In this document: piece by piece, positions 1 through 36,257 of the stretch
Layout of the letters: every line of letters begins with the position of its first letter
Numbering within the stretch: the stretch's first letter is position 1
From: Candidatus Peribacteraceae bacterium
GTDB taxonomy: Bacteria; Patescibacteriota; Gracilibacteria; JAHISY01
DNA length: 36,257 bases
NCBI GenBank assembly: GCA_021734705.1
Contig: JAIPIJ010000005.1
Span: 1 to 36,257, forward strand
Direction: 5' to 3'
Made by a program: the position numbers and the translations under genes
The notes under the pieces: generated by a model
What the model was told of the DNA's origin: nothing
What the model saw: the letters and a program-made list of their open reading frames with translations, nothing else
Database searches by the model: none

Positions 1-97
1 GACAGTTTAGGTCTGGAGGGTCAATACCTAGTTGGCCGATACATTCTTTTTTTTGGTTCAAATTAAGATTTTAAAGTTCCGCAGTTTAATTTAATTT

Positions 98-144
98 TCT
101 TTAAAAGAAAACCCCCTCGCCAGGGATAAATCCAACGAGGGGGT
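98..144 (-). terminator. Intrinsic terminator of the minus-strand RNA
   Basis: A perfect 9-bp stem (111-119 with 136-144, ACCCCCTCG/CGAGGGGGT) has a 16-nt loop. On the minus strand it is followed by TTTTCTTTT. On the plus strand no T-tract follows, so it points to minus-strand transcription. Confidence 0.7.
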
Positions 145-565
145 AATTCCGCTTGAAGGAAATTTGCGCGTTCAGATTAGTATCAAACCTGAAGCGAAAA
201 GATACAGCTTCTAGCGGGATGCGTGAGGGTCCAAGCTCTCGCGTTCCCACTTTTCTTCGGTAGATTGTGAGGAGCTACCTCTCCGTTTTTGGCGAAAATT
301 TGGTGTGTATTTTTGCCGCAAACTCTTATCCGCAGAACGGATGAAGAAATGCCTTTCGGTAGGCGGGATCATTCGGCATGATCCGCTATCGAAAAGTAGG
401 AAGTGAGCCCGGTAAATAGGCATTTGCCACGGACTCTGCCGAAAAAATCGACAGGACTCGGGACGAACCCGAAAGCCAAAACAAACAAAATCTGACCGGA
501 CTCGCTTCCTACCCGAAAGGATTTTTTTAGATGTGAAGAGTTCTTTTTGTTTTTAGTTTTGAACT
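100..565 (-). ncRNA. Unidentified structured RNA with its own promoter and terminator
   Basis: Read on the minus strand, this stretch lies between a consensus promoter (600-572) and a hairpin plus U-tract (144-98), predicting a transcript of about 465 nt. It is rich in complementary segments. GUAGGAAG and CUUCCUAC, plus GAGUCCGGU and ACCGGGCUC, close a stem of about 18 bp with one mismatch around positions 390-515. Inside it are CUGUCGA/UCGGCAG and a CGGG/CCCG hairpin. Near the 3' end a GAAGC/GCUUC hairpin and a UUCAG/CUGAA hairpin carry complementary loops (GUAUC and GAUAC), suggesting a pseudoknot. The only sizeable minus ORF (70 codons) resembles nothing I know. I see no CCA-ended tRNA-like domain (tmRNA) and no recognisable P4 core of RNase P RNA, so the class is unknown. 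The structure was read by eye, not computed. Confidence 0.6.
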
Positions 566-571
566 GTTTAT

Positions 572-600
572 ATTATATCAAATTTTTATAAAAAAGTCAA
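572..600 (-). promoter_or_regulatory. Strong sigma70-type promoter of the minus-strand RNA
   Basis: On the minus strand TTGACT (600-595) is followed by exactly 17 nt and then TATAAT (577-572). That is 11 of 12 consensus bases with ideal spacing, the best promoter in the window. Transcription would start near 565, with no convincing ORF downstream. Confidence 0.75.
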
Positions 601-640
601 GAGAGCGTAATGGTTCAATAGCTTGGAAACATTATCAGCC

Positions 641-698
641 TTGCACCGCCACTATGTGGCCCCTTCGGGGCCGTGCGGGACTTCGGTGGATTGTGCGC
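641..698 (+). other. Structured stretch in the gmk upstream region
   Basis: GGCCCC (658-663) and GGGGCC (667-672) form a 6-bp hairpin with a UUC loop. Outer segments GCAC-CGCC (643-650) and GGTG...GTGC (685-696) can enclose it. It lies 40-90 nt before the gmk start and could be a leader element or a dispersed palindromic repeat. I recognise no known riboswitch. A TAAAAT at 699-704 has no convincing -35 element. Confidence 0.35.
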
Positions 699-734
699 TA
701 AAATACCAAACAATTAAGCACAAAAATCTTAAAA

Positions 735-1313
735 ATGCCTGGAAAACTTTTTCTTATCGTTGGCCCGAGTGGTGTCGGCAAAGGTACGCTAGTGCGGGCT
801 TTGCGCGAGCGCCATCCCGAGTTTTATTTCCCACCGTCAGCTACGACGCGGTCACCGCGCGATGGGGAAGAGGAGGGGCGCCAATATTTTTTCGTGTCCG
901 AAGAGCGCTTCGCCAAAATGAAAGCCGAAGGAAAATTTCTGGAGACGGCGACTGTCCACGAGACGGAAAATTATGGCCTGCTACGTGAACCGATCGAAGA
1001 GGCAATTCGTGCCGGGAAAGTAATTATTCGTGAGGTTGATATTCAGGGTTTGCATTCGGTCCATGAGAATCTCGATAAATCTAAATTCGCGGCGATTTTT
1101 TTACTGCCGCCGGATTTCGAAATCTTGCGTAAAAGAATTCTCAAGCGCCAACCACAGATGCCGGACGCCGAGCTGGAGCACAGGCTGGAGTCTGCTGAAA
1201 AGGAATTATCGCAAAAAGAGTTAGCTGACTTTGAAGTTGTCTCGGGAGAAGACGAGATCGACAAAATGGTTGCCGACGTTGAGAAAATTATATCTGATGC
1301 GACCCGGGATTAA
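735..1313 (+). CDS. gmk: Guanylate kinase
   Basis: Phosphorylates GMP to GDP with ATP, in cytoplasmic purine nucleotide metabolism. The 192-residue product starts almost directly with the P-loop GPSGVGKGT (residues 10-18). It is followed by the GMP-binding segment TTRSPRDGEEEGRQYFF, with the conserved Ser/Arg/Tyr pattern, and later the LPPDFEILRKRI region typical of the family. Length is normal. The ATG at 735 is preceded by CTTAAAA and no Shine-Dalgarno sequence. The stop overlaps the stop of convergent ftsX by 4 nt (TTAA), leaving no room for a terminator between them. Confidence 0.96.
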   Translation: MPGKLFLIVGPSGVGKGTLVRALRERHPEFYFPPSATTRSPRDGEEEGRQYFFVSEERFAKMKAEGKFLETATVHETENYGLLREPIEEAIRAGKVIIREVDIQGLHSVHENLDKSKFAAIFLLPPDFEILRKRILKRQPQMPDAELEHRLESAEKELSQKELADFEVVSGEDEIDKMVADVEKIISDATRD

Positions 1314-2269
1314 TGCAGGATTACTTCGCGGCTGGCGAGGTATTTGCGTGTGGCAATGATGCTGGCAAGCGTGCCAATCGTGATAGCGGCGAGTATTTGC
1401 CAAGCTAGCACTAGGCCGAATTTATCGCCGAAGTTGCCGATAGTGGTTGCTAGCATTTCACCGAAGCTGCCGAAACCGCTGCCAGAAAAAGCACTGGCAT
1501 CAAAACGCGCAATACCGAGAAAGAAAATCAGTGCACCGACCAGGCTGGCCGTAAAGCCGAAGAAGATGCCTTCGAAGATAAAGGGTAGGCGAATGAACTG
1601 TCGGGTGGCGCCAACCAGGCGCATAATGCCGATTTCAAGCCCGCGGGTGAAGATAGCTAGCCGGAGCACCGCTACGATTATCAGGATTCCCAGTGCGGAG
1701 AAAATTAGCACAGCCAAGAGGCTAATTCGCGACAAAGTTGTGTCGAGCGCGATGATCTTGTCGGCCGCTGTGATTGCGAGCGCGCCGGTAGCAGGAGAGT
1801 CGAGATTAAAAAACCCGCTGTAACGGCTTGAGTCTAAAAACTTAATAATCTCTTCGTGCAGTTCGGCGTCGGCCGAGATTACGAGTGTAGCAGGCAGAGG
1901 AGAGCTCTTGGTGTTGGCGCGCAGCCAAGTCGAAAGTTGGCGATTGGCTTTGCCGAAATTTTCAATGAAGTTCGAAAAAGCAGCGTCGCTAGAGATAAAC
2001 TTAATCGAGCGAATTTCAGGGAAGGTGTCCTGCAGGTCCGACTCAATCGCGGTGACCTGGAAGTCATCAACTGATTTCGTGAAGTTCAGGGCTAGGTCTA
2101 GCCGCGAATTGACTAGCGTCAGCGCAGTCCGCTGAAATTCGTTAGCAAATAAAATTCCATTGAACAGGACAAAGAGCAGGGTAATGACACTGACTGCGAC
2201 AATGCTAGTGAGACCGTTACGCCAGATGTTTTGACCGGTCATCCGCAAAATTCGAAGGAAGAGGATCAT
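1310..2269 (-). CDS. ftsX: FtsX-like cell-division membrane protein
   Basis: A 319-residue membrane protein with FtsX topology: a short cytoplasmic N-terminus, one transmembrane helix at about 20-42, an extracytoplasmic domain to about residue 180, then three helices. In known bacteria FtsX partners the ATPase FtsE and controls peptidoglycan hydrolases at division. The ATG at 2269 overlaps the stop of the upstream adenylyltransferase gene (ATGA), so the two are probably translationally coupled. No ftsE is adjacent. Assignment rests on topology and on family-like stretches such as RGLEIGIMRLVGATRQFIR, which is typical of FtsX. Confidence 0.85.
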   Translation of the reverse strand: MILFLRILRMTGQNIWRNGLTSIVAVSVITLLFVLFNGILFANEFQRTALTLVNSRLDLALNFTKSVDDFQVTAIESDLQDTFPEIRSIKFISSDAAFSNFIENFGKANRQLSTWLRANTKSSPLPATLVISADAELHEEIIKFLDSSRYSGFFNLDSPATGALAITAADKIIALDTTLSRISLLAVLIFSALGILIIVAVLRLAIFTRGLEIGIMRLVGATRQFIRLPFIFEGIFFGFTASLVGALIFFLGIARFDASAFSGSGFGSFGEMLATTIGNFGDKFGLVLAWQILAAITIGTLASIIATRKYLASREVILH

Positions 2270-2670
2270 TTTTTTTGGATGAGTGAGGATTTATATTTTT
2301 CAGGATGGAAAGATTTTAGCCGAATTATTTTTGGAGCGAGGTTGATTTTTTTTAATTTTGTTTTTAATTCAGCCGGAGTGAAAGTTCGCTGATCAAAACC
2401 AAGCGCTATGAGGTCGGGCTGGATTTTTATGATTGGCCGTAAAAAATCTTCACGATCACCAAGCAGTGCGCGAAGAACCCTACCACTGCGAGCGACTTGC
2501 ATGAGACGGCGTCGCTCGGAGAAATGTGGCTTGCGCCTTTTGAGTTTTTTGACGTTAATGTCCCGCGCGACAACTACAAAAACACGGCCGTGCCTTCCGG
2601 CCTGTTCGAGAAAATTCAAGTGGCCCGGGTGCAGTCCGTCGAAGGTTCCGAAAACTAGAACTTTTTTCAC
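2266..2670 (-). CDS. Cytidylyltransferase-family protein, FAD synthase (RibL)-like
   Basis: A 134-residue nucleotidyltransferase of the cytidylyltransferase superfamily. The N-terminal GTFDGLHPGH carries the HxGH nucleotide-binding motif. The overall pattern resembles archaeal-type FAD synthase (FMN + ATP to FAD) more than glycerol-3-phosphate cytidylyltransferase, but substrate cannot be fixed from sequence. The start is GTG at 2670, with a TAAAAT box ending 6 nt upstream and no Shine-Dalgarno sequence. It is the first gene of a two-gene unit with ftsX. Related TagD-type enzymes act in teichoic acid synthesis, so an envelope role is an alternative. Confidence 0.75.
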   Translation of the reverse strand: MKKVLVFGTFDGLHPGHLNFLEQAGRHGRVFVVVARDINVKKLKRRKPHFSERRRLMQVARSGRVLRALLGDREDFLRPIIKIQPDLIALGFDQRTFTPAELKTKLKKINLAPKIIRLKSFHPEKYKSSLIQKK

Positions 2671-2676
2671 CAGCTA

Positions 2677-2682
2677 ATTTTA
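2677..2682 (-). promoter_or_regulatory. -10 box TAAAAT 6 nt before the RibL-like gene start
   Basis: TAAAAT on the minus strand (2682-2677) leaves 6 nt before the GTG at 2670. A normal start 6-7 nt after the -10 gives a leaderless mRNA. No clear -35 is visible. Confidence 0.45.
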
Positions 2683-2694
2683 GCAGCCCGTTGA

Positions 2695-2722
2695 GTTGCT
2701 GGTTACTAGTTGCTGGTTACTG
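2695..2722. repeat. Heptanucleotide tandem repeat array, 4 units
   Basis: Units are GTTGCTG, GTTACTA, GTTGCTG and GTTACTG. It lies in the divergent spacer between the RibL-like gene and gatC. Its reverse complement shares a 17-bp core (AACCAGCAACTAGTAAC) with the array at 22223-22250. Confidence 0.8.
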
Positions 2723-2740
2723 ATTAATTGACTTGGGTGC

Positions 2741-2788
2741 GCCGGATTTTGAAATTCAACAGCCTCTTTTTTTCTGTTAAAATCCGGC
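2741..2788 (+). promoter_or_regulatory. Stem-loop immediately upstream of the gatC start
   Basis: GCCGGATTTT (2741-2750) pairs perfectly with AAAATCCGGC (2779-2788), and an inner AACAG/CTGTT stem stacks on it. The helix ends 4 nt before the ATG. The 3' arm also contains a TAAAAT -10 candidate (2778-2783) with TCAACA 16 nt upstream. So this may be a translational element, or the DNA palindrome may be an operator over the promoter. Confidence 0.5.
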
Positions 2789-2792
2789 GGAA

Positions 2793-3080
2793 ATGGAAAT
2801 TACCAAAGATCTCGTCAAGAAAATTGCGAAACTCGCACGCATTCGCTTGGATGATGCCGAAGCGGATAAATTTACCACTCAGATGGGTGCGATCGTTGGT
2901 TTTGTGGAGCAATTGAATTCTGTCGACACGAGTGGTGTTGCTGAAACCAACCAGGTCAACGGCATGGAAAATGTTTTACGTGAAGACGAGGTTAAAGTTT
3001 TTCCCAAGATGCAGGAATTGATTGCTGGATCTAGGCATCCGATTGAGAAAGGCCAAATTAAAATTAAGAAATCAATCTAG
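2793..3080 (+). CDS. gatC: Asp/Glu-tRNA(Asn/Gln) amidotransferase subunit C
   Basis: A 95-residue GatC, the small subunit that clamps GatA to GatB in the amidotransferase converting Glu-tRNA(Gln) or Asp-tRNA(Asn) to the amidated form. The N-terminal pattern (VKKIAKLARIRLDDAEADKF) and the C-terminal LREDEV segment are typical. The ATG at 2793 is preceded by CGGCGGAA. gatA follows after 40 nt filled by a heptad repeat. gatB is not downstream of gatA and must be elsewhere if present. Confidence 0.93.
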   Translation: MEITKDLVKKIAKLARIRLDDAEADKFTTQMGAIVGFVEQLNSVDTSGVAETNQVNGMENVLREDEVKVFPKMQELIAGSRHPIEKGQIKIKKSI

Positions 3081-3106
3081 GTTTTAGGTTTCAGGTGCTA
3101 GGTTCT
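3079..3106. repeat. Heptanucleotide tandem repeat array, 4 units
   Basis: Units are AGGTTTT, AGGTTTC, AGGTGCT and AGGTTCT. It fills most of the gatC-gatA spacer and starts within the gatC stop codon. Confidence 0.8.
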
Positions 3107-3120
3107 AGAAATTTACAAAT

Positions 3121-4548
3121 ATGGATTTAACTTCCTTAAATCTCGTTGAGACAAAGAAATTGCTTGCTGATAAAAAGGCTTCCGAAAGCGAAATTGTCGC
3201 TGATTATATGCAGAGAATAGCAGATCTTGATCCCAAGATTGACAGTTTTCTTTTCGTCGCCCAGGATACCAAAAGTGAAAATCCTAGCGGGGAACTTGGT
3301 GGTATCCCGATCGCCCACAAAGATGTCTTCGATACGATTGGCATGCCGACCACTGCAGCCAGCAAAATCCTGGAGGGCTACACGCCGGAATTTGACGCGA
3401 CTTCGGTCGCGAAATTGAAGGAAGCTGGGGCTGTCAGTCTTGGTAAGTTGAATACCGATGAATTCACGATGGGGGCTTCTACGGAGACTTCGGCTTTCAA
3501 ACAAACGAAAAATCCTTGGGATCTAAAAAGAGTGCCGGGCGGTTCCAGTGGAGGGAGTGCCGCGGCTGTCGCCGCTGACCTGTGTGTTTTTGCCACGGCG
3601 ACTGATACCGGAGGTTCGATTCGCCAGCCTTCTTCGTTTTGTGGTGTCACAGGCCTCAAGCCGACTTATGGCCGAATTTCACGCTACGGGGTGATTTCAA
3701 TGGCCAGTTCCTTGGATACCATTGGCGTAATTACAAAATCTGTCGAAGATGCCGCGATTGCTTTAGAGGTTCTCGCTGGTCAGGATTCGCACGATGCTAC
3801 GACTGGCAAAGCCAAGGTCGAGCAATATTCTAAAAATCTGAAAACTGATCTGAAGGGTCTGAAGATTGGCGTAGCCAAAGAATATTTTGTCGAAGGTTTA
3901 GACGCTGGTGTCGAAAAAGTAATCCGAGCAGCGATTGATGAGCTTAAAAAATTAGGTGCTGAAATTACTGAAATTTCTCTGCCGCACACTGAGTTTGCTG
4001 TGCCGACCTACTATGTTGTCGCGAGCTCGGAAATCTCCGCCAATATGGCCCGTTTCGACGGAGTGCGTTATGGGCCGACGGTGAAAAATGAAGAAGTCGA
4101 AAATTTGGTTGAGATGTATTTCGAAAATCGTACCCGTGGATTTGGTGATGAAGTGAAGCGGCGTATTATGCTTGGCACATTTGCGCTTTCAGCTGGTTAT
4201 GCTGATAAGTTTTATAAGAAGGCCTTGCAAGTTAGGACTCTAATTAAAAAAGATTTCGATGAGGCCTTCAAAGACATTGACCTTATCGCTGCACCGGTTG
4301 CCCCGACTACGGCGTTTAAGCTTGGTGAAAAAATTAACGATCCAGTCCAGATGTATTTAGCTGATATTTTTACCGCTCCAGCCAGCCTTGCTGGTGTGCC
4401 AGCGATCTCAGTTCCTGCCGGGTTTTCCGAGAAGTTGCCAGTTGGTCTGCAGTTGATTGCACCACAGTTTGCGGAAGCCAGACTGTTGGGTTCAGCACAT
4501 GCTTTTCAAAGTGCTACTGATTATCATTTGAAAAAACCGCAAATTTAA
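3121..4548 (+). CDS. gatA: Asp/Glu-tRNA(Asn/Gln) amidotransferase subunit A
   Basis: A 475-residue amidase-signature protein that releases ammonia from glutamine for GatB. The catalytic triad is visible: Lys67 in IAHKDVF, cis-Ser142 in GGSSGGSAAAV and Ser166 in DTGGSIRQPSSFCG. The family hallmark GLKPTYGRISRYGV follows. Spacing between triad residues (75 and 24) matches characterised GatA. The ATG at 3121 lies after an A/T-rich stretch without a Shine-Dalgarno sequence. The stop is 1 nt before the next gene. Confidence 0.97.
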   Translation: MDLTSLNLVETKKLLADKKASESEIVADYMQRIADLDPKIDSFLFVAQDTKSENPSGELGGIPIAHKDVFDTIGMPTTAASKILEGYTPEFDATSVAKLKEAGAVSLGKLNTDEFTMGASTETSAFKQTKNPWDLKRVPGGSSGGSAAAVAADLCVFATATDTGGSIRQPSSFCGVTGLKPTYGRISRYGVISMASSLDTIGVITKSVEDAAIALEVLAGQDSHDATTGKAKVEQYSKNLKTDLKGLKIGVAKEYFVEGLDAGVEKVIRAAIDELKKLGAEITEISLPHTEFAVPTYYVVASSEISANMARFDGVRYGPTVKNEEVENLVEMYFENRTRGFGDEVKRRIMLGTFALSAGYADKFYKKALQVRTLIKKDFDEAFKDIDLIAAPVAPTTAFKLGEKINDPVQMYLADIFTAPASLAGVPAISVPAGFSEKLPVGLQLIAPQFAEARLLGSAHAFQSATDYHLKKPQI

Positions 4549-4549
4549 A

Positions 4550-5308
4550 ATGCCACCTGGAAAATTTATCGCCAAAGTAGCTGGCCACCGCGAACTAGCG
4601 CGGGATATTTTCGAAAAGACTTTTGAACTAGTGGAGCCAACTGAGATTTCCTACGATGCCGGGAATTACGTTTCTGTCCGCGTGATGGATGGCAAAATGC
4701 CGATTGTTTTTCGAGCCTATACTTTCGCGACTGACGGTAGTGATGGCCAGAGTTTCAAAATTATCTTTAAGGTTTTTCGTGATGAATCTGGGACTGAAGG
4801 GCGGGGGAGTGGTTACTTGAAAAACTTGAAACCGGGGGAAAGTGCCGAGTTCTTTGGGCCGGCGGGGATGGGTAGCTTCGTGCCTAAGCGAGGTGACGAT
4901 TCGCCACTTTTTTTGCTTGGGACGGGCACGGGCATTGCGCCGCTTTTTGCCGTGGCTACGAAGCTCACGCGTGCAAAGTCGCCTCGTTTGATTAAACTTT
5001 TCCTGGGAGTTTCCTATATCGAAGAAGTTTTTTACTTGGCTGAATTTGAGAAGCTTAAATCTGAGAACCCAAACTTTGACTTTACGATTGCGGTTTCTCG
5101 CCCGCCTGAAGATTTGGATTCGGCACAGGCAAGAATTAATTTTGAGGCTGGACGCCTAACAGCAGTTTTGGATACGATTGAAATTCCAAAAAATCTAGAG
5201 GCTTTGGTTTGCGGTTCTGAGGTCTCTACTTTAGGTATCAGGAAAAAACTCTTAGAGCTTGGTGTGCCCGAAAAAAATATTGACGCTGAAGGTTACGGAG
5301 AGGTTTGA
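4550..5308 (+). CDS. Ferredoxin-NADP reductase-type flavin oxidoreductase
   Basis: A 252-residue FAD/NAD(P)-dependent oxidoreductase. The N-terminal beta-barrel carries the FAD motif RAYTFA (RxYS/T type). GPAGMGSF and the nucleotide-binding GTGTGIAPLF follow, and the C-terminal CGSEVSTLGIRKKL with an EGYG ending closes the family fold. Electron partner and substrate are unknown; no ferredoxin gene is next to it. The ATG lies 1 nt after the gatA stop in AAATTTAAAATG, so the two are probably co-transcribed. It ends in TGA, evidence for the standard code. Its 3' end overlaps the surface-protein gene on the other strand by 16 nt. Confidence 0.85.
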   Translation: MPPGKFIAKVAGHRELARDIFEKTFELVEPTEISYDAGNYVSVRVMDGKMPIVFRAYTFATDGSDGQSFKIIFKVFRDESGTEGRGSGYLKNLKPGESAEFFGPAGMGSFVPKRGDDSPLFLLGTGTGIAPLFAVATKLTRAKSPRLIKLFLGVSYIEEVFYLAEFEKLKSENPNFDFTIAVSRPPEDLDSAQARINFEAGRLTAVLDTIEIPKNLEALVCGSEVSTLGIRKKLLELGVPEKNIDAEGYGEV

Positions 5309-8300
5309 CGGCGGCGGCGGAAAATCCAGATTCCCAGAATACCGGCTGCGAGTAAAATGCCTCCGACCAGGGCGATTTGTTGTGCATTAAGGCTCTCAAC
5401 TTCTTCTGGGGCAGCTTGTTTTGGCGGAGGGTCGACAGTCTCGAATTCGATGATGCGAGCAGGGGAGCGCGTGCCGTCCACCAGCTCGGTAAAAATGATA
5501 AGTTTATGTTTCCCGATTGGCAATTCGCTTGCTGGACGCACAACGAAATCTCCCAGCACATTATCGACACAAACTGCGACAGCTAGGCCATCGAAGAAGG
5601 CAATCACTCGACCATCGTAAAAAGTGTTCCCGAAAAAGGCCGGCTTACCGTCTTCAAAGATATTTGATTCTCCGAGAAAAACTTTGGGCGGGGTCAGGAC
5701 AAAATCCAGATCGATTTGGACTTTACGCGTGGCTAGGATATTTACACCTTCACGGATTTCGAACCGATAGATTCCTGCTGGCAGGGCGGTCTGGCTCAAG
5801 ATTTGGAAATTACCGCGCGAATCAGTTGTCGCCTCGCCTAGGGTAATTTCAGCATCATCCGGGCTTACTGCGACTATTTGGATTTTTGAGTTGGCAGTTG
5901 CAATTCCTGTCAAAAATGGCTGCGGGCTGGTTACTTTGGTATTGAGCCGGCTAAATCCTGTTGCTGTTGGGACATCCTCTATAGTTGGATCGCTGCCGAG
6001 TTTCAAGAACTCATCTCCGTCAGAATTACCGTCTCCGTCAGAATCTGCCACGAACGGATTACTGCCGAGATCAATTTCTAGGCAGTCAACAATACCGTCA
6101 TTGTCTGAATCACGCATGCCGAGAGAAAGCTCTCCGATACGGTAGGTGTCACCGCTTTTTTGTAACGCAATTGAATTTAAATCCAAAAATTCACGTAGGC
6201 GGCTGACTGCTTCAGTCGGTGTCTTGGCCAGTAAGGTAGAGACCTCAGCTATAGTCAGAAAATCATCAAGGGAGAAGTTTTTGATTGCTAGTTCGCTGGC
6301 GAGTTTTTCAAGTTTAACCGCGGAGAATTTTTCGCGACTAACTAATTCACGAATTTCCTGCGCTATTTCAAGTGCGTCATTCAGTTTGTCGATTTCTACA
6401 TCTGTCGGAATTTTGTCTAGCGGCAGGATAGCAGGATTGGCTTTTTCGAGGGCTTCTGCATCACGAGTAGAAACCCCCCAGACACTCAGGCCCTTGAGCC
6501 TTTGAGCGATCGTATCGCGGAGTTCTTTGAATGAGGAATTTTCGGCTTCGATTAATTCGATCAATTCACTTGAATTAGCTGGCAGCCTAGAGACGACTAT
6601 GCCGGCTGATTTGCGCTGGCCGCTAACCCCCTCAAATTCGAAGATTATTTTCTGAGTACCGAATTCTTCAGTCGGAATTCGGAATTCTTTTTCGGCGTAG
6701 TCTTCCCATTCTCCATCAGCTAGCCTCATTTTGACCGCTCCGGTGGCGTAGGGCTTCACATTTACAAAAGCCTTCTTGGTGATGTATTTACCTTCACTGA
6801 GTTGGGCTGGATACATGACGGTGATCCCAGCTTCATGAACGTTGCCGTCAGAGACTTCACTCAGATCCGCTTCAGGATTTACCAAGATTAACCCGGCGCG
6901 ATCAATTAGTAGTCCAATGATAGAGATAATTTCAGGTACCTCATCTTCATAGGCGATCTCAATTTCTGCTGTCGGGACGTCTAAAGCGGGGATTTCGAGC
7001 ATACGCCCATCGGCAAAATAGATCAGTAAAACATCATTGGAAGTAATCACTTCAGAGAAATGCAATTCAAGCTTGCTTTTGTCTTCAGAGTTTTTTATTT
7101 TTGCGAGACGGGGAGGAGTCTTATCATAATTAACTACGAAGACGGTTTCGCCATCGCGTTCGCCATTGGCGCCTTCGGCGCGCAAATGGAGATAGCTTTC
7201 ACCTTCGCTGACACGGATATCATCTAGGAAGAAATCAGTTGTGAATTTAGTATCTTCCGTGATTTTACGCAGTGAGCTTGCTGCCGGATTTTTATCCAGC
7301 GTGTAGTAAAACTTCTCACCGATGCCACTCCAAGCGAAGGAGATGAGATCATCATTGCCGATATCAGCAGGGGAGAACCACTCGCCACTGACAAATTCAG
7401 CTCGGCGCTCTATGCCGGAACCGACAGCAATTTTTTTGATACCGACTAGTTTGACCTCTTTGATGCCGACAACTGCAAAGAGGGTCATATGATCAACCCA
7501 AACCGAAATTGTATCACCGTCCGAATCGATTTCGCCACCAGCTTTGCCGCTCTTCGCATCTACGGTCGTGATCCATTCGTTTTGCGCTTCGTCAAAATGG
7601 CGGATTTGCGGATTTTTCTTATTATTGATTGGCAAAGTCAGGAGCACTGGTTTGTCGAAGCTAATTGATCCGCTTGAGCTACCGACAAAAACTGCGTCCT
7701 CAAGCTCTAGGTTATTATCAGCCGTCGGCGGGGGAGCCTCGACTACCTCCGGTGCGTAGATGACGTATTCATAACTTCCTCCGCCACCTCCAGCGCCAGA
7801 GCTTACATTTGTAGCGGCTGAAATTTTTACTTTAGCCGAGGTTTTATCTGAAACGAGCTCAACCTCGACTGGGATTTGTCCGCCAGTTTTTGGTAAGACC
7901 GCCTTAGAGGTTTTTAGTTCGGTGATTTGCTTTTCCAATTTTTTAGCTTCAATTACGCGCACCTCGAGATTATTCTTGACGGATTCATCGACGTTCACAG
8001 TGCCCGTTGTCCCACTTGCGTCTACTGTAACATCGCGAATGCTTTTCCAAACATTTTGCGTTGTGTCGACATAACCGACTTCGATAATTTTTGTATCCTC
8101 AGCTTCTTCAGAATCTTGGAGATCTAGAGTTGTTTCGGCCGCGGTATTAACTTCTTCGATTGCTGCACTGAGATCTACTGTTTGGGTTATTACTTTTGTT
8201 TCGGCTATAGTCGTAGTCTCTAGGAGAGTTGGTTCTTCTGTAGTCTCTAAGGCGGCGGCATGAACGGGCTCCTCGTAAATAGTGGAGTCAGTCAGAACAT

Positions 8301-9459
8301 CGGATTCGTAGCCAAAACTGTTTGAGAACTTAATTGAAATTGTTTTCAGGCCCTCGTCTGTGCTGCAACTTAAGATGCTGTAGTCTGCATCATTGCCGGA
8401 GTTTAATTCGGAATCTGTCGGGTAGGTGATCCAGTCGGTCCAATTGACTCCAGCGTCACAACTCAAAGCCAATTTTTCAGCTTCATTGATTGCCCCCAGC
8501 TGCATGATCGGAGTTGAATCACTGGTTACCCCATCTTCATCGATTATCTCAAAATAGGAGGCGGTCGGAGCGCTAACGGAAAAGAAAAACGGCTGTATGC
8601 CGATATCTTTGTTGTAGCCTAGAGAGCCTTCCGCTCCTGGTTCGGGTAAAGTTAGATTGGCCGCTTTGCCGTTAGCCAAGCCGATAGTGCCGTCGGCTAG
8701 AGACAGTGCAGTTGTCGAGGCGTAGTCCAATTCTGCACCTTCGGTATTTTCTTCACCCTGAATTTCATAGTCAAAAGTTAGCGTGTCTGTACCGCTACCA
8801 CTAGTATAGGTCGCAGTTCCACCATTATTCAAAGCTAGCGTGGGTGTACCGGTCACGTATACATTTCCCGTAAATTCGACTTCTATAGAGATAGTCTTGC
8901 CAACCCAGTAACTGCCGTCGCCCGTCGAACTTGTAACATTCAAAACTACCGGGATGATATTCACCAAGACTTGAATATCATTATCAACCAGGGCTGTCGC
9001 CATGCCGTAATCTAAAACCGTGCTATTAGAATTACGGGTAGTTATGCGGACAGAATATTGCCCCTCGACCGCCGGATTTGTAATTCCACCATCGGCGATA
9101 GCAAGCTCTACCGATCCAGCTGAAAAATCCTCAGTCAGCGCGAGTGTGATTTTTTTATTAGCATTAGAGTAGGAAATATCAGCTGTCGGTCCGACTGGCA
9201 CGATTATATCGCTTGCTGAAGCTAAATCAAAGCTAAAGTCGGGAAAACGCAGCTCGATGGTGTTCCCCGAAACCAGATCGCTTTTTGTGGTGAAGGCGAT
9301 TGAGTGTGCACTTGTCTCTCCGGCGCTTGGGTTAGCTAGTGTATCACCGCCAATTTCGAGTGCCGCCGCCGTAGCTGCCGGTGGAAGCTGAATAATCAAA
9401 AGCGCAAGAGCAATTAGTGCGGCTAAAGATTTTCGAAATTTGGTTAGAACCCTCTCCAA
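5293..9459 (-). CDS. Giant secreted, membrane-anchored surface protein
   Basis: A 1388-residue protein with a Sec signal peptide (residues 1 to about 31: basic start, hydrophobic core, ATAAA). Beta-rich extracellular modules follow, including an adhesin-like segment near 210-285 (VTGTPTLALNNGGTATYTSG) and a Gly-rich linker near 555-562. Residues ~1115-1155 hold acidic thrombospondin type-3-like calcium-binding motifs (DSDNDGIVD, DSDGDGNSDGDEF). A transmembrane helix at ~1360-1382 is followed by RRRR. It probably sits on the cell surface, perhaps for adhesion; function is inferred only. The start is TTG at 9459 after ACAAAAA; no in-frame ATG lies between it and the upstream stop. Confidence 0.85.
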   Translation of the reverse strand: MERVLTKFRKSLAALIALALLIIQLPPAATAAALEIGGDTLANPSAGETSAHSIAFTTKSDLVSGNTIELRFPDFSFDLASASDIIVPVGPTADISYSNANKKITLALTEDFSAGSVELAIADGGITNPAVEGQYSVRITTRNSNSTVLDYGMATALVDNDIQVLVNIIPVVLNVTSSTGDGSYWVGKTISIEVEFTGNVYVTGTPTLALNNGGTATYTSGSGTDTLTFDYEIQGEENTEGAELDYASTTALSLADGTIGLANGKAANLTLPEPGAEGSLGYNKDIGIQPFFFSVSAPTASYFEIIDEDGVTSDSTPIMQLGAINEAEKLALSCDAGVNWTDWITYPTDSELNSGNDADYSILSCSTDEGLKTISIKFSNSFGYESDVLTDSTIYEEPVHAAALETTEEPTLLETTTIAETKVITQTVDLSAAIEEVNTAAETTLDLQDSEEAEDTKIIEVGYVDTTQNVWKSIRDVTVDASGTTGTVNVDESVKNNLEVRVIEAKKLEKQITELKTSKAVLPKTGGQIPVEVELVSDKTSAKVKISAATNVSSGAGGGGGSYEYVIYAPEVVEAPPPTADNNLELEDAVFVGSSSGSISFDKPVLLTLPINNKKNPQIRHFDEAQNEWITTVDAKSGKAGGEIDSDGDTISVWVDHMTLFAVVGIKEVKLVGIKKIAVGSGIERRAEFVSGEWFSPADIGNDDLISFAWSGIGEKFYYTLDKNPAASSLRKITEDTKFTTDFFLDDIRVSEGESYLHLRAEGANGERDGETVFVVNYDKTPPRLAKIKNSEDKSKLELHFSEVITSNDVLLIYFADGRMLEIPALDVPTAEIEIAYEDEVPEIISIIGLLIDRAGLILVNPEADLSEVSDGNVHEAGITVMYPAQLSEGKYITKKAFVNVKPYATGAVKMRLADGEWEDYAEKEFRIPTEEFGTQKIIFEFEGVSGQRKSAGIVVSRLPANSSELIELIEAENSSFKELRDTIAQRLKGLSVWGVSTRDAEALEKANPAILPLDKIPTDVEIDKLNDALEIAQEIRELVSREKFSAVKLEKLASELAIKNFSLDDFLTIAEVSTLLAKTPTEAVSRLREFLDLNSIALQKSGDTYRIGELSLGMRDSDNDGIVDCLEIDLGSNPFVADSDGDGNSDGDEFLKLGSDPTIEDVPTATGFSRLNTKVTSPQPFLTGIATANSKIQIVAVSPDDAEITLGEATTDSRGNFQILSQTALPAGIYRFEIREGVNILATRKVQIDLDFVLTPPKVFLGESNIFEDGKPAFFGNTFYDGRVIAFFDGLAVAVCVDNVLGDFVVRPASELPIGKHKLIIFTELVDGTRSPARIIEFETVDPPPKQAAPEEVESLNAQQIALVGGILLAAGILGIWIFRRRRQTSP

Positions 9460-9480
9460 TTTTTGTTTTAGTATCCCCTT

Positions 9481-9509
9481 ATTTTAGCAAAAAAAGGCCC
9501 GAAAATCAA
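9481..9509 (-). promoter_or_regulatory. Promoter of the surface-protein gene
   Basis: On the minus strand TTGATT (9509-9504), 17 nt, TAAAAT (9486-9481). The predicted start near 9474 gives a leader of only about 15 nt before the TTG start at 9459. Confidence 0.65.
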
Positions 9510-9620
9510 TCATTTCAAATCTGGGGTAGATGCAGGGGAGGGATGTAGGCATTTTTAGGATTATTTAGTTTTACTAAAAATATTTTTCTTAAAAAGAATA
9601 CAGAACCTGTACAAAGTGAC

Positions 9621-9660
9621 TTTTTAGAAAATTTTTAGAAAACAGTAGAGTAACAGTATT
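9621..9660. repeat. 11-bp-phased A/T-rich repeats
   Basis: TTTTTAGAAAA occurs twice in tandem (9621-9642), followed by AACAGTAGAGT and AACAGTATT, again 11 bp apart. Helically phased A/T tracts suggest intrinsically curved DNA in the 265-bp spacer between the surface-protein promoter and the end of the dehydrogenase gene. No gene is seen in this spacer. Confidence 0.4.
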
Positions 9661-9724
9661 AACCAAATACAAGATACATTGTGTGGGGTTAAGTCTAGCT
9701 CTCCTCCTGACCCAGTCTAGCGCT

Positions 9725-11023
9725 CTAGATAGGGTTACTGCAGCTGAAGCCGTGGGCGGCCGCCGAATGTTTTTCTAAAAAAGCGTGTTCAATTCTCCTT
9801 AGCGCAAGAACATAACTTGCGTTACGAAAATCTGTTTTAAATTCTTCTGCAATTTTGGCTACGTCTTCAAAAGCTTTTTTCTGAGATTTTTCTAATTTTT
9901 CGGCAACCTGCTCCTCGGTCCACTTTTCATGTCGGAGGTTCTGCTCCCACTCGTAATAACTTACCGTCACTCCCCCCGCATTAGCCAAGACATCCGGCAG
10001 TACTGTAATCATCCTTTTTTCTAAGATTTCGTGCGCTTCTGGGGTTGTCGGTCCGTTAGCTAGTTCGACTACAATCTTGGCTCTGATATTCTCAGCGTTC
10101 TCGATAGTGACTTGGTTTTCAAGGGCTGCAAGAACTAGAATATCGCATTCTAAAGCCAAAATATCGTCATTAGATATCTCCTTTTGGTCTTTTCCGCTAC
10201 CCTCTGACTCAAGCAAGCATTCCCCTACGCCACCTTTTTTAAGTTTACAGTTATGGGCTTTTATTGGGTCAAATCCATCTTCGGCGAAAATACCGCCTTT
10301 AGAATCAGTCACGGCGATTATCTTGGCTCCTTTTTCTTGCAAAATCCTAGCGGCGTGGTGCCCGGCATTACCAAAACCCTGGATAGCAACCCGCATCCCC
10401 TTGAGCTGCTCTTTTTTGGTCTCTAGAAAGGCTTCTAAAACATGCACACCGCCAGCAGCAGTCGCTGAATCGCGACCCAGAGATCCCCCATTTTCGAGCG
10501 TTTTTCCGGTCACAACTGCAAGATAGTCATCTTCCTTTGGATGAATCTTATGGTATTCATCAGCGATCCAATCCATAATTTGCCCATTTGTGCGTACATC
10601 CGGAGCTGGCACGTCGCGGCGCGGTCCAATGATCGGAGCAATTGCACGAGTAAATTCACGCGTGAGCTGTTCGAGTTCGCATCCAGAAAGCTTAGCTGAA
10701 TCCACTTCTATGCCACCTTTGCCTCCTCCGTAAGGGATATCTGCAACCGCACACTTGATCGACATCCAGCCAGCCAGCGCCTTCACCTCACCCATATCAA
10801 CTTGAGGATGGAAACGAATTCCACCTTTGGCCGGTCCGCGCAGAGTGTTGTGCTGGACGCGGAAACCACGGAACATCTCAATCTTGCCGTTATCGCGGTG
10901 AATGTGAAAATCAACTGTTAGGATTCGCTCGGGCTCATTCATGACAACTCGAACTTCTGGCATAAGGTCCATCGTGTCTGCGGCTCGCACGATTAGTTTC
11001 TGGGTATTTTCGTATAAGCTCAT
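9725..11023 (-). CDS. Glutamate dehydrogenase (Glu/Leu/Phe/Val family)
   Basis: Interconverts glutamate and 2-oxoglutarate plus ammonia. The 432-residue length is normal. Visible motifs are RGPAKGGIRFHP (Lys66), Lys90 and the catalytic PYGGGKGGI (Lys102), PAPDV (Asp142), and the Rossmann motif GFGNAGHHAARIL followed by an acidic residue after the second strand (AVTDSKGG), which favours NAD over NADP. Substrate is assumed to be glutamate from overall similarity; a leucine dehydrogenase role is less likely at this length. The ATG at 11023 is preceded by TTTTTTCAA. Upstream are a TACAAT box and a palindrome that may regulate it. Confidence 0.93.
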   Translation of the reverse strand: MSLYENTQKLIVRAADTMDLMPEVRVVMNEPERILTVDFHIHRDNGKIEMFRGFRVQHNTLRGPAKGGIRFHPQVDMGEVKALAGWMSIKCAVADIPYGGGKGGIEVDSAKLSGCELEQLTREFTRAIAPIIGPRRDVPAPDVRTNGQIMDWIADEYHKIHPKEDDYLAVVTGKTLENGGSLGRDSATAAGGVHVLEAFLETKKEQLKGMRVAIQGFGNAGHHAARILQEKGAKIIAVTDSKGGIFAEDGFDPIKAHNCKLKKGGVGECLLESEGSGKDQKEISNDDILALECDILVLAALENQVTIENAENIRAKIVVELANGPTTPEAHEILEKRMITVLPDVLANAGGVTVSYYEWEQNLRHEKWTEEQVAEKLEKSQKKAFEDVAKIAEEFKTDFRNASYVLALRRIEHAFLEKHSAAAHGFSCSNPI

Positions 11024-11047
11024 TTGAAAAAATTAAAAACGATTCGG

Positions 11048-11069
11048 ATTGTACTCTCATTTATGAGAG
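11048..11069 (-). promoter_or_regulatory. TACAAT box abutting a 16-bp palindrome upstream of gdh
   Basis: On the minus strand TACAAT (11053-11048) is preceded directly by CTCTCATAAATGAGAG (11069-11054), a perfect 6-bp inverted repeat with a 4-bp centre. The palindrome occupies the -10/-35 spacer, where activators or repressors commonly bind. No good -35 lies at the right distance. A perfect TTGACA at 11141-11136 has only a weak -10 (TATTTC). Confidence 0.4.
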
Positions 11070-11142
11070 ATAAAAGCTAAAATTTATTGACAATTTTGAT
11101 AAAAAACTGCTTTGAAATAGTATTTTTTAGCTTCTTGTCAAG

Positions 11143-12408
11143 TTAAAATGCGAAAATAGCGGCTAAACCGGCTGACAAAATGATCATAAATCCGACAAAC
11201 GCCTGCCGGAAAATTTGCCGGTCACCAAAAATTTGCACAATTGAGAGCTTAACCAAGGTGTTGACCAAGACTGCTATCGTGATTCCATTTACTGCGGTCG
11301 TGGCCGCCAGCTCCCCTCCTCTGGCAAGCCGAGCCAAGGAGATTGTGATCGCATCGACATCGGCTAAACCAGAGAAGGCTGCCGTTGCATAAACTCCCTG
11401 GCTGCCGAAAAAGCGATTCGAGAAGTGTGCGACGAAAAGAATTAAAACGTAAAAAATGCCGAATTTTAGCGCTGGAGCAAGTTGGAAAGGGCTGGATAGT
11501 TCGAGCTCTTTTTTAGATTTTTGCTTGCGGTCAGCTCTGCTCGACATTTTCCAAAGGAAGACCAAAACCACTCCGGACGCAGCCAGCATTGTTCCGAGAG
11601 AAAGAGCGAGCCTAGGCAAGAGCTCTCGGTTCAGCACGAAAATTTCAAAGCCGACTCGAGTCAGCATTACTGCACTAGCCAAGATAATGGCGATCGTGAA
11701 CGGGGTCGTGATTTTGCGGTTACGTTTGGACTCTGTAGCCATTGAGCTAGTGACAGCTGTGGAGCTAGCCAGTCCGCCAACTATGCCAGTCAGGCCCAAA
11801 CCTTTTCTCGAGCCGACAGCTTTCGTTAAAACATAGCCGACGAAACTGATAGCTGAGATGAAGACAACCATCAGCCAGGCATTGCGCGGACTTATAATCC
11901 CCCACGGATCTACCGGCTCAGTCGGCAGTATCGGTAGTACTACGAAGGCGACAATTACAAACTTAATCGTAGCTAGGAATTCGCCCTCCTTAACTTTTTT
12001 CAAAAATTGGCGAATCCACTTCTTAGTTGCTAGTACTAGGACTACTGCTACTCCAATCGCTGTAGCGATTAGCGGTGAGGCAAAAGCCACTGCGCCAGCT
12101 AGGAAAGTCGCTAGTGCAGCTAGCTCGGAAGTGATGCCGAGGAAATTCTGTCGCCAGTACTCTGCGAGCAGGAAAGCGCCGACGATGAGCAACATGCCAC
12201 CGAGTGCCCAGACGCCAAGCGTGTCAGCCAAAAAAGCGCTGGCGAAACCAAGTAGGCTAATTAAAGAGTAAGTCCGCAAACCCGAAAATTCAATCCCCGC
12301 GCGCCGAGCCTTTTTGCCGATTTCTGTAACCTCCCGTTCTGCGCCAACTAACGCACCAAGACCGACGGCCACGGCCAGATTGACGAGGAGTGCAAAGTCG
12401 CCGTTCAT
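11143..12408 (-). CDS. MgtC/SapB-DUF4010 family membrane protein
   Basis: A 421-residue integral membrane protein. The N-terminal half has the MgtC/SapB pattern (GLGALVGAERE at ~16-26, then GIEFSGLRTYSLISLLG). The C-terminal half has DUF4010 features (GLTGIVGGLASSTAVTSSMA and GVYATAAFSGLADVDAITISLARLA). Around eleven hydrophobic segments are visible. Proteins of this architecture are uncharacterised; MgtC itself is linked to magnesium stress and ATP synthase control, which should not be transferred. The ATG at 12408 lies 9 nt after a TAAAAT box. Confidence 0.88.
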   Translation of the reverse strand: MNGDFALLVNLAVAVGLGALVGAEREVTEIGKKARRAGIEFSGLRTYSLISLLGFASAFLADTLGVWALGGMLLIVGAFLLAEYWRQNFLGITSELAALATFLAGAVAFASPLIATAIGVAVVLVLATKKWIRQFLKKVKEGEFLATIKFVIVAFVVLPILPTEPVDPWGIISPRNAWLMVVFISAISFVGYVLTKAVGSRKGLGLTGIVGGLASSTAVTSSMATESKRNRKITTPFTIAIILASAVMLTRVGFEIFVLNRELLPRLALSLGTMLAASGVVLVFLWKMSSRADRKQKSKKELELSSPFQLAPALKFGIFYVLILFVAHFSNRFFGSQGVYATAAFSGLADVDAITISLARLARGGELAATTAVNGITIAVLVNTLVKLSIVQIFGDRQIFRQAFVGFMIILSAGLAAIFAF

Positions 12409-12417
12409 CGAGAGTAG

Positions 12418-12423
12418 ATTTTA
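12418..12423 (-). promoter_or_regulatory. -10 box TAAAAT upstream of the MgtC-like gene
   Basis: TAAAAT (12423-12418) ends 9 nt before the ATG. TTTTCA lies 18 nt upstream as a weak -35. A leaderless or nearly leaderless mRNA is predicted. Confidence 0.4.
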
Positions 12424-12440
12424 ACGAAAATCGGTGAGCC

Positions 12441-12468
12441 TTGAAAATTCAGCAAGGCAGTATAAAAT
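12441..12468 (+). promoter_or_regulatory. Promoter of the carbonic-anhydrase-like gene
   Basis: TTGAAA (12441-12446), 16 nt, TAAAAT (12463-12468), with a start expected near 12475 and an ATG at 12493. It is arranged divergently with the promoter of the MgtC-like gene. Confidence 0.6.
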
Positions 12469-12492
12469 CCCAGCTAATTTAATTTTTAAAAA

Positions 12493-13470
12493 ATGGACAA
12501 AATGCCAGATACAGACGACGATACTCAAGCCCTCGCTGGGGAGCTTGGAGAATCTCCTTCAGTTATTGTTTTGAGCGAGGGCGATTATTCAGGAGATCAA
12601 CATGAATTTGACATGAAGCGCATCAAAGATATCGAACAGGTTTTTGATGATCCGGAAAAAATAGGCGAAGCTTTCAAAAGTGATGGAGTAGTGCGTTGCA
12701 TGGATGGTGGGACGGAGGGTGGACTACGCATGGCTGGTTCGGGAATTTTATTGCCGCGTGAAAAACTCGCTTTGCCGAAAAACCATCCGATGGCTGCCTT
12801 TTTCCAAAAATTTGGAGTCGAGCTGATCGGAGAGTCAGAAGCAGTTTTATTGCCCAATAAAGATTATTTGAATATTTTGCACGAAAAGGTGCAACAAGGA
12901 ATTATCAAAGGTATTTCGGCGCATACTGAATGTGGCGCTGCGAATGGTGATCTCGGTCGGATCCTCAAGTCCATGAACATTAAAGAGGAAATTGTCGCAG
13001 CCATGGTCAAAGATTCGCAATGGCAATCGGTCGTCGATGCTCACGCGAAACTATTTTCCGAGACGCTGGCTCTAGAACTTGGTGTTGACTACTCGTGGAT
13101 TCCACTCGAGCAAATGACCCGCAAGTCGCACAAACACGTCGAAGAGGCTTTTTATGTTAACTTGATCGGCGGTTCGCGACCGGATGTGGCATTCAATAGT
13201 TCCAAACTTAGGAATGATGTTCCTAACGGATTTACGCTTCATCCCGATCTTTCCGATCCGAAAAATACTTTTCATCGAATTGAAATTTCGCTTGATATTG
13301 CCAAAGTCGCAGAACGTTTTAGTCCTCAAAATCCTTTTTTGATTGTGATTATCGATGATAATAAAAATCCGCGCGCGAATGATGAGATGATTGCAGGCAC
13401 AACAAAAGCAGTTCAAAAATTTGGTGATCGGGTGATTATCAAGAAAGTTGCTGCGAATTTAGGTGACTAA
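12493..13470 (+). CDS. Uncharacterised beta-carbonic-anhydrase-like protein
   Basis: A 325-residue protein I cannot assign to a named family. Two segments recall the zinc site of beta-carbonic anhydrases: VVRCMDGG (Cys69, Asp71) and AHTECGAA (His144, Cys147), equivalent to CxDSR and HTxCG. The Arg of the Asp-Arg dyad is replaced by Gly, and the protein is longer than a typical beta-carbonic anhydrase (~200-230). A zinc-binding fold is therefore likely, but carbonic anhydrase activity is not established. The N-terminal ~45 residues are acidic. ATG at 12493 (a second Met is at residue 4) follows TTTTTAAAAA. The stop overlaps the convergent aminotransferase stop by 4 nt (CTAA). Confidence 0.6.
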   Translation: MDKMPDTDDDTQALAGELGESPSVIVLSEGDYSGDQHEFDMKRIKDIEQVFDDPEKIGEAFKSDGVVRCMDGGTEGGLRMAGSGILLPREKLALPKNHPMAAFFQKFGVELIGESEAVLLPNKDYLNILHEKVQQGIIKGISAHTECGAANGDLGRILKSMNIKEEIVAAMVKDSQWQSVVDAHAKLFSETLALELGVDYSWIPLEQMTRKSHKHVEEAFYVNLIGGSRPDVAFNSSKLRNDVPNGFTLHPDLSDPKNTFHRIEISLDIAKVAERFSPQNPFLIVIIDDNKNPRANDEMIAGTTKAVQKFGDRVIIKKVAANLGD

Positions 13471-14990
13471 TTCGTCAGATACTCGCGAATAATTTTCGCG
13501 GCGGATTTGACCTGCGCGGTCGTGAGGTTGGGCAGACTGGCTCGGGCGAAGTTTTTGCGGTCTTCGGCTTCCCGATCTTCTTTCGAGAAAAATAAATTCG
13601 AAGGGATGAGCACGACGCCGAGTTTCGCGAGGTCGAGGAATTTTTGTTCGGCCGGGACAGATTTTTTGGCTTCACTGGCGATTGAGTTCAAATCAACTAG
13701 TGAGTAGTAAAAGTTGCCGGGGTTTTCGATACCGAGGTTTTCGGACCAGACATTCATGTTTTCTTGGACGATATCGCGGTATTTGGCGCGTTCTTTGTCT
13801 CCGAGCAGGATGTGGCAGATTCCTAATATTTGGCTGGGTCCGGGAACGAAAGTCGTATGGCGGAATTCACCGAGGACGCCGCCGGGGGCCTTGGCATCGT
13901 GGAGGTAGGTTTTGACATCGAGTCCTTTCGGCAGAAATTCTTCCCATTTTTTGGAAATAAACTCGTTGGCTACGTCGGTAACAATGTATTCACCGAAACG
14001 GCAGCCGGTGGCCCGTTCAATCTTCGATCTGGCGTCGATGCGAATCGTACGTTTGGGGGCGAATTCTAGAATTGATTTTTTGCCAGGGTGGAAAGCTGAA
14101 TAAACTTCGTCGGACAAGATAATCGCGTCTTTCTGTTCGGCAAATTCAGCAAGCATTTTTAGGCTCTCTTCGTTTTTCACAAGTCCGGTCGGATTATCTG
14201 GATCGACGAGTACGATCACCTTCGGATTGGAATCAGCAACCTTTTCGAAAGCATCGGGAGCGAATTGGCCGGTCGCAGGATCGGCCGAGACACAGGTTAT
14301 TTTCAGCCCGCGCGCTTCCATGATGCCCATATACGGGAAATAAACCGGCGAGGTAATCATCACTTCATCGCCCGGTTTGAGCAATCCCCCACCTTCAGCG
14401 CCGAAGGCTTTGAAAAATGTGCCGATGGCGTGGCTCGCTCCATTCGTGAAAACGAGATCAGAATATTTCACGTCAACTCCGAGATTTTTGCTATGGTAAT
14501 CTGCCACGACGACGCGGCTCAAAAGTTCTCCGTAGGGGTCATGGTAGCAGCCGCCCGAGACAGTCGCGTATTTGAAGAGCTCGAACAGGACTTCGAATTT
14601 TCCCCAGTCCAACCCTTGGCGCTTAGCTGCTTCGATTACTTTATTCAGAAATTCATCGAAGTCTGCTAGTAATTCCGTCGCAACTTCCTCGGCGTAATTC
14701 TTTTTTGCGAACTGCTCAATCTCGTTCAGAATTTCTGTTTCAGAATCTTTTGTGCGGTCTTTGAAGTGCGTCTCGAAATTATTCAGCACAGTATCGAGCG
14801 CGACCAGGAAAGCGTAAAATTTACGCGAGCGGACATTCGGAGCGAAGCCGTATCCCGGATCGCCGCGACTCAAATCGAGTACTTTGTCGACGCCGACGGC
14901 CTCGCGGGCGATTTTGGCGAGTAGGCGAAAAATCACAAAAGGATTGTCAGTCGCGAGGTCAAAACCGAATTCATTTTGCGTCAGCATCAT
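13467..14990 (-). CDS. Large class I/II PLP aminotransferase, aspartate 4-decarboxylase-like
   Basis: A 507-residue fold-type I PLP enzyme. Recognisable parts are FTNGASHAIGTFFKAF (cofactor phosphate region), VDPDNPTG (Asn contacting the cofactor), LSDEVYSAFH (Asp/Tyr) and ARSKIERATGCRFG, where Lys323 is the Schiff-base lysine, followed by the substrate-binding Arg near the C-terminus (FARASLP). It is about 100 residues longer than aspartate aminotransferase because of an N-terminal insertion at roughly 75-150. This resembles bifunctional aspartate aminotransferase/4-decarboxylases, but the substrate is uncertain. Starts at ATG 14990 or 14987. Confidence 0.82.
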   Translation of the reverse strand: MMLTQNEFGFDLATDNPFVIFRLLAKIAREAVGVDKVLDLSRGDPGYGFAPNVRSRKFYAFLVALDTVLNNFETHFKDRTKDSETEILNEIEQFAKKNYAEEVATELLADFDEFLNKVIEAAKRQGLDWGKFEVLFELFKYATVSGGCYHDPYGELLSRVVVADYHSKNLGVDVKYSDLVFTNGASHAIGTFFKAFGAEGGGLLKPGDEVMITSPVYFPYMGIMEARGLKITCVSADPATGQFAPDAFEKVADSNPKVIVLVDPDNPTGLVKNEESLKMLAEFAEQKDAIILSDEVYSAFHPGKKSILEFAPKRTIRIDARSKIERATGCRFGEYIVTDVANEFISKKWEEFLPKGLDVKTYLHDAKAPGGVLGEFRHTTFVPGPSQILGICHILLGDKERAKYRDIVQENMNVWSENLGIENPGNFYYSLVDLNSIASEAKKSVPAEQKFLDLAKLGVVLIPSNLFFSKEDREAEDRKNFARASLPNLTTAQVKSAAKIIREYLTN

Positions 14991-15000
14991 TGAGAGGATT

Positions 15001-15021
15001 AAGGGATAAGGAATAAGGGTA
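15001..15021. repeat. Heptanucleotide tandem repeat array, 3 units
   Basis: Units are AAGGGAT, AAGGAAT and AAGGGTA. It lies in the divergent spacer between the aminotransferase and glycosyltransferase genes. Confidence 0.65.
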
Positions 15022-15056
15022 AGTGAAAGTGATTTTAGCGCGCTCGCCTGACGAGG

Positions 15057-15062
15057 TAAAAT
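15057..15062 (+). promoter_or_regulatory. -10 box TAAAAT 6 nt before the glycosyltransferase start
   Basis: TAAAAT is followed by exactly 6 nt and the GTG at 15069, predicting a leaderless transcript. No convincing -35 is seen. Confidence 0.45.
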
Positions 15063-15068
15063 CCCTGC

Positions 15069-16229
15069 GTGAAAATAATTGTTGATTTGCGCGCGCTCGC
15101 TGGCGATCAGATTTCCGGCGTCAAAATCTATCTCACGAATTTACTTTCCGAGATCTTCCGGCTGGATAAAAAGAATCGCTATTTCTTATGGTTTAATTCT
15201 GCGACTGAGAATTTCCCCAAACTCGCAGTCCCCCACTCACCACGCTTCAAAAAAATTCACACGCGCTTTTCGAACCGAATACTAAATCTCAAATTAGGTT
15301 TCTCGAGTTCTCCCCCACTGGATGAATTAATCCTGAGTACTGAAGATCGTCGTGAAAAGATTGATCTTTTTTGGTTGCCGGATCCGCGTCCAGTCGCGCT
15401 TTCGTCTGATTGTCGCCTCGTGGCGACGATCCACGATCTATCGCCTGTACGCTTCCCACGTTTTTTTTCGTCGAAAACACGACTGTGGCATCGTTTCCTA
15501 AATCCTCATAGGATCGCTAAGTCAGCTGATCGGATTATCGCAGTTTCAGATTTCACCAAATCCGAGCTGGAAAAATATTGGGCGATTCCGAAAGCAAAAA
15601 TTTCTGTCACGCCGCTAGCCGCCAAGCTTTCCACTAAACGAGTTCTGCCAAAGAATTTACCGAAAAGATTTATCCTCGCCCTGTCCACGCTGGAGCCGCG
15701 CAAGAATTTAAAAACACTAGTGCACGCTTTTCAGGAATACCGGCAGGAAAATCCAGATAGCGCCGAGCTAGTTTTGGCGGGAGATTTTGACCGCAAGATT
15801 TTCGCTGATCCGGGGATCATGAAGCATGAAGCAGGTAACATGAAGCATGAAACAAGCAGCATGCAGCAAGGGGTTCATTTCCTGGGCAAAGTTTCTGAAA
15901 CAGAGAAAGCAGCTCTATTTTCTGCGGCGGAAGTTTTTTGTTTCCCTTCGATTTATGAAGGTTTCGGTCTGCCTCCGCTCGAAGCGGCTGCCGCGGGTAC
16001 ACCAGTCTTGGCTGCCGATATTCCCCCGCTCCGAGAAGTTCTCGGTAACGCTGCTAAATTCATCCCGCCGAACAATGTCGACGCTTGGCGCATTGCCCTA
16101 GTCAAAATTCTTAGTGATAAAAAGCTCCAGAAAAAAATGTCTGCCGCCGGCAAACGGCGCGCCAGTGAATTCAGCTGGGAAAAAACTGCCCAGAAAACAC
16201 TCGCCGCTTTCGAGGATGCGGTAAAATAA
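15069..16229 (+). CDS. GT4-family glycosyltransferase
   Basis: A 386-residue GT-B enzyme, likely transferring sugar from a nucleotide donor to a cell-surface glycan or lipid. The N-terminal acceptor domain has ATIHDLSPVRFP and IIAVSDFTKSELEKYW. The C-terminal donor domain has FILALSTLEPRKNL and the E(x7)E motif in YEGFGLPPLEAAAAGTPVLA. Acceptor and sugar are unknown. Start is GTG at 15069. Residues ~250-267 (MKHEAGNMKHETSSMQQ) are encoded by a heptanucleotide repeat array and look like an insertion in a surface loop between the two conserved blocks. Confidence 0.9.
   Translation: MKIIVDLRALAGDQISGVKIYLTNLLSEIFRLDKKNRYFLWFNSATENFPKLAVPHSPRFKKIHTRFSNRILNLKLGFSSSPPLDELILSTEDRREKIDLFWLPDPRPVALSSDCRLVATIHDLSPVRFPRFFSSKTRLWHRFLNPHRIAKSADRIIAVSDFTKSELEKYWAIPKAKISVTPLAAKLSTKRVLPKNLPKRFILALSTLEPRKNLKTLVHAFQEYRQENPDSAELVLAGDFDRKIFADPGIMKHEAGNMKHETSSMQQGVHFLGKVSETEKAALFSAAEVFCFPSIYEGFGLPPLEAAAAGTPVLAADIPPLREVLGNAAKFIPPNNVDAWRIALVKILSDKKLQKKMSAAGKRRASEFSWEKTAQKTLAAFEDAVK
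15818..15866. repeat. Heptanucleotide tandem repeat array inside a gene, 7 units
   Basis: Units are CATGAAG, CATGAAG, CAGGTAA, CATGAAG, CATGAAA, CAAGCAG and CATGCAG. It is translated in frame within the glycosyltransferase. The same CATGAAA unit appears in the lysY-lysZ spacer (20326-20360). Confidence 0.85.
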
Positions 16230-16236
16230 GCAAGTC

Positions 16237-16268
16237 CGTTAACCTACCACCTAGGTGGTAGGTTAACG
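16237..16268. repeat. Perfect 32-bp palindrome between glycosyltransferase and proA
   Basis: The half-site is CGTTAACCTACCACCT followed by its exact reverse complement with no spacer. It sits 7 nt after the glycosyltransferase stop and 15 nt before the proA ATG. As RNA it would form a strong hairpin but no U-tract follows. The CCACCTAGGTGG centre resembles the CCGCCTAGGCGG centre of the palindromes near rplD. Confidence 0.85.
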
Positions 16269-16283
16269 CGATTGTTCAGACAG

Positions 16284-17507
16284 ATGAATCTCACGAAACA
16301 ACTTGCCGAAGCTAAGAAAAGTTCGCGTACACTCGCTACTTTGACGACAGCGGAGAAAAACGCGGCGCTGAAAAAGATCGCCATTGCGCTCATTCGCTCT
16401 GCTGCGAAGATTGAGGCCGCGAATAAAAGGGATTTACAGAAAATTTCTGCCGATAAGTTTGACCGATTGAAGTTTGATCGAGCGCGGATTCAAGACTCCG
16501 CCAAAGAAGTTCGCAAAGTTGCCGCTTTGCCTGATCCGGTTGGCCGAGTTCTACAGATTGCTAAACCGCGTTCAAAATTTTCACTCAAACGAGTTTCGGT
16601 TCCGCTCGGCGTCGTCGCGATGATTTACGAGTCGCGTCCGAATGTGACAGTCGACGCGATTACGTTAGCGCTGAAGAGTGGTAATGCAATCGTGTTGCGC
16701 GGTTCGGCCGATGCGCTGAATTCGAATCGAGCAATTGTTAAAGTTATTCGCGATAGCCTGAAAACTACGAAAGTCCCAGTTGGCGCGATTCAGTTTCTCG
16801 ATTCACCTGATCGCAAGATCGTCGGCCAGCTACTGAAGGCCCGTGAATTTATCGATCTTGTAATCCCCCGCGGCGGCCGTGGTTTGATCGATTTCGTCGC
16901 GCAGAATTCCCAGATTCCGACGATTGAGACGGGCGCGAGCGTGGTCCATCTTTTTGCGGATGCGCGGATTCGCGATCTAGACAAAGCGGTGAAGATTATC
17001 GTGAATTCCAAAACACGGCGCACGGCGATTTGTAACGCACTTGATACTTTGCTCGTGCACCGGAAAATTGAAAAGAAACTGCTCGCCAAACTTCTGCCGG
17101 AGCTGGCAAAGCACTGTGTAAAAATTCACCGTGGTGCCAAGGCCCAGTTTGACCGCGAGTGGTTATCGCTCGATCTAAATTTGAAGGTCGTAAAAAATCT
17201 TGATGCAGCTCTAGCTCACATCCAAAAGCATTCTCTCGGGCACACAGAGGCGATTATTTCGGATGATCAGAAAACGTGTGAGAAATTCTTACAGTACGTG
17301 GATGGCGCCTGTGTGTACTCCAATCTGTCGACGCAGTTTAGTGACGGCGGCGAATTCGGACTCGGTGCGGAAATCGGCATCTCCACCCAAAAAATGCACG
17401 CCCGGGGTCCTTTCGCGCTGGAAGCATTGACTAGCTACAAATGGGTTGGCCGCGGACACGGTGAAATTCGTGGCGGCGCAGGGAAACCACCGAGTTGTTC
17501 AATTTGA
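16284..17507 (+). CDS. proA: Gamma-glutamyl phosphate reductase
   Basis: Reduces gamma-glutamyl phosphate to glutamate semialdehyde in proline synthesis. The 407-residue length is normal. Family motifs are VPLGVVAMIYESRPNVTVDA, LRGSADALNSNRAIV, IPRGGRGLIDFV and IETGASVVHLF. The catalytic Cys is Cys250 in AICNALDTLLVH, and the C-terminal STQFSDGGEFGLGAEIGIST matches the family. I chose ATG at 16284 over a TTG at 16272 because family members start near this Met. proB (glutamate 5-kinase) is not adjacent. Transcription could read through the palindrome from the glycosyltransferase gene. Confidence 0.95.
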   Translation: MNLTKQLAEAKKSSRTLATLTTAEKNAALKKIAIALIRSAAKIEAANKRDLQKISADKFDRLKFDRARIQDSAKEVRKVAALPDPVGRVLQIAKPRSKFSLKRVSVPLGVVAMIYESRPNVTVDAITLALKSGNAIVLRGSADALNSNRAIVKVIRDSLKTTKVPVGAIQFLDSPDRKIVGQLLKAREFIDLVIPRGGRGLIDFVAQNSQIPTIETGASVVHLFADARIRDLDKAVKIIVNSKTRRTAICNALDTLLVHRKIEKKLLAKLLPELAKHCVKIHRGAKAQFDREWLSLDLNLKVVKNLDAALAHIQKHSLGHTEAIISDDQKTCEKFLQYVDGACVYSNLSTQFSDGGEFGLGAEIGISTQKMHARGPFALEALTSYKWVGRGHGEIRGGAGKPPSCSI

Positions 17508-17546
17508 TTTTTATTTAAAAGTTCTCCAATTGCCTCCTTCTTCTGA

Positions 17547-17569
17547 TTCAACCCGAGGGGTTGAGATGA
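17547..17569. repeat. CAACCC-GAG-GGGTTG hairpin repeat, copy 1
   Basis: TCAACCC, GAG, GGGTTGA: a 7-bp stem with a 3-nt loop. A 23-bp stretch including the trailing GATGA is identical to copy 2, 82 bp away. It lies in the 172-bp spacer between convergent proA and msrB. Confidence 0.75.
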
Positions 17570-17628
17570 GTTGAGGTTTAAAAAATTTCCCTTGTCACTT
17601 TCTTAATCATGGTTTACCAGAGTAATTA

Positions 17629-17651
17629 TTCAACCCGAGGGGTTGAGATGA
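17629..17651. repeat. CAACCC-GAG-GGGTTG hairpin repeat, copy 2
   Basis: Identical over 23 bp to copy 1. Read on the minus strand it lies about 30 nt beyond the msrB stop and may end msrBA transcripts, although only a weak A/T stretch follows. Confidence 0.75.
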
Positions 17652-17679
17652 TGGCTTTAGCTAGGTCTAATGCTTGCTA

Positions 17680-18057
17680 TTACTTTTTACTTTTGTTTAA
17701 AAGTAAACAGACTGAATTAATGCAGTAGCGTTTACCGCCTTTTTCCTGCGGGCCGTCGTCGAAAACGTGGCCGAGATGCGCGCCACAATTTTTGCAGGTA
17801 ACTTCCGTGCGGCGCATTCCGTGGCTAGTATCTTCTTTCAATGTTATATTCTCGCGATTTATCGGCTCGGTGAAGCTCGGCCAGCCGGTTCCCGAATCGA
17901 ATTTAGTATCGGAAGTAAAAAGTTCATGGCCACAAACCGCGCATTCATAAACGCCCTTTTCGTGCGAGTCCCAATATTTCCCAGTAAAGGGAGACTCAGT
18001 CCCACCCTCTCGAGCGACGTGCCGCAGTTGCGGATCGAGTTTGTCATCTTTCTGCAT
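17680..18057 (-). CDS. msrB: Peptide-methionine (R)-S-oxide reductase
   Basis: Repairs the R epimer of methionine sulfoxide in proteins. The 125-residue product has the zinc-binding pairs Cys39/Cys42 and Cys88/Cys91, the substrate motif SGTGWPSF and HLGHVFDDGP, and the catalytic Cys112 in RYCINS. Length and motifs are complete. ATG at 18057 lies 16 nt after the msrA stop, so both enzymes are made from one transcript and together cover both sulfoxide epimers. Confidence 0.97.
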   Translation of the reverse strand: MQKDDKLDPQLRHVAREGGTESPFTGKYWDSHEKGVYECAVCGHELFTSDTKFDSGTGWPSFTEPINRENITLKEDTSHGMRRTEVTCKNCGAHLGHVFDDGPQEKGGKRYCINSVCLLLNKSKK

Positions 18058-18073
18058 AGTGTGGAGTTAAATT

Positions 18074-18613
18074 TTATTTCAAAAGTTCGGCAAAACGTTT
18101 CTTGAATTTCACCAACTTCGGATCAATCACGGCCTGGCAGTAGGGCGCGTCAGAATTTTTTTCGTAATACTCACGGTGGTAATCCTCGGCCGGCCAAAAT
18201 TTTTCGAGGGCTTTGATCTCGGTCACGATTAGTGTCGCGCGAAATTCTCCTGAGTTGGCTTCCGCGATAAATTTTTCGGCGATCTTTTGCTGCTCTTTAG
18301 TTGTCGTCAGAATGGCTGACCGATACTGGGTGCCGACGTCAGCACCTTGGCGGTTTAGCGTGGTCGGATCGTGAGTTGCAAAGAAAACATTTAGTAGGTC
18401 CTCAAATGAAATTTCCTTAGGATTAAATTCAATTCGAATCACTTCTGCGTGACCGGTCTTGCCGCTGCAGACTTCGCGGTAAGTCGGATTTTCCTTCTCG
18501 CCACCAGCATAACCTGGCGCGACAGACTGCACTCCGCGCAAACTGCGGAAGACCGCTTCAGTACACCAGAAACAACCGCCGCCGAAAACCGCGATTTCGG
18601 TTTCCTTTCCCAT
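18074..18613 (-). CDS. msrA: Peptide-methionine (S)-S-oxide reductase
   Basis: Repairs the S epimer of methionine sulfoxide. In the 179-residue product GGGCFWCTEA carries the catalytic Cys14, with Cys17 beside it. GYAGG, YREVCSGKTGHAEV, and the downstream EDYHREYYEKN segment are hallmarks. The ATG at 18613 lies 6 nt after a TAGAAT box, although the unknown 90-residue gene upstream is only 42 nt away and might be co-transcribed. Confidence 0.97.
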   Translation of the reverse strand: MGKETEIAVFGGGCFWCTEAVFRSLRGVQSVAPGYAGGEKENPTYREVCSGKTGHAEVIRIEFNPKEISFEDLLNVFFATHDPTTLNRQGADVGTQYRSAILTTTKEQQKIAEKFIAEANSGEFRATLIVTEIKALEKFWPAEDYHREYYEKNSDAPYCQAVIDPKLVKFKKRFAELLK

Positions 18614-18619
18614 GCCATG

Positions 18620-18625
18620 ATTCTA
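18620..18625 (-). promoter_or_regulatory. -10 box TAGAAT 6 nt before msrA
   Basis: On the minus strand TAGAAT (18625-18620), 6 nt, then ATG at 18613, with a weak TTCCAA 16 nt upstream as -35. Predicts a leaderless msrAB mRNA. Confidence 0.4.
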
Positions 18626-18655
18626 GACTTTTGGCGCTACTTTGGAAAATTCGAA

Positions 18656-18928
18656 CTACTTTTCTCTGACCTTCAGCTTGATATCTCGGCTCAAGACCAA
18701 ACGGCAGTTACGTTCTAGGTAATTTTTGACCGCTCTTGGAATATTGGCTCGCCGGACGTTAGCGACTAGGAAGCCTTCACAGCTGACCTCTTTTAGGTTG
18801 GATTGTTTGACGCCGAGCTCTTTGGCCAGCGCGCCGGCGAAACTAGGCAGCGCCCGGCTGTTCCATTTTTGCTTGATGCTGGCGCCACAGACCCAGACAT
18901 CGACATGAGTATTTTCGAAAGAGGACAT
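18656..18928 (-). CDS. Hypothetical protein, 90 residues
   Basis: Not recognised. A small soluble, basic protein with three cysteines (in VWVCGAS, VSCEGF and RNCRLV) and mixed alpha/beta character. The first two Cys and the length vaguely recall thioredoxin-like [2Fe-2S] ferredoxins, but the four-Cys pattern is incomplete, so this is speculation. It ends 42 nt before msrA on the same strand. ATG at 18928. Confidence 0.6.
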   Translation of the reverse strand: MSSFENTHVDVWVCGASIKQKWNSRALPSFAGALAKELGVKQSNLKEVSCEGFLVANVRRANIPRAVKNYLERNCRLVLSRDIKLKVREK

Positions 18929-18968
18929 GCTTCAGTAAGTGGTTAGGAAATTTTTGTAAAAGCTAAAA

Positions 18969-19187
18969 TTAATTTTGAATAACTTGCCATTCCTCGACGA
19001 TCTCGATTTCCCAATCGATTTCCGAGAGGTCTGCGACTGTGACGATCTCGATCGGATTCAGGTCGCTCACTGTTATATCGAGGCTCTGCACTTCCCCACT
19101 GTTCCAGCAAAATAAAACTCCCGTCACGGAAACTATTCCGAGCGGGAGCAAAACTAATATTTTTTTGAGTGAGTTTTTTTGAAACAT
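18969..19187 (-). CDS. Hypothetical small membrane-anchored or secreted protein, 72 residues
   Basis: Not recognised. It begins MFQKNSLKK and continues with a hydrophobic segment (about residues 10-28), then an acidic tail of ~40 residues alternating Ile/Val with Asp/Glu, ending in EEWQVIQN. This fits a single-pass protein with its tail outside, or a signal peptide with a short secreted peptide. A good promoter lies upstream, which supports a real gene. Confidence 0.55.
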   Translation of the reverse strand: MFQKNSLKKILVLLPLGIVSVTGVLFCWNSGEVQSLDITVSDLNPIEIVTVADLSEIDWEIEIVEEWQVIQN

Positions 19188-19223
19188 ATTTTGGTGTTTA
19201 GTTTTAGGAAAAGACCGCGCGAC

Positions 19224-19251
19224 ATTTTACTTATTTTCGAAAAAAAGTCAA
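19224..19251 (-). promoter_or_regulatory. Promoter of the 72-residue hypothetical gene
   Basis: On the minus strand TTGACT (19251-19246), 16 nt, TAAAAT (19229-19224), giving a leader of ~30 nt to the ATG at 19187. Confidence 0.65.
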
Positions 19252-19279
19252 GGCTCTTTTCAAAAGACTTTTTCCAGTT

Positions 19280-19285
19280 TAAAAT
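19280..19285 (+). promoter_or_regulatory. -10 box TAAAAT 6 nt before lysY
   Basis: TAAAAT, 6 nt (CAGTTT), then ATG at 19292; no strong -35 is visible. Predicts a leaderless lysY mRNA. Confidence 0.45.
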
Positions 19286-19291
19286 CAGTTT

Positions 19292-20323
19292 ATGTCCAAG
19301 CAACTTTCTGTGGCCGTTATCGGTGCGTCCGGTTATGTCGGAGGAGAGCTGACGCGCTTACTGCTCGGCCATCCGAATTTCGAAATCAAGTTCGCGACGA
19401 GTGAGAGTTTCGCTGGCAAACTAATCTCGAAAGTTCATCCGAACTTGCGGGGCGCGACAGATCTGAAATTCAGCAAGATTTCCGAAGTCAAAAAAGTTGA
19501 TATCGTCTTCGCCTGTCTCCCCCACGGTTCACTCGCAACCAAAATTTCTGAAATCGAAAAACTTGGCGACATCATTATCGACTCGTCCGCTGATTTCCGA
19601 TTCCGGGATTCCGCTGACTTCGCTAAATGGTATGAGGGTTCCCCTGCGGCCGACGCGAGTAAATGGGTTTACGGGCTGCCGGAAATTCACCGGGAGGAAA
19701 TTAAAAAATCTAAACGGATTGCGGTGCCGGGCTGTACTGCGACGGCCGCGATTCTCGCCTTACTGCCTTTGGTGGATGTTGTCGAAAAATCAAAAATTAT
19801 TTTTGATCTTAAGGTTGCTTCATCAGGTTCTGGCAATAAACCAAATCTGGGTAGCCACCATCCCGAGCGGGCCGGAGTGCTGCGAAGTTACAAACTTTCC
19901 GGACACCGACACACTGGCGAAGTTATTCAAGAGCTTGGCCTTCCGGACGTACCAGGTTACTCGATCACTTCGACTCCAGAAGTGCGTGGGATTGTCTGCC
20001 ACGCGCACGCTTTTCTAAATTCCGATCTGACCGACAAAGAAATCTGGAAGCTTTTCCGAGAAAAATATTCCGCCGAGCCTTTCGTCCGGATAGTGAAAGA
20101 AGCCGCTGGTATCCACGCGCTTCCGGAAGCGAAGATTTTATCTGGTACGAATTTCTGCGATGTTGGCTGGGAACTTGACGGTAACTCAAATCGGATTGTC
20201 GCGGTTTCCGCACTGGATAATCTCGGCAAAGGAGCAGCCGGTGCATCGGTGCAGTGTGCGAACCTAGTCTGTGGTTTTGAAGAAAAAGCCGGGCTGGAAT
20301 TTCTCGGTCTTCACCCAGCTTAA
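19292..20323 (+). CDS. lysY: LysY/ArgC-type [LysW]-aminoadipyl/glutamyl phosphate reductase
   Basis: A 343-residue semialdehyde dehydrogenase of the ArgC superfamily. The NADP motif GASGYVGGELTRLL (residues ~11-24) and the catalytic Cys148 in AVPGCTATAA are present. The SHHPERAG segment followed by SGHRHTGEV is typical of LysY, which acts on LysW-bound substrates, rather than classical ArgC. With lysZ next door this supports the LysW-carrier route to lysine or ornithine/arginine. Which amino acid is made cannot be told. A heptad repeat separates it from lysZ by 48 nt. Confidence 0.85.
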   Translation: MSKQLSVAVIGASGYVGGELTRLLLGHPNFEIKFATSESFAGKLISKVHPNLRGATDLKFSKISEVKKVDIVFACLPHGSLATKISEIEKLGDIIIDSSADFRFRDSADFAKWYEGSPAADASKWVYGLPEIHREEIKKSKRIAVPGCTATAAILALLPLVDVVEKSKIIFDLKVASSGSGNKPNLGSHHPERAGVLRSYKLSGHRHTGEVIQELGLPDVPGYSITSTPEVRGIVCHAHAFLNSDLTDKEIWKLFREKYSAEPFVRIVKEAAGIHALPEAKILSGTNFCDVGWELDGNSNRIVAVSALDNLGKGAAGASVQCANLVCGFEEKAGLEFLGLHPA

Positions 20324-20325
20324 TT

Positions 20326-20360
20326 CATGAAACATGAAACATAGAGCACGTAACATATTA
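20326..20360. repeat. Heptanucleotide tandem repeat array, 5 units
   Basis: Units are CATGAAA, CATGAAA, CATAGAG, CACGTAA and CATATTA. It fills the lysY-lysZ spacer, and its last unit leads into the TATAAT box of lysZ. Confidence 0.8.
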
Positions 20361-20364
20361 TAAT
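20359..20364 (+). promoter_or_regulatory. -10 box TATAAT 7 nt before lysZ
   Basis: Perfect TATAAT, 7 nt, then ATG at 20372. There is no good -35. It is built partly from the heptad repeat. Confidence 0.4.
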
Positions 20365-20371
20365 TTTTTAA

Positions 20372-21169
20372 ATGCTGTTAGTTTTGAAATTCGGTGGCGG
20401 CGAAGGAATCGATTTAGAGTCTCTTTCGAAAAACGTGGCGAAACTTCAAAATTCTGATACAAAGATTGTGGTTGTTGTTGGCGCAAACGCTGAGCTTAGC
20501 CGTGTGCAAAAAGAACGCGGCATTGAGCCGAAAATGATTACGAGCGAGCGTGGTGAGAAATCGCGCTGGACGGATGAGGCGACACTGGGACTCTTGAAAG
20601 AAGTTTATGGCGACACTGCGGAGAAAGTTGCCGATGAAATCAATAAGTCCGGCGGTACTGCGTTGGGCCAGATTGCTTCGCAGGATAATTTAGTCATCGC
20701 GAAACAGCACGGACGGATGCGGATTGTCGAAGATGGGAAAGTGAAAGTAGTTGACGGTGATCTCACAGGCTCAATTGAAAAAGTTGCTGCCGAGAAAATT
20801 TCTAAGATTCTTGATTCTAAAAAAATACTCGTATTGGCTCCGCCGGCAGCTACGGAAGCTGGTGCTGAGGTTAATGTAGATGGCGACAAGATTGCGGCTA
20901 AGGTTGCGGTTGAATTAAAAACGGATAAATTAATTTTTTTCGCGAATACTCCTGGCTTGCTGGAAAACGTTGCAGACGAATCAAGCTTGATTCGGGAAAT
21001 TCCGATTGCGCAGGCTGACGAATTTGCGGTCGGACGCATGAAAAAGAAAATTCTCTCAGCCAAGCGTGCGATTGAGGCTGGTGTCGGTGAAGTGATTTTC
21101 GCCGACGGGAGACTTGCCGAAAATCCGATTGACGCGGCGCTTTCCGGTAACGGTACGCGTGTGTTTTGA
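20372..21169 (+). CDS. lysZ: LysZ-type [LysW]-aminoadipate/glutamate kinase
   Basis: A 265-residue amino-acid kinase that phosphorylates the side-chain carboxylate of LysW-bound aminoadipate or glutamate. The match to LysZ is close along its length: KFGGGEGID at the start, SRWTDEATLGLLKEVYGD, GKVKVVDGDLTGS, VLAPPA with an NVDGDKIAAKVA block, NTPGLL, GRMKKKILSAKRAIEAGV and a C-terminal NPIDAALSGNGTRV. Classical ArgB fits less well. The promoter of rpsJ overlaps its last codons. No lysW, lysX or lysJ gene is in the window. Confidence 0.87.
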   Translation: MLLVLKFGGGEGIDLESLSKNVAKLQNSDTKIVVVVGANAELSRVQKERGIEPKMITSERGEKSRWTDEATLGLLKEVYGDTAEKVADEINKSGGTALGQIASQDNLVIAKQHGRMRIVEDGKVKVVDGDLTGSIEKVAAEKISKILDSKKILVLAPPAATEAGAEVNVDGDKIAAKVAVELKTDKLIFFANTPGLLENVADESSLIREIPIAQADEFAVGRMKKKILSAKRAIEAGVGEVIFADGRLAENPIDAALSGNGTRVF

Positions 21170-21193
21170 TTTTCCTAAAAAATTCATTAAAAT
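21166..21193 (+). promoter_or_regulatory. Promoter of the S10 ribosomal-protein operon
   Basis: TTGATT (21166-21171), 16 nt, TAAAAT (21188-21193). The -35 overlaps the end of lysZ. Start expected near 21200, giving a ~20-nt leader to the rpsJ ATG at 21221. Confidence 0.65.
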
Positions 21194-21220
21194 CTCGCGG
21201 CTAATTTTAATTCCCCCAAA

Positions 21221-21583
21221 ATGGAAGCCACCAAAGCGAAAACTTCGAAAGCTACGAAAAAATCTTTATCCGAAAGTAAACCGTCAATTCGGATTGTAGT
21301 GCGTGCTTTTGACCACCGGATTGTCGATGAAGCGACGAAGACTATCATTGATACAGCCGAACGCTCCGGTGCAGTGATCTCCGGTCCGATTCCGATGCCG
21401 ACTAAGAAAGAAATCTTTACAGTCAATCGCGCGACTTTCAAACACAAGACTGCTAAAGAGCAATTTGAAATGCGCACGCACAAGCGTTTGATTGACATCA
21501 AAGAGTCCACTCCAAATACGGTTACCTCGCTGCAGAATCTGACTCTCCCGAGTGGCGTGGATGTCGAGATTAAAATGGCGTAA
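21221..21583 (+). CDS. rpsJ: Ribosomal protein S10
   Basis: The 30S-subunit S10 protein, first gene of the operon. The core (IRIVVRAFDHRIVDEATK, then GPIPMPTKKEIFTV and the MRTHKRLIDI motif) is typical. It has an extra Lys/Ser-rich N-terminus of ~18 residues (120 aa against ~102 in E. coli). ATG at 21221 follows CCCCCAAA. Two nt separate its stop from the next small gene. Confidence 0.97.
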   Translation: MEATKAKTSKATKKSLSESKPSIRIVVRAFDHRIVDEATKTIIDTAERSGAVISGPIPMPTKKEIFTVNRATFKHKTAKEQFEMRTHKRLIDIKESTPNTVTSLQNLTLPSGVDVEIKMA

Positions 21584-21585
21584 AA

Positions 21586-21813
21586 ATGGCAGTTGATATT
21601 GAACTTAAAAAATTCGGCGTTTTGAGAATGAGACCGGGACCGGTTGTTTCGAAGGTCGCGGAAATTTGTGGTGCTCCGGCACACGTTGAAGGAAGAACAA
21701 TTCGTGTTGAAACAGAAAAAACTCCGGCAGAAGTTCAAGCAGAATTAACACGAATGGAATTGAGTCAGCTGCTTCCCGGCGGAATCGAGATTGTCGTCAA
21801 AAAGGCGGCGTAA
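21586..21813 (+). CDS. Hypothetical 75-residue protein between S10 and L3
   Basis: Not recognised. A compact soluble alpha/beta protein (GVLRMRPGPVVSKVAEICGA, RTIRVETEKTPAEVQAEL, ELSQLLPGGIEIVVKKA). Its start lies 2 nt after the rpsJ stop in TAAAAATG, so it is co-expressed with S10. The position suggests a ribosome-linked role, but that is inference. Base composition matches its neighbours, supporting a genuine gene. Confidence 0.7.
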   Translation: MAVDIELKKFGVLRMRPGPVVSKVAEICGAPAHVEGRTIRVETEKTPAEVQAELTRMELSQLLPGGIEIVVKKAA

Positions 21814-21864
21814 TTTGCTAAAAATAAAATTGGGTGGCAAAATGCGAATCTTAATTTTTTTAAA

Positions 21865-22076
21865 ATGTCAGATAAAATTTTTCCCACGAGATAGATCCTT
21901 TTGGGCCAGAAGCACTTAGCCCTCTTGTTACGCAAAGAATAAAAACGAGAGCTGATCTTCATGGACTTCCTGGAGAAGTCAGTGATCGTGCTGGTGTACC
22001 AGCTCATCTAACACCGGGAGCCTTCATTGTGGCGGACGATCAAGCTAAACTCCGTCGTTCCGAAGAACAATCCTAA
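21865..22076 (+). pseudogene. Frameshifted small ORF, ~70 codons
   Basis: ATG at 21865 follows TTTTTTTAAA, like neighbouring starts, and reads MSDKIF before a stop at 21892. In the -1 frame an open stretch continues to TAA at 22074-22076 (SHEIDPFGPEALSPLVTQR, then KTRADLHGLPGEVSDRAG, ending RRSEEQS). A single extra base in the A4/T5/C3 run at 21874-21885 would join them into a ~70-residue protein. So it may be a decayed gene, a sequencing or assembly deletion, or a -1 frameshift product. The tail has no good start codon of its own. Rich AGA/CTT/GGA/CCT usage differs from the flanking genes. Confidence 0.45.
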
Positions 22077-22083
22077 AAAAGAT

Positions 22084-22111
22084 TTGCATTTCCAAAAAGT
22101 TTGTGTAGAAT
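22084..22111 (+). promoter_or_regulatory. Internal promoter upstream of rplC
   Basis: TTGCAT (22084-22089), 16 nt, TAGAAT (22106-22111). Transcription would start near 22118 and produce a ~150-nt leader before the L3 start, the longest leader in the window. Confidence 0.5.
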
Positions 22112-22117
22112 TTCCGC

Positions 22118-22222
22118 GCTTCGAAATTCGGAGCCTTAAAAATTGTTAATTTGCTGCCGAGGCTCCGGCCCCAGTTCTATCGGAACTGAAGCTGGATTTA
22201 AGTTCAAAGCAGCCCAAGTTGT
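22118..22222 (+). promoter_or_regulatory. Structured leader of rplC
   Basis: CGGAGCC (22129-22135) pairs with GGCTCCG (22161-22167), and CAGTTC (22172-22177) with GAACTG (22183-22188, 5-nt loop). Two consecutive hairpins before L3/L4 suggest a ribosomal-protein autoregulatory leader, as known in other lineages; this sequence matches none that I recognise. Confidence 0.4.
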
Positions 22223-22250
22223 CTAGCAACCAGCAACTAGTAACTAGCAA
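22223..22250. repeat. Heptanucleotide tandem repeat array, 4 units
   Basis: Units are CTAGCAA, CCAGCAA, CTAGTAA and CTAGCAA, 18 nt before the L3 start. Same core as the 2695-2722 array in opposite orientation. Confidence 0.82.
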
Positions 22251-22268
22251 CTTCTTAACCTCTTCCAA

Positions 22269-22853
22269 ATGACTGGAATACTCGGCCGCAAAGTCGGCAT
22301 GACTCGTATCATCGCGGATGATGGCGGTGTGATCCCCGTCTCGGTAATCGAATGTCTCCCTAATGAGATTGTTCAAATCAAAACAACCGAGAAAGACGGA
22401 TATCCCGCGCTAATCCTCGGCTTTGACGAGTTGAAAAAGCCGACCAAGACACGGAAACATCGCCACCTCTCCGAATTTAAGATCGACGGCGAGTCAGATA
22501 AAAAGAAGGGTGACAAAGTATCTGTGGCGGAATTCGCTGAAATTAAATCGGTCAAAATAGCCGGCACCTCGAAAGGAAAAGGTACTGCCGGTGTGATCAA
22601 GCGCCACAATTTCTCCCGTGGACCGGAAACTCACGGTAGCCATCACCATCGCCAACCGGGCTCTAGCTCGGGTGCAGTGACCGGTACTGGTCGCACCCCA
22701 AAGGGCAAAAAATTCCCGGGACGTATGGGAAATGCTAAAATTTCTAAGAGGAACATCCCTTTAATTACGGTTGATACTGAAAAAAATCTGCTCGTTGTGA
22801 AAGGTCCCCTTCCCGGTTCAATTGGCTCACTCGTTCGAGTCGAAGCCAGTTAA
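22269..22853 (+). CDS. rplC: Ribosomal protein L3
   Basis: A 194-residue 50S protein that organises the peptidyl-transferase region. GRKVGMTRI at the start, then KGTAGVIKRHNFSRG, GSHHHRQPGS (with the Gln that is methylated in many bacteria) and GRMG are diagnostic. ATG at 22269 is preceded by CTCTTCCAA. The first Met-Thr-Gly fits the short N-terminus of the family. Confidence 0.97.
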   Translation: MTGILGRKVGMTRIIADDGGVIPVSVIECLPNEIVQIKTTEKDGYPALILGFDELKKPTKTRKHRHLSEFKIDGESDKKKGDKVSVAEFAEIKSVKIAGTSKGKGTAGVIKRHNFSRGPETHGSHHHRQPGSSSGAVTGTGRTPKGKKFPGRMGNAKISKRNIPLITVDTEKNLLVVKGPLPGSIGSLVRVEAS

Positions 22854-22879
22854 AAAATTTGCACTCTAACCCCCTTAAA

Positions 22880-23155
22880 ATGAAGTTCCCTTGTAGACTT
22901 CCGACCGACAATATCGGTCAAATCCTTCTCGCGGCGTGGATTATCTTCTCGGTTATCTTCGTCGGCAATAGCATTTGGCAGAATTTCCAAGTCAGCCAAG
23001 TCAATCAAGCAGCCCAAGCTGGTTATCAGCAGGCTGTTGTTGATCTCCTTCAGCAGGCTAGTAGTTGCCAGCCCTTCCCAGTAAATGTTGGTGACACTTC
23101 GATTCAACTTCAGGCGCTTAACTGCACACCGCAGGAAGTTCCAGCAGCTGAATAA
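22880..23155 (+). CDS. Hypothetical small membrane protein between L3 and L4
   Basis: Not recognised; 91 residues. A short cytoplasmic start (MKFPCRLPTDNIGQ) leads into a transmembrane helix at ~14-34 (ILLAAWIIFSVIFVG). An extracytoplasmic Gln/Val-rich tail follows with two cysteines (SSCQPF and LNCTPQ) that could form a disulfide. I prefer ATG at 22880, preceded by CCTTAAA, to an upstream TTG at 22859. A membrane protein inside the S10 operon is unexpected and may link translation to the envelope, but no function is evident. Confidence 0.65.
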   Translation: MKFPCRLPTDNIGQILLAAWIIFSVIFVGNSIWQNFQVSQVNQAAQAGYQQAVVDLLQQASSCQPFPVNVGDTSIQLQALNCTPQEVPAAE

Positions 23156-23188
23156 AGCTAGTAGCTAAATCTTGATTCTCTATTACAG

Positions 23189-23206
23189 CCCGCCGCGAGC
23201 GGCGGG
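23189..23206. repeat. GC-rich palindrome before rplD
   Basis: CCCGCCGC, GA, GCGGCGGG: an 8-bp perfect stem 18 nt upstream of the L4 start. No U-tract follows directly. It may be a dispersed repeat or a translational/attenuation hairpin for L4. Confidence 0.6.
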
Positions 23207-23224
23207 TCTAAATCTTTTACTCTC

Positions 23225-23932
23225 TTGAAAGCCCCAATCTATCTCCAGGACGGTTCGAAAAAAGGTGAGCTTGAGCTCCCCGCTTCACTATTTGATTCGA
23301 AAATCAATCCGGCACTAGTGCATGCTGCGCTGGTGCGCCAGCACGCTAACGCGCGGATCTCATCGGCCCATACCTTGCGCCGTGGTGAAGTCAACCGCTC
23401 AACCGCGAAGATTCTGCGGCAGAAAGGCTCTGGCCGCGCACGCAAAGGTGATAGCGGAGCGCCGATCCTGCGCGGTGGAGGTGTCGCTTGGGGTCCCCGT
23501 AACGACCGCAACTACACGAGAGCGATGCCGAAAAAGGCGCGCCGACTGGCGCTCGCTTCCCTGCTGACCGCCAAGGCTAAAGCTTCGAAGGTTCTCATAC
23601 TTGAAAGTTTCGAACTCAAAACTCCTAAAACTAAGGATTTTGAGAAGTTACACGCCAAATTGCCGGAAGGTAAAAGCTTGCTGGTCGTACACAATCGCAA
23701 CGAAGCGCTGGTCAAGAGCTCGCACAATGTGAAATTTGTAAAGCCCCTGCTTGTTAATCTGTTGAATCCGCACGATCTAACTAAATTCGACCAAATCCTG
23801 ATCGAAAAATCAGCGCTCGAAGAAATTGAAAAGATTTTCAAAATCGAGCTGAAAGTTGAGAAACCCGCTAAAAAAACTTCTCCCAAAACTAAAAAGGAGG
23901 AAACCGCGGGCGTTCCACCTTCGTCCGCCTAG
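23225..23932 (+). CDS. rplD: Ribosomal protein L4
   Basis: A 235-residue L4 lining the exit tunnel; in many bacteria it also represses its own operon. The conserved loop TAKILRQKGSGRARKGDSGAPILRGGGVAWGP... is recognisable in two adjacent parts. Start is TTG at 23225, in register with MKAPIYLQDGSKKGEL, and no ATG is suitable. Residues ~210-235 form a Lys/Glu-rich tail longer than usual. Its last residues (VPPSSA) and TAG stop lie inside a palindromic repeat. Confidence 0.95.
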   Translation: MKAPIYLQDGSKKGELELPASLFDSKINPALVHAALVRQHANARISSAHTLRRGEVNRSTAKILRQKGSGRARKGDSGAPILRGGGVAWGPRNDRNYTRAMPKKARRLALASLLTAKAKASKVLILESFELKTPKTKDFEKLHAKLPEGKSLLVVHNRNEALVKSSHNVKFVKPLLVNLLNPHDLTKFDQILIEKSALEEIEKIFKIELKVEKPAKKTSPKTKKEETAGVPPSSA

Positions 23933-23938
23933 GCGGAC
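23923..23938. repeat. Palindrome overlapping the rplD stop codon
   Basis: GTCCGCCTAGGCGGAC is a perfect 16-bp palindrome whose central TAG is the L4 stop codon. A further GGCGGAC follows at 23942-23948. A related element GTCCGCC-AA-GGCGGAC is at 24157-24172. Confidence 0.75.
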
Positions 23939-23995
23939 TACGGCGGACAAGCGTATAACTTCACATACCGAATTTAAAGGTTACTAGCTAGACGT

Positions 23996-24070
23996 GCGGG
24001 TATCGTATAGTGGCTAGTACGCCAGCCTTCCAAGCTGGAAGCACGGGTTCGATTCCCGTTACCCGCTCCA
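23996..24070 (+). tRNA. tRNA-Gly (anticodon UCC)
   Basis: The acceptor stem GCGGGTA/TACCCGC is perfect over 7 bp, followed by T and an encoded CCA. The anticodon stem CCAGC/GCTGG encloses loop CTTCCAA with anticodon UCC. The T-arm ACGGG-TTCGATT-CCCGT is perfect. It lies within the ribosomal-protein operon between L4 and L23, on the same strand, so maturation must cut the operon mRNA or it has its own promoter. Confidence 0.95.
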
Positions 24071-24090
24071 GAGCGAGACTCGGCGGCCTG

Positions 24091-24119
24091 TCCACCGAAG
24101 CTCGCAGAGCGTAGGTGGA
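24091..24119. repeat. TCCACC-GAAGC ... GGTGGA palindromic repeat
   Basis: TCCACC (24091-24096) and GGTGGA (24114-24119) flank GAAGCTCGC...GAGCGTA, an imperfect inverted repeat of the same TCCRCC/GGYGGA family as the neighbouring palindromes. It immediately precedes a tRNA-like 3' end. Confidence 0.55.
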
Positions 24120-24142
24120 TTCGATTCCGCTCGCCCGCTCCA
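24114..24142 (+). pseudogene. Remnant of a tRNA 3' end
   Basis: TTCGATTCC (24120-24128) and CCCGCTCCA (24134-24142) repeat the T-loop and CCA end of the tRNA-Gly 72 bp upstream, but no D-arm, anticodon arm or matching 5' acceptor strand is present. Partial tRNA duplication, possibly a scar of an integration or recombination event. Confidence 0.5.
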
Positions 24143-24156
24143 TTCGACTCATCCTC

Positions 24157-24172
24157 GTCCGCCAAGGCGGAC
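24157..24172. repeat. GTCCGCC-AA-GGCGGAC palindrome
   Basis: A 7-bp perfect stem with a 2-nt centre in the tRNA-rplW spacer. Same family as 23923-23938. Confidence 0.7.
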
Positions 24173-24216
24173 TCGGACTCGCTCATGACAAGCCATTCAA
24201 TCAGTCAAAAATTTAA

Positions 24217-24510
24217 ATGAACAGACTGCACCAAATTCTCGTTCGACCGCTTGATACGGAAAAATCCTTCGCCGGTCAAAAATCTGGAAAATTCTCCTTC
24301 GTAGTCAAGAACGATGCGTCGAAGACTGAGATTGCCGAAGCTGTCGAGAAATACTATGGCGTAAAGGTTAAATCGGTGCGGACCACGAAGATCCAGCCGA
24401 AGACGCGCAAGGCCGGACGCCGTGAAATCCAAAAACGCGGTATCCAAAAGAAAGCGGTTGTCACGACCGTCGGTGCAAAAACGATCGATATTAACAAGAT
24501 TAAAGCCTAG
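24217..24510 (+). CDS. rplW: Ribosomal protein L23
   Basis: A 97-residue 50S protein at the exit of the tunnel and docking site for trigger factor and SRP. The RPLDTEKSF start, FVVKNDASKTEIAEAVEKYYGVKVKSVRT and the basic loop region are diagnostic. ATG at 24217 follows AAAAATTTAA. Normal length, no tail. Confidence 0.96.
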   Translation: MNRLHQILVRPLDTEKSFAGQKSGKFSFVVKNDASKTEIAEAVEKYYGVKVKSVRTTKIQPKTRKAGRREIQKRGIQKKAVVTTVGAKTIDINKIKA

Positions 24511-24528
24511 ATGAAGTTTAAAAAATTA

Positions 24529-24563
24529 CTAATAACTAACAACTAGAAACTAGTAACTAATCA
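24529..24563. repeat. Heptanucleotide tandem repeat array, 5 units, abutting rplB
   Basis: Units are CTAATAA, CTAACAA, CTAGAAA, CTAGTAA and CTAATCA. The last base lies directly before the rplB ATG, so the repeat is the whole ribosome-binding region of L2. Confidence 0.82.
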
Positions 24564-25421
24564 ATGCCTGTAAAAGTTTACAAACGTAACGCAGCTGGCC
24601 GACGCGGCATGAGTGTCGTCGATCGCTCCGTGCTGGCCAAAAAACCGGGCGAGAAACGCCTGGTCGGTAAATTGAATAAAAAAGCTGGACGCAATAATCT
24701 TGGCCGCCTGACTTGCCGCCATCGTGGAGGTGGAGAAAAACGCAGTTACCGCTTAATTGATTTCGATCAGACCAAGAAGCTGAGTATCCCCGGCAAAATC
24801 TCCGCTCTAGAATACGATCCGAATCGCACAGCTTGGATTGCCTTAGTTGTCTACGCTGATGGCGACAAGCGTTATCATCTGGCTGCCCACGGTACAAAAG
24901 TTGGCGATAAAGTTCTCACAGCTGATAGGACAAAAATCAAGGCTGGCAATCGTTGCCGGATTGAGAATATTCCTGCTGGCTTTGAGATCTTTAATGTTGA
25001 ACTGAAAGAAGGTAAAGGTGGCCAATTGGCTCGCTCGGCTGGATCACGTGCGAAGGTTGTTTCAACAGAAAAAGAGATGGCGCAGATTCAACTCCCCTCT
25101 TCCGAGATCCGTTTAGTTCCGAAGGAGTGTTTCGCGACGATTGGTGTCGCAGCTAATATTGACCACTCCAACCAGAAACTGGGTAAGGCTGGTCGAGTAC
25201 GCAAAATGGGTCGCCGTCCGCAGGTTCGTGGTAAGGTTATGAATCCTTGCGACCATCCGCACGGTGGTGGTGAGGCCCGCAACTCGATTGGTATGAAAGC
25301 TCCGAAGACTCCGTGGGGTGCTCTGGCTCTGGGAGTCAAAACCCGTTCACCGAAAAAGTATTCCAATAAGCTAATTCTCAAGCGTCGGAAACCGGGAAGA
25401 TTTTCCCGCCGCCGCAAATAA
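24564..25421 (+). CDS. rplB: Ribosomal protein L2
   Basis: A 285-residue 50S protein required for peptidyl transfer and subunit joining. GRNNLGRLTCRHRGGG, the RKMGRRPQVRGKVMNPCDHPHGGGE block (histidine conserved near the active centre) and the basic C-terminus are diagnostic. Slightly longer than E. coli L2 (273). ATG at 24564 immediately follows the heptad array; no Shine-Dalgarno sequence. Confidence 0.98.
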   Translation: MPVKVYKRNAAGRRGMSVVDRSVLAKKPGEKRLVGKLNKKAGRNNLGRLTCRHRGGGEKRSYRLIDFDQTKKLSIPGKISALEYDPNRTAWIALVVYADGDKRYHLAAHGTKVGDKVLTADRTKIKAGNRCRIENIPAGFEIFNVELKEGKGGQLARSAGSRAKVVSTEKEMAQIQLPSSEIRLVPKECFATIGVAANIDHSNQKLGKAGRVRKMGRRPQVRGKVMNPCDHPHGGGEARNSIGMKAPKTPWGALALGVKTRSPKKYSNKLILKRRKPGRFSRRRK

Positions 25422-25430
25422 TTTTTTTCA

Positions 25431-25706
25431 ATGAGTCGTTCAGCCAAAAAAGGACCGTACCTCGACCAGAAGCTTCTGAAGAAGATTCAGAATCTGCCGG
25501 CCGACGCCAAGAAAAGGCCGATCAAAACCTGGTCACGCTCCTGTGTGATTCCACCGGAATTCGTCGGTTTCACCTTCGCTGTCCACAACGGCAAACAACA
25601 TTTGCCAGTATTTATCACCGAGCAGATGGTGGGTCATAGATTGGGTGAATTCTCCCCTACTCGGACCTGGCGCAGACATGGTGGCAAGAAAGCCAAAGAA
25701 GCATAA
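25431..25706 (+). CDS. rpsS: Ribosomal protein S19
   Basis: A 91-residue 30S head protein. [33 protein letters not shown] and [18 protein letters not shown] are diagnostic. Starts at ATG 25431, 9 nt after the L2 stop, behind TTTTTTTCA. Confidence 0.98.
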
Positions 25707-25721
25707 TTCAGAGTTATTTAA

Positions 25722-26159
25722 ATGAAAGCCTACCTCAAACAGACCCGAATCTCTCCGAAGAAAGTGAACGTAGTCGCTGCGCTCGTCCGCGGCAAGAAAG
25801 TCGCTGATGCGCTCACGATGCTCAAATTCACTCCGAAGCGTAGTGCTCCAGTGCTTGCCAAGCTGATCGCCTCGGCCGCAGCCAATGCGGAAAATAACTT
25901 CAAGCAGGATCGCGAGAAGCTCGTAATTTCAAAGATTCTCGTTAATGCTGGTATGACGCTCAAACGCGGTAATCCTGTCTCACGAGGGCGTTGGCATCCA
26001 ATCCTCAAACGGACTTCGCGCGTGACGGTGGAGTTGTCTCCAGAAGTTGAAAAGAAGGTTGAGAAAGTTGAGAAGGCCAGTAAGGTTAATAAAGTTGAGA
26101 AGGTTGAGAAAGTTAAATCAGAACCAGAAAAAAAGAAAATGCCTAAGGCTGATTCTTAA
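25722..26159 (+). CDS. rplV: Ribosomal protein L22 with Val-Glu-Lys tail
   Basis: The core (residues 1-107) is a normal L22: RISPKKVNVVAALVRGKKV and RGRWHPILKRTSRVTVEL. A tail at ~108-145 is made of Val-Glu-Lys repeats encoded by 9-nt units (GTTGAGAAA/G), absent from typical L22 (~110 aa). Whether the tail contacts the ribosome surface or something else is unknown. The stop codon lies in a heptad array that continues to the next start. Confidence 0.96.
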   Translation: MKAYLKQTRISPKKVNVVAALVRGKKVADALTMLKFTPKRSAPVLAKLIASAAANAENNFKQDREKLVISKILVNAGMTLKRGNPVSRGRWHPILKRTSRVTVELSPEVEKKVEKVEKASKVNKVEKVEKVKSEPEKKKMPKADS

Positions 26160-26189
26160 TTCTTATTACTTAATCCTTAATTCTTAAAA
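26155..26189. repeat. Heptanucleotide tandem repeat array, 5 units, L22-S3 junction
   Basis: Units are CTTAATT, CTTATTA, CTTAATC, CTTAATT and CTTAAAA. It includes the rplV stop and ends 1 nt before the rpsC GTG. Confidence 0.75.
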
Positions 26190-26190
26190 A

Positions 26191-26943
26191 GTGGGACAGA
26201 AAGTTAATCCGAAATCGTTTCGTCTTGGTGCGATTAAGTCGTGGAGCTCGCGCTGGTTCTCCAAGAAGAACTACGTCAACCTCCTCCATCGTGATGTCAC
26301 TCTGCGTAAGGCAATCAAAGAACGCTTGAAGGAAAGTGGTGTCGGCGAAATTGAGATTGAACGCAGCTCTGGTAGCGTGAAGGTTAATGTCCATACTTCC
26401 AAACCGGGAATGGTAATCGGACGCCAAGGAGCTGCTTTAGAAGAACTAAAATCTGATATTGAGCAGCAATTTGGCGACAAAATTGAAATTAACATTGTTG
26501 AGGTTGCGAAACCGGATTCAGTCGCCCAGTTGATCGCTGAGTCAGTCGCCAATCAGATTGAGCGCCGTATGCCTTTCCGGCGCGCCGCCAAGCAGGCCGT
26601 GAAGAAAGGCATGGATTCAGGTTTGAAGGGAATTAAAGTGCGTGTAGCCGGACGTCTCAACGGGGCTGATATTTCTCGCGAAGAAACCTTCAAAGAAGGC
26701 AACATTCCGCTACATACAATCCGAGCGGATGTCGATTATGGTGAGGTTCCAGCCAAAACTACCTATGGTCAGATTGGAGTGAAGGTCTGGGTTTACCGTG
26801 GTGAGGTTTTCAACAACGACACTGCAGCGGCTCAAAGAGAGGAAGATCAGAGTTGGCTAGCGGAATCACGCAAAGATCGGGCTAGCTCCAAACAAGAAAA
26901 AGGCCGGCTCGAAGAAGAGCTCGAGGCTGAGGCTAAAAAATAA
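26191..26943 (+). CDS. rpsC: Ribosomal protein S3
   Basis: A 250-residue 30S protein with KH domain (GMVIGRQGAALEELKSDIE) and C-terminal S3 domain (RRAAKQAVKKGMDSGLKGIKV, GRLNGADI, GQIGVKVWVYRG). Start is GTG at 26191, matching the usual GQKVNPKSFRLG N-terminus. An acidic/basic tail of ~40 residues follows the core (EEDQSWLAESRKDRASSKQ and beyond). Confidence 0.97.
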   Translation: MGQKVNPKSFRLGAIKSWSSRWFSKKNYVNLLHRDVTLRKAIKERLKESGVGEIEIERSSGSVKVNVHTSKPGMVIGRQGAALEELKSDIEQQFGDKIEINIVEVAKPDSVAQLIAESVANQIERRMPFRRAAKQAVKKGMDSGLKGIKVRVAGRLNGADISREETFKEGNIPLHTIRADVDYGEVPAKTTYGQIGVKVWVYRGEVFNNDTAAAQREEDQSWLAESRKDRASSKQEKGRLEEELEAEAKK

Positions 26944-26949
26944 TTTAAA

Positions 26950-27369
26950 ATGCTTTTTCCCAAGAAGACTAAATATCGAAAGTGGCACCGCAATCGCGGT
27001 TCGCTCAAAGGTGTGGCGACTCGCGGTAGCCGGGTAGCCTTCGGATCCTTCGGACTCAAGATTTCTGAACGCGGTGAACTGACTTCCCGTCAGATTGAGG
27101 CCGCTCGCCGAGCGATCCAACGTTATCTCAAGCGTGGTGGCAAACTCTGGATTCGGGTCTTCCCGCACAAGCCAATCACTCAAAAAGCTGCCGAAGTTCC
27201 GATGGGTTCTGGAAAGGGTTCGGTCGAATACTACGTCGCCTCACTCAAGGCTGGAACGGTTGTCTTCGAACTTGAAGGCGTGACTGTCGATCAGGCACGT
27301 GAAGCCTTCACGCTCGCCGGACACAAATTTCCGGTCAAAACTAAATTCGTAACAAAAGAGCACCAATAA
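26950..27369 (+). CDS. rplP: Ribosomal protein L16
   Basis: A 139-residue 50S protein near the tRNA A-site and P-site. [37 protein letters not shown] and [14 protein letters not shown] are diagnostic. ATG at 26950 is in TAATTTAAAATG, 6 nt after the S3 stop. Confidence 0.98.
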
Positions 27370-27370
27370 A

Positions 27371-27799
27371 ATGCTGACTTACTCTGAAATCGCGCAACTT
27401 TCGGACCGGGACCTCGGTGACGAAATTACCCGCACCCGTGATTCGCTATTCCGCCAAAAAATGGGCGTGCGGACGAATCATCTGAAAGATTCGCACCTGA
27501 TTAAAATTCTCAAGAAATATCTTGCCCAGCTCCTGACGGAATCTACTCGCCGCATGAAATTCGGGGAAAAGGTTGAAAAGACTTCGGCCGAGGTTGAGAA
27601 AAAAGCTAAAGATTTCTCGGCAGAAGTCGAAAAGAAGCAAACCGCCAAGAAGGTTGTGAAGGCTAGTAAAGTTAAGAAGGAGGATCAGGAAGCTGAAGAC
27701 GAGAAGATCAAAGCCAAATCTTCGGCTGATGTGAAAGTTAAAAAAGTTGAGAAGAAAGGATTTTTCTCCCGTAAGAAAAAAACCGAAAAAGAATCTTAA
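27371..27799 (+). CDS. rpmC: Ribosomal protein L29 with long charged tail
   Basis: Residues 1-63 are a normal two-helix L29 (LGDEITRTRDSLFRQKMGV, then IKILKKYLAQLLTE). Residues 64-142 are a Lys/Glu/Ala-rich, probably disordered or coiled tail that more than doubles the usual ~65-residue length. The tail includes VEKKAKDFSAEVEKKQ and ends in FFSRKKKTEKES. L29 sits beside the tunnel exit, so the tail would project near emerging chains. ATG at 27371 lies 1 nt after the L16 stop. Confidence 0.93.
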   Translation: MLTYSEIAQLSDRDLGDEITRTRDSLFRQKMGVRTNHLKDSHLIKILKKYLAQLLTESTRRMKFGEKVEKTSAEVEKKAKDFSAEVEKKQTAKKVVKASKVKKEDQEAEDEKIKAKSSADVKVKKVEKKGFFSRKKKTEKES

Positions 27800-27809
27800 T
27801 TTCTAAATA

Positions 27810-28214
27810 ATGCGTAGTAAAACAGGTACTGTCATCTCGAATTCTAGCGATAAAACGATTGTCGTTCGTGTCGATCGTGAAGTCCGCCATCCGATTTATA
27901 AGAAGAATTATCGCGTTTCTAAAAAATTCCACGCGCATGATGAGAAAAACGAAGCTGCAGTCGGTGATGTTGTTGAAATTTCTGAGTCTAAACCGCTTTC
28001 AAAAATGAAAACTTGGAAGCTGGACAAAGTTGTTTCTAAAAATGCTAAAGTCGTCGATCAGCCAGCGGCAGTAGAGAGCGAAAGCGAAAAAGAGTTAAAA
28101 GAGTCCGTTGCTAAGGAAAAAGTTGCTCCGCCAAAGGTTGAAAAATCTAAGACTGCAGAAGCTCAGGACAAAGAGCCTAAAAGTAATTCCGAAATTGAAA
28201 AAACTGAAAAATGA
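27810..28214 (+). CDS. rpsQ: Ribosomal protein S17 with charged tail
   Basis: The core at 1-80 ([55 protein letters not shown]) is a normal 30S S17. Residues ~82-134 form a Glu/Lys/Ser-rich tail not present in typical S17 (~85 aa). The stop overlaps the rplN start (ATGA at 28211-28214). Confidence 0.95.
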
Positions 28215-28579
28215 TCCAACCTGAAACTTTTCTCGAAGTTGCTGACAACACTGGTGCCAAGCTGGTCCAGTGCTTCAAAGTGCTTGGTGGATCGAAGCGG
28301 CGTTACGCCAAGATCGGTGATGTCGTAGTCGTTTCTGTCAAGCAAGCCACTCCGAAAGCAATTGCCAAGAAAAAAAGCATCCAAAAGGCCGTGATTGTGC
28401 GCACTAAAAACTCAATCCGCCGTAAGGATGGCAGTGCGCTGCGCTTTGACGAAAATGCTGTCGTGATCATCGATGACAAGGGTGAACCGAAAGGCACGCG
28501 TGTTTTTGGTCCGATTGCCCGAGAGCTACGTGAACGTGGTTACCAAAAAATAATTTCCCAAGCTCCAGACGTTTTATAA
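28211..28579 (+). CDS. rplN: Ribosomal protein L14
   Basis: A 122-residue 50S protein at the subunit interface. [36 protein letters not shown] and [12 protein letters not shown] are diagnostic; standard length. Its ATG overlaps the rpsQ stop by 4 nt, indicating translational coupling. Confidence 0.98.
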
Positions 28580-28586
28580 ATTTCAA

Positions 28587-28919
28587 ATGAAAATTGTTTC
28601 TTCCGATACCGTTCAAATCATTGCTGGTAAAGATAAAGGCAAAACTGGCAAAGTCATGCGCGCCTTGCCGAAGACTGACCAGGTTGTAGTCGAAAAAGTA
28701 AATATCGTAACGAAGCACATTAAAAAGCGTGCTGACGGTACACCTGGACAGATCGTCAAGTTCGAAAAACCAATTAATGTTTCCAATGTAAAGATCGTCT
28801 GTCCAAACTGCAAAAAGCCTGCCCGGGTCGGTTATCGGATTCTAGAAAACGGCAAAAAAGCGCGTTTTTGCAAGAAATGTAATGAGGGCATTATTAATCC
28901 GAAAATTTCTAAAAAATGA
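28587..28919 (+). CDS. rplX: Ribosomal protein L24, zinc-ribbon type
   Basis: A 110-residue 50S assembly-initiating protein. KOW motif VQIIAGKDKGKTGKVMRALP at the N-terminus. Cys72/Cys75 (CPNCKKPARVGYR) and Cys95/Cys98 (FCKKCN) form a zinc ribbon, as in some other bacterial L24. The TGA stop overlaps the rplE start (ATGA at 28916). Confidence 0.97.
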   Translation: MKIVSSDTVQIIAGKDKGKTGKVMRALPKTDQVVVEKVNIVTKHIKKRADGTPGQIVKFEKPINVSNVKIVCPNCKKPARVGYRILENGKKARFCKKCNEGIINPKISKK

Positions 28920-29710
28920 ACTCCACTGATCTATCTGCTACCGTAAAAACTGAGATACTGCCAAAAGTCGGCAAGAAGCTGGGTATCAAAAACTTGCATG
29001 CTGTTCCGCAGATTGAAAAGGTAAAAGTTTCTATCGGCGTGGGAAAAATCGCCCGCAAAGATGGATCCAGCAATGCAATGAATGATGCGCTTTTGGAAAA
29101 GATTGCCCAAAACATCGCGACCATCACCAACCAAAAACCACGTACGCACTTATCTCGGAAAGCAATTTCGAATTTCAAACTGCGCCAAGGCATGCCGATC
29201 GGGCTATCAGCCACGTTGCGCGGTTCCCGAGCACTCGATTTCATTTGCAAACTAGTTAATGTTGCTCTCCCCCGTGTGCGTGATTTTCGTGGATTGTCGC
29301 TCAAGAGCTTTGATGGCCATGGTAATTACTCACTCGGTTTGAAAGACTTCACGGTTTTTCCAGAAGTGCGCCCGGAAGATACCGACCTAGTCCACGGTTT
29401 GGAAATCACGGTTTGTACTACGACAGATTCTGATGCTGAGTCTAAAGAGCTGCTTGCTGCTCTAGGTTTTCCTTTCCAGAAAGATACTTCGAAGCAAGAG
29501 GCCGCCGAAGAGGCTCGCAAGAAAGCTGAGGCCGAAGCTCAGGCTGAAGCCGAGGAAGCCGCCAAGGAGGCGGGATTATTTGAAGAAGACAAGCCCAAGG
29601 AAGAGCCTGAAGGGGCTGAAGAAGGCACTGCTGGGGCAGAAGGCAGTGATAAGAGCGATCCAAAAGAAGATTCTGCCAAACCTGAAGACAGCAAGAAATC
29701 TGAAAAATAA
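28916..29710 (+). CDS. rplE: Ribosomal protein L5 with long acidic tail
   Basis: Residues 1-190 are L5, which binds 5S r[56 protein letters not shown] and FPEVRPED. Residues ~191-264 are a 74-residue Glu/Ala/Lys tail ([20 protein letters not shown]) turning strongly acidic towards the end. Typical L5 is ~180 residues. The tail is unusual in charge for an RNA-bound protein. Confidence 0.95.
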
Positions 29711-29721
29711 TTTTTCTAAAA

Positions 29722-29946
29722 ATGGCCAAAACTTCATCTATCGTCAAAGCCGCTCGATTCAAACGCAAAGTTGCCGCTGCACTAGCAGCTGGCGCGAAGC
29801 CGAAGAAAACGACTCGCATCGTCAATCGCTGCCGAATTTGCGGCAGAAACCACGGCTATATGCGCAAATTTGAAATGTGTCGTATCTGTTTCCGCGAACT
29901 TGCCTCTCGTGGCGAGATCGTCGGGGTCAAGAAAGCGAGCTGGTAA
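29722..29946 (+). CDS. rpsN: Ribosomal protein S14, zinc type
   Basis: A 74-residue S14 with zinc ligands Cys37/Cys40 ([16 protein letters not shown]) and Cys53/Cys56 ([11 protein letters not shown]), ending in KKASW as in the short zinc-binding form. It has an Ala/Lys-rich N-terminus somewhat longer than the usual 61-residue form. ATG at 29722 follows TTTTTCTAAAA. Confidence 0.97.
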
Positions 29947-29966
29947 ATCTAATTCATTTTTTAAAA

Positions 29967-30347
29967 ATGTTAACTGATCCAATTGCCGATATGCTCACGC
30001 GAATCCGCAACGCCCAACATGCGCGGAAATCGATTGTGCGCATCCCCTTTTCTAGGCAAAAGCTGGCCATTCTCAAAGTTCTAGAGGCGAATGAGTTTGT
30101 CGGTAAAGTCTCGGAAAATACGACAGAAAAATTTCCAATGATCGAAGTGGAGCTTAGAGATAGCAGCGAATTTCAGTTCCGCCGGATTTCCAAGCCAGGC
30201 CGCCGGGTCTATGCTAAGTCCAGTGAAATTAAGCCAGTTTTGTCTGATCTTGGCATCGCTGTGATTTCGACTTCGGCTGGGTTTCTCACGAACCGGGAGG
30301 CTCGAGAAAAAAAGCTTGGCGGAGAAATAATCTGTGAAGTTTATTAA
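29967..30347 (+). CDS. rpsH: Ribosomal protein S8
   Basis: A 126-residue 30S assembly protein. MLTDPIADMLTRIRNAQ at the start fixes the ATG at 29967 (after TTTTTTAAAA), not the upstream in-frame extension. The C-terminal GIAVISTSAGFLTNREARE and GGEIICEVY are diagnostic. Confidence 0.98.
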   Translation: MLTDPIADMLTRIRNAQHARKSIVRIPFSRQKLAILKVLEANEFVGKVSENTTEKFPMIEVELRDSSEFQFRRISKPGRRVYAKSSEIKPVLSDLGIAVISTSAGFLTNREAREKKLGGEIICEVY

Positions 30348-30360
30348 TTTATTTATTGCA

Positions 30361-30912
30361 ATGAGCCGAATTGGTAAAAATCCCGTTCCGATCCCCTCTG
30401 GCGTCACTATTGATATTTCCGGTAATTCCGCGAAAGTCAAAGGTCCCAAAGGTGAACTTGCGCAAGATTTCAACTCTCTGGTAGAGATTAAAAAGGAAGG
30501 CGATGTTGCAGTGATCGTTCCAAAAAATGAATCTAAGGAGGCTCGGGCCATGTGGGGACTCTCGCGCAGTTTGCTTGCGAACATGGTTGAAGGCGTGACA
30601 AAAAGTTTTGAAAAGAAGCTGGTCATTACAGGTGTCGGCTACAAGGTTGCTGCCAAAGGTAAGGATCTTGAGTTACAACTAGGATTTTCCCATCCGGTTG
30701 AGGTGAAGGCCCCAGCTGGTATTGAGTTCGAGGTCGACCAAAAGAAAAATACGATTACCGTTCGTGGTATTGATAAACAATTAGTTGGTGAAGTTGCTGC
30801 CAATATTCGTAAATGGCGCAAGCCGGAACCATACAAAGGCAAAGGTATCGCCTACGAGGGTGAATATATCCCACGGAAGGCTGGTAAGTCCGCAGCTGGC
30901 GGTGAATCTTAA
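30361..30912 (+). CDS. rplF: Ribosomal protein L6
   Basis: A 183-residue 50S protein near the factor-binding site. [15 protein letters not shown] fixes ATG at 30361; the in-frame TTTATT upstream codons overlap S8 and are not used. [20 protein letters not shown] and the C-terminal [19 protein letters not shown] are diagnostic. Confidence 0.98.
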
Positions 30913-30926
30913 TTTCCAGAATTAAA

Positions 30927-31274
30927 ATGAAAACTGCTAAAAAATCTCTCGATCGTATTGCTCGCAAAAGACGTGTTCGGGCACGTATTGTGGGAAGTGC
31001 TGAGCGTCCACGCTTGGCTGTTTTCAAAAGCTTGAATGCGATTTACGCCCAAGTTGTCGACGACGCTACTGGCCGGACCCTAGTTTCGGCTAATTCCCTC
31101 AAAGTTAAAAAAGGCTCCAAAGCTGAAAAAGCAGCCGCGGTTGGCAAAGCTATTGCGGAGGCCGCGAAATCGGCGAAAGTCGAGACGGTTGTCTTCGATC
31201 GTGGCGGATTTTTGTATGCCGGCAGGGTCAAAATCTTGGCGGATGCAGCTCGTGAAGCCGGACTGAAATTCTAA
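30927..31274 (+). CDS. rplR: Ribosomal protein L18
   Basis: A 115-residue 5S rRNA-binding 50S protein. [21 protein letters not shown], then [26 protein letters not shown] are diagnostic. ATG at 30927 follows CAGAATTAAA. Confidence 0.98.
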
Positions 31275-31292
31275 TCCTAATTAAAAACTTAA

Positions 31293-31997
31293 ATGCCACC
31301 TTCTGATAACAAGAAACGTCGACGTTCCCGCACTCCCCGGGAAGAAAAGGAATTTGAGGAGTACATGCTGCAGCTTGATCGTGTTACGCGTGTTGTGAAG
31401 GGTGGCCGCCGTATGCGCTTCCGGGCGACCGTGATTATTGGCGACCGCGCTGGCCGAGTCGGAATCGGGCTGGGTAAGGGTTCGGACGTGCAGATTGCTG
31501 CGCGCAAGGCCGCTGCTGATGCTAAGAAAAATTTAATCGAAGTTCCAATCGTCAACGATACGATCCCCCATCCGGTTAAACTGAAATACAAAGCTGCGCG
31601 TATTTTGATTCTGCCAGCTGCTCCTGGTACTGGTCTGATCGCCGGTTCGGCTGTGCGCAAGATGCTCGAGCTGGCTGGCGTCAAAAATGTGCTTTCGAAA
31701 AGTTTCGGCACGACCAACCGAGTTGTTTTGGGTCAAGCCATGCTGAGGATTTTGAGTGAACTAAAATTGACCGAGGCTGCTAAGAAGTTTGTTGCGGAAT
31801 TGAAAAAACAGAAAGAGGAGGAAAAGAAAAAGAAACAAGCTGCTCAAAAAACTTCTGACAAAGCTGGTCGTCGTCGCGCTCCCAAGAAGAAGGAGGAGCC
31901 AAAAAAAGCGGAGAGTGAGCTGAAAACAGCGGCCAAGAAAGTCGAAAAAGAGAAGGGCCGCTTGGAGACCGAGATGGAGGCGAGCAAAGACAGCTAA
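31293..31997 (+). CDS. rpsE: Ribosomal protein S5 with charged tail
   Basis: The core has FRATVIIGDRAGRVGIGLGKG and LILPAAPGTGLIAGSAVRKMLELAG, typical of the 30S fidelity protein S5. The N-terminus is basic (NKKRRRSRTPREEKEFEE). Residues ~171-234 form a Lys/Glu-rich tail absent from most S5 (~165-170 aa). It is the last gene of the operon here: no L30, L15 or secY follow. Its stop overlaps the convergent permease stop by 4 nt (CTAA). Confidence 0.96.
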   Translation: MPPSDNKKRRRSRTPREEKEFEEYMLQLDRVTRVVKGGRRMRFRATVIIGDRAGRVGIGLGKGSDVQIAARKAAADAKKNLIEVPIVNDTIPHPVKLKYKAARILILPAAPGTGLIAGSAVRKMLELAGVKNVLSKSFGTTNRVVLGQAMLRILSELKLTEAAKKFVAELKKQKEEEKKKKQAAQKTSDKAGRRRAPKKKEEPKKAESELKTAAKKVEKEKGRLETEMEASKDS

Positions 31998-32728
31998 AAA
32001 AAGGTTGTTTTGATTGCTGCCAAAACTACTAGAATCAGGAAAGCTTTTTTGAGCCAGGTGGGTTTTGTTTTGAAAGTTAATTTTGCTCCAAGTAATCCTC
32101 CGAGTATGCCACCCAAAATTACCGGAATCTCAAACCCAGTAAACTGGGCGCCGAAAAAAAGATAACTGCCAGCTGCGACACTATTGCCGACCACTTCAAT
32201 CAGGCGCGTATTGACGACTGCGCGATGGATTCCGAAGCCTAGGGCTAGTGTGAGGATTAGAATTACAAAGGCGCTGGGAGCTCCGCCGAGTCCGGCATAA
32301 AGTCCCATTAGGAATCCAAGCAAGGGTAGGATTTTTTGAAAAAATTTCTGGTGACGCAGGTTTTTTAGTTTCCAATCCTTGATCAAGAGCAGCGCGCCAC
32401 CAAGCAGGACAAAAGGCACAATTTTGGTTAGCAGGTCTACATCGATTAGTGTCGCGATGCGAGCGGCAATGATGAAACCGATTATATTTCCAGATAGGAA
32501 TTTAATTATGGCATTCCAGGAAAATTCTTCGCGATGGTTTTTTAGGAAGTAGGAACTGCCAGTTGCTACAGCTGAAAGTGCGAAGATTCTTGAGAGCAGA
32601 AGTGTTTGGATACCGTTTAATCCGAGTAGGAAAAAACTTGGCATGACAAACAAAAAGCTACCACCGACCGGGACGGCAACTAGACCGCCGATAAAGGCGA
32701 TCGTGAAAAAGATTATTGAGTCACTCAT
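31994..32728 (-). CDS. TSUP (TauE/SafE) family membrane permease
   Basis: A 244-residue integral membrane protein with seven to eight hydrophobic segments and the two related halves of the TSUP family (FIGGLVAVPVGGSFLFVMP near the start, LMGLYAGLGGAPSAFVI in the second half). Family members export or import sulfur compounds or organic anions; the substrate here is unknown. ATG at 32728 overlaps the pyrC stop (ATGA), so it is translated with the pyrimidine genes. A role in orotate or aspartate traffic would be speculation. Confidence 0.82.
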   Translation of the reverse strand: MSDSIIFFTIAFIGGLVAVPVGGSFLFVMPSFFLLGLNGIQTLLLSRIFALSAVATGSSYFLKNHREEFSWNAIIKFLSGNIIGFIIAARIATLIDVDLLTKIVPFVLLGGALLLIKDWKLKNLRHQKFFQKILPLLGFLMGLYAGLGGAPSAFVILILTLALGFGIHRAVVNTRLIEVVGNSVAAGSYLFFGAQFTGFEIPVILGGILGGLLGAKLTFKTKPTWLKKAFLILVVLAAIKTTFF

Positions 32729-34026
32729 TTCTGTAATTTGCCTTTGCGAACAGCAAATTCTCCGCCGACAATCGTATCGGTAGTCCGGCCTGCGACATTC
32801 CAGCCATGAAAAGGCGTATTGCGGCCCTTGGACGCAAATTTATTTTTATCAATCTTCCATTCTTCACTTGGGTCAATAATCGTAATGTCGGCTGTGCTGC
32901 CTTCTGCTAGCCTGCCACGATCAGAGCGCAGGATTCTCGCCGGGTTTACAGTCAATTTTGCGAAGAAATCTGGCAATGGCATCTTGTGTTTCTTGACCAG
33001 CTCATTGAAAGTCAGGGCGAAGAGTGTTTCCAGCCCGGTTATTCCGACTGCAGCTTCAGCGAAGGGCACGAATTTTTCAACCAATAGATGCGGTGCGTGG
33101 TCGGAAACGATTGCGTCTAGTGTGCCGTCGAGTACGCCAGCAATCAGCTTTTGACGGTCGGTCTCGGTACGCAAAGCTGGATCGACTTTGGCATGAGTAT
33201 TGTAATTCGCGCAGGCCTCATCGGTCAGGGTCAAGTGATGGGCCGTTGTGTCAGCTGTGATTGGCAAACCTTCAGCTTTAGCTGCTCGGATCAGATCCAC
33301 ACTGCGGCCAGTCGAAATATGCGTGAAGTGGTATGGAGTCGGTGTTTCCCGCAGGAGTTCGATAGTGCGAGCAACTACCAAGGCTTCAGTCGCGGCTGGT
33401 GATCCGGGAAGTCCCAGCTGGGTTGAGATCCAACCTTCATTCATCACTGCGTCATCCTTGAGGTCGGCATCCTCGGGGTGTGTCAGGATCGGCATGTTGA
33501 AAGTTTTGCAGTATTCCAGGGCAAGTCTTCGCAGACCCATACCGCTGGTTTCAGCACAGTCGTCGATGATCATTGAAGCGCCAGTTTCGCGCATCTCCCA
33601 GATCTCGGCGAGCTCTTTGCCTTCCATGTGTTTAGTCAGGCTGCCCGCAGTCAAAACATTCACGATACCGACTTCACGGCCTTTTTCTAGGACGAATTTA
33701 ACTGCTGTTTGATTATCAATTGTGGGATTTGTATTCGGCATCCCGAGAATAGTCGTGATGCCACCGAGTGCCGCAGCGCGGCTGGCCGTCTCAATAGTTT
33801 CTTTATCTTCCCGCCCGGGCTCACGGAGATGGACGTGCATATCGATCAGTCCGGCCGTGACCAATTTGCCTTTAGCGTTGACGACGATATCTGCCCCCGG
33901 ACGGTCAAGATTCTGTTTGATTTTCGCAATTTTGCCATCCCGAATGAAGATATCAGCGACTCGCACGGGATTACGCCGATTTTCCGGGTTTATTACTTGT
34001 CCGTTCTTAATCAGAATTGTCTTCAT
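32725..34026 (-). CDS. pyrC: Dihydroorotase
   Basis: Cyclises carbamoyl-aspartate to dihydroorotate. A 433-residue amidohydrolase of the type I (PyrC/allantoinase-like) group. The metal ligands include His64 and His66 in DMHVHLREPG; TAGSLTKHMEGKEL, TAHHLTLTDE and the catalytic Asp in IVSDHAPH follow. ATG at 34026 overlaps the pyrB stop (ATGA) and is preferred to TTG at 34032. Ends in TGA. Confidence 0.95.
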   Translation of the reverse strand: MKTILIKNGQVINPENRRNPVRVADIFIRDGKIAKIKQNLDRPGADIVVNAKGKLVTAGLIDMHVHLREPGREDKETIETASRAAALGGITTILGMPNTNPTIDNQTAVKFVLEKGREVGIVNVLTAGSLTKHMEGKELAEIWEMRETGASMIIDDCAETSGMGLRRLALEYCKTFNMPILTHPEDADLKDDAVMNEGWISTQLGLPGSPAATEALVVARTIELLRETPTPYHFTHISTGRSVDLIRAAKAEGLPITADTTAHHLTLTDEACANYNTHAKVDPALRTETDRQKLIAGVLDGTLDAIVSDHAPHLLVEKFVPFAEAAVGITGLETLFALTFNELVKKHKMPLPDFFAKLTVNPARILRSDRGRLAEGSTADITIIDPSEEWKIDKNKFASKGRNTPFHGWNVAGRTTDTIVGGEFAVRKGKLQK

Positions 34027-35012
34027 TTCCAAGGATTAGCTTTCTGTTTCGGATTAGTCGCAATCAGCCATTCGGTGGCCATACGAATTGGCAGGCCATT
34101 TTCTACCATTTGCTGTACCAGACAGTTGGGAGATTCGAGCACTTCAGTGCGTAAATCGAATTCGCGAATTACCGGACCAGCATGTAGGACGACTCCGCCT
34201 TTGTTTAGCAAAGCCATGCGAGCTGGATTGATACAGTAGTTTTTGGAATACTCCCGACCAGTTGCGACGAATTTGCCAGCGGCTCGTTCGGTCTGCAGGC
34301 GAATCGCGTGGACGGCGTCACAGCCGGGCAAAGCATCTTCGATCTTATAAAAGACCTTCACTCCCCAATTTTCTATGCCTTTCGGGATCAAGGTGGCTGG
34401 AGCAGCTAGGCGAATTTCAAAGCCAAGTTTCTGGTAAAGCCGCACCTGAGATCCAAAAACGCGCGAATGCAAAGCATCCCCGACGAAGAGATAAGTTAAT
34501 TTTTTATTTCCAAATCTTTCTCGCAGCGTTAGAAGCTCGAGCAAAGCCTGGGTGGGATGCTCGTGCCAGCCGTCTCCGGCATTGACGATCGGTGCGCGGA
34601 TCAGGCTAGCTAACTGGAAGGGCGCTCCCGAATTTGCGTCACGGATTATCAGGATATCAGCATTGAGCGCGTCTAATGTTCTAGCCGAGTCTCCTAAGGT
34701 TTCGCCCTTTTTACCACTCGAAACTGACCCGGCGAGATTGATAACATCCGCTCCGAGATGTTTACCGGCCAGCTCAAAAGAGCTGCGTGTGCGGGTAGAG
34801 TTTTCATTAAAGAAATTGATAATAGTTTTACCCTTCAAGAGATCACATTTTTTGGCACCGCCTTCAACGAATTTTTTAAAAATTCCTGCGAGATTCAAAA
34901 GCAGCTCAACATCATTGAGAGTGAGATTTTCGGTGGAAATGAGATCTAAAACGGAAAGATTCTTCGCCTGACGCGCCTTTTTTAAGTCGGAGAGGAGCTT
35001 CGCACTCGTCAT
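34023..35012 (-). CDS. pyrB: Aspartate carbamoyltransferase, catalytic chain
   Basis: Condenses carbamoyl phosphate with aspartate, the committed step of pyrimidine synthesis. In the 329-residue product, the carbamoyl-phosphate motif STRTRSSFE is at residues 72-80, GDGWHEHPTQALLEL follows, and the aspartate-binding region has HAIRLQTERA. Normal length. No regulatory chain gene (pyrI) is adjacent. It is translationally coupled to pyrC. The upstream spacer contains an A/T palindrome that might serve regulation. Confidence 0.96.
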   Translation of the reverse strand: MTSAKLLSDLKKARQAKNLSVLDLISTENLTLNDVELLLNLAGIFKKFVEGGAKKCDLLKGKTIINFFNENSTRTRSSFELAGKHLGADVINLAGSVSSGKKGETLGDSARTLDALNADILIIRDANSGAPFQLASLIRAPIVNAGDGWHEHPTQALLELLTLRERFGNKKLTYLFVGDALHSRVFGSQVRLYQKLGFEIRLAAPATLIPKGIENWGVKVFYKIEDALPGCDAVHAIRLQTERAAGKFVATGREYSKNYCINPARMALLNKGGVVLHAGPVIREFDLRTEVLESPNCLVQQMVENGLPIRMATEWLIATNPKQKANPWK

Positions 35013-35092
35013 TCAATTGCCGAGTGTAATTCAAAAAAACCTTTTGCGCAAATTGTTGAAATTTTCTGTATTTATCTTCACTAAAAAATAGG

Positions 35093-35114
35093 TATTTAAA
35101 TAGCTATTTAAATA
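35093..35114. promoter_or_regulatory. 22-bp A/T palindrome upstream of pyrB
   Basis: TATTTAAATA, GC, TATTTAAATA: the two arms are each palindromic and together form a 22-bp perfect palindrome, also a 12-bp direct repeat. About 80 bp upstream of the pyrB start, in a 132-bp spacer. Possible operator. A weak promoter candidate (TTGCGC, 17 nt, TACACT) lies closer to the gene. Confidence 0.45.
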
Positions 35115-35127
35115 GATGCAGGAGAAA

Positions 35128-35142
35128 TCAACCCGAGGGGTT
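35128..35142. repeat. CAACCC-GAG-GGGTT hairpin repeat, copy 3
   Basis: TCAACCCGAGGGGTT matches the two copies between proA and msrB. On the minus strand it starts 2 nt beyond the purH stop codon and may act as a transcript-end hairpin for purH. Confidence 0.6.
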
Positions 35143-35144
35143 AC

Positions 35145-36257
35145 CTAGTGTTTAAATCCCCTTATCCCACTAAACACCATTGTAATATTAGCCTGATCAG
35201 CAGCGGTGATTGATTCCGTATCACGGATCGAGCCGCCCGGTTGGATAATTGCTGCGATGCCATTTTTGGCCGCAACTTCGACTGAATCCGGAAATGGGAA
35301 AAACGCGTCACTAGCTAGGACGGCTCCGCTAGCACGAGTCCCCGCTTTCGCAATCGCGATCTCGACGGCGTCGACACGCGCAGTCTGGCCAGCTCCTATG
35401 CCGACAGCGACTTCATCCTTGGCAATCACTATCGCATTCGATTTGGCGTGTTTACAAACTTTGGCAGCGAAGATGAGGTCACGGATCTGGGCGGCCGTCG
35501 GCGGACGTTTTGTAGCAATCTTTAAATCTTGCTCGTCGACGATTCTGGTGTCGCGTTTTTGGACGAGCACTCCCCCGCCGATTTTTTTGAAATCTAATTC
35601 TTCTGGATCATTTTCAAATTTTCCGATTGCAAGTAGTCGTAAATTTTTCTTTTTCTTTAAAATTTCCAGCGCAGATTTTTCGAAGCTTGGTGCGATTACG
35701 ACTTCCATGAAAAGTGGCCGGATGATTTCAGCCGACTTTCGGTCAACCGGACGGTTCAGGGCGATGATCCCACCGAAAGGAGATTTCTTGTCGGCATCGA
35801 GAGCTTTCGCGAGTGCAGCAGAAATATTGCTAGCGCTGGCGACTCCGCAGGGGTTGGCGTGTTTGATGATTGCGGCGGTCGGCTTCGCAAAATCGAACGG
35901 TACGCGAATCGCGAAGTCGGCATCCATCAGATTATTGAAGCTCAGTTCTTTGCCGCCGAGCACTTCAGCATTAGCAAGACAGCTCTTAGTGTTACCAATT
36001 TCGTGAAACAGAATCGCGTCTTGGTGCGGATTCTCACCGTAGCGCAGCTTCTTTTGAAATTCGAAAACGGGTAAGCCCTGCGCTCCTAGGAAATTCGCAA
36101 TCAGCGCGTCGTATTTTTGCGTCAGCGCGAAAGCTTGTGCCGAGAGTTGCTGGCGTTCATTTTTCGCAATCCCCTTTTTTAGTTTTTCCAAAATATCAGA
36201 ATACTGCGTCGGACTGGAAACAACCGCAACTCGCTCGAAGTTCTTCGCTGCGGCGCG
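35145..36257 (-). CDS. purH: Bifunctional AICAR transformylase/IMP cyclohydrolase, 3' part
   Basis: The C-terminal ~370 codons of PurH, running off the window end; the reading frame is open to base 36257 with VVSSPTQYSDIL linking to the transformylase domain. LRYGENPHQ, GKELSFNNLMDADFA, IKHANPCGVA, FGGIIALNRPVD and the C-terminal FPFPDSVE...IIQPGGSIRD blocks are diagnostic of AICAR transformylase, which formylates AICAR with 10-formyl-THF. The cyclohydrolase domain would lie beyond the window. In-frame TTG at 36191 is internal, not a start. Confidence 0.96.
   Translation of the reverse strand, partial: RAAAKNFERVAVVSSPTQYSDILEKLKKGIAKNERQQLSAQAFALTQKYDALIANFLGAQGLPVFEFQKKLRYGENPHQDAILFHEIGNTKSCLANAEVLGGKELSFNNLMDADFAIRVPFDFAKPTAAIIKHANPCGVASASNISAALAKALDADKKSPFGGIIALNRPVDRKSAEIIRPLFMEVVIAPSFEKSALEILKKKKNLRLLAIGKFENDPEELDFKKIGGGVLVQKRDTRIVDEQDLKIATKRPPTAAQIRDLIFAAKVCKHAKSNAIVIAKDEVAVGIGAGQTARVDAVEIAIAKAGTRASGAVLASDAFFPFPDSVEVAAKNGIAAIIQPGGSIRDTESITAADQANITMVFSGIRGFKH

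Follow-up and report, generated by a model that had tools for sequence, protein, structure and literature searches.

A putative stand-alone structured RNA beside gmk, with a covarying pseudoknot and kissing loop, in Candidatus Peregrinibacteria and probably other CPR lineages

Introduction

Among the described bacterial RNAs, ROOL and GOLLD are large, stand-alone and structured, with covarying kissing loops that are intermolecular, pseudoknots, long linkers and no known function (PMC12286853). The RNA reported here, encoded beside gmk in a Candidatus Peribacteraceae bacterium, resembles them in being a large stand-alone structured RNA with a covarying kissing loop, a pseudoknot and long linkers, whereas ROOL and GOLLD are phage- or prophage-encoded near tRNA islands, and the gmk-side RNA is shorter, vertically inherited alongside gmk or dksA-lspA and without an Rfam match. 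OLE RNA offers a second likeness, being an ornate chromosomal RNA of about 500–600 nt whose biochemical role is unclear, but it is an RNA of Bacillota (PMC9723947, PMC12054373) and shows no sequence or Rfam match to the gmk-side RNA. 6S RNA (RF00013) is an abundant stand-alone RNA with alternative folds, and is a candidate for an RNA that works in a like manner; however, no 6S match was obtained in five of the six genomes searched, and the remaining genome (G008) carries a separate 6S-like match. Several pseudoknots, A-rich loops and a similar length are shared with tmRNA (RF00023), yet the gmk-side RNA lacks tRNA-like ends and any Rfam or ARAGORN call, and the true tmRNA lies elsewhere. No paper on this RNA or on structured non-coding RNAs of these lineages was found in the open-licence literature searched (preprints excluded), and, with no Rfam entry and none in that literature, the RNA represents a previously uncatalogued family of CPR bacteria.

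Results

Gene Anatomy of the gmk-Side RNA

The window, which is the whole stretch of DNA analysed (36,257 nt), carries on its minus strand a locus that the first-pass annotation had read, from sequence alone, as an unidentified structured RNA with its own near-consensus promoter and terminator. This overall reading was supported by all tests run, without transcript data. The elements of the gene, in window coordinates, are as follows.

600..572, minus strand: promoter TTGACT-17-TATAAT, 11/12 consensus with an extended -10 TG (sequence scan)
108..565, minus strand: predicted ncRNA transcript of about 460 nt, from promoter and terminator positions, start inferred about 7 nt past the -10
144..103, minus strand: intrinsic terminator, hairpin 144..111 and U-run (sequence scan)
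735..1313, plus strand: gmk, guanylate kinase, the divergent conserved neighbour outside the RNA (PF00625, E = 1.8e-31; synteny)

The claim that the promoter is the strongest of the window held, with 600..572 the only site that scores 11/12 and the rest of the whole window scoring 10 or less. Promoter-like sites are no more numerous in the region than in shuffles, and the RNA locus is placed above chance because its promoter, structure and place are conserved in relatives, not by the count of such sites. The claimed hairpin-plus-U terminator also held, its hairpin (144..111, minus strand) having 13 pairs, of which 8 are GC, followed by TTTCTTTT. Two related genomes, G004 and G003, are homologous to the transcript 108..565 along its length. 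This gene anatomy is shown by computation, and the minus strand of 108–600 is likely to be a stand-alone ncRNA gene with its own strong promoter and its own terminator, its transcription being inferred in the absence of transcript data.

Two side observations were made in the window. Bases 1–139 recur letter for letter at the beginning of contig C13 of the same genome (L022, G000:C13:1-139), an overlap in the assembly by which the two contigs connect immediately past the RNA terminator, and a minus-strand ORF of 1388 aa at 5293–9459 has, by eye only, the look of a large cell-surface or repeat protein.

Fold and Structural Elements of the Window's Copy

The predicted fold of the RNA has a minimum free energy of -165.7, against -123.7 ± 7.0 for dinucleotide shuffles (z = -6.04), and none of 100 shuffles was as good. 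The elements of the window's copy are listed below.

495..512, minus strand: 5' strand of a stem of about 18 bp, partner 396–413 (predicted fold)
396..413, minus strand: 3' strand of the same stem, overlapping S5 (predicted fold)
505..514, minus strand: 5' partner of S5, GGGUAGGAAG, alternative to S3 (score 21, p 0.005; swap-test covariation 362:83)
391..402, minus strand: S5, the central strand UUCCUACUUUUC, with a conserved GAU next to it (388–390); UACUUUUCGAU is nearly invariant
363..386, minus strand: hairpin H1, whose loop CCGA (373–376) makes the kissing contact with the H4 loop
352..363, minus strand: CCUACCGAAAGG, complementary to CCUUUCGGGUAGG at 508–520 (predicted fold)
259..284, minus strand: H-type pseudoknot, S1 GGAG 281–284/CUCC 271–274, S2 GGUAG 275–279/CUACC 259–263
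244..255, minus strand: S3, GAAAAGUGGGAA, pairing with S5 (swap test 441:43)
221..243, minus strand: hairpin H4, CGCGAGAG...CCUCACGC, whose loop UUGG (231–234) pairs with the H1 loop
213..217, minus strand: CCGCU, 5' strand of the 3'-domain stem, partner AGCGG 149–153; equivalent in homologs ACCGCUC...GAGCG
149..153, minus strand: AGCGG, 3' strand of the 3'-domain stem, partner CCGCU 213–217 (sequence and homologs)

Strong stems, including one of about 18 bp, had been claimed and were recovered: GUAGGAAGCGAGUCCGGU / ACCGGGCUCACUUCCUAC (512–495 with 413–396) is present in the predicted fold. The stem of CCUACCGAAAGG with CCUUUCGGGUAGG occurs in family f1 and was seen by eye in G003, G004 and G005. 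The possible pseudoknot of two loops held as the covarying H1–H4 kissing loop, which in the window's copy amounts to merely about 4 bp (CCGA/UUGG); the H-type pseudoknot at 284–259 had not been singled out.

Comparison with Known RNA Classes and Coding Potential

The claim that no known class fits was confirmed by the Rfam check: no family of Rfam 15 matched the window RNA at the gathering score, permissive searches of the window RNA (up to E = 10) and of a copy from outside the class gave chance-level matches alone, and scans of the window together with the homologs gave tRNAs, one neighbouring tmRNA and chance matches, with no OLE, ROOL or GOLLD. RNase P RNA (RF00010) was rejected, having no model match in the RNA, with the genome's own copy at G000:C6 (174.5 bits). 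tmRNA was likewise rejected, with no model match, no tRNA-like ends and no ARAGORN call, and the genome's own copy at G000:C4 (126.6 bits). The models for SRP RNA (RF00169, RF01854) and 6S RNA did not match the window RNA. The small and large SRP models also gave no match in 6 and 10 genomes, and the sensitivity of this search is limited, the B. subtilis control having been missed.

A very divergent form of a known housekeeping RNA (RNase P, tmRNA, 6S or SRP RNA), which had been offered as one possibility, is very unlikely. The promoter strength, single copy and conservation would agree with it, and the SRP slot looks empty in 6 to 10 genomes, a silence that proves little given the missed control. 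Against it, RNase P RNA and tmRNA both lie elsewhere in the same genome, so that it is not supported for either of these, a 6S-like match coexists with the RNA in G008, and the permissive Rfam searches gave chance matches. As separate observations, the SRP RNA of the window's genome and nine related genomes may be very divergent or lost, with the caveat of the same control, and the 6S-like RNA of G008 (L057, G008:C37:5884-6039) scores 40.9 bits, just below the Rfam cut-off.

The absence of a recognisable protein also held. The 70-codon ORF was rejected as a protein when its conservation was checked, with several in-frame stops in G003, of the same genus, and a frame break in G004, and the 49-codon ORF is not conserved between relatives.

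Homologs, Distribution and Synteny

Long matches in DNA searches were restricted to two of four same-genus genomes, and the spacers 5' of gmk in other families carry the same motifs despite low sequence identity. A covariance model (R1) was built from six sequences of such homologs, with G005 excluded after it was found misplaced in the first alignment (A1), and its search of 353 genomes of the class, many of the compared genomes being metagenome bins, gave 51 clear copies, single in each genome. The second model (R2), built from 47 copies, detected one clear copy each (E<1e-8) in 63 genomes, drawn from 14 families of Ca. Peregrinibacteria; the match in G326, which enters this count on its E-value, is without the S5 motif and must be regarded as doubtful. 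Further copies, weaker but gmk-adjacent, were found in family f9 with R2, and no clear copy was detected by the model in families f5, f7, f10, f14 and f22, where loss or divergence past the reach of the model is possible. The exact core pattern occurs in named records of Candidatus Peregrinibacteria and one of Candidatus Gracilibacteria. Conservation and synteny are shown by computation, and the distribution is well supported.

In most copies, a near-consensus promoter stands at the same place (TTGAAA-17-TATAAT with TG), and terminators were found in most homologs, with most RNA lengths between 310 and 570 nt (by a simple scan, of which some calls are off). The gmk gene is on the fetched DNA in 47 of the 51 loci, and the RNA is divergent from it in all 47. 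The next downstream gene is on the opposite strand in 40 cases versus the same strand in 19, the latter mainly in the outgroup, which is the set of copies outside the class.

Some matches were set aside. Weak model matches in G426, G439, G407, G446, G510, G637 and G699 have the look of coding or A-rich chance hits and were not counted, and short nucleotide matches to other genomes at query positions 20–80 reflect AT-rich promoter similarity, not homology.

The constant neighbour gmk, together with a dksA/traR-like gene and lspA in other lineages, would favour a cis-acting leader, attenuator or antisense element controlling gmk (in the outgroup, dksA-lspA). This explanation is nevertheless very unlikely: in almost every genome transcription would proceed away from gmk, to end at a terminator, the downstream gene is usually convergent, and a second related copy in the f20 genomes is not beside gmk. 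A cis-acting riboswitch or leader was rejected for want of a same-strand gene in such a role, with gmk divergent in 47 of 47 and the next gene mostly convergent. The RNA is most probably neither a leader, a peptide mRNA nor an antisense RNA of gmk.

Exceptions and additions to the common arrangement were also observed. In G304 (L116/L139; family f31), the RNA and gmk share a strand, the RNA coming first and a terminator separating the two, the order elsewhere being divergent. No RNA copy was detectable by model search in G001, a genome of the same genus that is 96% complete; there, nrdR lies upstream of gmk (L043), which may represent loss of the RNA, its relocation or an assembly gap. In the f20 genomes, the second related RNA lies away from gmk (L119, G046:C43; L120, G322:C16; L121, G323:C15; L122, G324:C56), with a core CUCUCUGCUUUGC ... 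GCAAGGCAG, an A-rich linker and a pseudoknot-like CCGUCG/CGACGG with GGUU/AACC, and may possibly be a paralogous sister family.

Conserved Architecture and Covariation

The conserved architecture comprises a core helix S5/S3 (12–13 bp, interrupted midway by a conserved U-C mismatch), an A-rich linker, the H-type pseudoknot and the kissing loop. Covariation on homologs upstream of gmk, a check that the first-pass annotation had proposed, revealed covarying helices across relatives. In the 47-sequence alignment, 95 double-sided compensatory cells were counted versus 33 ± 5 in shuffles, with none of 500 shuffles reaching 95, and the double-sided changes fall to 11–25 when the structures are slid as a control. 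In an all-against-all ranking corrected for column background, the proposed pairs stand at ranks 1, 4, 5, 7, 13, 15 and 16 of 17,766 column pairs. The pseudoknot varies in both stems, with GGAG/CUCC, GAUGA/UCAUC, GAACG/CGUUC, GGACG/CGUCC, GACC/GGUC and UGCG/CGCA in S1 and GGUG/CACC, GGUA/UACC and GGCA/UGCC in S2. The kissing loop H1/H4 occurs as CCAACA/UGUUGG, CCAACUA/UAGUUGG, CGACUA/UAGUCG, CGGCUA/UAGCCG, CGACGA/UCGUCG, UCGACUC/GAGUCGA and GGCCCUAAA/UUUAGGGCC, and the swap test of own versus other-family partners gave 1797:284, against 1007:877 to 1079:914 for three control regions. The covarying helices, the pseudoknot and the kissing loop are shown by computation, and the structure is well supported. 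Swap tests lessen the influence of common ancestry without eliminating it, and model the tree only in part; the repeat of the test in the outgroup is the best guard.

Copies outside the Class

The phylum-wide search gave weak matches beyond the class, and R2 applied to the order of one such match detected a series of homologs with E from 2e-6 to 0.03. These carry the same core (e.g., UUCUCCACUAUUC / GAACAGUGAGAA), the A-rich linker and the H1–H4 kissing loop, with a plain hairpin where the pseudoknot stands in Peregrinibacteria. Their kissing loop, which was not used in finding them, gave 159:17 in the swap test and shows new variants, namely UCUAACC/GGUUAGA, UCUAGUC/GACUAGA and AUUAAGUCG/CGACUUAAU. 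Because the model scores are low, the case for homology of the outgroup is carried mostly by the kissing loop and the common layout. The RNA extends far past the genus: at least 14 families of the class have it, as do, with the reservation of these low scores, other CPR lineages of the phylum, and the suggestion that it is lineage-specific held only in the sense of the CPR.

Downstream of the outgroup RNA (L159–L172) come a dksA/traR-like gene and lspA. This neighbourhood and that of gmk both have links to GTP/ppGpp or RNA polymerase biology, perhaps by coincidence.

S5 and Its Two Partners

The central strand S5 has two potential partners, and its pairings with S3 and with the 5' segment are mutually exclusive. 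Swap tests gave 441:43 for the 3' partner S3 and 362:83 for the 5' partner, with control regions at 175:107 and 165:171. A significant 5' partner was found in 39 of the 51 copies, being missing or weak in the other 12, and it is altogether absent in G008, because of which S5/S3 is taken as the universal pairing. By secondary-structure energies, from which those of the pseudoknot and the kissing loop are omitted, 16 of 18 tested RNAs favour the 5' state. The two partners of S5 suggest an ordered folding path or a switch, which remains inferred; because the 5' partner is weak or missing in 12 of the 51 copies and absent in G008, the switch could conceivably be a mere folding intermediate.

It is also possible that the S5/S3 pairing alone is functional, with the 5' complementarity either helping the RNA to fold or arising by chance from the pyrimidine richness of S5. 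The absence in G008, the 12 of 51 copies without a significant partner and the ease with which A/G-rich 5' regions match S5 speak for this reading, whereas the 5' partner tracks the changes in S5 (362:83 versus the controls), which speaks against it.

Discussion

The preferred interpretation, held as likely, is that of a new RNA family of trans-acting, RNP-type ornate RNAs with a two-state core, for which transcription, strand exchange, action in trans and a protein partner are all inferred. In the proposed mechanism, the core helix S5/S3 would enclose hairpin H1, the A-rich linkers and the H-type pseudoknot, and the contact of the H1 loop with the loop of H4, which lies behind S3, would lock the two halves. 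S5 would alternatively pair with the 5' segment; during transcription the 5' hairpin may form first, and once S3 and the pseudoknot have been made, the S5 strand would be handed from its 5' partner to S3, which is the simplest reading. The product would be a stable, abundant, trans-acting RNA, probably in a protein complex, as a housekeeping or global regulatory RNP. Other conserved RNAs of comparable size make such a complex likely by analogy, and no partner is known.

A competing explanation is an RNA-only homo-oligomer of the ROOL, GOLLD or OLE type, in which H1–H4 kissing and/or S5 pairing would join copies by domain swap into a multimeric particle. In its favour, ROOL and GOLLD have covarying kissing loops that were shown to join separate molecules (PMC12286853), and in the gmk-side RNA the kissing loop is conserved, the linkers are A-rich and single-stranded, and the central strand can pair with either of two partners. 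Against it, the RNA keeps a fixed place in the chromosome, with housekeeping genes as neighbours rather than a phage setting near tRNA islands, the short distance between H1 and H4 would let them touch within one molecule, and there are no oligomer data; it is considered unlikely. A bolder reading, for which confidence is equally low, holds that this is an ancient CPR RNA, vertically inherited since before the classes of the radiation diverged, and that it builds a particle made of RNA alone or scaffolded by RNA, with the H1–H4 contact and the exchangeable S5 strand joining copies.

Under the preferred reading of a trans-acting RNP, as under the others, the molecular role is inferred. Large structured RNAs that persist through long evolution usually serve a central task, and newly found examples as large as this one are rare. 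The hosts are parasitic or symbiotic ultra-small bacteria with genomes of about 1 Mb, in which little dispensable RNA is expected. From the covarying pseudoknot and kissing loop follow exact predictions of structure that can be tested, and CPR metatranscriptomes can be searched at once with the covariance model as a marker. Should the bolder reading prove true, unlikely as it is, the RNA would be an ornate RNA machine of a new kind, confined to ultra-small bacteria.
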